Below are positions 1 to 64,000 of a DNA stretch of 64,000 nt, piece after piece. The notes under the pieces were generated by a model. The model saw only the letters and a list, made by a program, of their open reading frames with translations. It was not told the origin of the DNA and made no database searches. The stretch lies in the NCBI GenBank assembly GCA_020251025.1, contig JADCDI010000001.1, forward strand, positions 121,038 to 185,037, read 5' to 3'. The position numbers were made by a program, and so were the translations under genes. Each line of letters starts with the position of its first letter. Within the stretch, counting starts at the first letter, position 1. This stretch comes from Rhodobacter sp. (lineage in GTDB: Bacteria > Pseudomonadota > Alphaproteobacteria > Rhodobacterales > Rhodobacteraceae).

Positions 1-129
1 ATGACCGTTCAGATCATGCATGAGCCGGGCGGAGAGGCGGGGGTGCTGTCAATCCGGTACAACAGCCTTGAAGACCTTGATCTCTTGTGTCGCGGACTGT
101 CCGTTCTGCCCCGCGACGGGTCCGTTTAG
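1..129 (+). CDS. parB: ParB C-terminal end (gene truncated by the window edge)
   Basis: An open frame runs from the first base to a TAG at 127-129 and encodes a 42-residue tail containing GVLSIRYNSLEDLDLLCRGL. This resembles the C-terminal dimerisation segment of chromosomal ParB proteins, which ends in a G-x-L-x-I-x-Y-x-(S/T)-L-x-x-L-D pattern. ParB binds parS sites near the replication origin and loads SMC with ParA's help. The ATG at base 1 is an internal Met, not the gene start. The stop overlaps the stop of convergent hemW by three bases. The call rests on a short motif plus the neighbouring rph/rdgB/hemW/hrcA block and a parS-like site 1.5 kb away; the ParA/ParB body lies outside the window. 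Confidence 0.75.
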   Translation: MTVQIMHEPGGEAGVLSIRYNSLEDLDLLCRGLSVLPRDGSV

Positions 130-1292
130 GGTGCCAGTTCCTCGGTAAGCCTGCGAATCACCGCATTCAGTACCATGCGGCCCTGCGGCGTAGTGCGCAC
201 CCGGTCGTGGTCCGCCGTGATCAAACCCAACGCACGAAGATCCATGAGCGCAGCCGGGGGCAGCGAGAGACCCGAAATTGCCTCAAGCCGCACAGGATCC
301 AGACCTTCATTCAGTCTCAGACTCATCAGGATATACTCCTGGGCCCTCTCAATTGGCGCGATCTCATCCCTCGGAAGCTCTCCCGTCCCGCATTTCTCGA
401 CCGCGTCAAGCCAGGCCCAGGGGTGTTTCATTCCTTCCGTTGCCCAGCGTCGCCCGTTCAGTGTCAGGCGGCCATGCGCACCCGGCCCCACGCCCGCATA
501 GTCGCCGCCCCGCCAGCAGTTCAGGTTGTGCTGCGATTGCGCGCCATCCCGGGCATGGTTTGACACCTCGTAGGCAGGAAGCCCGGCTGCCGCACAAAGG
601 TCCTGGGTAATCTCGTACAGCGCCGCAGACCGGTCTTCGTCCGGCAGCCCCTTCAGGCCGCCCCTTGCATGCCTGTCACCAAAGGCCGTGCCATCCTCGA
701 TTGTAAGCTGATACAGGGAAAGATGATCCACAGCCATATCCAGGGCGCGGGTCAGCTCCTGCGCCCAGTCTTCAGGGGCCTGATCCTGCCGAGCATAGAT
801 AAGATCGAAGCTGACGCGATCATAGCAGGCTCTTGCGATATCAAAGGCAGCGATCGCATCAGCCGCAGAATGCAGCCTGCCCAGCCGCCTCAGATCTGCA
901 TCGTTCAGCGCCTGAACGCCCATTGAGAGCCGATTCACGCCCGCTGCCCGAAACGCCCGGAACCGTCCGGCTTCGACAGACCCCGGATTCGCTTCCAGTG
1001 TCACCTCCCAGTCATTTGCCACCACCCATGTGGCACGGACCCTGTCCAAAATCGCACAAACAGCGTCCGGATCCATCAGCGACGGTGTACCCCCCCCAAA
1101 GAAGACCGACTGCAGGCGCAGCCCCGCAGTATTCCTGCCGACACGATCAATCTCTGCAAGATAGGCACGCAGCCAGCGCTCCTGATCAATCCGTTCGGCG
1201 ACATGGCTGTTGAAGTCGCAATAGGGGCATTTCGACTGACAGAAAGGCCAATGGATATAAAGCCCAAGGCCCGCATCGGTTTCAGGACCCAT
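126..1292 (-). CDS. hemW: HemW, radical SAM heme chaperone (HemN-like)
   Basis: 388 residues. The radical SAM motif CQSKCPYCDF lies near residues 18-27. The third cysteine is followed by D-F, whereas true coproporphyrinogen dehydrogenase HemN has a fourth cysteine at that place, so HemW (heme-binding, heme-trafficking) is the better name. The glycine-rich SAM-binding stretch FFGGGTPSL follows, and the C-terminal HemN-type domain is present. It is the last gene of a leftward operon rph-rdgB-ridA-hemW, starting 3 bases after the ridA stop. Many databases still label this family oxygen-independent coproporphyrinogen oxidase. Confidence 0.93.
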   Translation of the reverse strand: MGPETDAGLGLYIHWPFCQSKCPYCDFNSHVAERIDQERWLRAYLAEIDRVGRNTAGLRLQSVFFGGGTPSLMDPDAVCAILDRVRATWVVANDWEVTLEANPGSVEAGRFRAFRAAGVNRLSMGVQALNDADLRRLGRLHSAADAIAAFDIARACYDRVSFDLIYARQDQAPEDWAQELTRALDMAVDHLSLYQLTIEDGTAFGDRHARGGLKGLPDEDRSAALYEITQDLCAAAGLPAYEVSNHARDGAQSQHNLNCWRGGDYAGVGPGAHGRLTLNGRRWATEGMKHPWAWLDAVEKCGTGELPRDEIAPIERAQEYILMSLRLNEGLDPVRLEAISGLSLPPAALMDLRALGLITADHDRVRTTPQGRMVLNAVIRRLTEELAP

Positions 1293-1295
1293 CGC

Positions 1296-1670
1296 TCAGC
1301 CCTTGAATGCCGTGACTTCGATCTCGACCAGCATCTCGGGGCGAATCAGACCGGCAATCACCATGGTCGCTGCCGGACGAACGTCCCCAAGGGCTTCGGC
1401 AACCACAGGCACCAAGGCATCGACCAAACCTGCCTCAACCACCGTATACTGAACGCGAACGATGTCAGCCATCGAAAACCCTGCCTCATGAAGCACCTGG
1501 CGGATGGTCGTGAAGCAGGCCCGCCCCTGGGCCGCAATGTCCGGCTGGATTTGCATCGTGACATAGTCATATCCCGTCACACCGGCGACGAAACACCAGC
1601 CACCCTTCACCACGGCCCTCGAATATCCCATCGCCGATTCAAAGGGCGATCCTGTGGAAAGACGTTTCAT
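1296..1670 (-). CDS. RidA/YjgF-family protein, atypical (lacks the family arginine)
   Basis: 124 residues from the ATG at 1670. The ORF track starts at a TTG at 1679, but the ATG forms a standard ATGA overlap with the rdgB stop and gives MKRLSTGSPFE, the normal N-terminus for this family. The C-terminal motif reads RPAATMV...LVEIEVTAF. In canonical RidA this position is P-A-R-(S/T), and the arginine anchors the imine/enamine substrate's carboxylate. Here it is alanine, so the classical 2-aminoacrylate deaminase reaction is unlikely. It more likely belongs to one of the Rid subgroups of unknown chemistry. It sits inside the rph-rdgB-ridA-hemW operon. Confidence 0.88.
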   Translation of the reverse strand: MKRLSTGSPFESAMGYSRAVVKGGWCFVAGVTGYDYVTMQIQPDIAAQGRACFTTIRQVLHEAGFSMADIVRVQYTVVEAGLVDALVPVVAEALGDVRPAATMVIAGLIRPEMLVEIEVTAFKG

Positions 1671-1678
1671 GTGAAACA
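1663..1678. promoter_or_regulatory. parS-like centromere palindrome
   Basis: The plus strand reads CGTTTCATGTGAAACA. The widely conserved bacterial parS consensus is TGTTTCACGTGAAACA, so 14 of 16 positions match and the inner 14-mer differs at one base. It lies in the rdgB/ridA overlap, about 1.5 kb from the parB end, where ParB-loading sites are expected. The mismatch at the central CG step could weaken binding. Confidence 0.5.
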
Positions 1679-2275
1679 ACCCGCCACAAGCTTGCGGAAT
1701 GCCTCCGCGCGGTGGCTGATCAGGTTCTTATCCCAGCGTTTCATTTCCCCGAACGTAAGGCTGTGGCCGTCAGGCTGAAACATCGGATCATACCCGTGGC
1801 CCCGTGTCCCGCGTGGTGGCCACACCAGGATACCGTCCGCAAACCCTTGAAATATAACGTCTTCCCCGTCTGGCCAGGCCAAAGCAAGGGTGCAGCAGAA
1901 CCGTGCCCTCCGCGGATGATCCGCCCCGGCTTCCTCGACGGCGTCCCACGTCCGGCGCATTGCCATGCCGAAGTCGCGGCCTTGAGGCGTTTCTGCCCAA
2001 TCGGCCGTGTAGACACCTGGTGCCCCGCCCAGCGCCTCAACCTCGATCCCGCTGTCATCGGCAAGGGCAGGCATACCGCTGGCACGCGCCGCGGCATGCG
2101 CCTTTATGCGTGCATTGCCGATGAAGCTGTCTTCGGTTTCGACCGGTTCGGGCAGCCCAAGCGCCGCCGCAGAGACAACATCGACATCAAAGGGCTGAAG
2201 CAGTCTCTCGATTTCTTCCCGTTTTCCGGCGTTGTGGCTGGCAATCACCAGCCGCGGCTCTGTGAACTTGCGCAT
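1667..2275 (-). CDS. rdgB: RdgB/HAM1 family XTP/dITP diphosphatase
   Basis: 202 residues, normal for the family. It hydrolyses non-canonical purine triphosphates (dITP, XTP) to monophosphates and so keeps deaminated bases out of DNA and RNA. The N-terminal SHNAGKREEI motif (substrate-binding S-x-N-x-x-K) and the metal-binding segment LADDSGIEVEALGGAPGVYT are intact. It starts 9 bases after rph ends, and its stop overlaps the ridA start (ATGA), indicating co-transcription and translational coupling. Confidence 0.96.
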   Translation of the reverse strand: MRKFTEPRLVIASHNAGKREEIERLLQPFDVDVVSAAALGLPEPVETEDSFIGNARIKAHAAARASGMPALADDSGIEVEALGGAPGVYTADWAETPQGRDFGMAMRRTWDAVEEAGADHPRRARFCCTLALAWPDGEDVIFQGFADGILVWPPRGTRGHGYDPMFQPDGHSLTFGEMKRWDKNLISHRAEAFRKLVAGCFT

Positions 2276-2284
2276 ATCGCCCCC

Positions 2285-2998
2285 TCAGGCCAGCGCGGCC
2301 CTCTGCGCTGCCACCAGCCGGCCAATTCCCGCGTCCGCAAGGTCAAGCAACTGGCCCATTTCGACACGCGAAAACGTTGCACCCTCTGCCGACATCTGAA
2401 CCTCAATGATCCGGCCCCGGCCCGTCAGAACGAAGTTCCCATCCGTCCCGGCAGCGCTGTCTTCGGCATAGTCAAGATCAAGCACGGCCTGACCGGCATA
2501 AATGCCGCAGGATACAGCCGCGACATGATCGATGATCGGATCAGACACGATTGCACCTGCTTTCAGCAGTTTATTGACAGCCAGGCGCAAGGCAACCCAG
2601 CCGCCGGTAATGGCAGCACAGCGGGTGCCGCCATCGGCCTGGATCACGTCGCAGTCGATCACGATCTGGCGTTCGCCCAAGGCAACCCTGTCGACTCCCG
2701 CGCGAAGAGCCCGCCCGATCAGGCGCTGAATTTCCTGCGTGCGCCCTGATTGCTTGCCGGATGCCGCCTCTCTGCGGTTGCGCGTATTCGTCGCGCGGGG
2801 CAGCATGCCGTATTCGGCAGTAACCCAGCCAAGGCCGGTGTTCTTCAGGAAAGGTGGAGCCTTCTCTTCCAGAGAAGCCGAACATAGCACTTGGGTTTCG
2901 CCAATCCGGATCAGGCAGGACCCCTCGGCATGCTTCATGATCCCCGTCTCGATTGAAACCGGCCGAATTTCGCTTAAATCCCGTCCTGACGGTCGCAT
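2285..2998 (-). CDS. rph: Ribonuclease PH
   Basis: 237 residues, full length. This phosphorolytic 3'-5' exoribonuclease trims tRNA 3' ends and forms a hexamer. The N-terminus MRPSGR and the segment [20 protein letters not shown], which contains the phosphate- and substrate-binding arginines, are characteristic. It is the first gene of the leftward rph-rdgB-ridA-hemW operon and is divergent from hrcA across about 127 bp. Rph next to hrcA-grpE is a familiar alphaproteobacterial arrangement. Confidence 0.97.
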
Positions 2999-3125
2999 GG
3001 GCTGGGCTCCTTTGATGCCGCAGTCAGATACCCGCCCCTGCCCCGGCGATGCAAGCCCGATTGACGCAACCGGCCCCGGCCCCTTACCGTCGGGTCCCCC
3101 AGCAAAGACACGCCCCGTACCCGAT

Positions 3126-4196
3126 ATGGCAGATAACCCAAGCCTTCTTGCCGAAATGAACGACCGCTCGCGCGAGGTTTTCCGCCGGGTCGTCGAGGGC
3201 TACCTTGCCTCAGGCGATCCTGTCGGATCCCGCACCCTGACACGCACGATGCAGGAGAAGATCAGCGCAGCAACAATCCGCAACGTGATGCAGGACCTCG
3301 AGTATCTGGGCCTGCTGGACAGCCCCCATGTTTCTGCCGGCCGGATACCCACACAGCTTGGTCTGCGCATGTTTGTCGATGGCCTTATGGAAATCGGTGT
3401 GGTCGCCGACGCAGACCGCGAAAAGATCGACGCCAGCCTTGCTGCAAATGACCGCGACATGCCCGCCTTGCTGGACAAGATCGGCGCGACCCTGTCCGGG
3501 CTTACCCAAGGTGCCAGTCTTGTGCTGACCCCGAAGCGGCAGGCACCGATCCGGCATATCGAGTTTCTGAGCTTGTCCCCCGACCGCGCCCTTGTCGTGC
3601 TGGTCTTCGCCGACGGTACGGTCGAAAACCGCATCTTTACCCCGCCCGCCGGCCAGACGCCTTCTTCGATGCGCGAGGCTGCGAACTTTGTGAATGCCTT
3701 GGCCGAAGGACGCACCCTGGGCGACCTGCGCCAGAAGATCAGCCAGGAAATCTCCCAGCGCCGGCAAGAGATTGACACGCTGGCGCGCGATCTTGTCGAA
3801 AGCGGTATGGCCCTTTGGGAAAACGCCGGAGAGCCGCACGAACGGCTGATCGTGCGCGGGCGGGCAAACCTGATCGACGAAACAGCCGAAGTGCAGGATG
3901 TGAACCGGATTCGCCGCCTTTTCGATGACCTCGAACGCAAACGCGACATCGCCGAGTTTCTTGACCTCACCGAACAGGGCGAGGGGGTGCGGATCTTTAT
4001 CGGCTCGGAGAACAAGCTTTTCTCGCTTTCGGGTTCCTCTCTGGTGGTCTCTCCCTATATGAACGCAGACCGCAAGATCATCGGTGCGGTCGGGGTCATT
4101 GGCCCCACGCGGCTTAACTATGGCCGCATCGTGCCGATTGTCGATTATACGGCTCAGTTGGTCGGAAAGCTTGTTTCTGATCGCGGCAAGGGATGA
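3126..4196 (+). CDS. hrcA: HrcA heat-inducible transcription repressor
   Basis: The listed 485-residue ORF extends too far upstream, across the divergent rph region. The ATG at 3126 gives 356 residues, matching HrcA length and N-terminus (winged-helix domain with [11 protein letters not shown] and [18 protein letters not shown]). The GAF-like dimerisation region and the C-terminal conserved segment [16 protein letters not shown] follow. HrcA represses groESL or dnaK operons through CIRCE elements and needs GroEL for activity. I saw no CIRCE repeat upstream of it here. It is 7 bases upstream of grpE. Confidence 0.96.
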
Positions 4197-4203
4197 AGGA
4201 CAG

Positions 4204-4758
4204 ATGACAAAAGACGGCAACATACCCCAGGATCAGCAATTGGCCGAAGATATCGCCGAAGATATGGCCGATTCCGTAGATGCCTTCACGGCAGAGCTGG
4301 AACAGCTTCGCGCAGAGCGCGACGAATTGAAGGAACGCTTCATCCGCGTCCTTGCCGATGCCGAGAACGCGCGCAAGCGCGGCGAGCGCGACCGGCGCGA
4401 AGCCGAACAATACGGCGGCTCGCGTCTGGCCCGTGACATGCTTCCCGTTTACGACAATTTGCGGCGCGCCCTCGATGCCGCCACCGACGATCAGCGCCTT
4501 CAGGCCGCCGCGCTGATCGAAGGGGTGGAATTGACGATGCGCGAGCTGACCAATGTCCTGACCAGGCATGGCGTCAAGCCGATCTCTCCGGCAATCGGTG
4601 ACAGCTTCGATCCGCAACAGCATGAGGCGATGTTCGAGGCCCCGCTTCCGGGGACCCGGGCGGGCCAGATCATTCAGGTGATGACCGAAGGGTTCCTGCT
4701 GCATGATCGCCTGCTGCGCCCGGCTCAGGTGGGCGTTTCGTCAAATACCCAAGACTGA
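4204..4758 (+). CDS. grpE: GrpE, nucleotide exchange factor for DnaK
   Basis: 184 residues from the ATG at 4204, preceded by a GAAGGA ribosome-binding site that overlaps the end of hrcA. The protein has an acidic N-terminal tail, a long helical dimerisation region (ELEQLRAERDELKERFIRVLADAENARKR) and a C-terminal beta domain with GDSFDPQQHEAM. It releases ADP from DnaK and serves as a thermosensor. The ORF-track start 120 bases upstream lies inside hrcA and is rejected. Confidence 0.96.
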   Translation: MTKDGNIPQDQQLAEDIAEDMADSVDAFTAELEQLRAERDELKERFIRVLADAENARKRGERDRREAEQYGGSRLARDMLPVYDNLRRALDAATDDQRLQAAALIEGVELTMRELTNVLTRHGVKPISPAIGDSFDPQQHEAMFEAPLPGTRAGQIIQVMTEGFLLHDRLLRPAQVGVSSNTQD

Positions 4759-4854
4759 CGCAGGCTTCAGGGCAACAAACGGGCCTATGCGCCGCCCTCT
4801 GCGCCTCTGGCGCGCATCTTCCGGCGGCGTTCTTGCAGGCACAAGCAGGCAGGA

Positions 4855-7500
4855 TCAGTGCCGGATCATGCTGCGCAGTTCGTAGATCAGGCGCAGGGCG
4901 TCCATCGGGGTCAGATCGTCCGGGTGAATTCCGCTCAGGCGCGCCTCGACCTCAGACGGTTCAGGCCTGGCGGGAGCTGCCCGTGCAGGCGCAGCCCGGA
5001 ACAGCGGCAAGTCATCGACCAGCGCCGCAGGGCGTGACCCGCCGGCGCGGTCACCTGATTCGAGCGTTTCCAGGATCGTGCGGGCGCGTTCGATGACGGC
5101 GGCGGGAAGTCCCGCAAGCTTGGCAACCTGCACGCCATAGGACCGATCCGCAGCCCCTTCCCGCACCTCGTGCAGGAAGATGATCTGGCCATCCCACTCC
5201 TTGACGGTGACGGTCGCGTTTTCCAAGCCGGGCAATTTGCCTGCCAGGGCCGTCATCTCGTGATAATGCGTGGCGAACAGCGCACGGCAGCGGTTGACGT
5301 CGTGCAGATGCTCCAGCGTGGCCCAGGCGATGGACAGACCGTCATAAGTGGCGGTCCCCCGCCCGATCTCGTCCAGAATGACCAGCGCCCGGTCATCGGC
5401 CTGGTTCAGGATCGCTGCCGTTTCCACCATCTCGACCATGAAGGTGGACCGCCCTCGTGCCAGGTCGTCCGATGCGCCGACCCGGCAGAACAGCTGGCTC
5501 ACCAGCCCGATATGGGCCCGCGTCGCCGGAACAAAGCTTCCGGCCTGTGCCAGAAGGGCAATCAGGGCATTCTGGCGCAGGAAGGTGGACTTTCCCGCCA
5601 TGTTGGGGCCTGTCAGCAGCCAGAGTGCCGGCGTCTCTGCGGTTGTCAGCACACAGTTGTTGGCAACAAAGGTGCCGCCGCCCTGACGGCGCAGCGCGCG
5701 TTCCACCACCGGGTGGCGGCCCCCGGTGACCCAGAAGGCGCGACTGTCCGTCACCACAGGCTCGACCCAGCTCTCTGCCGCAGCAAGGTCGGCCAGGGCC
5801 GCAGTCAGATCAATCTCGGCCAGGGCGCGCGCCGTCGCGGCGATCTGCCCCGCTGAAGCAAGAATTGCTGATTTCAGGCCATCATAGAGCCGCTTTTCAA
5901 TTTCAAGCGCATGATTTCCGGCGTTCAGGATGCGTGTCTCAAGGTCTGACAGCTGCACGGTGGTGAACCGCAGCAGATTGGCTGTCGTCTGACGGTGGAT
6001 GAAGGTCTCCGACAGCGGGGGCTTCAGCATCCGCTCTGCATGCAGGTCCGTTGTTTCTATGAAATAGCCCAGAACGTTGTTGTGCTTGATCTTCAGGCTC
6101 TGGATGCCGCTCAGCGCGGCATAGTCCGCCTGAAGCGCGGCAATCACGGCGCGCCCCTCGTCGCGAAGGCGGCGTGCCTCATCAAGGGCGGGGTCGTGGC
6201 CTGCCGCAATAAAGCCGCCGTCCCGTGCCAAAAGCGGCAGATCCGGGACCAGGGCGGCCCCCAGCATGGCGATCAGCGCAGAATGCCCGGTCAGCTCTGC
6301 TGCCGCCCGCGCCAGCAGCGGCGGTGCATCTTCAAGGCGCGCGGCCACTGCCTCTGCCACCGCAAGACCGGTGCGGATCGCGCCCAGATCGCGCGGTCCC
6401 CCCCGATCCAGGGCCAGCCGCGACAGTGCGCGGTCGATGTCCGGAACCTGACGCAGGTCGGACCGCAAGCCATCGCGCCGAAGGCCCTGTTCTGCCAGAA
6501 ACCGCACTGCGTCAAGCCGTGCCTGGATCACGCCAAGGTCACGCGATGGTCCGGAAAGCCGCCGCTCCAGCAGGCGCGCGCCGGCGGCCGTGACTGTCCG
6601 GTCCACGGCGGAAAGCAACGACCCCTCGCGCCCGCCAGCCAGGCCGGCGGTGATTTCCAGATTGCGCCGTGTGGCGGCATCGATCTGCATCGTGTCGCCC
6701 TGTGTCTCGGCCACAGGGGGGCGCAGCAAGGGAAGTTTGCCGCGCTGCGTCAGATCAAGATAGTCAACGATAGCGCCCATGGCAGACAGATCCGCCCTGT
6801 CGAAGGTGCCAAAGGCGTCCAGCGTGGTGACCCCGAACAGGATGCACAGCCGCCGCTCTGCCGCCGCGCTGTCAAAGCTGGACCGCGCCAAAGTCGTGGC
6901 TGCGGCACCCGAATCCGCAACCAGTTCAGACCATGCGCCTTCGCGCGCCTCGCTCAGCAGAACCTCGCGCGGGGCAAGCCGGGCAAGTTCGGGCCCAAGG
7001 CGCAGCGGCGGGCAGGACATCACACGGAATTCCCCTGTCGAGATGTCAACCCAAGCCAGGGACGCCCCCTCGCGCACCTCGGCCCAGGCGGCCAGAAAAT
7101 TGTGCCGCCGGGCATCCAGAAGGCCGTCTTCCGTCAGGGTTCCGGGGGTAACGAGGCGGACCACATCGCGGCGCACCACGGATTTGGATCCGCGTTTGCG
7201 CGCCTCGGCCGGGTCTTCCATCTGTTCGGCAATCGCCACCCGAAAGCCCTTGCGGATCAGCGTCAGCAGATAGCCCTCGGCAGAGTGCACCGGAACGCCG
7301 CACATCGCGATGTCTTCGCCCAGATGCTTGCCCCGCCGCGTCAGCGCAATATCCAGGGCCTCGCTTGCCGCAACGGCATCATCAAAGAACATCTCGTAGA
7401 AATCGCCCATCCGGTAGAACAAAAGCGCGCCCGGGTTGGCGGCCTTGATCTCCAGATATTGCGCCATCATCGGCGTGACGCTGTCTTCGGCCAATTGCAA
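4855..7500 (-). CDS. mutS: DNA mismatch repair protein MutS
   Basis: 881 residues, full length. The mismatch-reading motif [11 protein letters not shown] (F-x-E) is near residue 35. The connector, lever and clamp domains follow, then the ATPase with Walker [10 protein letters not shown] and Walker B region [17 protein letters not shown]. The C-terminal tail ends in the usual helical [15 protein letters not shown] motif that forms tetramers. MutS recognises mispairs and small loops and recruits MutL. An alternative start at the next Met pair (about residue 11, MMAQYLEIK) is possible. It is convergent with grpE, with 96 bp between. Confidence 0.97.
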
Positions 7501-7833
7501 ATCCCCCCATCCGGAGGGAGCCTACAAAACCACACCCCGCGCGGAAAGCGGCATTTCGCAGCCTGCCCGCCGCCGCGCACGGGTTCCGTCAGGATGCTGC
7601 GCAACTGCGGGGGCGGGGGGGTTGACGGCGATCCGGAACCTAGGCCCCAAGACTGTCAATCATGCTGGCCGCGCCCAACCTATGGGGCAGGGCGGTGAAA
7701 CCCTTGCAGCACCAGACGACATCAGGGGGCCGGGCGGCAAGGTCGGCGGTCCATGTGTCGCTGCCCTCAGGGTAAGGCAGGCCGGGGCGGCGCAGGCCCG
7801 GCCGCAGGCATCGAGACCGAACGCCTTCCTGGC
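7501..7833. other. Intergenic stretch without a confident gene
   Basis: 333 bases between msrA and mutS, both leftward. A minus-strand frame, 7640-7861, starts inside msrA and encodes a 73-residue peptide. Its end (LPHRLGAASMIDSLGA) looks protein-like, but it has no visible ribosome-binding site and I recognise no family. It may be the relic of a decayed gene. The GC-rich part near 7600-7620 (gggggcgggggggtt) is probably the mutS upstream region. Confidence 0.4.
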
Positions 7834-8475
7834 CTAATTGCCGACCGCGGCGGGCCCCCACAGCTGGGTTAGCCGCGCGTCCCTGCCGCAGGCTGCGCGG
7901 TAAAGCTTGTAGGCCGATGCCTTGGTGCGCGGACCAAAGCGGGTGATGATGATGTCCCCGCTTTTGTAGTAATCCTGATGATAGTCTTCGGCGGCATAAA
8001 ACGGGCTGGATGGCAGGATTTTCGTCGCAATCGGGGTGCCCAGTTGCTGCTCTGCCTTCGCACTTGCGGCTTGCGCCGCCGCACGTTCGGCCGGGCCGTT
8101 CACGAAGATCGCGGTGCGATAGCTGTCGCCCCGGTCACAGAACTGTCCGCCCGCATCGGTCGGATCGATTGATCGGAAAAACCGCTCCAACAGCTCGGCA
8201 TAGCTGACCCTGGTCTCATCATAGGTGATCTGCACCGCTTCATAGTGCCCTGTGCCGCCTGCGGTGACCTGTTTGTAGGTCGGACTGGCCGTGGTGCCGC
8301 CGGCAAAGCCCGAGACAACCGATGTCACGCCCGGCACGGCTTCGAAATCCTTCTCGACGCACCAGAAGCAGCCCCCGGCCAGAACGGCCGTCTTCTGCTC
8401 CGCCTGGGCTGCGCCCAGCCCCAGCCAAAGTCCCAAACCCAGCCCAAAAACGGCCTCTTTCACCCGGATCTTCAT
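7834..8475 (-). CDS. msrA: Secreted peptide-methionine (S)-S-oxide reductase MsrA
   Basis: 213 residues from the ATG at 8475, which follows a GGGGAGAG ribosome-binding site. The 325-residue ORF start is an upstream artefact. A signal peptide (residues 1-23, ending GLGAAQA) precedes the catalytic motif [27 protein letters not shown] and the YHQDYY motif are conserved MsrA features. A C-terminal Cys (AACGRD) may act as the resolving or recycling residue. It reduces methionine-S-sulfoxide in proteins, here in the periplasm. No msrB is adjacent. Confidence 0.93.
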
Positions 8476-8616
8476 TACAACTCTCCCCAGTGGCGCTAGG
8501 ATGGGATGGCAGGGGCCCGGCGTCCATTCACCACGCCGTGTGTCACGCAAGGGTGATCGCCCCCCCTTGGCCCCGCCCCGCCGCAGCGATAGCCTGCCCC
8601 GAAGCGCGGAGGTACC

Positions 8617-9516
8617 ATGACCGATCACATATTCAGCCACCAGGCCAAGGAAGACGCCCGAAACGAGGCGATCCTGATCTATGTCAACGGGCGCATCCTG
8701 CCAAAGGCCGAGGCTGTGGTTTCGGTCTATGACGCCGGTTTCATGCTGGGCGATGGCGTATGGGAGGGGATCCGGCTCTACAACGGCCGCTGGGCCTTCC
8801 TGGACGAGCACATCGAACGTCTGTTCGAGGCGGCAAAAGCCATCGATCTTGACATCGCGATGACGCCGGATCAGGTAAAATCCGCCTTGTCAGAGACACA
8901 AAAGGCCAATGGCATGACGACCGATGCCCATGCCCGCCTGATGGTGACGCGCGGGGTCAAGACGCGGCCCTTCCAGCATCCGAAGCTGTCGCAGCGTGGC
9001 CCGACCGTGGCGATCATCATGGAACATTCCCGCCCCGAACTGCCGCGTCCGATCCGCCTTGCCACCGTTCCCCACATGCGCGGCCTGCCGATGACGCAGG
9101 ACCCGAAGCTGAACAGCCACAGCAAGCTGAACTGCATCCTGGCCTGCATCGCTGCCGAAAAGGCGGGCGCGGATGAGGCGCTGATGCTGGATGTCCATGG
9201 GTTCGTGAACACGACCAACGCCTGCAACTTCTTCATCGTGCGCAAGGGTCAGGTCTGGACCAGCACCGGCGACTACTGCATGAACGGTATCACGCGGGGC
9301 AAGGTCATCGCGCTGTGCCGCGACAATGGTATTCCAGTGTTTCAGCGCAATTTCAGCCTTGTTGATGTCTATTCCGCTGAAGAGGCGTTTCTGACCGGCA
9401 CCTTCGGCGCGCAGACACCCGTGGGTGTGGTCGACGGGCGCCGGATCGGCACCGGGCAGATGGGGCCGATGACCGAACGCCTGCGGACACTTTACAAGGC
9501 ACTGGTGGCCGCATGA
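8617..9516 (+). CDS. Class IV (fold-type IV) PLP aminotransferase, BCAT/D-amino-acid type
   Basis: 299 residues with GCGGAGG ribosome-binding site 6 bases before ATG. Typical fold-IV features are visible: [29 protein letters not shown] at the N-terminus, the candidate PLP-lysine in [13 protein letters not shown], and the phosphate-cup region [14 protein letters not shown] with GITRG. Family members transfer amino groups of branched-chain or D-amino acids, or act as 4-amino-4-deoxychorismate lyase; the exact substrate cannot be read from sequence. The next gene starts inside its stop codon (ATGA), so the two products are probably made together. Confidence 0.88.
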
Positions 9517-10259
9517 CCGGCGCGGCCCCCAGGCGCATCGCGATGTGGTCCGGCCCGCGCAACCTGTCCACGGCGCTTCTTTACAGCTTCGCCGCGCGCG
9601 GGGATTGCGCGGTTTGGGACGAGCCGTTCTATGCCGCCTATCTGCGGGCAACCGGCATCGCCCATCCCATGGCGCCCGAAATCATCGCCGCGAACGAGGT
9701 GGACCCGGCACGGGTCGCTGCCGCCTGTATCGGCCCTGTTCCGCAAGGTCAGAGCCTGTTTTACCAAAAGCACATGACGCTGCACATGATCCCCGGCTTT
9801 GACCGGTCATTCATGAAGGCTTGTGACAATGTGTTCCTGATCCGCCACCCCGCGCGGGTCGTGGCAAGCTATGCCAGGAAACGCGAAAATCCCACCCTGG
9901 CCGATATCGGCTTTGTGCAGCAGGCGGCGTTGTTCGATGAGGTGGCACAGCAGCTTGGCCGCGCGCCCCTGGTGATCGACAGCGCCGACATTCTGGCCAA
10001 CCCGCAGGGCGCGCTTTCGGCCCTGTGCGCGGCGCTGGAAATTCCCTTCACCGCGCGCATGCTGCACTGGCCCGCCGGACCAAAGCCCTATGACGGCACC
10101 TGGGCACCGCATTGGTACAACGCGGTTCATCAGTCCACGGGATTTGGTGCCGCAGAGGGTGAGTTGCCCGTGCTGACCGGCGCGCCAGCAGACTTGGCGG
10201 AAGAGGCACTGCCGCATTACCTGCGCCTCAAGCAGGTCAGCCTTGTGCCCCAGCCTTGA
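9513..10259 (+). CDS. Sulfotransferase-like P-loop protein
   Basis: 248 residues, start ATG overlapping the aminotransferase stop. The N-terminus RIAMWSGPRNLSTALLYSF resembles the 5'-phosphosulfate-binding loop of PAPS-dependent sulfotransferases in its PRNxST variant. A later segment NVFLIRHPARVVASYA matches the 3'-phosphate-binding region (R-x-P and following Ser). Homologues are often annotated as sulfotransferase family or, by association, branched-chain aminotransferase-like. Whether it moves sulfate is unproven. Coupling to the aminotransferase suggests a shared pathway on an amino-acid-derived substrate. Confidence 0.72.
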   Translation: MTGAAPRRIAMWSGPRNLSTALLYSFAARGDCAVWDEPFYAAYLRATGIAHPMAPEIIAANEVDPARVAAACIGPVPQGQSLFYQKHMTLHMIPGFDRSFMKACDNVFLIRHPARVVASYARKRENPTLADIGFVQQAALFDEVAQQLGRAPLVIDSADILANPQGALSALCAALEIPFTARMLHWPAGPKPYDGTWAPHWYNAVHQSTGFGAAEGELPVLTGAPADLAEEALPHYLRLKQVSLVPQP

Positions 10260-10288
10260 CGCCAAAGGCAGTCGGCGATAAATCACGC

Positions 10289-10298
10289 GTCACGTGAC
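10289..10298. promoter_or_regulatory. Palindrome GTCACGTGAC upstream of higBA, candidate operator
   Basis: A perfect 10-bp palindrome lies 33 bp before the higB start, in the 72-bp gap after the sulfotransferase-like gene. HigA antitoxins repress their own operon through short palindromes in this position. Assignment is by position only. Confidence 0.4.
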
Positions 10299-10331
10299 AG
10301 ATGACTCCCTGATTGCCACCGGTTTGACTGC

Positions 10332-10622
10332 ATGCTCGATCCTGACCGCATATCTGGCCGTGCCCTCAGACGTCTTGTTGAAGCGGGCGATGGATCGGGG
10401 ATTCGGCCAGACTGGCTTCCAAAGGTGAAGCGCATCCTGTCCGCGCTGAACGTCGCCACCGCACCCGAGGAATTGAACATGCCATCCTATGGCTGGCACA
10501 GGTTGAAGGGAAACCGAAGCGATACGTTTTCGGTTTCCGTCTCCCGAAACTGGAGAGTGACATTCAAATGGGACAAAGACGGCCCTTTCGATGTTACGCT
10601 GGAGGATTATCATGGAAGCTAG
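10332..10622 (+). CDS. higB: HigB-type RelE-superfamily toxin
   Basis: 96 residues. The C-terminal half (YGWHRLKGNRSDTFSVSVSRNWRVTFKW, then DVTLEDYH) is the signature of HigB / RelE-ParE superfamily mRNA interferases. They cleave mRNA on the ribosome and use basic residues in place of a classic catalytic triad. As is usual for hig loci, the toxin gene precedes the antitoxin gene. The higA start overlaps its end by 11 bases. No strong ribosome-binding site is visible before its ATG, which fits low toxin output. Confidence 0.88.
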   Translation: MLDPDRISGRALRRLVEAGDGSGIRPDWLPKVKRILSALNVATAPEELNMPSYGWHRLKGNRSDTFSVSVSRNWRVTFKWDKDGPFDVTLEDYHGS

Positions 10623-10929
10623 CCCGGGCGCGCTGCCCTTTGCACCCCCTCACCCCGGCGAATATCTGCGCGAAGATATCCTGCCCGCGCTCGGCATGAA
10701 CGCAACGCAGCTTGCCGCCCATCTGGGTGTGTCGAAGCAGACGATCTCTGGCATTCTGGCTGAAAAGCGCGCTGTATCAACAGATATGGCGATCCGCCTT
10801 GGTCAGGCGTTCAGGAACGGCGCGCGGTTCTGGCTTGCCCTGCAGATGCAGCATGATCTCTGGCTCAGCGAACGCAAGGGTAAGCCAGCGGTCAAACCCC
10901 TGGATTGGGAAGGCGGCATTGCCGCCTGA
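10612..10929 (+). CDS. higA: HigA-type antitoxin, XRE-family HTH
   Basis: 105 residues from the ATG at 10612, preceded by an excellent GGAGG at 10601-10605; the ORF-track start seven codons earlier has no such site. The XRE helix-turn-helix reads NATQLAAHLGVSKQTISGILAEKRAVSTDMAIRLGQAF, followed by the HigA-typical NGARFWLALQMQHDLW. It neutralises HigB and represses the operon. It ends 2 bases before the convergent argG stop. Confidence 0.9.
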   Translation: MEASPGALPFAPPHPGEYLREDILPALGMNATQLAAHLGVSKQTISGILAEKRAVSTDMAIRLGQAFRNGARFWLALQMQHDLWLSERKGKPAVKPLDWEGGIAA

Positions 10930-10931
10930 CC

Positions 10932-12158
10932 CTACCCACCCACCCGCGCATTCCGCGCTGCAATCAGCTTCAGCCGCAGCGCGTTCAGGCGGATGAAGCC
11001 TGCGGCGTCCTTCTGGTCATAGGCGCCTGCGTCTTCCTCAAAGGTCACGTGCTTTTCGGAATAGAGCGAATGGTCAGACCAGCGCGCCACGGTCCGCGCC
11101 ATGCCCTTGTAGAGCTTCACCCGCACCGTGCCGGTGACATGGTCCTGGGATTTGTCGATCAGCGCCTGCAGCATCTCGCGCTCGGGGCTGAACCAGAAGC
11201 CGTTGTAGATCAGTTCGGCATAGCGCGGCATGATGCTGTCCTTCAGGTGGCCCGCACCGGCATCCAGCGTGATCTGTTCGATCCCCCGGTGTGCCTCCAG
11301 CAGGATGGTGCCGCCCGGGGTTTCATAGGCCCCGCGCGACTTCATGCCGACAAAGCGGTTTTCCACCAGGTCAAGGCGGCCCACGCCATGCCTGGCACCA
11401 AGCCCGTTCAGCCTTGTCAGGATCATGGCCGGGCTCATCGCCTTGCCGTTGACCGAAACGGCATCGCCGCGCTGAAAGCCGATTTCCACCATTTCCGGGG
11501 TATCGGGGGCCAGTTCGGGATCAACCGTGCGCTGCCAGACATATGCGGGCGGTTCCTGCCCGGGGTTTTCCAGAACCTTGCCTTCGGACGAGGTGTGCAG
11601 CAGGTTCGCATCCACGGAAAACGGCGCTTCGCCGCGCTTGTCCTTTGCGATGGGAATCTGGTTCGCCTCGGCGAATTCCAGCAGCTTCGTGCGGCTGGTC
11701 AGATCCCATTCGCGCCAGGGGGCGATGACGCGGATCGACGGGTTCAGCGCATAGGCCGAAAGCTCGAAGCGCACCTGATCATTGCCCTTGCCGGTCGCGC
11801 CATGCGCCACGGCATCGGCACCGGTTTCTTCGGCGATCCGCACCAGGTGCTTTGAGATCAGCGGCCGCGCGATCGAGGTGCCCAGCAGATACAGACCCTC
11901 ATACAGCGCATTCGCCCGGAACATCGGGAAGACGAAATCCCGCACGAATTCCTCGCGCACGTCGACGATATGGATGTTCTCGGGCTTGATCCCCAGCAGA
12001 ACCGCCTTTTCCCGCGCCGGCTCCAGCTCTTCCCCCTGGCCCAGATCGGCGGTGAAGGTGACAACCTCGCAGCCGTATTCGGTCTGAAGCCATTTCAGGA
12101 TGATCGAGGTATCAAGGCCCCCCGAATAGGCAAGGACCACTTTCTTCGGCTTGGACAT
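10932..12158 (-). CDS. argG: Argininosuccinate synthase
   Basis: 408 residues from the Met of [18 protein letters not shown]; the ORF track adds six upstream residues. AYSGGLDTS is the PP-loop ATP-pyrophosphatase motif, and the C-terminal domain is complete. It joins citrulline and aspartate using ATP, the penultimate step of arginine synthesis. It is monocistronic here, while argJ lies 46 kb away in the same window. Confidence 0.97.
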
Positions 12159-12296
12159 CGCCCGCTCCTGATACACAAGGTTTTCAGGGCGTTACCGCGT
12201 TTTTCGGGCAAGGGCAAGCAAACGGTCGTAACCACCGGTTGACAGGGAAAAAGACGGTTTGCTAACCGGATCACGGGCAGTCAAAAGGTTATCCGG

Positions 12297-13073
12297 GTGA
12301 AGGGTTTCGCAATTTTCCGCCATTCGGTGCGGCAGCTTGTTGGCAATATCGGGCCTGCCTTGCGCAGCTCAGCGTTTCTGACCGCTATGTTGCAGCTTCT
12401 TGGTTATCTGCTTGATGTGCAGGGTGACATGGCGCGGTACGCGATCATGTTGGGCACATTCGGCAGCGGGGTCTTTCCCTGGAAATCGGTGCTGCCCTAC
12501 TTTGCGTTTTTCCTGCTCAGCGGTTGCTGGATCGGGGTAGGCTGGTGCCGCTACGTGCTGATGGAAGAACAGCCCGGCACAGTCCTGCCGCTGTTCAGGC
12601 CGTCGCGGATTGTGGCATACCTTGTGGCGCTGGTCGTGCTGATCCTGGCGAGTGTGGTTGGGGGTTTTCTTTTGGGCATTCTGGCGGGTTTCGTTCTGGG
12701 CTTTCTGAAAGCGTTGAACATGATGGGCGAAACTGCTGCGATCGTGCTGTTTTTCGTCGTGATCCTGCCGGTCATTCTTGTCTTTTCGCTGCGACTTTCC
12801 CTTGGCCTTCCTGCCGCCGCGATCGGTGAAAAACCGTCAATGACCGCGTCCTGGCGCGCGACGCGCGGCTATGGGTTGGCCATCCTTGTGGCGTCGGTTC
12901 TGGTCATTCTGGTGATTGTTCTTGTTGCCCTGCCCGTGGGCCTTGTGTTCCAACCCCTCTCTGCGCCAGCTTGGATCTGGCAGGGCGTGATCGGCTGGGT
13001 TGCCCTGATGCTCGGCCTCAGCCTTTCTGCCACAGTTTACGGTCACTGCGTTCAAGGTCGCCCCTTGGTCTGA
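12297..13073 (+). CDS. Multi-pass membrane protein of unknown function
   Basis: 258 residues, apparently starting with GTG after a weak purine-rich leader. Roughly six hydrophobic segments are visible (near residues 25-42, 65-85, 100-130, 138-160, 185-212 and 220-240), with short loops. The final conserved-looking segment is VYGHCVQGRPLV. I recognise no catalytic motif or transporter family. It is divergent from argG and 37 bp upstream of ilvA, on the same strand, so it may be co-transcribed with ilvA. The N-terminal amphipathic stretch (FRHSVRQLVGNI) suggests the N-terminus is cytoplasmic. Confidence 0.7.
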   Translation: MKGFAIFRHSVRQLVGNIGPALRSSAFLTAMLQLLGYLLDVQGDMARYAIMLGTFGSGVFPWKSVLPYFAFFLLSGCWIGVGWCRYVLMEEQPGTVLPLFRPSRIVAYLVALVVLILASVVGGFLLGILAGFVLGFLKALNMMGETAAIVLFFVVILPVILVFSLRLSLGLPAAAIGEKPSMTASWRATRGYGLAILVASVLVILVIVLVALPVGLVFQPLSAPAWIWQGVIGWVALMLGLSLSATVYGHCVQGRPLV

Positions 13074-13110
13074 GGCTTGTTTTTTCCGGCGTGGCACGCT
13101 TAATCGCCCG

Positions 13111-14358
13111 ATGACCCAGTTCACCGATGCCGCCCGCGCCGCCACCCGCGCCTTGCGCCAGCTCTTCCCCGAAACGCCGCTGCAGCGGAACGATCATCTG
13201 TGCCAGCAGTATGATGCCGACATCTGGCTGAAACGCGAAGACCTCAGTCCTGTGCGCAGCTACAAGCTGCGCGGGGCCTTCACGGCGATGCGCAAGCATC
13301 TTGCCGCCCATCCGGACCAGCGGCTGTTTGTCTGCGCCAGTGCCGGGAACCATGCGCAGGGGGTGGCCTATGCCTGCCGCCATTTCGGCGTGCAGGGCAC
13401 CATCTTCATGCCGGTGACCACGCCGCAGCAGAAGATCGACAAGACCCGCACCTTTGGCGGTGACGCGGTGCAGATCGTGCTGACCGGCGACTATTTCGAT
13501 CAGACCCTGGCCGCCGCCCAAACGTTCTGTGCGCAGACCGGTGCCCATTTCCTGTCGCCCTTCGATGATCCGGACGTGATCGAAGGTCAGGCAAGCGTTG
13601 CGGTGGAAATACTCGGTCAGCTTGGCCGCGCGCCCGATCTGGTCATCCTGCCGGTGGGGGGCGGCGGGCTGGCATCGGGTGTCACGGGCTATCTGCGCGA
13701 TTGCGCCCCCGAAACGGCCTACCGCTTTGTCGAGCCGCTGGGGGGCGCCAGCCTCACGGCAGCCCTGGCGGCAGGCGCACCCGACACCCTGCCCCGCGTC
13801 AACAGCTTTGTCGATGGCGCGGCGGTGGCGCGGATCGGGGCAAACAACTATTCCCGCCTGAACTGGATCGACCCGGCGCATGTGCTGCTGGCCCCCGAAG
13901 ACCGCATCTGCGTCACCATGCTGCACTTTCTGAACATCGAAGGCATCGTTCTGGAACCTGCGGGTGCGCTGGCGGTGGATGTGCTGCCCGACCTGGCCGG
14001 AACGATCCGTGGCCGGACGGTGGTTTGCGTCACATCCGGCGGCAATTTCGATTTCGAGCGTCTGCCAGAGGTGAAGGAACGCGCCCAGCGCTACTGCGGG
14101 GTGAAGAAATACCTTATCCTGCGCATGCCCCAGCGCCCCGGCGCGCTGCGCGAGTTCCTGATGATGCTGGGTCCGGATGATGACATCGCCCGGTTCGAAT
14201 ACCTCAAGAAATCGGCGCGCAATTTCGGATCGGTGCTGATCGGCATCGAAACCAGGGCGGCGCAGAATTTCGATCAGCTGTTCGCGCGCATGGACGCGGC
14301 AGGCTTTACCTACCGCGACATCACCCGGGACGAGGCGCTGGCCGAATTCCTGATCTGA
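13111..14358 (+). CDS. ilvA: Threonine ammonia-lyase (threonine dehydratase)
   Basis: 415 residues. The PLP lysine sits in SYKLRGAF near residue 52, the glycine-rich phosphate-binding loop is PVGGGGLASG, and a single C-terminal ACT-like regulatory domain starts near residue 325 (YLILRMPQRPGALREFL). It converts threonine to 2-oxobutanoate and ammonia, the committed step to isoleucine. The length and single ACT-like domain match the short IlvA form found in many Gram-positives and alphaproteobacteria, not the two-ACT E. coli form. Confidence 0.93.
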   Translation: MTQFTDAARAATRALRQLFPETPLQRNDHLCQQYDADIWLKREDLSPVRSYKLRGAFTAMRKHLAAHPDQRLFVCASAGNHAQGVAYACRHFGVQGTIFMPVTTPQQKIDKTRTFGGDAVQIVLTGDYFDQTLAAAQTFCAQTGAHFLSPFDDPDVIEGQASVAVEILGQLGRAPDLVILPVGGGGLASGVTGYLRDCAPETAYRFVEPLGGASLTAALAAGAPDTLPRVNSFVDGAAVARIGANNYSRLNWIDPAHVLLAPEDRICVTMLHFLNIEGIVLEPAGALAVDVLPDLAGTIRGRTVVCVTSGGNFDFERLPEVKERAQRYCGVKKYLILRMPQRPGALREFLMMLGPDDDIARFEYLKKSARNFGSVLIGIETRAAQNFDQLFARMDAAGFTYRDITRDEALAEFLI

Positions 14359-14363
14359 CCGGC

Positions 14364-14690
14364 TCAGGCGGCGCGGCTGCCGCCCAGACCGGCCTCGAAG
14401 GCCCGGCGGGTTGCCGCAAAGCTTTCCGCCACCTCTGCCACATCCACCGGCGCCCCTGCCGCCGCGCGCTTTTCGCCCGCGCTGCACAAAGCCGCCAGGT
14501 GCCGGAACCCAAGGTTCAGCGCGCTTCCCTTCAGAAAGTGCAGATCCGCCTCCAAACTCGGATCAGGTTTTCCGGCCAGCAGCCGTGCCACCGCAGCATC
14601 TGATTCGGTCAGGAACATTTCTACCACCTCCGCGAAATCGGCGGCACCGATTTCCCCGCGCAGGCTTGCCACGCGATCCCAGTCGATCAT
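14364..14690 (-). CDS. Histidine phosphotransfer (Hpt) domain protein
   Basis: 108 residues from the ATG at 14690, which follows AAGGAG; the ORF-track start is 12 codons upstream. The phosphoacceptor motif is LHFLKGSALNLGF (H-x-x-K-G-S/A). The whole protein is one four-helix Hpt bundle with no kinase or output domain, so it acts as a phosphate shuttle. It is divergent from a receiver/phosphatase gene 165 bp away, the likely partner. It is convergent with ilvA at 5 bp. Confidence 0.9.
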   Translation of the reverse strand: MIDWDRVASLRGEIGAADFAEVVEMFLTESDAAVARLLAGKPDPSLEADLHFLKGSALNLGFRHLAALCSAGEKRAAAGAPVDVAEVAESFAATRRAFEAGLGGSRAA

Positions 14691-14855
14691 GTCATTCTCC
14701 TTGCCCCGGCTTGCGCCTTTACACACAGGGTCAGTCTGCCCCGGCAGCCTTAACGCCCGGTAATCCGAAAAGGCGGCACAAAAAGAATCTGCCGTTTTCT
14801 TTATCCTTCACATGTCCTTAACCAGGATCGGACAACCCTGCGGATCACGATCGAT

Positions 14856-16145
14856 ATGGAGGTCATCGTGCAGGCAGAGTTCCTTTTTGTTCCGGACCCG
14901 AAAGTGAGCAATAACCCCATTGTCCCGCGCCGCGTTCTGGTGGTCGATGACAGTGCCGCCCAGCGCCGCGTGCTGTCGCTGTCCCTTGCCCGCTGGGGGT
15001 ACCGGGTGACAGAGGCGGATTCGGGCGAGGCGGCGCTGAAGCTGTGCCAGGACACGGCCTTTCACATGATCCTCAGCGACTGGGGCATGCCGGGGATGAG
15101 CGGGCTGGACCTGTGCCGCGCGGTCCGGGCCATGCCGCATGACGGCTATGGCTATTTCATTCTGCTGACGTCGAAATCCGACAAAGCCGAAGTGGCCGAC
15201 GGGCTGGATGCCGGGGCGGACGATTTCCTGTCAAAGCCGATCAACCCCGATGAGCTGCGCGCCCGCATGCGCGCGGGCGAACGCGTGCTGACCATGCAGC
15301 AGGAACTGCTGGAAAAGAACCGCCTTGTGCGCACCACCCTGGACGAACTTCAGGCTGTATACGATTCGCTGGACCGCGATCTGGTCGAGGCGCGAAAGGT
15401 GCAGCAGACCTTCGTGCGCGAACGCCACCGCGATTTCGGGCATGCATCGGTATCGATCCTGCTGCGGCCTTCGGGGCATGTCGGCGGCGATCTGGTGGGG
15501 TGGTTCCGCATCGATTCGCGGCGCGTGGCGCTCTATGCTGTCGATGTGTCGGGTCATGGCGTTGCCTCGGCGATGATGACGGCGCGGCTTGCGGGCCATT
15601 TGTCGGGGGCGGCACCGGAACTGAACTATGCCCTGTCTGCCGGGGCAAATGGCGAGATTCAGGCCCTTCCGCCCGAGGCTGTCGCCGCCCGCTTCAACCG
15701 CATGATGATCGACGACATGCAGGTGGATCAGTATTTCACCATGGCCTATGCCGAAATTGATCTCATGACCGGGCACGTCGCCCTGGTGCAGGCCGGCCAC
15801 CCGCATCCGGCTGTCCTGCGGGCGGATGGCGTGGTGGAATACCTGGGCGAGGGGGGCCTTCCCGTGGGCCTGATCGGTGCGGCGGGCTATGACCGGATCG
15901 AGGCACAGCTTCGCCCCGGCGACAGGTTGTTCCTGATGTCGGACGGCATCACCGAATGCGCCGATCCGACCGGCATCGAACTGGGCGAGGATGGCCTTGC
16001 GCGCATCCTGCGGCAGCACGCCCGGCTGACCAGCCCGGCCCTGATGGATGCGCTGGTGTCGGAACTGCAGCGCCATGCGGGCGGCCCTGATTTCCGCGAT
16101 GACGTGTCCGGTGTCATCTTCGACTGGCGCGGCCCCAGCCTGTAA
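14856..16145 (+). CDS. Response regulator with PP2C/SpoIIE-type phosphatase output
   Basis: 429 residues. A receiver domain (residues about 25-145) has the acidic pair VVDDS, phosphoacceptor D in LSDWGMPGMSG, T/S in LLTSKS and K in LSKPINP. A linker coiled coil (MQQELLEKNRLVRTTLDELQAVYDSLDRDLVEARKVQ) leads to a PPM/SpoIIE domain with metal-binding G-D in HVGGDLVGW and DVSGHGVASAMM. The family dephosphorylates anti-sigma-factor antagonists or similar Ser-phosphoproteins. The divergent Hpt gene suggests a phosphorelay; no partner-switch genes are nearby. The ATG at 14856 has only a modest ribosome-binding site, so an internal start is possible. Confidence 0.88.
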   Translation: MEVIVQAEFLFVPDPKVSNNPIVPRRVLVVDDSAAQRRVLSLSLARWGYRVTEADSGEAALKLCQDTAFHMILSDWGMPGMSGLDLCRAVRAMPHDGYGYFILLTSKSDKAEVADGLDAGADDFLSKPINPDELRARMRAGERVLTMQQELLEKNRLVRTTLDELQAVYDSLDRDLVEARKVQQTFVRERHRDFGHASVSILLRPSGHVGGDLVGWFRIDSRRVALYAVDVSGHGVASAMMTARLAGHLSGAAPELNYALSAGANGEIQALPPEAVAARFNRMMIDDMQVDQYFTMAYAEIDLMTGHVALVQAGHPHPAVLRADGVVEYLGEGGLPVGLIGAAGYDRIEAQLRPGDRLFLMSDGITECADPTGIELGEDGLARILRQHARLTSPALMDALVSELQRHAGGPDFRDDVSGVIFDWRGPSL

Positions 16146-16572
16146 GGGAAGCCAGCATGGCGCGGTCGCCGGGGTTGCCAAGGCGCGCCACGGCGTCTTC
16201 GACCGGCAGCCAGACGGCTGTATGGCCCGCCTCGCCTGGCGGGCCAAGGCGCAGCACCGGGCGCGCCAGGTAGACCGTACACAGCTTTTCCGCCCAAAGG
16301 TCGTATTCCGGCATGTAGGTAAAGCGCCGGAAGGCACCGATGCGCCGGATCACATCGATCTTCCATCCGGTTTCCTCGATCACCTCGCGGTGCAGGGCGG
16401 TCACCGGTTGTTCGCCCGCATCAATGCCGCCGCCGGGCAACTGGAATTCGGGCACCGGGGCCTGCTGAAAGGTTGTCAGGATGCTGTCGCCCCGCAACAG
16501 CACCGCATAGACCCCCGGCCTGCGCCGATAGCGCTGGCCGGGCTTCAGCGGCTCTCCATGGCGTCTGATCAT
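16114..16572 (-). CDS. Nudix hydrolase
   Basis: 152 residues from the ATG at 16572 (MIRRHGEPLKPGQ); the ORF track begins 30 codons earlier. The Nudix box reads GGGIDAGEQPVTALHREVIEETGW, matching G-x5-E-x7-R-E-x-x-E-E-x-G-U. The substrate is a nucleoside diphosphate linked to an unknown moiety. It is tail-to-tail with the response regulator, overlapping by 32 bp, and divergent from hslO across 77 bp. Confidence 0.85.
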   Translation of the reverse strand: MIRRHGEPLKPGQRYRRRPGVYAVLLRGDSILTTFQQAPVPEFQLPGGGIDAGEQPVTALHREVIEETGWKIDVIRRIGAFRRFTYMPEYDLWAEKLCTVYLARPVLRLGPPGEAGHTAVWLPVEDAVARLGNPGDRAMLASLTGWGRASRR

Positions 16573-16649
16573 GGCCTGCCCTTGGTGCTTTGGTTGCCGT
16601 GCCTGTGTTGCTGCGGTATGCCAAGGCTCACGCGGCAAGGAAACCCCCG

Positions 16650-17645
16650 ATGCTCGGATCACAACTCGCCTGGGATGATACCGTCCTGCCCTTTCAGCTT
16701 GACAGGTCAGATATCCGTGGCCGCGTTGCGCGGCTGGACGGTGTGCTGGACCGGGTGCTGTCGCAACACGCCTATCCGCCGCAGATCGAGGCGCTTGTCG
16801 CCGAAGCGTCGCTGCTGACCGCGCTGATCGGGCAGACGATCAAGTTGCGCTGGCGGCTGTCGATTCAGGTGCGCGGCACCGGACCGGTGAAAATGATCGC
16901 CACCGATTACTATGGCCCGACCGAGGACGGGCAGGCGGCGCGCATCCGCGCCTATGCCAGTTTCGACAGGGACAGTATCGAAACGGATGATCCCTTTGCC
17001 CTGATCGGCGAGGGATACTTTGTCATCCTGATCGATCAGGGCGAAGGGATGGTTCCCTATCAGGGCATCACGCCCCTGGTCGGCGGATCTCTTTCTGCCT
17101 GTGCAGAGACGTATTTTGCCCAGTCAGAACAGTTGCCCACCCGCTTTGCCATTACCTGCGGCCGGTCCCAGACGCCCGGCAACCGGCCGCACTGGCGCGC
17201 CGGCGGCGTGATGTTGCAGCATATGCCCAAATCCTCGCTCGAGGCTGCGGCGGAGGCCGGATCGGGCGAAGGTGGCTTGCTGACCCATCGCGACCTTCTG
17301 GACGGGGCAGAGGGCGAAAACTGGACACGCGCAAACCTGCTTCTTGATACGGTCGAGGATCTGGAACTGATCGGCCCGTCGGTGCAGCCAACCGATCTGC
17401 TGGTGCGCCTGTTTCATGAGGAAGGCCCACGCGTGTTCGATGCGCAGCCTGTGCGCTTTGGCTGTTCCTGTTCGGCGCAAAAGGTGCGCCGGTCGCTGTC
17501 GATCTATTCGGCGGCGGACATCAGCCAGATGACGACTGATGACGGCGTGCTGACCGCCGATTGCCAGTTCTGCGGTGCCCATTACGAGTTTGATCCCGGA
17601 ACGCTTGGCCGTGATGCCGAGGAGGCCGCGGTTGAGCGTGATTGA
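16650..17645 (+). CDS. hslO: Hsp33, redox-regulated chaperone
   Basis: 331 residues from the ATG at 16650 (MLGSQLAWDD); the track start 60 bases upstream lacks support. The C-terminal zinc switch is present as GCSCS...DCQFCGAHYEFD, i.e. C-x-C and C-x-x-C. Oxidation of these cysteines releases zinc and activates the holdase. It is the first gene of a coupled string: the next Nudix gene begins within its end. Confidence 0.94.
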   Translation: MLGSQLAWDDTVLPFQLDRSDIRGRVARLDGVLDRVLSQHAYPPQIEALVAEASLLTALIGQTIKLRWRLSIQVRGTGPVKMIATDYYGPTEDGQAARIRAYASFDRDSIETDDPFALIGEGYFVILIDQGEGMVPYQGITPLVGGSLSACAETYFAQSEQLPTRFAITCGRSQTPGNRPHWRAGGVMLQHMPKSSLEAAAEAGSGEGGLLTHRDLLDGAEGENWTRANLLLDTVEDLELIGPSVQPTDLLVRLFHEEGPRVFDAQPVRFGCSCSAQKVRRSLSIYSAADISQMTTDDGVLTADCQFCGAHYEFDPGTLGRDAEEAAVERD

Positions 17646-18231
17646 CCCCGGCCTTCTGTCCCGGGCGCTGGCGCGGCCCATGCGGGAGTCGTCCGATTTC
17701 GACCTCAATCCGCGGCTGCGTCTGCCGACCGGCCGTGTGCTGCGGCCCGCCGCAGTGCTGATCGCTGTCCAGACCGGGCCGTCGGGGGCCGATCTGATCC
17801 TGACCAAGCGCTCTTCGCGGCTGAAGCATCACCCCGGGCAGATTGCCTTTCCCGGCGGCAAGGTAGAACCCGGCGACGGGGGCCCCATCGGGGCCGCCCT
17901 GAGGGAAAGCCGCGAAGAGGTTGGCCTGCCGCAAGACCTTGTCACCGTTCTGGGCACATTGCCGCAGCACGAAACCGTCACAGGCTTTCTGGTGACGCCG
18001 GTTCTTGGCATCGTTTCCGGCGAATTCACCCCGCAGCCCGAGGCGGGCGAGGTGGAAGAGGTGTTTACCGTGCCCCTGGCCCATGTGACCACACTGGCGA
18101 ATTTTCGCATTGAACGCCGCCGCTGGCAGGACGAATGGCGGCGGTATTATGCCGTGCCTTACGGCCCTTATTACATCTGGGGGGCCACGGCCCGGATTCT
18201 GCGCGGTCTGGCAGACAGGCTTTCCTCATGA
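17632..18231 (+). CDS. Nudix hydrolase, CoA pyrophosphatase type
   Basis: About 199 residues. It contains both the UPF0035 signature (LTKRSSRLKHHPGQIAFPGG) and the Nudix box (GGKVEPGDGGPIGAALRESREEVGL), which together mark CoA/acyl-CoA diphosphatases of the NudL type. I chose a TTG start at 17632 because AGGAGG lies 6 bases upstream and the start overlaps the hslO stop. GTG at 17638 is an alternative, and the ATG chosen by the track (17575) runs deep into hslO. The cca gene starts inside its stop. Confidence 0.85.
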   Translation: MSVIDPGLLSRALARPMRESSDFDLNPRLRLPTGRVLRPAAVLIAVQTGPSGADLILTKRSSRLKHHPGQIAFPGGKVEPGDGGPIGAALRESREEVGLPQDLVTVLGTLPQHETVTGFLVTPVLGIVSGEFTPQPEAGEVEEVFTVPLAHVTTLANFRIERRRWQDEWRRYYAVPYGPYYIWGATARILRGLADRLSS

Positions 18232-19370
18232 GGGTGACGGGCGACTGGCTGACGCGGCCACAGACACAGGCCGTCTGCGCCCTGCTGACCGACGCGGGGT
18301 ATCGGGCCCTGCTGGTGGGTGGCTGCGTGCGGAATGCGCTTTTGGGCGAAGCGGTGGCGGATGTCGATATTGCAACGGATGCCGAACCGGAAACTGTCCT
18401 GCGCTGTGCCGAAGGCGCCGGTCTCAGGGCTGTTCCCACAGGTATCGCGCATGGCACGGTCACGGTTGTTGCCGATGGCATTCCCCATGAGGTGACAACC
18501 TTCCGCCAGGATGTCGAAACCCACGGCCGTCATGCGACAGTCGCCTATTCCACCCGTGTGGAAGAGGATGCAGCGCGGCGGGACTTCACCATGAATGCGC
18601 TTTATGCGACCCCGGATGGCACGGTCATCGATCCGCTGAACGCCCTGCCCGATCTGGTGGCGCGCCGCCTGCGTTTTGTCGGCGATGCCGGGGCGCGCAT
18701 CACCGAGGATTATCTTCGCATCCTGCGATTTTTCCGCTTTCACGCCTGGTACGGCGATCCGCATGCTGGGCTTGACGCCGAAGCGCTGGCGGCCTGTGCC
18801 GCCCATTCCGCAGGGCTGGACAGGCTGTCGCGCGAAAGGGTGGGTGCGGAAACCCGAAAGCTGCTGTCGGCGCGCGATCCGGCCCCGGCGGTTGCGGCCA
18901 TGGCGCAGGCGGGGCTTCTGGGGCACGTGCTGCCGGGTGCCGATGCCCGGGCGCTGCCGGTTCTCGTGCATCTGGAGGCGGGCCGCAGACCTGACTGGCT
19001 GCGGCGTCTTGCGGTGCTGGGCGGAAAGGGTGCGGCGGAACGCCTGCGCCTCAGCCGGGCCGAGTCAAAAGCCCTGAACAGTCTGCGCGCCGGCCTTTCT
19101 TCGAACGATCCGCCCGCAACCCTTGGCTACCGCTACGGGCCGGACATGGCTGCAAATGTGGTTCTTGCGCGGGCCGCCCTGCTGGAAACACCGCCTGCGC
19201 CCGGTTGGGACAAGGACATTGCCCAAGGGGCCGCAGCGCGGTTTCCGGTCAGCGCCGCAGATCTGATGCCGCAGCTTTCCGGCGCGGCACTGGGCGAAAA
19301 GCTTGCCGCGCTGGAGGCGCGCTGGATCGCATCCGGCTTCCGGCTGCGCCGCGAAGACCTGCTGCGCTGA
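18228..19370 (+). CDS. CCA tRNA nucleotidyltransferase / poly(A) polymerase family
   Basis: 380 residues starting at the ATG of an ATGA overlap with the Nudix gene. The nucleotidyltransferase core shows LLVGGCVRNALLG and the metal-binding DVDIATD. The ERxxRxxD-like region follows, with RRDFTMNALY and RILRFFRFHA. The enzyme adds or repairs the 3'-CCA of tRNAs; a poly(A) polymerase role cannot be excluded from motifs alone. It is embedded in the hslO-Nudix-cca-ABC-ABC-methyltransferase string. Confidence 0.92.
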   Translation: MRVTGDWLTRPQTQAVCALLTDAGYRALLVGGCVRNALLGEAVADVDIATDAEPETVLRCAEGAGLRAVPTGIAHGTVTVVADGIPHEVTTFRQDVETHGRHATVAYSTRVEEDAARRDFTMNALYATPDGTVIDPLNALPDLVARRLRFVGDAGARITEDYLRILRFFRFHAWYGDPHAGLDAEALAACAAHSAGLDRLSRERVGAETRKLLSARDPAPAVAAMAQAGLLGHVLPGADARALPVLVHLEAGRRPDWLRRLAVLGGKGAAERLRLSRAESKALNSLRAGLSSNDPPATLGYRYGPDMAANVVLARAALLETPPAPGWDKDIAQGAAARFPVSAADLMPQLSGAALGEKLAALEARWIASGFRLRREDLLR

Positions 19371-19438
19371 TCTCCGGCAGTTTTCATTTCTGCGGATTGG
19401 CGCTATACCCGCCGGACACCGCTGAGAGGCTTCCCCCT

Positions 19439-21283
19439 TTGTTCCGTTTTTTCGAGGGCCTCGTCGATCCCTACCTCGACTACGAGGAGGCCGACACGCC
19501 GCCCCGGCGGCTTTGGCCATTTCTTGCCCAGTTCTGCCGCCCCTTCCGGGCGGTTTTTGCCGTTACGGGGATGCTGTCCGTCATCGTCGCCGCCAGCGAC
19601 GTTGCCCTGATCTGGTATGTGGGCCGCCTGGTCGATCTGCTGGGGCAGGATGCGCCCGCAGCCGTCTGGGCGGCCTACGGCACCGAAATCATCCTTGTGG
19701 CGCTGGCGGTGCTGGTGCTGCGGCCGGTGGTTGCGGTGATCGATGTGGCGCTTCTGCACAACACCATCCTGCCGAACTTTGGCACGATGATCCGCTGGCG
19801 GGCGCACCGCCATGTGCTGCGTCAGCCGGTCGGCTGGTTTGAAGGCGATTTTGCCGGACGCATCGCCAACCGCATCATGCAGACGCCGCCCGCCGCCGGT
19901 GATGCGGTGTTCCAGACCTTTGATGCTGTGGCCTTTGCCGTCGTCACCTTCATTGGCGCGGCCATCATGCTGGCCGAGGCGGACGCGCGCCTGATGCTGC
20001 CGCTGCTGGTCTGGTTTACGCTTTATGCGGCCCTTGTGCGCTGGACCCTGCGGCGGGCCGGCCCGGCATCCAAGGCGTCATCGGATGCGCGCTCGGCGGT
20101 GACGGGCCGCGTTGTCGATGCCTATGCCAACATCCATTCGGTCAAGCTTTTCGCCCATCACGACAAAGAGGTGGCCTACGCCAAAGAGGCGATTGAACAT
20201 GCGCGGTCCACCTTCATGTCCGAAATGCGGATCGTGACGAAGATGGATCTGGCGCTGTCGCTTCTGAACGCGGCGCTGATCGTTTCTGTCACCGGCTGGG
20301 CGATTGTCCTTTGGTACAACGGGCAGGCATCGGTCGGCACGGTTGCGGCAACCTGCGCGCTGGTGCTGCGGCTGAACAGCATGACATATTGGATCATGTG
20401 GGCAACCACCTCACTGGTGCAGGCGCTGGGGGTTGTGGCCGAGGGGATGGAAACCATCGCACAGCCCATTGCCCTGGTGGACCGGCCCGGTGCCCCGCCG
20501 CTGGCGTTCGGTGCCGGGCGGATCGAGCTGCGCAACGTCGCGCACCATTACGGGCGCGGCTTTGGCGGGCTTCGGGGCGTCAGCCTTGTCATTGCGCCTG
20601 GCGAGAAGATCGGGCTGATCGGCCGGTCGGGCGCGGGCAAGTCGACGCTGGTCAAGCTGATGCTGCGCTTTTACGATACCGAAGGCGGGCAGATCCTGAT
20701 CGATGGTCAGGACATCGCGCGCGTCACGCAGGAAAGTCTGCGCCGCCAGATCGGCATGGTCCAGCAGGATTCGTCGCTTCTGCACCGGTCGGTGCGCGAC
20801 AACATCCTGTACGGTCGCCCCGAAGCATCGGAGGCCGAAATGATCGCAGCCGCCCGGCGCGCCGAGGCGCATGATTTCATCCTGACACTGGAAGACCCGG
20901 AAGGACGGACGGGCTATGACGCCCATGTCGGCGAACGCGGCGTCAAGCTGTCGGGCGGGCAGCGGCAGCGCGTGGCGCTGGCCCGCGTCATCCTGAAAGA
21001 CGCGCCGATCCTGATCCTGGACGAGGCCACCAGTGCCTTGGACAGCGAGGTTGAGGCCGCCATCCAGGATACGCTTTACGGCGTGATGAAGGGCAAGACC
21101 GTAATCGCCATTGCCCACCGCCTGTCCACCATCGCCGCAATGGACCGCATCATCGTTCTGGAAGACGGCCGCATCGAGGAACAGGGAAGCCACGCAGAGC
21201 TTCTGGCGAAGAACGGGCTTTACGCCCGCTTCTGGGCGCGCCAGTCCGGCGGGTTCATCGGCGTCGAGGACGCCGCGGAATGA
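19439..21283 (+). CDS. ABC exporter half-transporter 1 (TMD-NBD)
   Basis: Reading from a TTG at 19439 (LFRFFEGLVDPY) gives 614 residues, almost the same as its neighbour. The 692-residue track ORF extends into cca. GAGAGG lies about 9 bases before the TTG. A six-helix membrane domain (residues about 30-320) precedes an ATPase with Walker A GRSGAGKST, signature LSGGQRQR and Walker B ILILDEATSALD. All catalytic motifs look intact. It is an MsbA/ATM-like exporter; the substrate is unknown. The stop overlaps the start of the second ABC gene, suggesting a heterodimer. Confidence 0.88.
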   Translation: MFRFFEGLVDPYLDYEEADTPPRRLWPFLAQFCRPFRAVFAVTGMLSVIVAASDVALIWYVGRLVDLLGQDAPAAVWAAYGTEIILVALAVLVLRPVVAVIDVALLHNTILPNFGTMIRWRAHRHVLRQPVGWFEGDFAGRIANRIMQTPPAAGDAVFQTFDAVAFAVVTFIGAAIMLAEADARLMLPLLVWFTLYAALVRWTLRRAGPASKASSDARSAVTGRVVDAYANIHSVKLFAHHDKEVAYAKEAIEHARSTFMSEMRIVTKMDLALSLLNAALIVSVTGWAIVLWYNGQASVGTVAATCALVLRLNSMTYWIMWATTSLVQALGVVAEGMETIAQPIALVDRPGAPPLAFGAGRIELRNVAHHYGRGFGGLRGVSLVIAPGEKIGLIGRSGAGKSTLVKLMLRFYDTEGGQILIDGQDIARVTQESLRRQIGMVQQDSSLLHRSVRDNILYGRPEASEAEMIAAARRAEAHDFILTLEDPEGRTGYDAHVGERGVKLSGGQRQRVALARVILKDAPILILDEATSALDSEVEAAIQDTLYGVMKGKTVIAIAHRLSTIAAMDRIIVLEDGRIEEQGSHAELLAKNGLYARFWARQSGGFIGVEDAAE

Positions 21284-23130
21284 GTGTGCTGATCAGGCTG
21301 GGCGGTTTGATCCGCCCTTTCGAACCGGCCGAAGGTGCCCCGCCGCAACGGCTGTCCGCCTTTTTCCGCTGGTGCCTGTCCGGGGCCTGGCCGATGCTTT
21401 TCCTTGCCGCCGCCATCTCGGCCGTGGCCGGTGCGACCGAAGTGGTGTCGGCGCTGATCCTGGGCCGGGTTGTCGATGCGGCGGCAGACAGCGGGCCGAC
21501 CCGCTTCTTTGCCGATCATTTCACCCTGCTCCTGGCCTTTCTTGTCTTCTACCTGGTGCTTCGCCCCCTGTCCTTTGGCATCTCGGCTGCGTCGAATGCA
21601 ATCATCGTCGGGCCGAATGTGATGCCCCTGGTCCTGAGCCGCCTGCACCGCTGGACCTTGGGACAGGCCGTCACCTTCTTTGACAATGATTTTGCCGGAC
21701 GCATCGCGCAGAAACAGATGCAGGCTGCCCGCGCCGTGACCGATGTGGTGACGGAAATGATCAACACGGTGGCCTTTGCGCTGGCATCGATCATCGGGTC
21801 GGTGATCTATCTGCTGGTCATCGACATCCGGATTGCGGGCGCGCTTGCGGTCTGGCTGGTTGCCTATGTCGGGCTGATCCTTTATTTCCTGCCCCGGGTG
21901 CGCGAAAACTCGGCGGCCCGGGCGGCGTCGCGCGCCATGGTGTCGGGGCAGGTCGTGGATACGATCACCAACATCAAAACCGTCAAGCTGTTCGCCCATG
22001 CCGCCTTTGAGGACCGCGTGGCGCTGAAGGCGATGGATGTCTTCCGCGACCGCTCGCTGGAATTCGGCGTCATCTCCACTTGGTTCCGCTATGCGCTGAT
22101 GACGCTGGCCGGGGTTCTGCCGGTGCTGCTGATCGGGGGGGCGCTGCTGTTGTGGCAGCAGGGCGGTGCCAGCGTGGGCGATATTGCGGCGGCGGGCGCG
22201 ATTGCCATGCGGATCGCGCAGATGACCGGCTGGGTCAGCTTTACCCTGATTTCCATCTATACCAGCGTGGGCGAGGTTGAAGACGGCATGCGCACCCTGG
22301 CGGTGCCCCATACGCTGGCGGATGCGCCCGATGCCGTGCAGTTGCCGCGCATCACCGGGCGCATCGACTTCGATAATGCCTCTTTCGCCTATGGCCGCCG
22401 GCGCGGCGGGATCAAGGATGTTACCCTGTCGATTGCGGCGGGCGAGAAGATTGGCATCGTCGGGGCATCAGGTGCCGGAAAATCATCGCTCGTGTCGCTG
22501 CTTTTGCGGCTTTATGATACCGAAACGGGCCGCATTCTGGTCGAAGGTCTGGATGTGCGCGACATCACGCAGGAAAGCCTGCGGCGGCAGATCGGCATGG
22601 TCACGCAGGAAACCGCGATGTTCAACCGTTCTGCCCGCGACAATATCCTGTACGGACGCCCCGACGCGACAGAGGCAGAGCTGATTGCGGCGGCAAAGGC
22701 CGCCGAGGCGCATGATTTCATTCTGCAAATGGTCGATCACAACGGGCGCAAGGGGTATGACGCCCATCTGGGCGAACGTGGCGTCAAGCTGTCGGGCGGT
22801 CAGCGCCAGCGCATCGCCCTGGCCCGCGCCTTTCTGAAGGATGCGCCCATCCTTGTGCTGGATGAAGCGACAAGTGCGCTGGATTCCGAAGTCGAGGCCA
22901 GCATCCAGCTTGCGCTGGGCCGCGTGATGCAAGGCAAGACGGTGCTTGCCATTGCCCATCGCCTGTCCACCATCTCTGCGATGGACCGCATCATCGTCAT
23001 GGATGACGGGCGCATCGTTGAAGAAGGCACGCATGAGGAGCTGCTGGCAAGCGGCGGTCTTTATGCGCGCTACTGGAACCGCCAGTCCGGCGGCTTCATC
23101 GGTGTGGACGACAGGGAAGCAGCCGAGTGA
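21280..23130 (+). CDS. ABC exporter half-transporter 2 (TMD-NBD)
   Basis: 616 residues, ATGA-coupled to transporter 1. Walker A is GASGAGKSS, signature LSGGQRQR, Walker B ILVLDEATSALD. The two halves share their domain plan and a near-identical end (RQSGGFIGV-D), so they probably arose by tandem duplication. Unlike many heterodimeric exporters, neither carries an obviously degenerate ATP site. Its stop overlaps a GTG start of the downstream RNA methyltransferase. The substrate is not predictable. Confidence 0.92.
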   Translation: MSVLIRLGGLIRPFEPAEGAPPQRLSAFFRWCLSGAWPMLFLAAAISAVAGATEVVSALILGRVVDAAADSGPTRFFADHFTLLLAFLVFYLVLRPLSFGISAASNAIIVGPNVMPLVLSRLHRWTLGQAVTFFDNDFAGRIAQKQMQAARAVTDVVTEMINTVAFALASIIGSVIYLLVIDIRIAGALAVWLVAYVGLILYFLPRVRENSAARAASRAMVSGQVVDTITNIKTVKLFAHAAFEDRVALKAMDVFRDRSLEFGVISTWFRYALMTLAGVLPVLLIGGALLLWQQGGASVGDIAAAGAIAMRIAQMTGWVSFTLISIYTSVGEVEDGMRTLAVPHTLADAPDAVQLPRITGRIDFDNASFAYGRRRGGIKDVTLSIAAGEKIGIVGASGAGKSSLVSLLLRLYDTETGRILVEGLDVRDITQESLRRQIGMVTQETAMFNRSARDNILYGRPDATEAELIAAAKAAEAHDFILQMVDHNGRKGYDAHLGERGVKLSGGQRQRIALARAFLKDAPILVLDEATSALDSEVEASIQLALGRVMQGKTVLAIAHRLSTISAMDRIIVMDDGRIVEEGTHEELLASGGLYARYWNRQSGGFIGVDDREAAE

Positions 23131-24356
23131 TCCTGACCATTGACCGGCTTGGCCACCGCGGCGACGGCATCGCGCAGGGACCGGACGGTCAGCTTCTTGT
23201 GCCGCAGGTGCTTCCCGGTGAGGTTGTCGAAGGCGATCCGGCGGGCGGCCGTCTGGTGAACATCCGGATTTTGACACCGTCGGCACAGCGCATCCGCCCG
23301 CCTTGCCGCCATGCCCGCACCTGCGGCGGCTGTCTGATGCAGCATGCGTCGGACCCGTTTGTGGCGGACTGGAAACAGGGCATCGTCAAGGGGGCCCTCG
23401 CCGGTCAGGGGCTGGATGCGCCGCTTCGCCCCATCGCCACATCGCCCCCCCGTTCGCGTCGGCGCGCAACGCTGGCCGCGCGCCGCACCAGGGGGGGCGC
23501 GCTGATCGGGTTTCACGCGCGGGCGTCGCAAACCCTGGTGGCCATTGCGGAGTGTCAGTTGCTGCATCCGGCCCTTCTGGCTGCCTTGCCGGCGCTGGAG
23601 GCGCTGGTTGTTGCCGGCGGGTCGCGCAGTGCCGAACTGTCGCTGACCGTCACGCACAGCCTGGGCGGCCCCGATATTGCGGTTACGGGCGGCAAGCCGC
23701 CGGACGCCGGTTTGCGCCTGGCACTGGCGCGCGTGGCGGAAACCTTCGATATCGCCCGGCTGACCTGGGATGCCGAGCCGGTCGCGCTGCGCAGGATGCC
23801 CCTTCAGCGCTTTGGCAAGGCCCTTGTCGCGCCGCCACCCGGCGCCTTTCTGCAGGCCACGGCCGAGGGTGAGGCCGCCTTGCTGGCCGCGGTGACAGAG
23901 GCCATCGGCCCCGCGCGCCGCGTGGTGGACCTGTTCGCCGGTTGCGGCACCTTCAGCCTGCCGCTTGTCGACCTTGCCGAGGTTCATGCGGTGGAAAGCA
24001 ATGCCGCGATGCTTGCGGCCCTGGACCGGGGCTGGCGTCAGGCGCAAGGGCTGCATCGCGTGACAACAGAAACCCGCGACCTGTTCCGGCGTCCGCTGGA
24101 ACCTGACGAGTTCAAGGGGTTTGATGCCGTGGTCATCGACCCGCCGCGCGCCGGGGCCGAAGCACAGGCGGCAACGCTGGCCCGGTCGCGCGTTCCGGTG
24201 ATTGCGTTCCTGTCCTGCAACCCGGTCACCTTTGCACGCGACGCGCGCGTCCTGAAAGAGGCGGGCTATGGGCTGGACTGGGTGCAGGTCGTGGACCAGT
24301 TCCGCTGGGCCGCGCATGTCGAACTTGTGGCCCGGTTCAGCCTGAGCCGCCGCTGA
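23127..24356 (+). CDS. TrmA/RlmD-family class I SAM-dependent RNA (uracil-C5) methyltransferase
   Basis: 409 residues starting with GTG overlapping the upstream stop. An N-terminal TRAM-like domain (ILTIDRLGHRGDGIAQG) precedes an iron-sulfur cysteine set CRHARTCGGC with a later AECQLL cysteine. The SAM fold carries DLFAGCGTFSLPL and the catalytic cysteine is in FLSCNPVTFARD. Members methylate U1939 of 23S rRNA or U54 of tRNA. Position-specific identity cannot be decided here, so no symbol is given. It ends the coupled operon that starts at hslO. Confidence 0.9.
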   Translation: MILTIDRLGHRGDGIAQGPDGQLLVPQVLPGEVVEGDPAGGRLVNIRILTPSAQRIRPPCRHARTCGGCLMQHASDPFVADWKQGIVKGALAGQGLDAPLRPIATSPPRSRRRATLAARRTRGGALIGFHARASQTLVAIAECQLLHPALLAALPALEALVVAGGSRSAELSLTVTHSLGGPDIAVTGGKPPDAGLRLALARVAETFDIARLTWDAEPVALRRMPLQRFGKALVAPPPGAFLQATAEGEAALLAAVTEAIGPARRVVDLFAGCGTFSLPLVDLAEVHAVESNAAMLAALDRGWRQAQGLHRVTTETRDLFRRPLEPDEFKGFDAVVIDPPRAGAEAQAATLARSRVPVIAFLSCNPVTFARDARVLKEAGYGLDWVQVVDQFRWAAHVELVARFSLSRR

Positions 24357-24454
24357 CGGCCCCGCTCACGAAAGCGTGAGTCATCGCGTCTTTGCGCAGC
24401 GGGCCGCGTGCTGTATCGATTTTCAAAAAAACAAAGCGGGCAGAAACAGGAACC

Positions 24455-24946
24455 ATGTGGGTATTACGCGTTGTTGTGATTGTGGCCCTGGCCTTCGGGC
24501 TGTCGGCCTGCAGCTCCAAGTTCAAGACCTACAACGGTCCGGAAGTGACGCGGGTCGAGGTGCACAAGAGCGATCGGAAGATGTACCTTCTGCACAATGC
24601 CGAGGTGCTGAAGGATTACGACATTTCGCTGGGATTTCAGCCGCGCGGCCACAAGAAGTTCGAGGGCGACGGCAAAACCCCGGAAGGGGCCTATGTCATC
24701 ACCCATCGCAACCCGCGCAGCAGCTATCATCTGTCCCTGAAAATCTCTTACCCGAACCAGACAGATCGCGCCTATGCCTCGACAAAGGGCAAGAGCCCCG
24801 GCGGCGACATCTTCATTCACGGCTTTACCGGCACCAGGGGCAATCTTGGGGACTGGACCGCAGGCTGTATCGCGGTGCGCAACCACGAGATGGAAGATAT
24901 CTATGCGATGGTGCGCCCCGGGACACCGATCGTGATCTTTCCCTGA
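24455..24946 (+). CDS. YkuD-fold lipoprotein, YafK/DpaA-like
   Basis: 163 residues from the ATG at 24455 (ACAGGA upstream); the ORF track starts 21 codons early. A lipoprotein signal with lipobox LSAC ends near residue 19. The catalytic YkuD motif is HGFTGTRGNLGDWTAGCIAV: His and Cys are present and the S-x-G-C position reads T-A-G-C. The D-W-T-x-G-C-I-A-V form is that of the E. coli YafK (DpaA) group, which cuts Braun lipoprotein from peptidoglycan instead of forming cross-links. Function by homology only. Confidence 0.85.
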   Translation: MWVLRVVVIVALAFGLSACSSKFKTYNGPEVTRVEVHKSDRKMYLLHNAEVLKDYDISLGFQPRGHKKFEGDGKTPEGAYVITHRNPRSSYHLSLKISYPNQTDRAYASTKGKSPGGDIFIHGFTGTRGNLGDWTAGCIAVRNHEMEDIYAMVRPGTPIVIFP

Positions 24947-24949
24947 CAG

Positions 24950-25480
24950 TCACCGGATCGGGGTCAGCATCGCCGCCGTCGCCGGATAGGCCGCCGAGGT
25001 GCCTGTGACCATGGTCCACCAGATCTTGCCGCTTGGTTCCTGAAAGAAGGAAAATCCCATCTCGGTCGCCTGCGGGTCCATGATCACACGACGGGTTTCG
25101 GGATTCTCCATCCAGTCCGACAGGGTTTCGAGTTCGCTCTGGTAGGTTTCCGAAATCAGCTCTCCCCGCATCTTTCCGGAATATCCCACGCGCCGGACGC
25201 GGTCGATCGGCGATGATCCGTCTGATCCGAAATGCCAGGGGCGGTTCTGGACCGCCATGTCGCGTGAATGCGTGGCGGCGGCAGCGTTAAGCTGGGCGTT
25301 CAGCTCCAGGGGTTGCAGACCCCTGGCACCGCGCAGGGTGTTGACCGAATCAAGTGCCCTGAACTGGATCTCGCCGATGTCGCCGGCCGTTATGGCACCG
25401 CCGCCGGTCGACAGGCCGGTTCCCGCGCAGGCGGTCAGGACAAGCGAAGCACACAGCAGCACAGCGGACAGAGATTTCAT
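24950..25480 (-). CDS. CAP (SCP/PR1-like) domain lipoprotein
   Basis: 176 residues. The signal ends in lipobox LTAC (Cys at about 18). The CAP core shows LNTAxxxHSRDMA-type helices (LNAAAATHSRDMAVQNRPWHFGSDGSSPIDRVRRVGY) and the later E-x-I-S-E-T/W-M-xx-P pattern (ELISETYQ...WMENPETRRVIMD). The first metal-site His (HSRDM) and a second one (WHFG) are present. Bacterial CAP proteins are mostly of unknown role in the envelope. It is convergent with the YafK-like gene at 3 bp and divergent from the next YkuD gene. Confidence 0.85.
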   Translation of the reverse strand: MKSLSAVLLCASLVLTACAGTGLSTGGGAITAGDIGEIQFRALDSVNTLRGARGLQPLELNAQLNAAAATHSRDMAVQNRPWHFGSDGSSPIDRVRRVGYSGKMRGELISETYQSELETLSDWMENPETRRVIMDPQATEMGFSFFQEPSGKIWWTMVTGTSAAYPATAAMLTPIR

Positions 25481-25636
25481 TTCATCTTACCCCAAGGACG
25501 ACAGCCGCGTGCTTATCGAAACCCGATGAAAGGTTCAAACCCATCTCTGCGCCGGTCAATGACGTGGCCTTGATTTGCAGTGCGGTGCTTTGCATTGTAA
25601 ATGCGCCGCCAAGAAGAAGAAAAGGAGTTGTGCAAG

Positions 25637-26239
25637 ATGAGCGCAGACCAACCCGTTCAGGCAGGACGGCGCGCCTTTCTGGGCGCGGGTGCCGCAGTTC
25701 TGGCCGGTCTGGCCGCCCCTGCCTGGGCGCTGCAGGATGCGCCCGAGGCTGATGCGGCGCTGGGCAGTACCAACCGCAGCAACGTCTCTGCTTTCCGTGC
25801 CTTTGACTGGCAGGATTACTTTGCCAATACGCGCAATGGCGTGATCCTGTGCGATACCAAATCGCGCGCCCTGCATTTCTGGTCGGAAGACCAGACGATC
25901 TACAAGCTTTATCCCACATCTGTTCCGCTGACGGATGACCTGACGCGGCTGGGCAAGACGGAAGTGGTCCAGAAAGTTGAAAATCCGACCTGGCGGCCAA
26001 CGCCATCGATGTTGAAGCGTAACCCCGAATGGCCGGCCGTTGTCGAAGGGGGTGCCCCGGACAATCCGCTTGGTGTGCGTGCGCTGTATCTTTCGTGGCC
26101 CGCCTACCGCATTCATGGCACCCATGACACACGCAAGATCGGCCGCCGGTCGTCCAGCGGCTGCATTGGCCTTTACAATGAACACATCCTTGAATTGTTT
26201 GGTTTGGCGCAGGTCGGAACACAGGTGTTGCTAATTTGA
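25637..26239 (+). CDS. L,D-transpeptidase (YkuD) with Tat signal
   Basis: 200 residues from the ATG at 25637, preceded by AAAGGAG. The N-terminus has a twin-arginine signal (GRRAFLGAGAAVLAGLAAPAWA). The catalytic motif is IHGTHDTRKIGRRSSSGCIGLYN, the canonical H-x(14-17)-S-S-G-C of ErfK/YbiS/YcfS/YnhG-type transpeptidases that make 3-3 peptidoglycan cross-links or attach proteins to peptidoglycan. This family is repeatedly Tat-exported in Rhodobacterales. It stands apart from the YafK-like gene 0.7 kb upstream. Confidence 0.93.
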   Translation: MSADQPVQAGRRAFLGAGAAVLAGLAAPAWALQDAPEADAALGSTNRSNVSAFRAFDWQDYFANTRNGVILCDTKSRALHFWSEDQTIYKLYPTSVPLTDDLTRLGKTEVVQKVENPTWRPTPSMLKRNPEWPAVVEGGAPDNPLGVRALYLSWPAYRIHGTHDTRKIGRRSSSGCIGLYNEHILELFGLAQVGTQVLLI

Positions 26240-26387
26240 CGACACGCGCCACAAGCAAGCGCAGTTGCAGCGAAGTCACGTTGCAATCGATGGCCCAAGC
26301 TGCTTATGAAAGGGTCACGAGGTACAGCTTGGGTGCGCGCCGCCGTCCTCTGAAACATTCGGTGGGGCGCAATATCTGGAGGTTAAC

Positions 26388-26567
26388 ATGAAGAAACTTG
26401 TTCTCGCCGCTGCCCTGACGGGCGCTGCTTCTACCGCATTCGCCGGTGGTATGGCCGAGCCTGTGATGGAACCCGTAGTCGTTGAAGAGCAGACCTCTTC
26501 TTCGGCTGCCGGCATCGTTGTTCCGATCCTGCTGCTGCTGCTGATCGCGGCCGCGTCTTCGAACTGA
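26388..26567 (+). CDS. Small secreted/membrane-anchored protein (59 aa), not in ORF track
   Basis: 59 residues, just below the track's cut-off, with a strong TGGAGG site 6 bases before ATG and its own intrinsic terminator 24 bases after the stop. A signal peptide (MKKLVLAAALTGAASTAFA) is followed by an acidic Pro/Val/Glu linker (MAEPVMEPVVVEE), a Ser-rich turn and a C-terminal hydrophobic helix (IVVPILLLLLIAAASSN). It probably matures to a 40-residue peptide held in the inner membrane by its C-terminus. Function unknown. The signals imply abundant expression. Confidence 0.8.
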   Translation: MKKLVLAAALTGAASTAFAGGMAEPVMEPVVVEEQTSSSAAGIVVPILLLLLIAAASSN

Positions 26568-26590
26568 TCCGCCGGACAGATCATGGAAAA

Positions 26591-26619
26591 GGCGGCGGGT
26601 GAAACCCGCCGTCTTTTTT
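26591..26619 (+). terminator. Intrinsic terminator after the 59-aa gene
   Basis: CGGCGGGT-GAA-ACCCGCCG forms an 8-bp perfect stem (extended by flanking G/C) followed by TTTTTT and another T-run. It ends the small gene and, read from the other strand, sits just after hemH. Confidence 0.9.
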
Positions 26620-26645
26620 GTTTTTTTCAGCGCGGCGGTGCCCGA

Positions 26646-27749
26646 TCAGGTGATCCAGCCGCGAAGGTTTTCCTCGATCACGCCGACCAGGGCGCGGATA
26701 TGGGCCGCGTCGTCGTTCAGGCAGGGGATATAGGAAAAAACCTGGCCCCCCGCGTGTTCAAAGGCCTCGCGGATTTCGCCGTTGATTTCTTCCAGCGTCT
26801 CGATGCAGTCGGCAGAAAACGCAGGCGCAATGACGGCGATCCGCGTCTTTCCCTGCTTTGCCAGCTCTGCCACATGCTGGACGGTATAGGGCCTGAGCCA
26901 TTCTTCCGGTCCGAACACCGACTGAAATGTCGTGTCGATCGTGCCCTTGTCCCAGCCCAGACGCTCGCGCAGCAGGCGCGAGGTCTTGGCGCACTGGCAA
27001 TGGTAGGGGTCGCCTGACATCAGGTATCGTTTCGGCATCCCGTGGTAGCTGGCCACCAGAACATCCGGGCGATGGTCAAGCGCCGCATAGGCCCGCTCGA
27101 CCGATTGCGCAAGCGCATCGATATAGAGCGGGTGGTCAAAATATTCCGCCACGGTGCGCGCCGCAGGCTGGCGCTTTTCCTTCATCAGCGACCGGAAGAA
27201 CTGATCATTCGCGGTGGCGGATGTGGCCCCGGCATAATGCGGATACAGCGGGAAAAACAGGATCTTCTCGCAGCCGGCCTCGACCATCGCCCGAACCCGG
27301 GAGCCGGTGGAAGGATTGCCGTAGCGCATGCAGAAATCCACCATCACGTCCGGTCCGTGCAGGGCGTGCAATGCCTCGGCGATCTTTGCGGTCTGATCCC
27401 TGGTGATGGTCATCAAGGGGCTTTCGCCCTTTTCGTGGTTCCAGATCAGCTTGTAATTCGCGCCGCTGCTGAAGGGGCGTTTGGTCAGGATGATCAACTG
27501 CAGCAGCGGTTGCCATTTCCAGCTTGCATAGTCGATGACACGCTTGTCGGACAGAAACTCGTTCAGATACCGGCGCATCGACCAGTAATCATAATTGTCC
27601 GGGGTGCCAAGGTTTGCCACAAGCACGCCGATCCTGGCGCGCCGCACGGGTGGATGATCGGCCGGCGCATGGGCAAGCCGGTCTTGTCCCGGCGGTATCA
27701 GGGCCGCAGCGGCGTGGGAAGGGGCCTGACTGTCCCTGGCATCCAGCAT
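26646..27749 (-). CDS. hemH: Ferrochelatase
   Basis: 367 residues from the ATG at 27749 (MLDARDSQ); the track adds 38 upstream residues across the gap to the methyltransferase gene. The core starts at ARIGVLVANLGTPDNYDYW. Active-site segments LYPHYAGATSAT (His region), SYHGMPKRY and PAFSADCIETLEEI (Glu region) are intact. It inserts ferrous iron into protoporphyrin IX, the last step of heme synthesis. The N-terminal extension of about 35 residues is not conserved. It is downstream of a methyltransferase gene on the same strand. Confidence 0.95.
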   Translation of the reverse strand: MLDARDSQAPSHAAAALIPPGQDRLAHAPADHPPVRRARIGVLVANLGTPDNYDYWSMRRYLNEFLSDKRVIDYASWKWQPLLQLIILTKRPFSSGANYKLIWNHEKGESPLMTITRDQTAKIAEALHALHGPDVMVDFCMRYGNPSTGSRVRAMVEAGCEKILFFPLYPHYAGATSATANDQFFRSLMKEKRQPAARTVAEYFDHPLYIDALAQSVERAYAALDHRPDVLVASYHGMPKRYLMSGDPYHCQCAKTSRLLRERLGWDKGTIDTTFQSVFGPEEWLRPYTVQHVAELAKQGKTRIAVIAPAFSADCIETLEEINGEIREAFEHAGGQVFSYIPCLNDDAAHIRALVGVIEENLRGWIT

Positions 27750-27807
27750 CGGGGTTGTCCTGTCTTCGAAAGGGTCACGCCGGGATGTAACCGCATCTGA
27801 TCCGGCG

Positions 27808-28647
27808 TCAACTGCCGTGCGGGGTCGCAGGGGGCAGCGGCTGTTCGACCGACCCAAGGGCATCGGCCAGCCGCCGGGTCGCCGATCCGGGCCGCAGCGG
27901 CCTGGGCTGGCTTTCGTGCGGGGCCCAGCCTGTCAGGAAAATCATCTCGAACGTTGCGCGGATGCGGCCCTCGGGGGCCGGAAAACCGGCGGCATAGCGC
28001 GTGGCGGCCCGGGAAAAGATCTGGCGCCCCGTCGGCCGGCGCAGCCGCCGGGCCAGGGCATTTGCCTCACCCATGGCGCGTAGGTCGGCCATCAGCCTGC
28101 CCGCATCGGCATAGGTCACGGTGCGGATGGTGCTGTCTGCCACCGGCAGGGCAAAACCGGCGCGCTGAAGCAGCCCGCCCAGATCCCGGATCTCGGCCAT
28201 CGGCAGGACGCGGGGCGACAACCCGCCTGTCACGGCAGCTTCCGCCTCGGCCAGGCAGGCGCGCAGTTCCGCCAGGGTCTGGCCGCCGAACAGCACCCCC
28301 AGGAACAGCCCGTCGGGGCGCAGCGCCCGCCGGCATTGAACCAGTTGCCCAACCGGATCATTGGCCCAGTGCAGGCACAGCGCATGGATCACCAGATCAT
28401 GCGCGCCGGGTGCCAGATCAAGGACATCGTCATCGGCAATGATCCGCGCCTCTGGCATCCGCGCCTGCCACAGGTCGGCGAAAGGTGTGATGACGGCAGG
28501 TTGTGTAAACGTTCTGTTAACCTCGCCCAGTCTTTCCTGTATCTCGCCGGCGGCATCCAGCTGCAGGAACAGGGCCGGGTCGCGTGCGGCGCGTTTGCGG
28601 TAACGGGCCAGGGCGGCACGGTCGGTCAGGATCGGGGGCATCTGCAT
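27808..28647 (-). CDS. SAM-dependent methyltransferase, BioC/NDUFAF5-like
   Basis: 279 residues. The N-terminus (LARYRKRAARDPALFLQLDAAGEIQERL) is like the R-x-R-A-A lead of BioC and the mitochondrial complex-I factor NDUFAF5. The central region (HDLVIHALCLHWANDPVGQLVQCRRALRPDGLFLG) matches the methyltransferase-11 fold. The usual glycine-rich SAM motif is weak (replaced by VITPFADLW), so catalytic status is uncertain. It is immediately divergent from comF. Alternative start at MPPILTDR (6 bases later). Confidence 0.82.
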   Translation of the reverse strand: MQMPPILTDRAALARYRKRAARDPALFLQLDAAGEIQERLGEVNRTFTQPAVITPFADLWQARMPEARIIADDDVLDLAPGAHDLVIHALCLHWANDPVGQLVQCRRALRPDGLFLGVLFGGQTLAELRACLAEAEAAVTGGLSPRVLPMAEIRDLGGLLQRAGFALPVADSTIRTVTYADAGRLMADLRAMGEANALARRLRRPTGRQIFSRAATRYAAGFPAPEGRIRATFEMIFLTGWAPHESQPRPLRPGSATRRLADALGSVEQPLPPATPHGS

Positions 28648-28670
28648 GGCGGGCAGCTAAGGGGTACGGG

Positions 28671-29393
28671 ATGAGAATGCAAGCCGCCCTTCATCTGGTC
28701 TATCCGCCGCAATGCCTTGTCTGCGATGCGCCCGTCACGCAGGATTTCGGGCTGTGCGGACCCTGCTGGCGCGACACCGCGTTCATCAGCGGCCTTGTCT
28801 GCGATCTGTGCGGGGCACCACTGCCGGGTGAAGACCCCGGTCATGCGGTGCTGTGCGACGATTGTCTGACCATGGCCAGGCCCTGGGTCAGGGGCCGCGC
28901 CGCCGTGCAGTACCGCGATACCGCCCGGCGGATGATTCTGGCGCTGAAACATGGCGACCGGACAGATCTGGCCCGACCGGCGGCGGGGTGGATGATGCGC
29001 GTTGCGGGCCCGCTTTTGCAGTCCGGAATGGTCGTTGCCCCGGTTCCGCTGCACTGGCTGCGGCTGCTGACGCGCCGGTACAATCAGGCCGCCCTGCTTT
29101 CGGCGCATATCGCCCGCGACGCGGGCCTGGCGCATTGCCCGGATCTGCTGCAGCGCCGCCGCAACACCCGCAGCCAGGAAGGGCGCGACAGGCCGGGGCG
29201 GTTCCGCAACGTCAGCGACGCCTTCCGCATTCATCCGCGCCATGCCGCCCGGATCAAGGACCGTCCGGTGCTGCTGGTGGATGACGTGATGACATCCGGT
29301 GCCACGCTGGCCGCAGGGGCGGAAGCCTGCCGTGCCGCCGGTGCCGCATCTGTATCGGTTCTGGTGCTGGCGCGCGTTGCGAAGGATGCCTAA
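28671..29393 (+). CDS. comF: ComF-family phosphoribosyltransferase-like protein
   Basis: 240 residues from MRMQAALHLVYPPQC; the track start lies inside the divergent gene. Two zinc-type C-x-x-C pairs (PPQCLVCDAP, LCGPCW) and a further pair (CDLCGAPL, LCDDC) precede a phosphoribosyltransferase domain with the PRPP motif VLLVDDVMTSGATL. In naturally competent bacteria ComF takes part in DNA uptake; in others its role is unknown. It is followed 35 bp later by grxC. Confidence 0.9.
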   Translation: MRMQAALHLVYPPQCLVCDAPVTQDFGLCGPCWRDTAFISGLVCDLCGAPLPGEDPGHAVLCDDCLTMARPWVRGRAAVQYRDTARRMILALKHGDRTDLARPAAGWMMRVAGPLLQSGMVVAPVPLHWLRLLTRRYNQAALLSAHIARDAGLAHCPDLLQRRRNTRSQEGRDRPGRFRNVSDAFRIHPRHAARIKDRPVLLVDDVMTSGATLAAGAEACRAAGAASVSVLVLARVAKDA

Positions 29394-29428
29394 ATCCCTA
29401 TAGTCGCCGCGAGCGCAAGGATCAGGCC

Positions 29429-29686
29429 ATGAAACCCGTTGAAATCTACACCTCGCCGCTGTGCGGCTATTGCCACGCCGCCAAGCGGCTGCTGACGCAA
29501 AAGGGCGTTGCCTTTACCGAATATGATGTCAGCCGCGACAATGACCTGCGCGCGGCGATGATGCAGCGGTCGAACGGCGGTCGCACCGTGCCGCAGATCT
29601 TCGTGGGCGAAACCCATGTCGGCGGCTGCGATGATCTTTACGCTCTGGACAAGGCGGGCAAGCTTGATCCGCTGCTGGCAGGCTAG
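29429..29686 (+). CDS. grxC: Glutaredoxin 3
   Basis: 85 residues, normal length. The redox motif is CGYC (TSPLCGYCHAAK), a variant of CPYC seen in many alphaproteobacteria; the cis-proline TVPQIF and GG-C-D-D-L glutathione-binding segment are intact. It reduces protein disulfides and mixed glutathione disulfides. It is 3 bases upstream of the nitrilase-type gene. Confidence 0.95.
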   Translation: MKPVEIYTSPLCGYCHAAKRLLTQKGVAFTEYDVSRDNDLRAAMMQRSNGGRTVPQIFVGETHVGGCDDLYALDKAGKLDPLLAG

Positions 29687-29689
29687 CCG

Positions 29690-30520
29690 ATGCGCGTCGG
29701 CCTGGTGCAGCTGACCGTTACCGATGACCCGGCCGGCAATCTGCCGCAGACCCTTGCCCTGGTGCGCGCCGCGGTCGCAGGCGGGGCCGGGTTTGTCCTG
29801 ACGCCGGAATGTACCAATGCGCTGTCCTCGGACCGCGCGCATCAGCAGGATATCCTGCACCCTGAAGACAGCGATCCCACGCTTGCCGCGCTGCGGGCCG
29901 AGGCGGCGCGCGCCGACATCTGGCTGCTGATCGGCTCTTTGGGCCTGAAGACGCGCGATGACGACGGGCGCTTTGCGAACCGCAGCCTGCTGATCGATCC
30001 GACCGGCGCAATCACCGCCCGCTATGACAAGATCCACATGTTCGACGTGACCCTGTCAGAGTCGGAAACCTACCGCGAATCTGCAAGCTACCGGCCCGGC
30101 GCGCGGGCGGTTCTGGCCGAAACGCCCTTTGGCATGCTGGGTCTGACGGTTTGTTATGACATCCGCTTTCCCGCGCTGTATCGCCGCCTTGCCCAGGGTG
30201 GCGCGCAGATCATCACGGTGCCCGCCGCCTTCAACCACATCACGGGGGCTGCGCACTGGGAAACCCTGCTGCGCGCCCGCGCGATCGAGACGGGGTGCTA
30301 CATCCTTGCCCCAGCCCAGACCGGCTTTCACGCCGAAGTCCGGGGCAAGGGGCGCCGTACCCATGGGCATAGCCTGGTCATCGCCCCCTGGGGCGAGGTT
30401 CTGGCAGATGCGGGCACCGATCCCGGTGTCATCTTTGCCGAGATTGATCTGGCCGAGGTGGCCCGCGCCCGTGCCCGCGTACCATCCCTGTCGCATGACC
30501 GACCCTTTGATGGCCCGTGA
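29690..30520 (+). CDS. Carbon-nitrogen hydrolase, Nit1/Nit2-like
   Basis: 276 residues. The catalytic Glu-Lys-Cys triad is visible as TPECTNAL, YDKIHMFDV and VCYDIRFPALYR. The D-I-R-F-P and K-I-H-M-F-D context matches Nit proteins that hydrolyse deaminated glutathione or omega-amides. Its place directly after a glutaredoxin gene supports a glutathione-linked role, but this is inference. Its stop overlaps the marR start (TGATG). Confidence 0.9.
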   Translation: MRVGLVQLTVTDDPAGNLPQTLALVRAAVAGGAGFVLTPECTNALSSDRAHQQDILHPEDSDPTLAALRAEAARADIWLLIGSLGLKTRDDDGRFANRSLLIDPTGAITARYDKIHMFDVTLSESETYRESASYRPGARAVLAETPFGMLGLTVCYDIRFPALYRRLAQGGAQIITVPAAFNHITGAAHWETLLRARAIETGCYILAPAQTGFHAEVRGKGRRTHGHSLVIAPWGEVLADAGTDPGVIFAEIDLAEVARARARVPSLSHDRPFDGP

Positions 30521-30969
30521 TGAGCGACAAGGCCGAAGAAATCGCCGTGGCGCTGTTCAGCGAACTGTTGACGGCAGATCAGCTTGCCCGCAGCCGGATC
30601 GCCAAGCTGCTGCCGCGCGGCATGGAGCTGTCGCAGTTTTCCGTGCTCAACCATCTGTCGCGCGTCAATGACGAACGCAGCCCGGCGCAATTGGCGCGCG
30701 CGTTCCACGTCACGCGCGGGGCGATGACCAACACGCTGACCAAGCTGGAATGGGCCGGCCATATTCATATCCGCCCCGATTGGGATGATGCGCGCCGCAA
30801 GTTCGTGGCGATCAGCCCGTCGGGCCGTGCCGCGCGCGATGCCGCCGTTCAGGCGATCACACCCCTGATCGCAGATATCGTTCAGGCGCTGGGCGAACCC
30901 AGGCTGCGCACCATGCTTCCGATCCTGCGGGAACTGCGCACAAGGCTGGAACTGGGCGATCCGGGATGA
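30520..30969 (+). CDS. MarR-family transcriptional regulator
   Basis: 149 residues from the ATG at 30520, which shares one base with the upstream stop; the track uses an adjacent GTG. The winged helix runs through FSVLNHLSRVNDERSPAQLARAFHVTRGAMTNTLTKLEWAGHIHIRPDWDDARRKFVAIS, with the MarR-type D-x-R-(R)-x wing. The ligand is unknown. As the last gene after comF-grxC-nit it may regulate these or a distant target. Confidence 0.9.
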   Translation: MSDKAEEIAVALFSELLTADQLARSRIAKLLPRGMELSQFSVLNHLSRVNDERSPAQLARAFHVTRGAMTNTLTKLEWAGHIHIRPDWDDARRKFVAISPSGRAARDAAVQAITPLIADIVQALGEPRLRTMLPILRELRTRLELGDPG

Positions 30970-31085
30970 CCACGCAACGCCCTGCCGTTTTCTGCAACAG
31001 ACTGCCGCGCCTGATTGACGAAAGCCGCCACTGACCGCCTAATGCAGGGCCTGCCCGCCCGGCCAGGTTGACCCGACAGGCCCCG

Positions 31086-31916
31086 ATGTTCCGTCTTTCC
31101 CACCCCATCATCCATACCGCGAACCTTCTTTGGCACCGCAGCTTCGATGCCAAGCTTGGGCTGATTTCGGCAGGGGTCGCCTTTTTCGGCTTTCTTGCGA
31201 TTTTTCCGGCCGCTGCGGCCGTCATAGCGCTGTGGGGTTTTGCGTCAGACCCCGAGGTGATCCGGGGGCAGATTGCGCTGTTGCGGGATTTTCTGCCCGC
31301 CGATGCTTTCAAGGTGCTGGATACGCAGGTCCAGGCCCTGATTTCGTCAAATGGCGATGTTTTCGGTGCGACCACCGTCCTGTCCACCCTCTTTGCGCTT
31401 TGGTCCGCCCGCGCCGGGGTTGATGCGCTGATCCAGGGGCTGGATGCCGCCTATGGCACCTCGCCGCGCGGTGGCATGTGGCACGCGGTTCAGGCCGTGT
31501 TCCTGACAGCCACGCTGATCGCGGTGGCGCTGGTTTCGGTTCTGGCGGCAGTGGTCGTGCCGCTGTTGCTGGCGGTGTTGCCGCTGGGTCCGGAGTCAAC
31601 GCGCCTGCTTGAAGTCGTGAATGAAATCCTGGGTCTTTCTGTCGTGATCTTCGGCGTGGCGCTGGCCTATCGCTTTGGCCCCAACCACGTCTCCAGGACC
31701 CGCCCGCGTATTCTGCCCGGCCTGATCCTGTCCACGCTTCTTTGGGCGGTCGCGTCGCGCGCCTTCATGCTGTATCTGGCGAATTTCGGCAGCTACAACC
31801 AGATCTACGGGTCAATCGGCGCGGTTGTGGTGCTGCTGATGTGGTTCTGGTTCAGCTCTTACGCCGTGCTGCTGGGCGCGGCCCTGAACGCGGTGATGCC
31901 CCGGCGCGCTCAGTAA
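31086..31916 (+). CDS. YihY/BrkB-family membrane protein
   Basis: 276 residues from the ATG at 31086; the track's TTG is 18 bases earlier. Six hydrophobic segments are visible. The family-typical GLISAGVAFFGFLAIFPAAAA, the central SARAGVDALIQGLDAAYG and FGSYNQIYGSIGAVVVLLMWFWFSSYAVLLGA are present. Earlier names (RNase BN, BrkB) do not reflect a proven function; lipid transport has been proposed for the AsmA/YhdP-linked E. coli homologue. It is convergent with tamB, overlapping by 7 bp, which is notable because tamB is also an inter-membrane lipid-transport-type protein. Confidence 0.92.
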   Translation: MFRLSHPIIHTANLLWHRSFDAKLGLISAGVAFFGFLAIFPAAAAVIALWGFASDPEVIRGQIALLRDFLPADAFKVLDTQVQALISSNGDVFGATTVLSTLFALWSARAGVDALIQGLDAAYGTSPRGGMWHAVQAVFLTATLIAVALVSVLAAVVVPLLLAVLPLGPESTRLLEVVNEILGLSVVIFGVALAYRFGPNHVSRTRPRILPGLILSTLLWAVASRAFMLYLANFGSYNQIYGSIGAVVVLLMWFWFSSYAVLLGAALNAVMPRRAQ

Positions 31917-34900
31917 TCCCTTTCGACAAAGACCCCGATGCCGGTATCGCCACCGGAATCCGCCGATCCGCGCAAGGTGACGCCCGGGCGCACTTCAAGG
32001 TTCAGGTTCAGCTCGCTTGTTCCTTCGGACCCGACGATCACCTCGGTATAGATGTTCTTCGCCACATAGCGCCCAAGCCGAAGCGATGTGCCGCCATTTC
32101 CGTCGGATACAAGATCGAAGTCGCTCAGCCCGAAATTCCGGCGCAGCCTGCTGATGATGCCCTCGCCCCCCCGTCCCGCCAGCGTGGCCACGGCATTGGC
32201 AAGCTGGGCGGCCTGAAGCGGCGACAGCGAGGTCAACTGCCGGCCGAACAGCAGATGTGCCAGAACCTCTTCTTCCGGCAACTGCGGGCTGGAGGCAAAG
32301 CTGATCTGCGGTTCGCTGATGCTGCCGTCCAGAATGACCGAACTTGTCACCCCGTCGCTTGAATTGGTGGCCACGACCCGAAGGCGCGGGTCAAGACTGC
32401 CTTCCAGCCGGATGGACCCTTCTGTCAGATCAAGTCGCCGTCCCAGAATGTCAAGGCGACCTCGGATCAGGTCGATCCCGCCGCCGGGAACCACGGCCTG
32501 CGTGGTTCCGCCCAGCCGCAGGGTGCCGCCCAGCTCGGCGTCAAGCCCCCGGCCCCGGATGAACACCCGGTTTGGCGCGCTGATCGTCAGGTCAAGGCCA
32601 TAGGGGCGTGACGACCCGTTGCGCGCCCGCGCTTCGCTGTCCAGCAGGCCGGCCCGCGCCCGCGTTGCCCGGACGGGGGCCGGTTCGTTGCGATGCACGA
32701 TGTCCGGTATGGCACCAGCTGCCGTGATGTCGGTAGAGGGCACGCGGATTTCTGTTTCCGGCAGGGTCAGCGATCCTGAAATGAGTGCCCCGCCCGTCAG
32801 CGGCCCGGCAACCCGGACCAGGCCATTCACCCGCGTCTCGAACAGATCGGGGTTGCGCAGCACCATGTCGCGCGGCGCCACTGTCAGGTCACCGGGGAAC
32901 GGCGGGGTCAACCCGATCATGCCGCGCAGCCCGATGCTGCCGCCTGCGTCCACGCCTGCATCGGCGGTCACGGTTGCCGTGCCGTCGGCCAGTGCGACCT
33001 GCGCCTCGACCGCCTGCAGCGCAAGCCCCAGGACCGGCAGTGCAACCCTGCCGTTCCCAAGCGCCGCCGTCCCCGACAGCGACCGCAGCGCAAAAGGCCC
33101 GTTCAGGCGCAGGTTGAACCGCAGCGGCCCGTTGACGCTGCCCGGCTGGATGAAGGGGTTGGCCAGCGCGGCCTGGGCTGTGCCGGTGACGGTGATATCG
33201 GCCCGCGTGGCGTCCGGTGCCACCCGCCCCGCCACTTCGGCGGCGATCTTGCCCGGCCCGGTGCCGCGCAGATCAAGGACATAGCCCGCGCCGTCATCCA
33301 GGGCGCGGCCGGCCAGGGTCAGCGCGCCCGGAAACTCGGGCACGAACAGCCCAAGGTCGGCCAGCCGGGCGGAAAGGTCTATCTGCCGCATGTCGTCTGC
33401 CGCCTGCCCCGTGGCCCTGACCGACAGTTGCGGGTTCGTCAGGTCGGCCCGGTCAATCCGCAACGCCCCGTCTTCTGTCCGCAGGGACAGCGCCAGCGTG
33501 GACCTGCCCGCAAGCATCCGGTCCGCCTGCGCCTGCCCGATGCCCAGGTTGTTGCCCGTTGCCGCCAGCGTCAGGGTGCCGTTCCCTGTCGTGCCGGTCA
33601 CGCGCGCCTGCCCGCTGAGGGATCCGCGATAGGCGGGCCCCAGCGCGCGCAGGTCGTCAAAGCGCAGATTTGCCGCAAGGTCGCTTCCCGTGCTGCGCAG
33701 CCAGCCGCCGGCGGTAACGGCCAGGGTTCCTGCCGTCAGGTCCAGCGCCCTGATTTCGGTTCCCGCCCCGGACCGCGCCACCGAAACGCCGACCCTTGCC
33801 GCACCCTTCAGCAGATGGTCCACCTGGGGCTGACCGAAAGTCATGTCCGTCCCGTCAAGCGCGCCCGTCAGGCCGAAGTCGCCGCCCAGAAGGCTGCCTT
33901 TGCCCGAAATCCGCAGCGCCGCAGCGCCGCCAAGCGGCCGCGCGGCAAGGCCGGAAAAGCGCGACAGGTCGCCCGTCTCTGCCTGCAGGGTGCCGTCAAG
34001 GCCCAGCCCCGTGGCAAGCCCGGTGATCTTTCCCCGCGCGTCGATGGTATAGCCCGATCCGGCAAGCATAAGCTGTGACAGGTTCAGCGGCTGCCCCTCC
34101 AGCCAGGACAGCTTGATCTTTCCCGTGGTTGCATCGCCCAGCGCCTGTGCCAGTGCGGGGTCGGCCGGACGCAGCCCTGCCGCCGCCAGGCGAAGCGTGG
34201 CCCCCACCACCCTGCCCTGCGGCCCGGTTCCGATGCGCCCGGACCCGTTGAGCAGGGCGCGGTCCACGGCCAGGCCGGGGTGCTTCAGGCCCTGCAGGCT
34301 GGCACTGCCGCGCCAGCCTTTGTCCTGCGCCGCGTCATAGCTCAGGGCGATCCCGGCTTGGGTCACTTGCGTATCCGGGCCCGCCAGCGGCAGCAGAACG
34401 GGTGTTCCTGCCGCATGTGCAACGCGCCCCGTCAGCGCAAAGCGCACCGGCACGCCGCCGGGCGCCAGCGACAGGGTTCCCTCCAGGGTCAGCGCTTGGG
34501 TCCGGACGGACAGGCGGCTCAGGTCCATGGCGCCGGACGGGCTGCGTTGCCCGGCCGCGTCCAGACGCACGTCGGTTCCGAAGAAGTCCGCATATCCGGG
34601 CAGGAACAATGGCGCAGGATTTCCCGCCAGCGTCGCGGTAAACCCCCGCGTTCCATCCTCCGCCACGGAAAGAGAGACGCGCCCTGCCAACCGGTCCACC
34701 GCATCGGTCGCCAGCCGGATCTGTGCGGTGAACGAGTCGATGATCCCCTGACCCTTTACGGTCAGCTCCGTCTGCGGCGCGCCCGGCAGGCCCAGCTTTG
34801 TGGCCGCTATTCCGCCGGCGTCTTCTGCGGCCGACAGGTCCAGCACCAGAAGGCGGGTGGTGTTCGAATACCCCGCGTCCAGGGTCAATCGGCCTTTCGG

Positions 34901-35422
34901 CCCGCCATCGGTCCGGATCAGGGAAAGCGCAGCCTGCCCTTCGCCATTCGCCAGACGCAGCGATGCCTCCAGCGTGGCTTCCAGGGGTTCGCCCAGCACG
35001 GCTGCGCCCAGCGTGACCCGCCCGGCGGCGACACGACCGATGTTCACCGAAACCGGCAGTTCCGGCAGGGAAAACCCCCTGGCTTCGGGCGAGGGCGGGG
35101 AATCCCCGGCCTCGGGTGGGCGGACCATCACGATTTCACGGGCGCTGAGTTCATTGACCGAGAATTCGCCCCGCAGCACTGCCGCCCGGTTCCAGTCCAG
35201 CGTCACGCCCCGCAGCGTCAGCCAGATGCCTTGCCCGTCGGCTATGGTCATCTCGCGGATTGTTGCGCGCGATGACAGCGCCCCCTGGAACCCGCTGATC
35301 TGCACCGACCGGCCCGCGCCCGACAGCCTGTCCTGCAAGAACCGCGCCAGAAAGCCCGGATCATCCTGTGCCAGCACCGGGCCGGCCAGAAGCATCACCG
35401 CCAGGATCACAAAGCGCCGCAT
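31910..35422 (-). CDS. tamB: TamB, translocation and assembly module / AsmA-like bridge protein
   Basis: 1170 residues with an N-terminal signal anchor (MRRFVILAVMLLAGPVLA), a very long beta-rich repeat region and the conserved C-terminal DUF490 domain (SPLQAAQLANAVATLAGRG, then KNIYTEVIVGSEGTSELNLNLEV). TamB spans the periplasm as a hydrophobic beta-taco groove linking the inner membrane to TamA and is implicated in phospholipid transport and autotransporter assembly. Its ATG shares the A of the tamA stop (TGATG). Confidence 0.95.
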   Translation of the reverse strand: MRRFVILAVMLLAGPVLAQDDPGFLARFLQDRLSGAGRSVQISGFQGALSSRATIREMTIADGQGIWLTLRGVTLDWNRAAVLRGEFSVNELSAREIVMVRPPEAGDSPPSPEARGFSLPELPVSVNIGRVAAGRVTLGAAVLGEPLEATLEASLRLANGEGQAALSLIRTDGGPKGRLTLDAGYSNTTRLLVLDLSAAEDAGGIAATKLGLPGAPQTELTVKGQGIIDSFTAQIRLATDAVDRLAGRVSLSVAEDGTRGFTATLAGNPAPLFLPGYADFFGTDVRLDAAGQRSPSGAMDLSRLSVRTQALTLEGTLSLAPGGVPVRFALTGRVAHAAGTPVLLPLAGPDTQVTQAGIALSYDAAQDKGWRGSASLQGLKHPGLAVDRALLNGSGRIGTGPQGRVVGATLRLAAAGLRPADPALAQALGDATTGKIKLSWLEGQPLNLSQLMLAGSGYTIDARGKITGLATGLGLDGTLQAETGDLSRFSGLAARPLGGAAALRISGKGSLLGGDFGLTGALDGTDMTFGQPQVDHLLKGAARVGVSVARSGAGTEIRALDLTAGTLAVTAGGWLRSTGSDLAANLRFDDLRALGPAYRGSLSGQARVTGTTGNGTLTLAATGNNLGIGQAQADRMLAGRSTLALSLRTEDGALRIDRADLTNPQLSVRATGQAADDMRQIDLSARLADLGLFVPEFPGALTLAGRALDDGAGYVLDLRGTGPGKIAAEVAGRVAPDATRADITVTGTAQAALANPFIQPGSVNGPLRFNLRLNGPFALRSLSGTAALGNGRVALPVLGLALQAVEAQVALADGTATVTADAGVDAGGSIGLRGMIGLTPPFPGDLTVAPRDMVLRNPDLFETRVNGLVRVAGPLTGGALISGSLTLPETEIRVPSTDITAAGAIPDIVHRNEPAPVRATRARAGLLDSEARARNGSSRPYGLDLTISAPNRVFIRGRGLDAELGGTLRLGGTTQAVVPGGGIDLIRGRLDILGRRLDLTEGSIRLEGSLDPRLRVVATNSSDGVTSSVILDGSISEPQISFASSPQLPEEEVLAHLLFGRQLTSLSPLQAAQLANAVATLAGRGGEGIISRLRRNFGLSDFDLVSDGNGGTSLRLGRYVAKNIYTEVIVGSEGTSELNLNLEVRPGVTLRGSADSGGDTGIGVFVERDY

Positions 35423-37245
35423 CAGAAGGATTGTCCTATGCCGACATAAAGCTGCACGCTGCCATCTGCATTCTGACCGGCGCTGCCCTGGATCGGGGTG
35501 GCAATGTCCACCCGGATCGGTCCAAATCCCGTGGCATAGCGAATTCCGATGCCCGCTCCGGCCTGCCAGCCGCCCTGAGGATCGTCGAAGAAATCCGTCA
35601 CGCCGACACTGCCCACATCGTAAAAGCCCACAACCCCGATCCTTTCAGTGACCGGGGCGCGGATTTCGCCGGACAGGGCCACAAACCTTGTGCCACCTGT
35701 CAGCTGGTCCGGCGAGATCACGTAGACGCCCAGCGACTGAAAGGGATGCCCCCGCACCGTGCCCGCCCCGCCCGAATAGAACAGATAGTCGCGCGGCGTA
35801 TCTTCCAGCCCGGGCCCAAAGACAGACCCCACCTGCACCCGGCCGGCAAGAACAACGGGCCGCTCTGCCCCAAAGCCCCTGTAGGCGCGGCCATCCAGGG
35901 TCAGGCGTCCGCCCGATCCGGTGCCGTTCCACCCCAGGAAAGGCGTCAGTTCTGCGGCAATGAAATAGCCGTTCGTTGCGCTGAACTTGTCGTTGCGGCC
36001 ATCATAGGTTGCCCCCAGCGGCAGCGCCAGGTTGTAAAAGGTGTAATCTGCGGTCAGGTCGGTCACCCGCTGGCCCCGCACCTGCAGCCCGCCCCGCAGC
36101 GTCAGGCGGTCGCTGACGAATTGCGTGGCGGTGATGCCGAGGGTGGCCAGATCGATTGTCTGGTCTTCCTCGTCCAGCCGTTGTGCCGTTGCCCCGATGC
36201 CCAGCAGCGTATCGGGGGTAAAGGTGGCGGGGCGTTCCACTGTGGCACCAAGGATGTAATCGGTCCTGTTGCCGGACGAGCCGATGTTTTCGACGGCCAG
36301 ATCAAAGCGCAGCCGTTCTGCCCCGCCAAGCAGGTTGCGGTGCATCCAGAAGGCCGTCACATCCAGACCATCCAGGGTCGAGATTTCTCCGCCCGCGCCA
36401 AAGCGACGTGGCAAATCCTCGACCAGCGTCGTGCCGATATCCAGCGTGCCGTCGGGGCCGGGGTTTTCGGCTTCGGCAAGGCTGACAGACCGGAACACCC
36501 CGGTCCGCCGCAGCCGCTCGGCGCTGCGCCGCAGGGCTGCCGGGTCGAACACCTTGCCTTCGGGAAAGCCGGCAATCGCGCGGATGCGGTCTTCGCGCAT
36601 CCTCTTTTGCCCCTGGATGCTGAAGGTTCCGAACCGCAGCTTGGGCCCCGGCTGCATTTCCAGCGATGCGGCAAGCGTTCTTGCCTTGTGGTCGACAACC
36701 AGATCCTGGCTGCCCACCGCCGCTTTGGCATGGCCGACGTTGCGCCAGCCCTCGACGGCGGCTTTTGCGGCATCGCGGATCACGCCCGTTGCCGCCGGCA
36801 AGCCCGCGGCAAAACCGTCAGGCAGCGTCGTTCCCTTGGCAAGCGGTGCAATCCGGGTCTGCGAAAAGGCAAAGTCCGGGCCAGGCTGGACGGTGACGAT
36901 GATCTGCCGGATCGTCCCGGGCGCGTCCAGCGGCGCGATGCTTGCAGCCTCGCGGCCATCGACCGAAACCGTGATCACCGGTGAATAAAAGGCGCGGGCA
37001 TAAAGCGCGGCAAGAAGGGCGGAATATTCTGCCCGTGCGGCTGCGAAAAGGTCCTGTGCATCGGACCGGTCTTCGCGCTCTGCCGCCAGCAGGGTCGACG
37101 CGGCGCGCAGGGCTGCCTGCAGCTCTGCCGATGCCCCGGGGGTCAGGAACCGGATCTCGTCCGCAGCCGACACAGGCCCTGCCAGCAGACCTGCAAGGCA
37201 AGCGGCGGCGGCAAGCCGGCGACCCTTCTGCGAACGAAATGCCAA
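35422..37245 (-). CDS. tamA: TamA, outer-membrane Omp85-family protein
   Basis: 607 residues. The signal peptide ends near LAGPVSAADE. POTRA-type domains occupy roughly residues 25-275 (LRFGTFSIQGQKRMREDRIRAI...GKVFDPAALRRSAERLRRTGVF). The C-terminal beta barrel has the surface-antigen motif GTVRGHPFQSL (the R-G-(Y/F) loop of Omp85 proteins) and ends in a C-terminal Phe. It partners with tamB, to which it is translationally coupled. Confidence 0.95.
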   Translation of the reverse strand: MAFRSQKGRRLAAAACLAGLLAGPVSAADEIRFLTPGASAELQAALRAASTLLAAEREDRSDAQDLFAAARAEYSALLAALYARAFYSPVITVSVDGREAASIAPLDAPGTIRQIIVTVQPGPDFAFSQTRIAPLAKGTTLPDGFAAGLPAATGVIRDAAKAAVEGWRNVGHAKAAVGSQDLVVDHKARTLAASLEMQPGPKLRFGTFSIQGQKRMREDRIRAIAGFPEGKVFDPAALRRSAERLRRTGVFRSVSLAEAENPGPDGTLDIGTTLVEDLPRRFGAGGEISTLDGLDVTAFWMHRNLLGGAERLRFDLAVENIGSSGNRTDYILGATVERPATFTPDTLLGIGATAQRLDEEDQTIDLATLGITATQFVSDRLTLRGGLQVRGQRVTDLTADYTFYNLALPLGATYDGRNDKFSATNGYFIAAELTPFLGWNGTGSGGRLTLDGRAYRGFGAERPVVLAGRVQVGSVFGPGLEDTPRDYLFYSGGAGTVRGHPFQSLGVYVISPDQLTGGTRFVALSGEIRAPVTERIGVVGFYDVGSVGVTDFFDDPQGGWQAGAGIGIRYATGFGPIRVDIATPIQGSAGQNADGSVQLYVGIGQSF

Positions 37246-37408
37246 TCAGCCCTCCCCGCGCGCGACGACCATTGCACGCCCTGATTCGCAGGGCAATGCG
37301 TTCCGGTCCGGTAAAGGTGCCGCCGCGCAGGACCTTGCCCTGCCGGGTTCGGTCCTGCGGGAACAGGCCGGATCAGCCCGCCCGCACCGCAGAAGCCGGG
37401 GGTGCCCG

Positions 37409-38680
37409 CTATTGTGCCGCGATCTCTCTGGGCGCTGCCAGCAGCCCTTCGGTAACCGCAGACAGCGCCAGTGCCGCAGCCCCGCTTGCCCAAAGCATTT
37501 CCCCCCAGGCATGAATCTCGATCGTGGGCAGCGGGCGACCGGTATCGAGCACCAGCGCCTCCATCTCGGCCAGGGTATCGGCGGCATAAAGATAGTCGAA
37601 GCGCATCCTGGCCCCGGCCAGAATGATCAGCGCCGGATCGAACAGGTTGACGACATTGGCAAGTCCCACGGCCAGATAGCGCCCGGCCCGCCGGAAGATC
37701 GACCGCGCCGCCTGGTTGCCCGCCTTGGCATGATCGTACAGGCTTTCCAGCAGGACGCGCATCGATTGCCCGTCCTTGTATGTCCAGTTCAGCGCTGTGG
37801 TTGCCTCGCGCGCCAGGGCATAGTCGGCGACATAGGCCTCGAGGCAGCCGCGCTGACCGCAGCGGCACAGGGCGCCGTCAAGCTGCACCTTTGTGTGGCC
37901 CAGCTCCATCCCCAGCCCCATCGCCCCGCGGTAGATGCGGTGGTTCAGCACAAGGCCCATGCCCAGGCCGTGTTCGATGGTGACCACGGCAAAGTCACTG
38001 CGCCCGCGCCCCGCCCCGAACCAAAGTTCTGCCAGGGCACAAAGGTTCGCATCATTGTCCACATGAACGGGCAGCCCCAGCCGCGCGCCCGCCAGTGCGG
38101 CAAGCGGCACCGCCCGCTCGGTCAGGATGGAAGACCACAGCACCCGCCCCGACGGGCTGTCGATATAGCCCGGCAGGCCGATGCCCACGGCGGACAGGTC
38201 GGCGCGGCGCATCCCGGATTTCGCCGCAACCCTGTCCACAAGCGTCCCGATCATCTCCAGCACTTCGGGCGGCGTCAGCGCGACGGGCCTGCGTTCTTCG
38301 TGATGTTCGGCCAGGCGGTTGCCGGCGAAGTCGACGATCACCGCAGAAATGTCCTGATCCGACACTTTCAGCCCGGCCACGTGGCAGGATGCCGCGCGCA
38401 CGCCCAGTGCCACTGCCGGGCGCCCCCGCCCCTCGCCCCCTTCGCGCGGGGCGGCGATTTCCTCGATCAGTCCCGCCTCGATCAGTTCGGATGTCAATGT
38501 GGTGACCGAAGCCGGGCTGACGCCAAGCTCCTTTGCCACCTGCACGCGGGGAATCAGCCCGGCTGCGCGGACGCGTTCAAACACCTGCTGGCGCAGCGGG
38601 CGCAGCGTATCGGACAGGGGCGGAATCCGCGGGCCGCACCCCGCACGGCCATCCGTCTCTGTCAGACCCTGCAGAGGCAT
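37409..38680 (-). CDS. xylR: ROK-family xylose repressor (XylR-like)
   Basis: 423 residues from the ATG at 38680 (MPLQGLTETD); the 484-residue track ORF reaches into the xylF promoter. An N-terminal winged helix (QVFERVRAAGLIPRVQVAKELGVSPASVTTLTSELIEAGLI) precedes a ROK sugar-kinase-like domain with the zinc motif CRCGQRGCLEAY and GHTKVQLDGAL. It is divergent from xylFHGBA, so it is taken as their repressor, released by xylose. Other ROK ligands cannot be excluded from sequence. Confidence 0.87.
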   Translation of the reverse strand: MPLQGLTETDGRAGCGPRIPPLSDTLRPLRQQVFERVRAAGLIPRVQVAKELGVSPASVTTLTSELIEAGLIEEIAAPREGGEGRGRPAVALGVRAASCHVAGLKVSDQDISAVIVDFAGNRLAEHHEERRPVALTPPEVLEMIGTLVDRVAAKSGMRRADLSAVGIGLPGYIDSPSGRVLWSSILTERAVPLAALAGARLGLPVHVDNDANLCALAELWFGAGRGRSDFAVVTIEHGLGMGLVLNHRIYRGAMGLGMELGHTKVQLDGALCRCGQRGCLEAYVADYALAREATTALNWTYKDGQSMRVLLESLYDHAKAGNQAARSIFRRAGRYLAVGLANVVNLFDPALIILAGARMRFDYLYAADTLAEMEALVLDTGRPLPTIEIHAWGEMLWASGAAALALSAVTEGLLAAPREIAAQ

Positions 38681-38787
38681 TTTTTCGGCTCCCGAACTAA
38701 TGATGGCCAAGTTTACACTTGCACGGCCTTGTCTTTGCTGCAGAGCAGCGAAAACTGCCCGATCCTTAAGACAGACCATGTTTTGCC

Positions 38788-38833
38788 CGGCAATTTTATT
38801 TTGACAACTGAAATTATTGACGGCAATTTGCCG
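38788..38833 (+). promoter_or_regulatory. xylF promoter with candidate XylR operator
   Basis: TTGACA at 38801-38806 is a good -35 candidate. The 9-mer CGGCAATTT occurs at 38788-38796 and again at 38821-38829, exactly 33 bp apart (three helical turns) on either side of it. The second copy is part of a perfect inverted repeat CGGCAA-T-TTGCCG (38821-38833). Two short perfect hairpins follow in the leader (38839-38854, and about 38857-38873). The -10 element is poor. Confidence 0.5.
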
Positions 38834-38893
38834 CCGTGCCGACGAATCCGTCGGACCGGCCATTCGCTGGCCGCATCCATAGGGGGAATATCA

Positions 38894-39919
38894 ATGCGTA
38901 ACGCGATTCTCGTCGCCGTGATGGCCGTGACCGGCTTTTCGTCGGCTGCTTTGGCCGAAGGGAAAAAGATCGGCGTTTCCTGGGCGCAGTTTCAGGAAGA
39001 GCGCTGGAAGATCGACGAAGCGGCCATGAAGGCAGCTATCGAGGCAGCCGGTAACGAATACATCTCGGCCGACGCGCAGTCTTCGGCGGAAAAGCAGCTG
39101 TCGGACATTGATGCGCTGATCGCACAGGGTGTTGACGCGCTGATCATCAACGCCTGGGACAAGGACGCTATCGGGCCGGCCATCGAAAAGGCCGCAGCCG
39201 AAGACATTCCGGTCGTGGGCTATGACCGTCTGATCGAAGACGACCGCACCTTCTATCTGACTTTCGACAACGTCGGCGTGGGCCGCATCATTGCCGAAAA
39301 CGTCTTCGCCGCCGCCCCCAAGGGCAACTATGCCATCATCAAGGGCGACCCGGGTGACCCGAACGTCGGCTTCCTGCGTCAGGGCATGGAAGAAGTCATC
39401 GGCGCTGCCGTTGCCGCAGGCGATATCGTGATCGTCGGCGAAGCGAATTCGGACGGCTGGAAGCCCGAGAACGCCCAGAAGAACATGGAGCAGATCCTGA
39501 CCGCCAACAACAACGCGGTTGATGCCGTTCTGGCCCAGAACGACGGCATGGCAGGCGGTGCAGCCGCCGCGCTGGCCGCGCAGGGCCTGAATGTTCCGCT
39601 GGGTGGCCAGGACGGTGACCTTGCCGCGATCAACCGCGTGGCCCGTGGCACCCAGACCGTTTCGGTTTGGAAAGACGCGCGCCAGCTGGGCAAGGCCGCC
39701 GGCGAAATCGCCTCGGCGCTGGCTGACGGGGCCGCGCTGGATTCGATCCCCGGTGCGACGAAATTCTCCGGCGGCGAAAAGGGCATCGAGATGAACGCGA
39801 TCCTGCTGGACCCGACGGCGATCACCAAGGACACCGTCGCGCTGGCGATCGAAGCTGGCCACATCACCAAGGAACAGGCCTGTGAAGGCGCCATGGCCGG
39901 TGTGAAGGGCTGCGAATAA
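38894..39919 (+). CDS. xylF: D-xylose ABC transporter, substrate-binding protein
   Basis: 341 residues from the ATG at 38894, with GGGGGAA upstream; the 835-residue track ORF includes about 1.5 kb antisense to xylR. The signal peptide ends AALA-EGKK. Type-I periplasmic binding fold with XylF-like segments GVSWAQFQEERWKIDE, AWDKDAIGPAIEKA and DPNVGFLRQGM. It captures xylose in the periplasm. It is first in xylF-xylH-xylG-xylB-xylA. Confidence 0.93.
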   Translation: MRNAILVAVMAVTGFSSAALAEGKKIGVSWAQFQEERWKIDEAAMKAAIEAAGNEYISADAQSSAEKQLSDIDALIAQGVDALIINAWDKDAIGPAIEKAAAEDIPVVGYDRLIEDDRTFYLTFDNVGVGRIIAENVFAAAPKGNYAIIKGDPGDPNVGFLRQGMEEVIGAAVAAGDIVIVGEANSDGWKPENAQKNMEQILTANNNAVDAVLAQNDGMAGGAAAALAAQGLNVPLGGQDGDLAAINRVARGTQTVSVWKDARQLGKAAGEIASALADGAALDSIPGATKFSGGEKGIEMNAILLDPTAITKDTVALAIEAGHITKEQACEGAMAGVKGCE

Positions 39920-39933
39920 CCGCCTGACCGCTT

Positions 39934-39961
39934 GGGTGCCGGCCCGCAGGGGCCGGCACCC
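39934..39961 (+). terminator. Intercistronic hairpin between xylF and xylH
   Basis: A perfect 12-bp stem GGGTGCCGGCCC / GGGCCGGCACCC with a GCAG loop, followed by TTCTTGTT. Such structures after binding-protein genes act as partial terminators or 3' stabilisers and raise the binding-protein:permease ratio. Confidence 0.75.
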
Positions 39962-40040
39962 TTCTTGTTCCGGGGCTGGCCGGGCCGTTGCCCGCGCGTC
40001 CTTACCGGTTTGCCGCTGCTTCCAGCTTCATGGACGAGAC

Positions 40041-41432
40041 ATGACCGAACCAACCCATCGCCCCCAGGCCCCCGGTGCCGAAGACGGTCCTGTCGCCCGG
40101 TTTCTGCGCGCGACCGAGATTGACCCCCGGCTGTTGGGCATGGTCGGCGCCCTTGCCCTGATCTGGCTGGCGTTCGAGGCTTATTCGGCCCTTGTCCTTG
40201 GCCGGCCCAGCATGCTTCTTGGTGCCGCCCAGGCGGATGCGAACGGCTTCATCACGCCGCGCAACCTTTGGAACCTTTCGGTCCAGACAGCCTATATCGG
40301 CATCATGGCGACCGGGATGGTTCTGGTCATCATCACGCGGAACATCGACCTGTCCGTCGGCTCGATCATGGGAATGGTCGGGATGTACATGGGGCTGTTG
40401 CAGGTGGAATGGCTTGCACCCGCCCTTGGCATGGGCCACCCGTCGATCTGGATCATCACGGTGATCTTCGGAATCGCGATGGGCACGCTGATCGGTGCCT
40501 TTCAGGGTGTGCTGATCGCCTTTCTTGGCATTCCGTCCTTCATCGTGACGCTTGGCGGTCTGCTTGTCTGGCGCGGTGCGGCGTTTCTGGTCGCAGGCGG
40601 CAAAACGATCGCACCGCTGGACGACACCTTTTCCCTGATCGGCGGCGGGTCCTTCGGCTCGCTCGGCACAACGGGCAGCTGGATTTTTGCGCTGATTGCC
40701 TGTGTCTTTGTCGTTCTGGCCTTTGTCAACGGTCGCAAGGCCCGCAGGCGGCACGGGTTTGCCCTTCGCCCGGTCTGGGCGGAAACATTCGTCATCGGCC
40801 TTGTCTGTTCGGTCATCATCGGGGCAACCGCCGTCGTCAATTCCTATATCTGGCCGCGCGGCAACATCGCGAAATACTATGCCGCCCTAGGGCAGGAACC
40901 GCCTGCCTGCGCCGAATCGAACGACACGATCAACACCGGTGTCTGCGCCACCTTCGGCCATGGCTTTGCCTATCCGGTTCTGATCATGATCGCCGTGGCC
41001 ATCTTCATGACGATCCTGATGACGCAAACCCGGTTCGGACGCTATGTCTTTGCCATTGGCGGCAACCCCGAAGCGGCCTCGCTTTCGGGGATCAACACCC
41101 GGGCCATGACCGTGAAGATTTTTGCCCTGATGGGCGGGCTGGCCGGAATCGCCGCCGTGATCGGGTCTGCCCGGCAGAACAGTGCGACCAATGCGATGGG
41201 CAATCTTGACGAACTTTATGTCATCGCAGCCGCCGTGGTGGGCGGCACCTCGCTGGCCGGTGGTGTGGGCACCATTTATGGCGCGATCATCGGGGCGCTG
41301 ATTCTGACATCGCTGCAAACGGGGATGGTGCTGATCGGGTTCGGGGACGGGTCGTACCAGCGCATCGTGATCGGCATTGCCCTGGTTCTCGCCGTCTGGC
41401 TCGACATCGTGTACCGCAAGCGCATCAAGTGA
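40041..41432 (+). CDS. xylH: D-xylose ABC transporter, permease
   Basis: 463 residues from the ATG at 40041 (MTEPTHRPQ); the track start overlaps the intercistronic hairpin. About 10 or more membrane segments, with the BPD_transp_2 features [38 protein letters not shown] and [20 protein letters not shown] long periplasmic loop ([21 protein letters not shown]) contains two cysteines. It is followed 13 bp later by xylG. Confidence 0.93.
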
Positions 41433-41445
41433 CAGGGATGGTTCA

Positions 41446-42210
41446 ATGAGCAGATCCAATCGCGGAACGCCCCTGGTCGAACTGCGCGACATCTCGATCT
41501 CTTTCGGGGGGATCAAGGCGGTGGACCATGTCAGCGTCGATCTGTACCCCGGCGAAGTCGTGGGTCTGCTGGGCCATAACGGTGCCGGCAAATCGACCCT
41601 GATCAAATGCCTGTCGGGGGCCTATCAGGCCGATGACGGCGAGATTCTGATCAATGGTGAAAAGGTCGACATCTCCAGCCCGCGCGACGCCCGCGCGCTG
41701 AACATCGAGACGATCTACCAGACGCTGGCCCTCGCGGACAATCTGGATGCCGCATCGAACCTGTTTCTGGGGCGCGAGATCGTCAACAGCTTTGGTTTCG
41801 TGGATGAAACCCGGATGGAGGCCGAGACGCGCAAGATCATGGCGCGCCTGAACCCGAACTTCCGCAAGTTCAACGTTCCGGTTTCGGCCCTGTCGGGCGG
41901 TCAGCGACAGTCGGTCGCCATTGCGCGCGCCGTCTATTTCAACGCCAGGATCCTGATCATGGATGAGCCGACCGCAGCCCTGGGTCCGCACGAGACGCAG
42001 ATGGTGGCGGAACTGATCCGCGAGCTGAAGGCGCAAGGCCTGGGCATCTTCCTGATCGAGCATGACATTCATAACGTGATGAAACTTTGCGACCGCGCTT
42101 CGGTGATGAAGAACGGTCAGCTTGTGGGAACCGTCAACGTCGGCGAGGTGACCGACGAAGACATTCTTGGCATGATCATCATGGGCAAGAAGCCGGCCAA
42201 GGCAGCGTGA
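41446..42210 (+). CDS. xylG: D-xylose ABC transporter, single-domain ATPase
   Basis: 254 residues from the ATG at 41446. Walker [10 protein letters not shown], signature LSGGQRQS and Walker B ILIMDEPT are intact. E. coli XylG is a fused double ATPase of about twice this length; here one domain suffices and probably dimerises, as in other alphaproteobacterial pentose systems. There is no second-half remnant, so this is not a truncation. The xylB start shares one base with its stop (TGATG). Confidence 0.92.
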
Positions 42211-43646
42211 TGTTCATCGGGCTTGATCTGGGCACCTCGGGTGTAAAAGGCCTTTTGATCTCTTCCGATCAGCGGGTGCTGGCCGAAGCCGGTGCCCCGC
42301 TTGCGGTCAGCCGCCCCTTTGAGGGCTGGAGCGAACAATCCCCCGCAGACTGGATCGCGGCCAGCGAACAGGTGATGGACCAGCTGGCGGCACATGGTCT
42401 GGGGTCGGTGCGCGGTATCGGCCTGTCCGGGCAGATGCACGGGGCCACCCTGCTGGATGCCGCGGACGAGGTGCTGCGCCCCTGCATCCTGTGGAACGAT
42501 ACCCGCAGTTCCGAAGAAGCCGCCGAACTGGATGCCGATCCGGTCTTTCGCCGCATCACCGGCAACATCGTGTTCCCGGGCTTTACCGCGCCGAAACTTG
42601 TGTGGATCCGGCGCCACGAACCCGCGCTTTGGGACCGGGTTGCAAAGGTGCTGCTGCCCAAGGATTACCTGCGGCTTTGGCTGACGGGCGAACATGTGGC
42701 CGAGATGTCCGATGCCGCCGGGACAAGCTGGTTCGATACGGGCGCGCGCGACTGGTCCGACGCGTTGCTGGCCCTGACCGGCCTGTCGCGCGGGCATATG
42801 CCGCGCCTTGTCGAGGGGTCGGCACCCTCTGGCATGCTGCGCCCGGCGCTGGCGGGGCGCTGGGGCCTTGCGGCAAACGTGGTCGTTGCCGGGGGCGGTG
42901 GCGACAATGCGGCCTCGGGTGTTGGTGTGGGCGTGGTGCGGGCGGGCGAGGCTTTTGTTTCGCTTGGCACCTCGGGTGTGCTCTTTGCCGCGAATGACGG
43001 CTATCAACCTGCGCCGGAAACAGCCGTCCACACCTTTTGCCACGCCCTGCCCGAGACCTGGCACCAGATGGGTGTCGTGCTGTCCGCGACCGATTCGCTC
43101 AACTGGTATGCCGCCATGGTCGGCGAGACGGCGGCCACCCTGACCGGGCGGCTTGGTGGCCTGCAGGCCCCCGGCAAGCCTGTGTTCCTGCCCTATCTTG
43201 GCGGCGAACGCACACCGCTGAACAGCGCCGCGATCCGCGGTGCGTTCCTGTGCCTCGATCATGGCACAGACCGCGCCGCCGGCACCCGCGCCGTGCTGGA
43301 AGGTGTGACCTTTGCCATCCGCGACTGCCGCGATTCCCTTGCGGCAACCGGAACGCGGCTTGACCGGCTGATTGCCGTGGGTGGCGGATCACGGTCCGAC
43401 TACTGGCTGCAGGCCATTGCCACGGCGCTGGACCTGCCGGTGCACCTGCCGGTTGCCGGCGATTTCGGCGGTGCCTTCGGCGCTGCCCGCCTGGCGGTCA
43501 TGGCGGCCACCGGGGCGGGGGCAGAGATTGCCACGCTGCCCCCGATTGCCCGGACCATCGAACCGGTCCGCGCCCTGACATCCGCCTTCGACGCCGGGCA
43601 CGCCCGTTACCGCGCCGCCCAAGCCGCCATCAAGGACCTGACATGA
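42210..43646 (+). CDS. xylB: Xylulokinase
   Basis: 478 residues from the ATG at 42210; the track ORF extends into xylG. FGGY fold: [14 protein letters not shown] near the N-terminus, [34 protein letters not shown] and the C-terminal ATP motif [11 protein letters not shown]. It phosphorylates D-xylulose to xylulose 5-phosphate. The stop overlaps the xylA start (ATGA). Confidence 0.96.
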
Positions 43647-44950
43647 CCGATTTCTTCAGGGATATTCCCGCTGTCACCTACGTTGGCCCGAATTCCGATG
43701 TCGAATTCGGCTTTCGCCATTACAACAAGGACGAAGTCATTCTGGGCAAGCGGATGGAAGACCATCTGCGCTTTGCCGTGGCCTGGTGGCACAGCTTTGC
43801 CTGGGAAGGCGGCGATCCCTTTGGCGGCCAGACGTTCCAGCGCCCCTGGCACCCGCAGGATTCGATGAAAACCGCCCGCATCAAGGCCGATGTCGCCTTC
43901 GAGATGTTCCAGATCCTGGGCGTGCCCTTTTACTGCTGGCACGATGCCGATGTGCGCCCCGAGACCGGCAATTTCGCCGACAATCTGAAAACGCTGAACG
44001 AAATCACCGACTATATGGCGGAAAAACAGGCGCAGACCGGCATCAGGCTGCTGTGGGGCACCGCCAACATGTTCAGCCACCGGCGCTGGATGGCGGGGGC
44101 ATCGACCAACCCTGATCCCGAGGTCTTCGCCTTTGCCGCCGCCACGGTGAAAAGCTGCCTGGATGCGACGCACCGGATGGGCGGGCAGAACTATGTGCTG
44201 TGGGGCGGGCGCGAGGGGTACGAGACGCTGCTGAACACCGACCTGGCGCAGGAGATGGACCATATGGGCCGCTTCCTGAACATGGTGGTCGAATACAAGC
44301 ACAGGATCGGCTTCAAGGGCACCATTCTGGTGGAACCGAAACCGCAGGAACCCTCAAAGCATCAGTACGATTATGACGCCGCCACCTGTTTCGGCTTCCT
44401 GCAGAAATACGGCCTGGAAAAAGAGGTGAAGCTGAACCTGGAACAGGGCCACGCCATCCTTGCCGGGCACAGCTTTGAACACGAAATCGCCACGGCCGCC
44501 GCCCTTGGCGTGTTCGGATCGATCGATATGAACCGGAACGACTATCAGTCGGGCTGGGACACCGACCAGTTTCCCAACAACGTCCCTGAAACCGCGCTGG
44601 CCTATTACGAGGTGCTGCGTGCAGGCGGCTTTACCACCGGTGGCACCAACTTTGACGCCAAGGTACGCCGCCAGTCGCTGGACCCCGCAGACCTGATTCT
44701 GGCCCATGTCGGTGCGATGGATACCTGCGCACGCGGCCTGAAAGCCGCCGCTGCCCTGCTGCAATCGGGCGAGCTGGAGGTGGCGCGCAAGGCCCGCTAC
44801 GCCGGATGGGCCACGCCCCAGGCACGGCAGATGCTGGCAAGCGGTACGCTTGAGTCGATCACCGCAGAGGTTCTGGCCAGGGGGATCAACCCCCAGCCCG
44901 TGTCCGGCCGACAGGAACGCCTTGAGAATCTGTGGAACCGTTACGTCTGA
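43643..44950 (+). CDS. xylA: Xylose isomerase
   Basis: 435 residues, class II size. The catalytic His lies in FYCWHDADV. The metal-binding segment [16 protein letters not shown] and the later LNLEQGHA and GSIDMN motifs are intact. It isomerises D-xylose to D-xylulose (and often glucose to fructose). Co-translation with xylB completes the isomerase route from xylose to the pentose phosphate pathway. Confidence 0.97.
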
Positions 44951-45010
44951 TCGCACCGCCAGACCCGCAAGGGGCACGCCTTGCCCCGCCCCCGCCGAAA
45001 GGACCGCTTC

Positions 45011-46042
45011 ATGGGTTACGTCCCCGCCGAAGACCGCTGCGACCGCATGATTTACCGCCGTTGCGGCGCGTCCGGCCTGAAGCTGCCGGTCGTCTCTCTG
45101 GGCCTGTGGCACAACTTCGGCCACGACACCCCGCATGAGACAAAGCAGGCTATCTGCCGCACCGCCTTTGATCAGGGCATCACCCATTTCGATCTGGCCA
45201 ACAATTACGGCCCGCCCCCCGGCAGCGCCGAAGAAGCTTTCGGCGGGATTCTGAAGACCGATTTTCACGGGCTGCGGGACGAGCTGATCATCTCGTCCAA
45301 GGCAGGCTATCTGATGTGGGGCGGCCCCTATGGCGAATGGGGCAGCCGCAAACACCTGATCGCCTCCTGCGACCAGTCACTGAAGCGCCTGGGGCTTGAT
45401 TATGTCGATATCTTCTATTCGCACCGCTTCGATCCCGACACGCCGCTGGAAGAGACGATGCAGGCGCTGGATTACATCGTGCGGTCGGGCCGGGCGCTTT
45501 ATGTCGGCCTGTCATCCTACAATTCCGAAAAGACCCGGCAGGCTGTTGCCATTCTGAAAGACCTGGGCACGCCCTGCCTGATTCACCAGCCCAGCTACAA
45601 TATCCTGAACCGCTGGATCGAAACGGACGGGCTGAAGGAAACCCTGGCTGATCTTGGCATCGGGTCCATTGCCTTCACGCCGCTGGCGCAGGGTATTCTG
45701 ACCCGCAAATACCTGAACGGCATCCCGCAGGGCAGCCGCGCCAGCCAGGGAAAGTCGCTTGATCCTGCTGTTATCACCGAAGGCGCGCTGAATTCCGTTC
45801 GCGCACTGGATGCGATGGCACAGGCACGGGGTCAGACCCTGGCGCAAATGGCCATTGCCTGGGTCTTGCGCCACGGCGGCATCACCACCGCCCTGATCGG
45901 CGCATCCAGGCCCGAACAGGTTGTCGATTGCTGCGGCGCGATCAGCAACCTGGACTTCTCGGATGCCGAACTGGCGCAGATCAACCAGATCGCCGAGCAG
46001 AAGGATGTCAACCTTTGGGCCAGATCGGCACAGCTTGACTGA
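45011..46042 (+). CDS. mgrA: Aldo/keto reductase, MgrA/YghZ-like L-glyceraldehyde-3-phosphate reductase
   Basis: 343 residues from the ATG at 45011 (GAAAGGA upstream). Catalytic tetrad positions are visible: D and Y in FDLANNYG, K in SSKAGYLMW, and H in YSHRFDPD. The N-terminus MIYRRCGASGLKLPVVSLGLWHNFG is characteristic of the YghZ/AKR14 group, which reduces L-glyceraldehyde 3-phosphate or methylglyoxal. Its role in a xylose operon is unclear; detoxifying sugar-derived aldehydes is one idea. The 3' 340 bases are duplicated at 47986-48327. Confidence 0.85.
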   Translation: MGYVPAEDRCDRMIYRRCGASGLKLPVVSLGLWHNFGHDTPHETKQAICRTAFDQGITHFDLANNYGPPPGSAEEAFGGILKTDFHGLRDELIISSKAGYLMWGGPYGEWGSRKHLIASCDQSLKRLGLDYVDIFYSHRFDPDTPLEETMQALDYIVRSGRALYVGLSSYNSEKTRQAVAILKDLGTPCLIHQPSYNILNRWIETDGLKETLADLGIGSIAFTPLAQGILTRKYLNGIPQGSRASQGKSLDPAVITEGALNSVRALDAMAQARGQTLAQMAIAWVLRHGGITTALIGASRPEQVVDCCGAISNLDFSDAELAQINQIAEQKDVNLWARSAQLD

Positions 46043-46054
46043 CACGGCATGGAA

Positions 46055-46081
46055 CCTGCCGGGCCCTGACGGCCCGGCAGG
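46055..46081. terminator. Perfect hairpin between mgrA and the yiaAB gene
   Basis: CCTGCCGGGCC-CTGAC-GGCCCGGCAGG, an 11-bp perfect stem between convergent genes. No T-run follows, so it may be a processing or Rho-assisted end, or serve both strands. Confidence 0.6.
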
Positions 46082-46098
46082 CAGGGATTGTCCGGGGG

Positions 46099-46383
46099 TC
46101 AGGCGGCCTTTTGCGCGCTGACTTCCATCAGCAGGCGTTCTGTCCGCGCCTCGTCAAGCTTGTTGTAAAGCCGCTGCGATTCCTCATTGTCGCGCAGCGT
46201 CTTGGTGATTGCGGCGGTAGAGCTGACAAGCATCAGCGCGGCCATGGCGTAAAAGCCCTTGGCGGCAAAGCTGGCTTCCAGAAAATAGATGCCGCCCGCC
46301 ATCATCGAGGCACCGACAGCGAAGTTGATATAGGTGAACACGTTCCAGGCAGCCGATACTTTGCTTGGGGCATAGTCTTGCAT
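46099..46383 (-). CDS. YiaA/YiaB two-helix inner-membrane protein
   Basis: 94 residues from the ATG at 46383, with GGAG 8 bases upstream; the track's ATG at 46404 has no such site. Residues about 12-34 (AAWNVFTYINFAVGASMMAGGIY) and 41-61 (KGFYAMAALMLVSSTAAIT) are membrane helices, the YiaAB double-helix unit, followed by a charged cytoplasmic tail (LRDNEESQRLYNKLDEARTERL). It lies 87 bases downstream of pspA on the same strand, and both are presumably controlled by the TetR gene. Confidence 0.85.
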   Translation of the reverse strand: MQDYAPSKVSAAWNVFTYINFAVGASMMAGGIYFLEASFAAKGFYAMAALMLVSSTAAITKTLRDNEESQRLYNKLDEARTERLLMEVSAQKAA

Positions 46384-46470
46384 GATACTCTCCGTTTGAT
46401 GCATGGGCCTGTGGCCCGTTCATGGTGAAAGTGCTGTGGTTTGGTTCCGTTGACCGTGAGGTACCGGGTT

Positions 46471-47169
46471 TCAGGGTGCCAGCGGCAGGTTGGCCGCCGA
46501 TGCTTGCTTCAGCCGGGCCAGAACCGCCGCTGCGTCCGGGCGCAGGGGCGCGCCGCACCCTGCGGCTGCCAGCCTGTCTCGGGTTGCATCGGCGCTGGTT
46601 CGTGCCGAAAGCTCGACGGCCGCATCCCGCGTGGCTGCCGCCATCGCCTGGCGTTCCTGAATCCGGTTCAGGGTGGCCTCGGCATCTGACAGGCCCGCCG
46701 TCATGGTGACCGGGCCTTTTTCGTGCAGGCGCTGCGTGTGTTCCGTGGCAAGCGCCAGACGCTGGCCCCGCTGCAAGGCACGCAGGCGGCTTTCGCTTTC
46801 GGACAGAACCTTGCGCAGGCGTGCAATCTCGGTCTGGTAGGTGGCAATGGCACGGGCGGTCGTGTCACGTTCCGCCTCAAGATGGGCCATGGCCCCGGCT
46901 GCCTCGGCCGCCAGGTCTTCCCGCCCCTTCAGCAGCGCCTCTTTGGCGCGCACCTCCAGATCACCAAGCTGCAGGGCAATCTCTTCGGCTGATTTCCTTT
47001 CGCGCTCGCAGCAGGCCATCACCATCGCCACCGATTTGCGCCCCAGTTCAACCGACTGCGCACAGTCGCGCAATTGCTGGCGCAGGATCGGCACGGCATT
47101 CGCATCCACAATTGCGTCGGCGGCGTCATGGCTCCGCCCGCGAAACATCGTGACAAGAAGCTTAAGCAT
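46471..47169 (-). CDS. pspA: PspA/IM30-family membrane-stress protein
   Basis: 232 residues from the ATG at 47169, preceded by GGAGG; the track's ATG is four codons earlier. Almost the whole chain is predicted alpha-helix/coiled coil (KSAEEIALQLGDLEVRAKEALLKGREDLAAEAAGAMAHLEAERDTT), as in the ESCRT-III-like PspA/Vipp1 family. The N-terminal helix MLKLLVTMFRGR is short and basic and may insert in the membrane. Divergence from the family's usual start is high, and no pspF or pspBC gene is nearby. It is regulated instead, it seems, by a TetR repressor. Confidence 0.85.
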   Translation of the reverse strand: MLKLLVTMFRGRSHDAADAIVDANAVPILRQQLRDCAQSVELGRKSVAMVMACCERERKSAEEIALQLGDLEVRAKEALLKGREDLAAEAAGAMAHLEAERDTTARAIATYQTEIARLRKVLSESESRLRALQRGQRLALATEHTQRLHEKGPVTMTAGLSDAEATLNRIQERQAMAAATRDAAVELSARTSADATRDRLAAAGCGAPLRPDAAAVLARLKQASAANLPLAP

Positions 47170-47186
47170 TGATACCTCCATTCACA

Positions 47187-47257
47187 TGAACATTGTTCAC
47201 AAGGGCAACATGCCTGATTCGTGAACGTTGTTCAAGAAGATTTTTGAACATTGTTCA
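47187..47257. promoter_or_regulatory. Three TetR operator-like palindromes in the pspA-tetR intergenic region
   Basis: TGAACATTGTTCA (perfect inverted repeat around a central T) occurs at 47187-47199 and 47245-47257, with one-base variant TGAACGTTGTTCA at 47222-47234. The centres are 35 and 23 bp apart. The first lies 18 bp before the pspA start and the third 19 bp before the tetR start, so the repressor would control both directions. Confidence 0.82.
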
Positions 47258-47275
47258 AAAGATCGGGGAGACGCG

Positions 47276-47881
47276 ATGGAAACCCAGGAAAAACCCGGCC
47301 GTGACAACCTGCGTCACCGCCTTGTGGACGCCGCCGAACGAAGAATTGGCGAACAGGGCTTGTCAGGGCTGAAGGCAAGGCAGGTCACAGCCGATGTCGG
47401 CTGCGCGCTGGGCGCGCTTTACAACGCTTTCGAGGATCTTGATGACCTGATCCTTCATGTCAACGCACGCACGCTTGACCGGCTGGCCGCAGCCTTTGCC
47501 GGCGCACACCGGGCCGGTGAATCCGCCGAAGAAACCATCGCAGTTCTGGCCCAGACCTATGTGCGTTTCGCGCTGGAAAACCGCATGCTGTGGTCTGCCG
47601 TCTTTGCGCTTGCTTTGCCCGAAGGGCGGTCAGCACCTGATTGGTACGTGGTCAGATACAGGGCCCTGATTGACCAGATTGCCGACCCGCTTGCCAAACT
47701 GCGCCCCGACCTTTCGCCCGAAGAGCTGCAACTTCGTGCGCGCACCCTGTTCGCGGCGGTTCATGGTGTGGTCCGGCTGTTTCTGGAGGCACGCTTTCTG
47801 GCCGTACCACAAGACAGGATCACGCCAGAGGTAGCCGCCCTTGTCAAAGCCATGACACGGGGGTTGTCGGCAGCAGAATGA
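47276..47881 (+). CDS. TetR-family transcriptional regulator
   Basis: 201 residues from the ATG at 47276 (GGGGAG upstream). The N-terminal helix-turn-helix is LVDAAERRIGEQGLSGLKARQVTADVGCALGALYNAFEDLDDLILHV. The C-terminal half (ETIAVLAQTYVRFALENRMLWSAVFAL...LRARTLFAAVHGVVRLFLEARFL) is a WHG-type ligand domain. It is divergent from pspA-yiaAB, with operator-like palindromes in between, so autoregulated repression is the best reading. The inducing ligand is unknown. Confidence 0.92.
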   Translation: METQEKPGRDNLRHRLVDAAERRIGEQGLSGLKARQVTADVGCALGALYNAFEDLDDLILHVNARTLDRLAAAFAGAHRAGESAEETIAVLAQTYVRFALENRMLWSAVFALALPEGRSAPDWYVVRYRALIDQIADPLAKLRPDLSPEELQLRARTLFAAVHGVVRLFLEARFLAVPQDRITPEVAALVKAMTRGLSAAE

Positions 47882-47985
47882 TACGGGCCATTTGCGGCCG
47901 CGGGGTGGTTTTGCCAAAGGCCGCTGGCACTTGGGTATCCGGACCATCGTCAGACTGCACGTCGCGCACCCGGCTTTGGCGGCAG
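47882..47985. other. Unassigned bases between tetR and the mgrA copy
   Basis: 104 bases, without a start codon or recognisable domain, join tetR to the duplicated mgrA tail. The last five bases (GGCAG) before the copy also occur at 45341-45345 of intact mgrA, a weak hint that the junction was formed within mgrA-derived sequence. Confidence 0.4.
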
Positions 47986-48327
47986 CCGCAAATACCTGAA
48001 CGGCATCCCGCAGGGCAGCCGCGCCAGCCAGGGAAAGTCGCTTGATCCTGCCGTTATCACCGAAGGCGCGCTGAATTCCGTTCGCGCACTGGATGCGATG
48101 GCACAGGCACGGGGTCAGACCCTGGCGCAAATGGCCATTGCCTGGGTCTTGCGCCACGGCGGCATCACCACCGCCCTGATCGGCGCGTCCAGGCCCGAAC
48201 AGGTTGTCGATTGCTGCGGCGCGATCAGCAACCTGGACTTCTCGGATACCGAACTGGCGCAGATCAACCAGATCGCCGGGCAGAAGGATGTCAACCTTTG
48301 GGCCAGATCGGCACAGCTTGACTGACA
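47986..48327 (+). pseudogene. Duplicated 3' fragment of mgrA
   Basis: The 342 bases from CCGCAAATACCTGAACGG through the stop match 45703-46044 with a constant offset of 2283 and only four substitutions (about 98.8% identity), with no gaps. They correspond to the C-terminal third (about 113 residues) of the aldo/keto reductase. Two changes alter residues (A to T, E to G) and two are silent. No N-terminal half, start signal or catalytic tetrad remains; the track's 75-residue ORF at 48098 is only its tail. Recent duplication. Confidence 0.93.
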
Positions 48328-48455
48328 TCGTCTGAAAGCGCGGCAAAGCCGGTTAGGCCTGGCCTGGATGGCGGGGCATCGGCCCACGAAATGTTTTCTT
48401 GCATTCATCCGGTAGGCCGGGTTATATTAATTAGGCCAAAGCATATAGTTATCAA
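48328..48455. other. AT-rich region upstream of the acyltransferase gene
   Basis: After the mgrA copy the sequence becomes AT-rich (GGTTATATTAATTAGGCC, then AAGCATATAG), in sharp contrast to the GC-rich surroundings. It contains -10-like hexamers (TATATT, CATATA). No ribosome-binding site is visible before the ATG at 48456. Probably the promoter region of the acyltransferase. Confidence 0.5.
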
Positions 48456-49781
48456 ATGGTTAAATCAAACCGACTGGTTCCACTGGAAGCTGTGCGCGGT
48501 ATCGCGGTGCTCGTTGTCGTGACGCAGCACGTCTTGCTTGCGTTCTCGCCGGCAACGTCCGGCCTTCTTGCTGTTGACCGGACCGAGACAAGCATCATCG
48601 GCTCTTCCTGGTTCGTGCTGATGAACGGACCGGCAGCAATTACCTTGTGCTTTGTTCTGTCGGGCTTTGTCCTGTGCTGGGCCTTGTTTGCCGAAGGCGA
48701 CACCAACCGGGTGGCGCGCAGCTTTGGCAAGCGTTTGCCACGGCTTGCGGGCCTTGTCTTGGTAACGACGGTCGGCAGCTATCTGCTGTTCCGCTATGGT
48801 CAGTACCATTTCACCGAAGCGGGGGCGGTCAGCGGCAGCGCCTGGCTGAAGAATTTCGGTTTTTCCGGCTGGACGGCGGACTTTCAGCCGGATCTGCAAG
48901 GCGCACTGCTGGAAAGCGTGGCCACGTTCTTTATGCCTGTCTACACCTATAACGGGCTGCTTTGGACCATGCAGCACGCCTTGATCGGCGGCCTTCTTGT
49001 GCTTCCGGTCGCGATGCTGCTGTCGCTTTCGCTTGGCTACCGTTGGGCAACTGCCGGGGCTTTGGCCGTTCTGCTGGCGGCGGTGCTTCTTTATACAAGT
49101 TTCCTGTTCCCCTTTCTGGCGGGTGCCGCACTGTCCTTTGTCCTGTCGCGGTACCGGCCCCGTCTGCCGATGATCCTTGCCCTTCCTGTGCTGGGGGCGG
49201 GCCTGTATCTGCTGGGCTTCCTGTTGCCGCTGGGAACTTACGCATGGGTCTCACAGGCCCCGCCGGGGGTGAAAGACTATGCGGCCACGCTCTTTCACAG
49301 CGCGGGATCGGTGCTGGTGATCGTCGCGGTTCTGTGCAGTGCCGGGCTTTACCGGCGGCTGGACCGCCGCATCTGGTGGGCACTTGGCCGCATCAGTTTT
49401 CCGCTTTTTCTGGTGCATCCCCTGGTCATATGCTCGGCGTCCAGCGCGGTTTACCTTGACCTTTCGGCACAGGGTACGGGCCCTGCGGCCCTGCTTGTGG
49501 CGATGTTCGCGGTCAGCTTCGGGCTTTCGATCCTGCTGTCTGTTCCGCTTGCATGGCTGGATTACCGCTGGTGCGCCTGGCTGGAGGAAACGGCACGGCA
49601 ACTGTTCCCGGATCGGGTGGCACCTGCTGCCCCGCCGCCACCCCTTGCCGAAGAACTGGCCCCGCAGCGATCAGCCGCAATCGGGATCGGGAATGTGGTG
49701 GACCTTCGGCCGCCGCCCCTGGCACGCCCGATCACCCCGTCCGGTGCGGCTTCCCCGGCTGGTCAGGGGACCACCGGTTAG
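48456..49781 (+). CDS. Acyltransferase-3 (OafA-like) membrane protein
   Basis: 441 residues with about ten membrane segments. The N-terminal catalytic region LVPLEAVRGIAVLVVVTQHVLLAF has the R-G-x-A-x-x-x-V-x-x-x-H pattern of acyltransferase family 3, with the expected His. It likely O-acylates a surface polysaccharide, LPS or other exported sugar. A proline-rich cytoplasmic tail (APAAPPPPLAEEL) follows the last helix. It lies alone, with an AT-rich upstream sequence and no polysaccharide genes nearby, so the acceptor is unknown. Confidence 0.88.
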   Translation: MVKSNRLVPLEAVRGIAVLVVVTQHVLLAFSPATSGLLAVDRTETSIIGSSWFVLMNGPAAITLCFVLSGFVLCWALFAEGDTNRVARSFGKRLPRLAGLVLVTTVGSYLLFRYGQYHFTEAGAVSGSAWLKNFGFSGWTADFQPDLQGALLESVATFFMPVYTYNGLLWTMQHALIGGLLVLPVAMLLSLSLGYRWATAGALAVLLAAVLLYTSFLFPFLAGAALSFVLSRYRPRLPMILALPVLGAGLYLLGFLLPLGTYAWVSQAPPGVKDYAATLFHSAGSVLVIVAVLCSAGLYRRLDRRIWWALGRISFPLFLVHPLVICSASSAVYLDLSAQGTGPAALLVAMFAVSFGLSILLSVPLAWLDYRWCAWLEETARQLFPDRVAPAAPPPPLAEELAPQRSAAIGIGNVVDLRPPPLARPITPSGAASPAGQGTTG

Positions 49782-50008
49782 GGAAAAGCAACTGAAGACG
49801 GTACCGATGATTTCAGTTTCGGGGCCGTTCAACCTTTGGCGGGACCTGACGGTCTGTGGTCTGTGTCATGACCTGATCCAGCAAGAAAGCATGTGCGCCG
49901 CAGCCGCGCCAGGGCGCTGTCGCGCGATCAGAACAGGCAGTGCAGCAGCGGGCAGGCGTTTCAGGGCAGGCCAAAGCCCTGACGCGGCGCGCCGCGGCGA
50001 CCGGGGCG

Positions 50009-50752
50009 TCAGGCCGTCTGTTGCTTGACGCTGGCCGTCACATAATTGCACGACAGATCGCGGGCAGACAGGCTCCACCTCCAGCCCAGCGGGTTGAAGA
50101 CCATGCCCTTGCGGTCCACCGGGTCCAGACCCGCCTGACGGATCAGGTCGTAAAGCTCGTCCGGGGTAATGAACCTGGACCAGTCATGCGTGCCCTTTGG
50201 CAACCAGCGCATGACATGTTCGGCACCGATGATCGCCATCACATAGCTTTTCGGGTTCCGGTTCAGGGTTGAGCAGATCATCAGCCCGCCCGGCTTCAGC
50301 AGCCGCTGACATGCGGTGAGATAGGCCAAAGGATCGGCGACATGTTCGACAACTTCCATGTTCAGCACCACGTCGAACTGCTCGCCCGCCGCCGCCAGGT
50401 CTTCGGCGGTGGCAAGGCGATAGTCGATGTCCAGCCCCGCCTGTTCGGCATGCAGCCGCGCGACCGGAATGTTGCGCGGCGCGGCATCCGCGCCCACCAC
50501 CGTCGCCCCCAGCCGCGCCATCGGTTCGCTGAGCAACCCGCCGCCGCAGCCGATGTCCAGCAGGCGCAGACCGGCAAAGGGGGCGGGATCGGCCGGATCA
50601 CGGTCAAACTGTGCCGAGATCTGGCTGGTGATGTAATCCAGCCGGCAGGGGTTGAGCATGTGCAGCGGCTTGAACTTGCCCGCCGGATTCCACCATTCGG
50701 CCGCCATCGCTTCGAACTTGGCGACTTCGTTCGGATCGATTGTGGTCGTCAT
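50009..50752 (-). CDS. ubiG: Ubiquinone biosynthesis O-methyltransferase UbiG
   Basis: 247 residues from the ATG at 50752 ([10 protein letters not shown]); the track adds 21 residues. The N-terminus ([33 protein letters not shown]) is the UbiG hallmark, and the SAM motif is [14 protein letters not shown]. The membrane-binding region and post-II motif [10 protein letters not shown] are present. It makes both O-methylations in ubiquinone synthesis. It is divergent from the iminopeptidase gene across 61 bp. Confidence 0.97.
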
Positions 50753-50813
50753 GGTGAAATCCTTGCGGTTTGGCCCGTGGCAGGGCAGGCTCGGTGCACT
50801 ATATAGGGCCGTC

Positions 50814-51779
50814 ATGGATCAAAGATCAGGCCAAAAGCGCGCAGTCGAGTTTCTTTATCCGCCGATCGACCCCTTCGATCAGCGTGTGATCGATGTGGGC
50901 GACGGGCATCGCATTTATGTGGAACAATGCGGCAATCCGCATGGCATTCCGGTTGTGGTCCTGCATGGTGGCCCGGGCGGCGGATGCAGCCCGGCGATGC
51001 GGCGATATTTCGACCCCGGCGTGTTCCGGGTGATCCTGTCCGATCAGCGCGGCTGTGGCCGTTCGCGGCCCCATGCCAGCGTTCATGCCAACACGACCTG
51101 GGACCTGGTGGCAGATATAGAAGTGATCCGCACGGAACTGGGCATCGACCGCTGGATCTGTTTCGGCGGAAGCTGGGGGGCGACGCTGGCGCTGATCTAT
51201 GCCATCAGCCACCCGGACCGCGTGGCCCATCTGGTGCTGCGCGGGGTCTTCCTGATGACCCGCGCCGAATTGGACTGGTTCTATGGCGGCGGGGCCGGAG
51301 CCTTCTTTCCCGACCTGTGGGAACGCTTCGTGGCACCCATTCCGCAGGAAGAGCGGGGCGATCTGATCGGGGCCTATCACCGGCGCCTGTTTTCGGGCAA
51401 CCTGATGGAGGAAAGCCGGTTCGGACGCACCTGGGCAGGCTGGGAAAACGCGCTGGCTTCGATCAACAACGAAGGCGCGACGGGCGAAAGCCCGGCGGAA
51501 TATGCCCGCGCCTTTGCCCGGCTGGAAAACCATTTCTTCCGGAACGCCGGCTTTCTGGAGCGTGACGGCTGGATCCTGTCCGAACGTCACCGGATCGAAC
51601 ATATCCCCGCATCCATCATTCAGGGGCGGCTTGACATGATCTGTCCGCCGCGCGCCGCCTGGGAACTGGCGCAAGGCTGGGCAAAGGCTGACCTGCGGCT
51701 TATTCCGCTGGCGGGCCATGCCCTGTCAGAGCCGGGGATTTCTGCCGAACTGGTGCGGGTGATGGACGGGCTGCGCTGA
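50814..51779 (+). CDS. pip: Prolyl aminopeptidase (proline iminopeptidase)
   Basis: 321 residues from the ATG at 50814 ([10 protein letters not shown]); the track start lies inside ubiG. Alpha/beta hydrolase with oxyanion region [10 protein letters not shown], nucleophile elbow [10 protein letters not shown] and the catalytic Asp/His in [10 protein letters not shown] and GHALSEP. It removes N-terminal proline from peptides in the cytoplasm. It is not obviously linked to neighbours. Confidence 0.94.
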
Positions 51780-52137
51780 GCGTCCCCCAGGATGGCCGCA
51801 ACCTGTCCGCAAGGGCGACCCGGGGGAAAAGGGCAGCGGCCGCCCCGAATGCCGCCTTCCGGCGCGGGCGGGACCACCCCTTCGGCGGGTCGGCCGACAG
51901 ACGTGTCCCGACGGTCAGATCTCTTGTTCCTGTCCCCTGCCCGGACCGGGCGGCGTCTGTGGATGATCCGCAGGGTGGCCTGCCCTGCGGCCATAACAAG
52001 GGATGTGGCCGGGGGTTGCAGACTCGGCCCATGATGCGTATATCCCCGTCAACAAAGGCGCGCCGGGGTCCAAACCCGGTGCCCGACGGACCTATCAAAC
52101 GGGCCCGACGGCCCGTTTTTCATTTTCTGGAACACCC
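51780..52137 (+). ncRNA. rimP leader region with inverted repeats and attenuator
   Basis: The 358 bases between pip and rimP contain no gene. A perfect 8-bp hairpin CCGCAGGG...CCCTGCGG lies at 51969-51991, a CCGGG/CCCGG hairpin (52063-52079) lies near the end, and an intrinsic terminator (52097-52120) comes just before rimP. An alphaproteobacterial rimP leader with a terminator upstream of rimP-nusA-infB has been proposed as an attenuator; this fits in position and architecture. The earliest 180 bases show nothing distinct. A complete tRNA gene is not present. Confidence 0.6.
52097..52120 (+). terminator. Intrinsic terminator in the rimP leader (attenuator)
   Basis: AAACGGGCC-CGAC-GGCCCGTTT, followed by TT and a CATTTT tract, 18 bp before the rimP ATG. 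A terminator at this location would block the operon unless read-through is regulated. Confidence 0.85.
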
Positions 52138-52755
52138 ATGTCCGATCTTGTCGCCAAAACCGCCATTGACCGCCGCCTGGCGGGGATTGTTCAGCCGGTC
52201 ATCGAAGGCCTTGGGTTTGAGCTTGTCCGCATCCGTCTGATGGGCGGGCGCACGCCGACGCTGCAGATCATGGCCGACCGGCCCGATGGCGGCATTGTCG
52301 TGGATGACTGCGCGCGCATTTCGACCGCCGTGTCGGCGGTGCTGGATGTGGAAGACCCGATCGAGGACAATTATGTGCTGGAAGTGTCATCGCCCGGCAT
52401 CGACCGCCCGCTGACCCGCCTGAAGGATTTCGATGTCTGGGCCGGATATGAGGTGCGGGTGGAAACCGGCGAACTGATCGACGGTCGGCGCAGGTTCAAG
52501 GGCATGTTGCGCGGCACCGAAGGCGACGAGATCCTGATCGAGATCGAAGAGGCCGGTGCGCCCCTGACCATCGGGCTCAAGTTCGACTGGCTGTCGGATG
52601 CCAAGCTGATCCTGACGGAAGGGCTGATCGCCGAGATGCTGCGCCAGCGCAAGGCCAGCGGGATTCCGGACGGGACCGAGTTCGACGAGATTGACGACTC
52701 CGAAGGCGCGGATGAGGCCGAGGACGGCCCCGGCGCGCCCGAAACAAGACACTGA
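52138..52755 (+). CDS. rimP: Ribosome maturation factor RimP
   Basis: 205 residues from the ATG at 52138; the track start lies inside the leader. Both RimP domains are seen: the N-terminal [33 protein letters not shown] and [15 protein letters not shown], then the SH3-like C-terminus. An acidic tail ([16 protein letters not shown]) follows. It helps assemble the 30S subunit and is first in the rimP-nusA-ylxR-infB operon. Confidence 0.96.
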
Positions 52756-52776
52756 TCACCCACGGGGAGCACCGAC

Positions 52777-54396
52777 ATGGCAATAACCTCTGCCAACCAG
52801 CTTGAACTTTTGCAGACCGCCGAGGCGGTTGCCCGCGAGAAGATGATCGATCCCGACCTGGTGATCCAGGCGATGGAGGAATCGCTCGCCCGTGCGGCCA
52901 AGTCGCGCTACGGGGCCGAGATGGACATCCGCGTGAAGATCGACCGCAAGACAGGTCGCGCCAGCTTTTCGCGCATCCGGACTGTCGTTGAGGATGATGC
53001 TGTCGAGAATTATCAGGCGCAGCTGACCGTGGCGCAGGCCAGGTCCTTTCTTGCCGATCCCAAGGTTGGCGATGAGGTGATCGACGAGGTTCCCCCCGTT
53101 GATCTGGGCCGCATCGCCGCACAGTCTGCCAAGCAGGTGATCCTGCAGAAGGTGCGCGAAGCCGAGCGTGAGCGCCAGTACGAGGAATTCAAGGACCGGA
53201 AGGGCCAGATCCTGAACGGCGTCGTCAAGCGCGAGGAATACGGCAACATCATCGTTGACCTGAACGGGCGCGGCGAGGCCATTCTGCGCCGGAACGAAAA
53301 GATCGGGCGCGAAAGCTACCGGATCGGCGACCGTATCCGGTCCTACATCAAGGATGTGCGCCGCGAGGCGCGCGGCCCGCAGATTTTCCTGTCGCGCACC
53401 GCGCCCGAGTTCATGGCCGAGCTGTTCAAGATGGAAGTGCCCGAGATTTACGACGGCATCATCGAGATCAAGGCCGTGGCACGCGATCCGGGCAGCCGGG
53501 CGAAGATCGCCGTGATTTCATACGAAAGCTCCATCGATCCGGTCGGGGCCTGCGTCGGCATGCGCGGCAGCCGGGTTCAGGCCGTTGTCAACGAGTTGCA
53601 GGGTGAGAAGATCGATATCATCCCATGGAACCAGGATCAGGCAACCTTTCTTGTGAACGCGCTGCAGCCCGCAGAGGTCAGCAAGGTCGTGATCGACGAG
53701 GAGGCGGGCAAGATCGAAGTGGTGGTTCCCGACGAGCAATTGTCGCTGGCGATCGGCCGGCGTGGTCAGAACGTGCGCCTCGCCAGCCAGCTCACGGGCC
53801 TTGATATCGATATCATGACCGAATCCGACGAAAGCGCCCGCCGTCAGGCCGAGTTCACCGAGCGGACCAACCTGTTCATGGAAACGCTGGATATCGACGA
53901 GATGATGGCGCAGCTTCTGGTATCAGAAGGGTTCACCAACCTCGAGGAAGTGGCCTACGTCGATCTGGACGAATTGCTGTCGATCGACGGCTTTGACGAG
54001 GCGACCGCAGCCGAGCTGCAGGCGCGGGCGCGCGACAATCTGGAAGCGGCAAACAGGAAGGCGCTGGAAAACGCCAGGGCCCTGGGTGTGGAAGACAGCC
54101 TGATCAATTTCGAAGGGCTGACCCCGCAGATGCTGGAGGCGCTGGCCAGGGACAATATCAAGACGCTGGAAGATTTCGCAACCTGCGCCGACTGGGAACT
54201 GGCCGGCGGCTGGACAACCGAGAACGGTCAGCGCAAGAAAGACGAAGGCGTGCTGGAGAAGTTCGACGTCTCGCTGGAAGAGGCACAGCATCTGGTCATG
54301 ACCGCACGCGTCATGCTGGGCTGGGTCGATCCGACTGCGGCAGACGACTATGTCGAGGAAGAGACCGAGGCCGAAGACGGGGAGGCCGGGGCCTGA
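52777..54396 (+). CDS. nusA: Transcription termination/antitermination factor NusA
   Basis: 539 residues. N-terminal RNA-polymerase-binding domain, then S1 (about 135-200), two KH domains ([35 protein letters not shown] and [18 protein letters not shown]) and C-terminal helix-hairpin-helix repeats ([33 protein letters not shown]...). The C-terminus is acidic. It controls pausing, termination and antitermination. A GGGGAG site precedes its ATG. Confidence 0.97.
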
Positions 54397-54419
54397 AAGA
54401 CGGTTCCGGAGACGCGCCC

Positions 54420-55052
54420 ATGACACGCGGCGGCAAGGACAGGGACGGGGGCGACCCGGAACGCAAATGTATCGTCACGGGTGACGTCCAGCCGAAAGCA
54501 GGTCTTGTGCGCTTCGCACTGGGTCCCGATATGCAGGTGGTGCCGGATATTCTGGCCCGCCTGCCCGGTCGCGGCATCTATGTGACGGCGGATCGTGACG
54601 CCATCCTCAAGGCTTCGGCCAGGGGCCTGTTCTCGCGCGCGGCCAGGCAGCCTGTCAACGTGCCGCCAATGCTGGCCGACGATGTCGAGGCGCTGCTGGC
54701 GCGGCGAGTGGTTGAGCTGATCTCGCTGTGCCGCAAGGCGGGCCTGGCGGTGGCCGGGTACGAAAAGGTGAAAGACTGGCTTGCAAAGGACCAGGCGAAG
54801 GTTCTGATCCAGGCCCGCGACGGGTCGGAACGCGGCAAGACCAAGCTGCATGCGCCGGGTGGAAAGGAAACCTTTGTCGGTTGTCTGACCGCCCGGGAAT
54901 TGGGTTTGGCTTTCGGCCGTGAACATGCAATACACGGCGCGCTTGCGGCTGGCGGACTCACGGCGCGTGTTGTAGAGGAAGCGGCACGGCTTGCGGGTAT
55001 GCGCAAGCAGATGGGCGGCACGACCGCATCGAAGGATACGAAGAACGCATGA
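54420..55052 (+). CDS. YlxR-type RNA-binding protein fused to an L7Ae-like domain
   Basis: 210 residues. The YlxR/DUF448 domain ([20 protein letters not shown]...[12 protein letters not shown]) is followed by an L7Ae/YlxQ-like RNA-binding domain ([30 protein letters not shown]). Firmicutes encode the two as separate genes between nusA and infB; the fusion is normal in alphaproteobacteria. It overlaps the infB start by ATGA. Confidence 0.92.
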
Positions 55053-57583
55053 GCGATACTGACGGCAAGAAACCGCTTGGCCTTGGCGGCCCTCGTTCCG
55101 GACAGGTGAAGCAAAGCTTCAGCCATGGCAGGACGAAGAACGTCGTGGTCGAGACCAAGCGCAAGCGCGTGGTCGTCCCGAAGCCCGGCTCGGCCGGGGT
55201 GCCCGGGGCAGCGGGGACGCCGTCGCATCTTGGTGATCCCTCGAAACGGCCCGCCGGCATATCGGACGCAGAGATGGAACGGCGCCTTGCCGCGCTGCGC
55301 AATGCCAAGGCCCGCGAGGCCGGCGAAGCGCTGCAACGCGCGGCAGAAGAGGTTGCCCGCGAAGAGGAACGTCAGCGCAAACGCGACGAGATCGAGGCGA
55401 AAGAGCGGGAAGAGCGCGAACGCGCCGCAGCCCAGCGCCAGAAGGCCGAAGAAGAAGAACGCGCCAAGGCCCTGTCCGAGGTGAAAGCCAGCCGGGCCGA
55501 AGACGCCAGAAAGCCACCCGTCACCTCCAGAACGCAATCGCGCGATGAGGCCCCCGGCCGTACCGCTGCCGCGGCACCGGCCCCGGGTTCGGCAAAGCCC
55601 GTCCTTGGCCCGCGCAAGACCGACCGGGAACGCGAAGAGCGTGATCGGGATGCCCGGGCCAAGGCCAAGGGCGGCGATGACGTGCGCCGCGCGGGCAAGC
55701 TGACCCTGAATGATGCGCTGGCCGGCGACGGCGGGCGCACACGCAGCCTGGCCGCCATGAAGCGCAAGCAGGAAAAGGCCCGCCAGAAGGCGATGGGCCT
55801 GAACATGCGTGCCGAAAAGATGGTGCGCGACGTTCAGCTTCCCGAGACCATCGTGGTTCAGGAACTGGCAAACCGCATGGCGGAACGCGCCGCAGATGTC
55901 GTCAAGTCGCTGATGAAGATGGGCATGATGGTGACGATGAACCAGACCATCGATGCCGATACCGCCGAACTTGTGATCGGGGAGTTTGGTCACCGTGCGG
56001 TCCGCGTGTCAGACAGCGATGTCGAACAGGTCATTGACCAGGTTCAGGACAGCGATGAAGACCGCATCTCGCGCCCGCCGATCGTGACCATCATGGGCCA
56101 TGTCGACCATGGCAAGACGTCGCTTCTGGATGCGATCCGCAAGACCAGCGTCGTTACCGGCGAAGCGGGCGGCATTACCCAGCATATCGGGGCCTATCAG
56201 GTGACGACCGACAAGGGGGCCACGCTGACCTTCCTGGATACGCCGGGCCATGCCGCCTTCACGTCGATGCGTGCGCGCGGTGCCAATGTGACCGATATCG
56301 TGGTTCTGGTGGTTGCGGCAGACGATGCCGTGATGCCCCAGACGGTCGAGGCGATTGCGCATGCAAAGGCCGCAAAGGTGCCGATGATCGTTGCGATCAA
56401 CAAGATCGACAAGAAATCGGCCAATCCGGCCAAGGTGCGTACCGACCTGCTGCAGCATGACGTGGTTGTGGAAGAGATGTCGGGCGACGTGCTGGATGTC
56501 GAGGTTTCGGCCGTTACCGGACAGGGTCTTGACGGGCTTCTGGAAGCCATAGCGCTTCAGGCCGAAATTCTGGACCTGAGGGCCAACCCGAAGCGGGCGG
56601 CTTCCGGTGCCGTGATAGAGGCCAAGCTGGATGTCGGACGCGGGCCGGTGGCCACGGTTCTGGTGCAGAACGGCACGCTGAGGAAGGGCGACATCTTTGT
56701 TGTCGGCGAACAGTGGGGCAAGGTCCGGTCGCTGATCAACGACAAGGGCGAGCGCATCGACGAGGCCGGGCCTTCGGTACCTGTCGAGGTTCTGGGCCTG
56801 AACGGGATACCGCAGGCCGGCGATACGCTGAACGTCGTGGAAACCGAAGCGCAGGCGCGCGAGATTGCCGATTACCGCGAAAAGGCGGCCAGGGACAAGC
56901 GTGCAGCCGCCGGAGCGGCGACAACCCTGGAACAGCTGATGGCAAAGGCCAAGGCCGACAAGAAGGTTTCGGAACTGCCCGTTCTGGTGAAGGCCGACGT
57001 TCAGGGGTCTGCCGAGGCGATCCTGCAGGCGATGGAAAAGATCGGCAACGAAGAGGTGCGCGTGCGCGTGCTGCATTCGGGTGTCGGCGCAATCACCGAT
57101 TCTGACGTGGGCCTTGCCGAGGCAAGCGGTGCGCCGATCATCGGTTTCAATGTGCGGGCCAATGCCAGCGCACGGACCAGTGCCAACCAGAAGGGCGTCG
57201 AGATCCGCTATTACAGCGTGATCTACGACCTGGTGGATGATGTGAAGGCGGCGGCATCGGGCCTGCTGAAGGCGGAAGTCCGCGAAACCTTCATCGGTTA
57301 TGCGACCATCAAGGAAGTCTTCAAGGTGTCGAATGTGGGCAATGTGGCCGGCTGTCTTGTGACCGAAGGCGTTGCACGCCGGTCCGCCGGGGTGCGCCTG
57401 CTGCGCGACAATGTCGTGATCCATGAAGGCACGCTCAAGACGCTCAAGCGGTTCAAGGACGAGGTCAAGGAAGTGCAGTCCGGTCAGGAATGCGGCATGG
57501 CCTTTGAGAACTATGACAACCTGCGGGCCGGTGATGTGATCGAGATCTTTGAACGCGAAGAGGTTGAGCGCAAGCTGGCCTGA
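55049..57583 (+). CDS. infB: Translation initiation factor IF-2
   Basis: 844 residues. The N-terminal half is highly charged and low-complexity ([25 protein letters not shown]). The G domain starts near residue 345 with [16 protein letters not shown] and NKIDKKSAN; the C-terminal domains bind fMet-tRNA. It delivers initiator tRNA to the 30S subunit. A terminator follows the stop. Confidence 0.97.
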
Positions 57584-57603
57584 TCATCTGGCCGCCGCCG
57601 CAA

Positions 57604-57638
57604 ACGAAAAGGCCGGGTCTGCTGCCCGGCCTTTTCGT
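57604..57638 (+). terminator. Strong intrinsic terminator after infB
   Basis: A perfect 14-bp stem ACGAAAAGGCCGGG / CCCGGCCTTTTCGT with a TCTGCTG loop. The A/T-rich lower stem lets it work in both directions, so it may also end transcripts from the convergent 46-residue ORF. Confidence 0.92.
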
Positions 57639-57658
57639 CTGTCAGACGCCCGGCCCGT

Positions 57659-57799
57659 TCAGGACGTTCTGGACCCCGCGACAGGATAGCCCACAAAGGT
57701 CTTTTCATCGACCTTGATCACGATCTTTCCGTCCGCAAGCTGGCTGACCACAAGCCCCTGCACGGAAACACAGCTTCCCAACGATATTGTCCGCAGCAT
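57659..57799 (-). CDS. Small conserved-looking protein (46 aa), not in ORF track
   Basis: An ATG-to-TGA frame of 46 residues (MLRTISLGSCVSVQGLVVSQ...) contains the beta-strand-like repeat LADGKIVIKV-DEKTFVGYPV, suggesting a small beta-barrel (KOW- or OB-like). GGGAAG lies about 8 bases upstream. It is flanked by the bidirectional infB terminator and the mutT end. I believe similar short frames occur beside infB in relatives but cannot verify that here. Function unknown. Confidence 0.6.
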   Translation of the reverse strand: MLRTISLGSCVSVQGLVVSQLADGKIVIKVDEKTFVGYPVAGSRTS

Positions 57800-57935
57800 C
57801 TTCGTTCTTCCCAATCTGCGCCGGTGCGTGGAAAGGCTAACCCGGGGGCAGTCAGGATGGCATCATCAATCTTTCGTTGCGGGCCGGTAAAGATGCCGAA
57901 AATTGCGGAATGCGGATACCGTGCAACACAAACGG

Positions 57936-58334
57936 TCAAAGCCAGTCGCGCAGGATCGGAAGCAACGGCAGATCGGCAGGCGGCATGGGATAATCGCGCA
58001 GCGCCGCCGGGCGAACCCAGGCCAATGTCTGACCCTCGCGCGGTGTGGCCGCCCCTTGCCACCTGCGGCAGGCAAAAAGCGGCATCAGCAGATGAAACTC
58101 CGGATAGGCATGGCTGGCAAAGGTCAGCGGCGCAAGGCAGCTTTGCCAGGTATCTATGCCCAGTTCTTCTTTCAGTTCCCGGATCAAGGCGGCCTCGGGC
58201 GTTTCGCCCGGTTCAACCTTGCCGCCCGGAAACTCCCAAAGGCCCGCCATCGACTTGCCTTCGGGTCGCTGCGCCAGCAGGACCCGTCCGTCGGCGTCGA
58301 TCAGGGCGACCGCCGAAACAAGGACGATCTTCAC
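57936..58334 (-). CDS. mutT: 8-oxo-dGTP diphosphatase MutT
   Basis: 132 residues, starting with a GTG that overlaps the argJ stop (GTGA). The Nudix box GGKVEPGETPEAALIRELKEELGI is perfect, and the N-terminus KIVLVSAVALIDADGRVLLAQRPEGKSMAGLWEFPGG is MutT-typical. It hydrolyses oxidised purine triphosphates. It is the third gene of the ppiC-argJ-mutT run. Confidence 0.93.
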   Translation of the reverse strand: MKIVLVSAVALIDADGRVLLAQRPEGKSMAGLWEFPGGKVEPGETPEAALIRELKEELGIDTWQSCLAPLTFASHAYPEFHLLMPLFACRRWQGAATPREGQTLAWVRPAALRDYPMPPADLPLLPILRDWL

Positions 58335-59677
58335 GACCGGTAATCGGCATTGATGTCGATGTAGCGGTGCGTCAGGTCGCAGGTCCAGACCGTGCGGCTG
58401 GCCTTGCCAAGACCAAGATCAATGCCGATCACCAGATCCTGCAAAAGCATATAGGCGGCACCGTCCTCTTCGCGGTAGGCCGGGTTGCGCCAGCCTTTTT
58501 CAGCGACAAGAATATCCCCGAACCGGATTGACAGCCGGTCCCGGTCCGCTTCGGCCCCGGATTTTCCCACCGCCGCCACGATGCGGCCCCAGTTCGGATC
58601 CTGTCCGGCGATGGCGGTCTTGACCAGGGGCGAATTCGCCACCGCCATTGCGACGCGATGCGCATCCTGCGGGCTGATGGCACCGGTGACACGGATTTCG
58701 ACAAACTTTGTCGCCCCTTCGCCATCCCGGATCACCTGATGCGCCAGATCCATCATCACGCTGCGCAGGGCGGCTTCGAAGGGTTTTGCCGCAGGCGAGC
58801 GCGCGGTGATTTCTGCGGCCCTGCTTTTGCCGGTGGCTGCAAGAATCAGGGCGTCCGAGGTGGATGTGTCGCTGTCCACGGTGATTGCGTTGAAGGTGTC
58901 ACCGATCTGGCGCGACAGCATCTTCTGCAGCAGCGGCGGGGCGATTTGCGCATCGGTGAAGATATAGACCAGCATTGTCGCCATGTCGGGCGCGATCATG
59001 CCCGAACCCTTGGCAATTCCGGCAATCCTGATCTCGCCGCCTTCGCCCGTGACGGTGGCCGCAGCCCCCTTGGGGAAGGTATCGGTTGTCATGATGGCAC
59101 GGGCGGCCCCCGCCATGCCGCCGCCGGACAGATTTGCAACCAGATCAGGTATCTTGCCCGTAATCCTCCCGAAGGGCAGAGGTTCGCCGATAACCCCGGT
59201 GGAGGAGGAAAAGACCCGGCTCGCCGGCAGGTCCAGTGCCGCCGCGACGGCATCGGTAATGGCCCGCACCGCAGATTGGCCTGCGGCCCCGGTGAAGGCG
59301 TTCGAGTTGCCGGAGTTCACGATGATGGCGGCACCAGAGCCTGCGGGCACCTTGGCGGCAAGCTTTTCCTGGCAATCCCGGATGCAGGCCGCACGGGTGG
59401 AAGACCGGGTGAAGGCCCCGGCAACAGAGGTGCCGGGGGCAAGACGCACCAGCATCACATCGGTGCGCCCGGCATAGCGTACCCCCGCGGCTGCTGCCGC
59501 AAATTCCACCCCCGCGATCTGCGGCAGGTCAGGAAAGGCAGCGGGCGCCAGGGGCGAGACGGGGGTGGTGGCCTTTGCCGGTGTCGGGGCGGCAGGCGCC
59601 CCGGACTTGGGTCCTTGCAGCCTGCGCACCGCTTTCTTCAAGGCTTTTGCTTTGGCCTTCCAATCGGTCTTGCCCAT
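58331..59677 (-). CDS. argJ: Bifunctional ornithine acetyltransferase / N-acetylglutamate synthase ArgJ, N-terminally extended
   Basis: 448 residues. The self-cleavage site is AIMTTDTFPKGA, with the nucleophilic Thr following the usual M-T-T-D. Normal ArgJ begins at about VSPLAPAAFPDLPQIAGV; here about 39 residues precede this, with a basic helix (WKAKAKALKKAVRRLQG) and a Pro/Ala/Thr linker. The ATG has a GGCGGAG site, so the extension looks genuine. It recycles the acetyl group between N-acetylornithine and glutamate in arginine synthesis. Confidence 0.95.
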   Translation of the reverse strand: MGKTDWKAKAKALKKAVRRLQGPKSGAPAAPTPAKATTPVSPLAPAAFPDLPQIAGVEFAAAAAGVRYAGRTDVMLVRLAPGTSVAGAFTRSSTRAACIRDCQEKLAAKVPAGSGAAIIVNSGNSNAFTGAAGQSAVRAITDAVAAALDLPASRVFSSSTGVIGEPLPFGRITGKIPDLVANLSGGGMAGAARAIMTTDTFPKGAAATVTGEGGEIRIAGIAKGSGMIAPDMATMLVYIFTDAQIAPPLLQKMLSRQIGDTFNAITVDSDTSTSDALILAATGKSRAAEITARSPAAKPFEAALRSVMMDLAHQVIRDGEGATKFVEIRVTGAISPQDAHRVAMAVANSPLVKTAIAGQDPNWGRIVAAVGKSGAEADRDRLSIRFGDILVAEKGWRNPAYREEDGAAYMLLQDLVIGIDLGLGKASRTVWTCDLTHRYIDINADYRS

Positions 59678-59695
59678 GCCCGTCTCCGCCCAGGA

Positions 59696-60550
59696 TCACT
59701 TGTCGAAAAGTGTTTCGCTGCGCACGACGGCGGGGTCAATCCCTTCGACACGGGTGACGGTCGCCGCCCCCGTTACTTCGGCGACATGCGCCTCGATCGC
59801 CTGGCGCTGAAGTTCGGCCGAAAGATCGGCGCGGACATCGGACAGGGGCGGGGCCGCGGCATCGCGCGTTTCCGCAAGAAGGATCAGGTGCCAGCCGAAC
59901 TGGGTCTGCACCGGGGCCGAAACCTGGCCGGGCTGAAGGCTGATCACCGCGTCTTCAAAGGGCTTCACCATCATGCCTTGACTGAACCAGCCAAGGTCGC
60001 CGCCGCCTGCCGCCGACCCGTCGGTGGAGTTCGCCTTGGCAAGCCCGGCAAAATCGGCACCGCCATCGAGCTGCGCCTTCAGATCCTTTGCCTGCTCTTC
60101 GGTTTCAACCAGAATATGCGAGGCGCGATATTCGGTCATCGGGGCGGCACCCTTGTATTTGGCATCATAGGCGGCCTGGATCGTGGCATCGGTGACAGCC
60201 GTGGCGACGACCGCCTGCAGGGCTGCGCCGGAAACATAGGTCCGGCGCTGATTGGCGATCATCACTTCATCGCGGGCTGTCAGCTTGTCTTCCTGCGACT
60301 GGGCAAGAGCGGTCTGCTGAATCAGCTGCTCCACAATGCCCTTGAACAGCACATCGTCGGCAAGGGCCTGATACTCCTTTGGCAGTGTCTCGCGCAGGGC
60401 AACGACCTGGCCCAGGGTGATGTCCGCCCCGTTCACGGTGGCCACCACAGTCTGTGCGGTTTCGCCTTCGGCATGGCCGGGCATGGCCATGGCCGCTGAC
60501 AGCGCAAGGCCCAAGGCCAGGACCGGCAGGAACCCCGTCGAATTCACCAT
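59696..60550 (-). CDS. Parvulin-type peptidyl-prolyl isomerase, periplasmic
   Basis: 284 residues with a signal peptide (residues 1-27, ending PGHA). A SurA/PrsA-like helical N-domain (NGADITLGQVVALRETLPKEYQAL) precedes a parvulin domain: YRASHILVETEEQAKDL, FAGLAKANSTDGSAAGGGDLGWFSQGMMVKPFEDAV and FGWHLILLAE. Both catalytic histidines are present. It helps fold exported proteins. It is divergent from secA, a fitting neighbour, and upstream of argJ by 18 bp. Confidence 0.93.
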   Translation of the reverse strand: MVNSTGFLPVLALGLALSAAMAMPGHAEGETAQTVVATVNGADITLGQVVALRETLPKEYQALADDVLFKGIVEQLIQQTALAQSQEDKLTARDEVMIANQRRTYVSGAALQAVVATAVTDATIQAAYDAKYKGAAPMTEYRASHILVETEEQAKDLKAQLDGGADFAGLAKANSTDGSAAGGGDLGWFSQGMMVKPFEDAVISLQPGQVSAPVQTQFGWHLILLAETRDAAAPPLSDVRADLSAELQRQAIEAHVAEVTGAATVTRVEGIDPAVVRSETLFDK

Positions 60551-60736
60551 CTCACACTCTCCTGATCGTGCCGCAATCTCTTGCGGCGTTGACAGTCTGG
60601 CCCCGCCCCCTTACATCGCACGGGTCGCGTGAGACGGGGCGCCTTGGGCTTTCTTGGCCCTTCTATGGAAGGCGGTGGAGGCGGGCAAGGCCCGGGCCTC
60701 ACACGATCTTGTCAGGAACGGCCAGGCGGAGAAAAC

Positions 60737-63508
60737 ATGCTGGGTCTCGGAACGCTCGCGCGGAAGGTCTTCGGCACCCCGAATGACCGCAAGGTCAAGT
60801 CGGTTCGCCCGCTTGTGGCGCGGATCAACGCGCTGGAGCCGCAGTTCGCCGCGCTGAGCGATGAAGAGATCATCGCAAAGACCGCAGAATTCCGGGAACG
60901 GGTGGCCAGGGGCGAAAGCCTGGATGCCTTGCTGCCGGAAGCCTTCGCCAATTGCCGCGAGGCCGCGCGCCGCGCGCTGGGTCTGCGGGCCTTTGATGTG
61001 CAGCTCAAGGGCGGCATCTTCCTGCATCAGGGCAATATCGCCGAGATGAAAACGGGCGAGGGCAAGACCCTTGTCGCCACCTTTCCAGCCTATCTGAATG
61101 CACTGACCGGCAAGGGCGTGCATGTGGTTACGGTGAACGACTATCTGGCAAAGCGCGACGCCGAGTGGATGAGCAAGGTCTACGGCGCACTCGGGATGAC
61201 GACGGGTATCGTCTATCCCTATCAGCCGGATGCGGAAAAGCGCGAGGCCTACCGGGCCGACATCACCTATGCCACCAACAACGAGCTGGGCTTTGATTAC
61301 CTGCGCGACAACATGAAGGGTTCCATCGAAGAGATGGCGCAGCGCGGGCATTACTTTGCCATCGTCGACGAGGTGGACAGCATCCTGGTGGACGAGGCGC
61401 GCACGCCGCTGATCATTTCCGGCCCGTCGCAGGACAGGTCGGATCTGTACATCGCGGTGGACAAGCTGATTCCAAACCTGTCGCCCGAGCATTACAAGGT
61501 TGATGAGAAGACCCGCAACGTGACCTACACGGATGAGGGCAACGAGGTGATCGAGCAGCTTTTGCGCGACGCCGGGCTGCTTTCGGGCGATGCCTCGCTT
61601 TACGATCCGGAAAGCACGACGCTGGTCCACCATGTGACGCAGGCGCTGCGGGCGCATAAGCTGTTCAACCGCGACCAGCAGTATATCGTGCGCGACGGCG
61701 AAGTGATGCTGATCGACGAATTCACGGGGCGCATGATGAAGGGCCGCCGCCTGTCGGACGGGCTGCATCAGGCGATCGAGGCGAAGGAAGGCGTGAAGAT
61801 CCAGCCAGAGAATACCACGCTGGCCAGTGTGACCTTCCAGAACTATTTCCGGCTTTATGAAAAGCTTGCGGGAATGACCGGCACGGCATCGACCGAGGCC
61901 GAGGAATTCATGGAAATCTACAAGCTGGGTGTGGTGGAAGTGCCCACCAACCGGCCCATCGCCCGTGTGGACGAACACGATCAGGTCTACCGCACCGCCC
62001 GGGAGAAATACGAAGGTGTGATCAATGCGATCCGCGAGGCCAATGTCAGGGGCCAGCCCATTCTTGTGGGTACGACCAGCATCGAGAAGTCCGAAGCGCT
62101 GTCGGCCCTGCTGAGGGAACAGGGCATTCCCCACAACGTGCTGAACGCCCGCCAGCACGAGCAGGAAGCGCAGATTGTCGCGGATGCCGGCAAGTTCGGC
62201 GCGGTCACCATCGCCACCAACATGGCCGGTCGCGGTACCGACATCCAGCTGGGCGGCAATGTCGAGATGAAGGTGCTCGAGGCGCTGGCCGCCGATCCGC
62301 ACCTGCACCCCGACGAGGTGCGCGCGCGCATTGAAGCCGAACATGCCGACGAGAAGAAGCGTGTGATCGAGGCGGGCGGCCTGTTTGTTCTGGCGACGGA
62401 ACGCCACGAAAGCCGCCGGATCGACAACCAGCTGCGCGGCCGGTCGGGTCGGCAGGGCGACCCGGGCCGGTCCACCTTCTTTCTGTCACTGGAAGACGAT
62501 CTGATGCGGATTTTCGGCAGCGAACGTCTGGACAAGGTTCTGTCGACACTGGGAATGAAGGAAGGCGAGGCCATCGTTCACCCTTGGGTCAACAAATCGC
62601 TGGAAAAGGCGCAGGCCAAGGTCGAAGGCCGCAACTTCGACATCCGCAAGCAGTTGCTGAAGTTCGACGACGTGATGAACGATCAGCGCAAGGCTATCTT
62701 CGGCCAGCGGCTGGAGATCATGCAGGCCGGGGACCTTTCGGAAATCGTGCGGGACATGCGCCATCAGGTCATCGATGATCTGGTCGATCAGAACCTGCCG
62801 CCCAAGGCCTATGTCGATCAGTGGGACATCGGGGGGCTGACCGCAGGCTGCCGCGAATCGATGGGCATTGATCTGCCGATTGCAGCCTGGGCAGCCGAAG
62901 AGGGCGTGGATCAGGACATCATACGCGACCGGATTGCCGAGGCATCTGACAGGATGATGGACGAAAAGCTTGCCGCCTTTGGCGCCGAGACGATGAAGAC
63001 CATCGAAAAGCAGCTTTTGCTGCAGACCATCGACGCGAAATGGCGCGAGCACCTGCTGCGGCTTGAACACCTGCGGTCTGTCGTGGGCTTTCGCGGCTAT
63101 GCTCAGCGCGACCCGCTGAACGAATACAAGTCCGAAGCCTTTCAGCTGTTCGAGACGATGCTGAATTCGCTGCGCATGGACGTGACGCAGAAACTGTCGC
63201 AGGTCCGGCCCATCAGCAAGCAAGAGCAAGAGCAGCTTGTGGCACAGTTCATGGCGCAACAGCAGGCGGCTGCTGCGGCGGCAGCCCCGCGCGCAGCGGT
63301 GGCGCGGGCGGCTGCGCCTGCCCTTGCGCCGGCCGTCGCCGGTGCCGGCACGGGGGATGTTGTTCCGGTTTCTGTTGCGGACCGCGTGCCGCTGATCGCC
63401 GGTTTCGACGGGGCGGATCCCGCGACCTGGGGTTCACCGGCCCGCAACGCGCCATGCCCCTGCGGGTCGGGCGAAAAGTTCAAATTCTGCCACGGTCGCA
63501 TGGTCTGA
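60737..63508 (+). CDS. secA: Protein translocase ATPase SecA
   Basis: 923 residues from the ATG at 60737, preceded by GGCGGAG; the track adds 36 residues. Walker [14 protein letters not shown]-box [13 protein letters not shown], and helicase motif [12 protein letters not shown] are intact. After the helical scaffold and a long Ala-rich linker ([27 protein letters not shown]), the C-terminal zinc/SecB-binding motif [14 protein letters not shown] is present. It drives preproteins through SecYEG. Confidence 0.97.
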
Positions 63509-63765
63509 CGTCACCTGCCAACGTCGGGCCGGTCCCGCCGCCCGGCTTGCCTTGTCGGATACCTGCGGTCCTGGCCAAGGGGCCGTTGCGTCGGAATGCC
63601 CGGCTGTGGGGCGAAAGCCGGCCTTTTTGCGTTCAGGAAATCCTGTGCCGGATGACCGATGACGCCGCTCTTGGGCAGCGTCAGCGCGCGGTCAGGGCCA
63701 GTGCCCGGCGTTTGCGAAGTGGGCCCGATCAAGCGGCAGCGGAACCAAAGGTAAAAGGGCCGCCT
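63509..63765. other. Region after secA with no recognised gene
   Basis: About 257 GC-rich bases after the secA stop. ORFs listed here are frame remnants without clear ribosome-binding sites or recognisable domains (for example 63454-63912 begins inside secA). No tRNA or terminator with a T-run was found. Confidence 0.5.
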
Positions 63766-63772
63766 GCGCCCG

Positions 63773-63996
63773 CCCGGCAGGTTGCTGAAAAAGAAATCCT
63801 GCCCCCTGCCTGCCGGGACACTCTTTCCGGTCCCGGGAAAGGGATTGACCTTTCGGGCGGGAACAGGAAACGCAGCGCGTTTCCCCCGCCCGCGCGGGAC
63901 TGTCCCCTGTAGACCGGCAGGTCCGGGAGAAGCAGAGGCCAGCGCCCGCCGGGGGCGGGGCGGGCGCTGGCCGGGGGCTTTGGGTCCCCGGCCGGT
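63773..63996. repeat. Cluster of perfect inverted repeats downstream of secA
   Basis: Successive hairpins: CCCGGCAGG/CCTGCCGGG (63773-63817), a CTTTCC/GGAAAG stem just after it, GGAAACGC-AGC-GCGTTTCC (63866-63884), a 14-bp perfect stem GGCCAGCGCCCGCC/GGCGGGCGCTGGCC (63937-63972), and an overlapping GGCCGGGG/CCCCGGCC stem to about 63996. The last two are mutually exclusive. Could be terminators, a structured RNA or REP-like elements. Confidence 0.5.
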
Positions 63997-64000
63997 CCTG

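Follow-up and report, generated by a model that had tools for sequence, protein, structure and literature searches.

The locus described here lies within a 64,000-nucleotide stretch of a Rhodobacter sp. contig (JADCDI010000001.1), hereafter called the window. Two genes, yiaAB and pspA, run leftward and diverge from a tetR gene, and three short palindromes lie between pspA and tetR (Table 1). The identities and end points given for these genes in a preliminary description made from the sequence alone were right: yiaAB and pspA passed their Pfam cut-offs, and TetR was recognised through its C-terminal domain, the TetR_N match falling slightly under the curated cut-off. Judged from the sequence, ATG at 47276 is a better start for tetR than TTG at 47228, and the true start of pspA is probably the ATG at 47169, which is preceded by GGAGG. 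PspA proteins are widespread membrane-repair factors. A search of the window genome (3.32 Mb in 131 contigs) returned the window gene as its single PspA, and the profile of this protein matched solved Vipp1/PspA chains.

Table 1. Genes, putative operators and predicted promoter elements of the pspA-yiaAB-tetR locus (window coordinates).
Feature	Position	Strand	Basis and remarks
yiaAB	46099..46404	-	PF05360, 51.4 bits (cut-off 26.6); small protein of the inner membrane
pspA	46471..47181	-	PF04012, 85.1 bits (cut-off 33.9); PspA/IM30 (ESCRT-III-type) protein
tetR	47276..47881	+	TetR_C_33 (PF13305), 43.3 bits (cut-off 26.8); WHG-type ligand domain
Operator O3, TGAACATTGTTCA	47187..47199		Putative; pspA-proximal; expected over the pspA transcription start
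Operator O2, TGAACGTTGTTCA	47222..47234		Putative; holds most of the predicted pspA -35 (TTGAAC, - strand)
Operator O1, TGAACATTGTTCA	47245..47257		Putative; tetR-proximal, 18 bp ahead of the tetR ATG
pspA -35, TTGAAC	47230..47235	-	Predicted; CTTGAAC conserved at O2 among at least 120 loci
pspA -10, CATGTT	47207..47212	-	Predicted; family consensus TATRTT, 17 bp from the -35; TA-rich block conserved in the O2-O3 gap among at least 120 loci

The preliminary description had noted operator-like palindromes between pspA and tetR, and three copies of TGAACRTTGTTCA were indeed located in the 94-bp gap between the listed start codons of the two genes. The pattern TGAACNNNGTTCA has exactly three matches in the 3.32-Mb window genome, all of them in this gap, and a control pattern has none in the same genome. 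The operator is a 13-bp palindrome whose copies keep a fixed spacing, with 22-23 bp from O1 to O2 and 33-35 bp from O2 to O3. tetR and pspA are divergent in the window and co-directional in many Rhodobacteraceae, and an extra operator copy is present ahead of tetR in many of the co-directional loci. Among the at least 120 sites listed, CT usually precedes O2, so that O2 carries CTTGAAC, a good -35 element, and a TATRTT-like -10 sits 16-17 bp beyond it in the O2-O3 gap. At the predicted promoter, such a layout is the one that a repressor acting by occlusion of RNA polymerase would require, and it would account for the conserved spacing.

The association of the three genes was followed in samples of increasing breadth. 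Within 199 genomes of the same family, searched with the window protein as query, a related PspA was found in 36. A profile search placed the TetR family in all 36 PspA-bearing genomes, whereas only 17 of the 163 others had it (Fisher p=6e-27, for sampled genomes that are related to each other). TetR was no more than 1.7 kb from pspA in 35 of the 36, the exception (G133) having it on another contig, and yiaAB adjoined pspA at 29 of the 30 pspA loci whose surroundings were read. An evenly drawn, class-wide sample of 289 alphaproteobacterial genomes yielded YiaAB in nine, directly beside PspA in eight of them; the ninth (G219) has no PspA and carries TetR, two operators and a YiaAB-Aas pair. The YiaAB family is under-counted, since PF05360 misses many operator-linked YiaABs, and a Leisingera copy scores 25.7 bits against the cut-off of 26.6. 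When only distinct places were counted (four repeat fetches left out), operators were present at 35 of 36 YiaAB-linked pspA loci, in three or more copies at 33, and at none of 37 pspA loci without YiaAB. In addition, the distances of TetR, PspA and YiaAB correlate with one another (Mantel r 0.67-0.90), the highest value being that of PspA and YiaAB (r 0.90). At one locus (L128, genome G090), PspA-YiaAB with operators has no close TetR adjoining, and a distant TetR relative lies 1.7 kb downstream.

The triple operator was further used as a search pattern. It occurred in 13 of 399 genomes of a phylum-wide sample, in which a reversed control pattern had zero matches, and at no fewer than 120 sites among 84,980 bacterial and archaeal genomes; all titled records among the matches listed were alphaproteobacterial. 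Seven of the 120 sites listed end before a visible downstream gene, and at 107 of the 113 assessable ones a gene for PspA, YiaAB, Aas or an alpha/beta hydrolase lies downstream on the same strand. Among the matches listed, these 107 sites comprise 75 with PspA-YiaAB and 3 with YiaAB-PspA, each with or without Aas, 14 with Aas alone, 2 with YiaAB-Aas, 3 with a hydrolase and 10 in which only PspA or only YiaAB was recognised, several of the last group being cut by contig ends. TetR adjoins 97 and Aas is present at 26 of the 120 loci listed; the Mesorhizobium Aas gene is an operator target that lies at a distance and has no tetR beside it.

The operator-linked Aas is a full fusion of LplT, acyltransferase and acyl-ACP ligase (1717 bits against the NCBIfam equivalog NF005291 cut-off of 1349). 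The operator-linked hydrolases belong to PF12146, and their best NCBIfam relative is lysophospholipase L2, far under its cut-off. The presence of LplT-Aas and lysophospholipase-like genes under the same operators makes phospholipid or lysophospholipid repair the likely purpose of the module. No Aas was found in the window genome, which gave only acyl-CoA ligase-like partial matches, and the lipid-repair role is thus carried over to it from relatives. These LplT-Aas and hydrolase targets are additions to the preliminary description, as are the fixed three-operator promoter layout and the duplicated gene tail around the cassette that is described at the end.

Some individual loci extend the picture of the sites. 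L151 and L157 have the triple operator ahead of lysophospholipase-L2-like alpha/beta hydrolases, one of which is fused to a PF12147 methyltransferase, and at L194, L195 and L150 it precedes genes outside the assigned regulon classes. Two Asticcacaulis-type loci (L117 and L176) combine the same TetR and triple operator with a small downstream protein that matches no Pfam family, has two stretches of hydrophobic residues and might take the place of YiaAB; a third (L227) has the same TetR and triple operator with a different small hydrophobic ORF. At L074 (G398), a second operator cluster (5803-5871) lies downstream of yiaAB and ahead of a gene of about 411 aa, which may be a further regulon member.

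The AlphaFold2 model of the window YiaAB (mean pLDDT 77) has helices at residues 18-41 and 46-100. With moderate confidence these describe a transmembrane hairpin (about 18-66) in which the second helix extends past the hairpin, forming a charged C-terminal helix up to residue 100. The tail carries the conserved motif IEDAKxEKLL, which reads IEDA(K/R)xE(K/R)LL or a close variant across the operator-linked YiaABs. In an alignment of 32 of these proteins, from which the tail lengths were counted, 31 have a charged tail of 27-31 residues beyond the invariant D72, and the remaining one is short and looks frameshifted. The E. coli-type YiaA model stops where the match of the window YiaAB stops, at residue 74, and has no tail. 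In G219, the one PspA-free genome checked, YiaAB stops about ten residues past this point, without the charged tail. The tail is thus present on PspA-linked YiaABs and missing in PspA-free G219, so that it may be a dock for PspA. PspA docking cannot be the sole role of YiaAB, however, since three operons (L077, L155 and L147) have YiaAB with Aas and no PspA, and the L155 protein keeps its tail though no pspA is in its operon. The G219 locus (L077, G219:C1, 579-4951; TetR, two operators, tail-less YiaAB and LplT-Aas) is a natural version of the regulon minus PspA. An apparent natural fusion of PspA and YiaAB in G629 (L091/L213) was rejected: in one open frame a shortened PspA, which lacks its end, runs into YiaAB, and the junction resembles a frameshift or read-through.

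The AlphaFold model of the window TetR (mean pLDDT 95) has the TetR fold. Its single close solved relative is 3CJD (profile E=4.2e-75; fold TM 0.84/0.93), a Jannaschia sp. CCS1 TetR that was solved by structural genomics and belongs in the window TetR family; a literature search whose coverage excluded most subscription journals found no relevant paper on this structure. Further relatives, which include KstR and the C20-CoA-binding FasR, bind hydrophobic ligands of various kinds, and homology therefore leaves the ligand class a guess. It is from the content of the regulon that we infer a hydrophobic ligand. Repressors of the fatty-acid type in the TetR family act through short palindromes that overlie both their own promoter and those of their targets. 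The window TetR has the fold of PsrA, Bacillus FadR and FasR in common, yet it scores 19-30 bits against equivalog cut-offs of 150-300 and represents a distinct family.

Expression of a related locus has been recorded in Rhizobium tropici CIAT 899, whose replicon pRtrCIAT899c carries TetR, three operators and PspA-YiaAB-Aas. In RNA-seq data with a loose significance threshold, and under acid stress that shifts many genes, the PspA gene RS28825 had a log2FC of 4.87 during growth at pH 4.5 and of 4.42 once acid shock had lasted 45 min, its neighbour RS28820, listed as a 'hypothetical protein', showed 4.46 at pH 4.5, and the TetR gene RS28830 was named among the regulators implicated under acid stress, with a tentative tie to efflux by the authors (PMC5936775). 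The tags were tied to the locus through their replicon and their order, and the consecutive numbers RS28820, RS28825 and RS28830 fit yiaAB, pspA and tetR. A repressor that controls its own gene and lets go under membrane stress would be expected to give such a response.

On this evidence we consider, with a probability of about 0.6, that pspA, yiaAB and tetR form a small membrane-repair circuit that is switched by derepression at the predicted TetR operators. In the proposed mechanism, TetR would occupy all three sites, shutting the pspA promoter (O2 at the -35, O3 at the start site) as well as its own gene. Phospholipid damage, by acid, phospholipase or detergent for example, would yield an amphipathic product, such as a lysophospholipid, a free fatty acid or an acyl thioester, which would enter the WHG ligand pocket and free the promoter. 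PspA would coat and stabilise the damaged inner membrane, the hairpin and charged cytoplasmic tail of YiaAB would serve as its integral-membrane anchor, and in relatives Aas would re-acylate the lysophospholipid as part of this response. Aas was lost from the window genome or was never there, so that only the PspA-YiaAB branch would act there. A broader proposal is an alphaproteobacterial lipid-damage response in which a single TetR family acts as the sensor of lysophospholipid or of a related product, and the triple operator co-induces a PspA coat, a YiaAB anchor with a PspA-docking tail and lysophospholipid-repair enzymes; we hold it tentatively, at somewhat short of even odds. Of the preliminary interpretation, the TetR-linked PspA/YiaAB unit stands, as non-random and free of the classical regulators, while the proposed YiaAB dock goes as far as plausible and the hydrophobic ligand as far as the regulon content suggests.

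Other explanations were weighed against the same observations. A random association of pspA, yiaAB and tetR, which had been set beforehand as the refutation of the preliminary description, was decisively not borne out: a chance neighbourhood of three unrelated genes is favoured by the lack of earlier description and by nothing else, the neighbourhood and operator counts refute it, and we therefore reject it as having a vanishingly small probability. The place of YiaAB is more debatable, because G219 keeps the protein together with TetR and Aas in a genome without PspA. YiaAB might accordingly be an independent lysolipid or membrane-stress factor that shares the promoter and is no partner of PspA, a possibility that we rate well below even; against it, the G219 protein lacks the charged tail seen in 31 of 32 operator-linked YiaABs, and the distance correlation is strongest between PspA and YiaAB.

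Two further readings concern the signal. The TetR might mainly be a sensor of fatty acids or acyl-CoA, like PsrA, Bacillus FadR and FasR, with a regulon that balances the acyl-chain supply of the membrane, Aas activating free fatty acids as an acyl-ACP synthetase and PspA-YiaAB forming a side branch against fatty-acid stress. A weak NCBIfam similarity to PsrA and FadR, a fold that resembles FasR and FadR, along with many other TetRs, and the acyl-ACP ligase domain of Aas agree with this, but no gene of beta-oxidation or fatty-acid synthesis lies directly behind the 107 assigned sites among the matches listed, and the acyl-CoA ligases of the window genome have no operator nearby; we regard it as unlikely. 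TetR regulators are often drug sensors, and the module might alternatively be a horizontally spread resistance cassette whose TetR senses a foreign membrane-active compound (a drug, a biocide or a plant or host antimicrobial). Its distribution is patchy, with the TetR in about a quarter of the sampled family genomes, its relatives in Rhizobium, Ensifer and Thioclava are on large replicons, and in the window genus the cassette has been inserted where relatives show empty sites. However, among the matches listed no efflux pump or drug-modifying enzyme was recognised behind the operators, the content being that of lipid repair, and the induction by acid (PMC5936775) argues for an internal damage signal, so we judge a foreign inducer to be quite improbable.

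Compared with the classical Psp system of Escherichia coli and Yersinia (PspF/sigma-54, PspA, PspB and PspC), which is on under envelope stress, the window module has in common a PspA/IM30 effector and a small integral-membrane partner. The control is different, being a predicted TetR derepression of a sigma-70-like promoter in the window and an activator held by PspA in the classical system. The claim that the unit is without the classical psp regulators held at the level of the genome: PspB (PF06667) and PspC (PF04024) have no match in the window genome, although the same models do match in E. coli, and the best protein for PspF reaches 215 bits against a cut-off of 443.55, as expected of the generic sigma-54 activators to which it corresponds. 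Membership of classical Psp was rejected, and since the PspB, PspC and PspF features were looked for and not found, the unit was filed as a variant of PspA stress systems, outside classical Psp. Likened by description, the Lia system of Bacillus subtilis (LiaIH, LiaFSR) also has a PspA homologue and a small membrane anchor (LiaI) in one operon; it is set apart, again by description, by two-component control and the absence of lipid-repair enzymes.

LplT/Aas protects E. coli from phospholipase attack (PMC11416262), and a Pseudomonas Aas protects against type VI (T6SS) lipases (PMC12663445); PspA is mentioned in neither paper. The operator-linked Aas genes are LplT-Aas fusions like these repair systems, and in the relatives of the window genome they have a TetR and an operator in common with PspA/YiaAB. 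Two large surveys of PSP neighbourhoods are catalogues of PspA partners and regulators (PMC11237479; PMC9239133); YiaA/YiaAB and TetR appear in neither main text, and an acyltransferase does not appear in that of PMC11237479. A search of the literature outside most subscription journals found nothing relevant that links PspA-YiaAB, PspA-TetR-lysophospholipid, YiaA/YiaB-TetR or WHG-PspA. A Zymomonas yiaAB paper was discarded as a precedent, its genes being parts of an engineered cassette, and the Paracoccus 'PspA' matches were vector names. PspA, YiaAB, TetR and Aas are known families; what appears to be new is their combination in one circuit. If true, the lipid-damage response proposed above would, as far as we know, connect PspA with phospholipid repair at the level of transcription for the first time. 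By tying PspA to lysophospholipid repair, the circuit bears on what PspA repairs and on how non-classical PspA is switched on, and it suggests possible roles for two orphans, the YiaAB family and the structure 3CJD. With one repressor, one operator word and three sites, it can be tested in many Alphaproteobacteria that grow in culture, legume symbionts and marine roseobacters among them.

Finally, the surroundings of the cassette record part of its history. A 342-bp direct repeat of 98.8% identity flanks it: the 3' end of the adjacent aldo-keto reductase gene, at 45703-46044, has a second copy across the cassette, at 47986-48327. In one congener (G844), the reductase gene is directly followed by the acyltransferase gene, which represents an empty site, and in another (G845) the site is filled and the repeats have 85.6% identity. 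Single-crossover insertion of a circle carrying a reductase tail would give a repeat-flanked cassette, and the arrangement in the window looks like the product of such an event.
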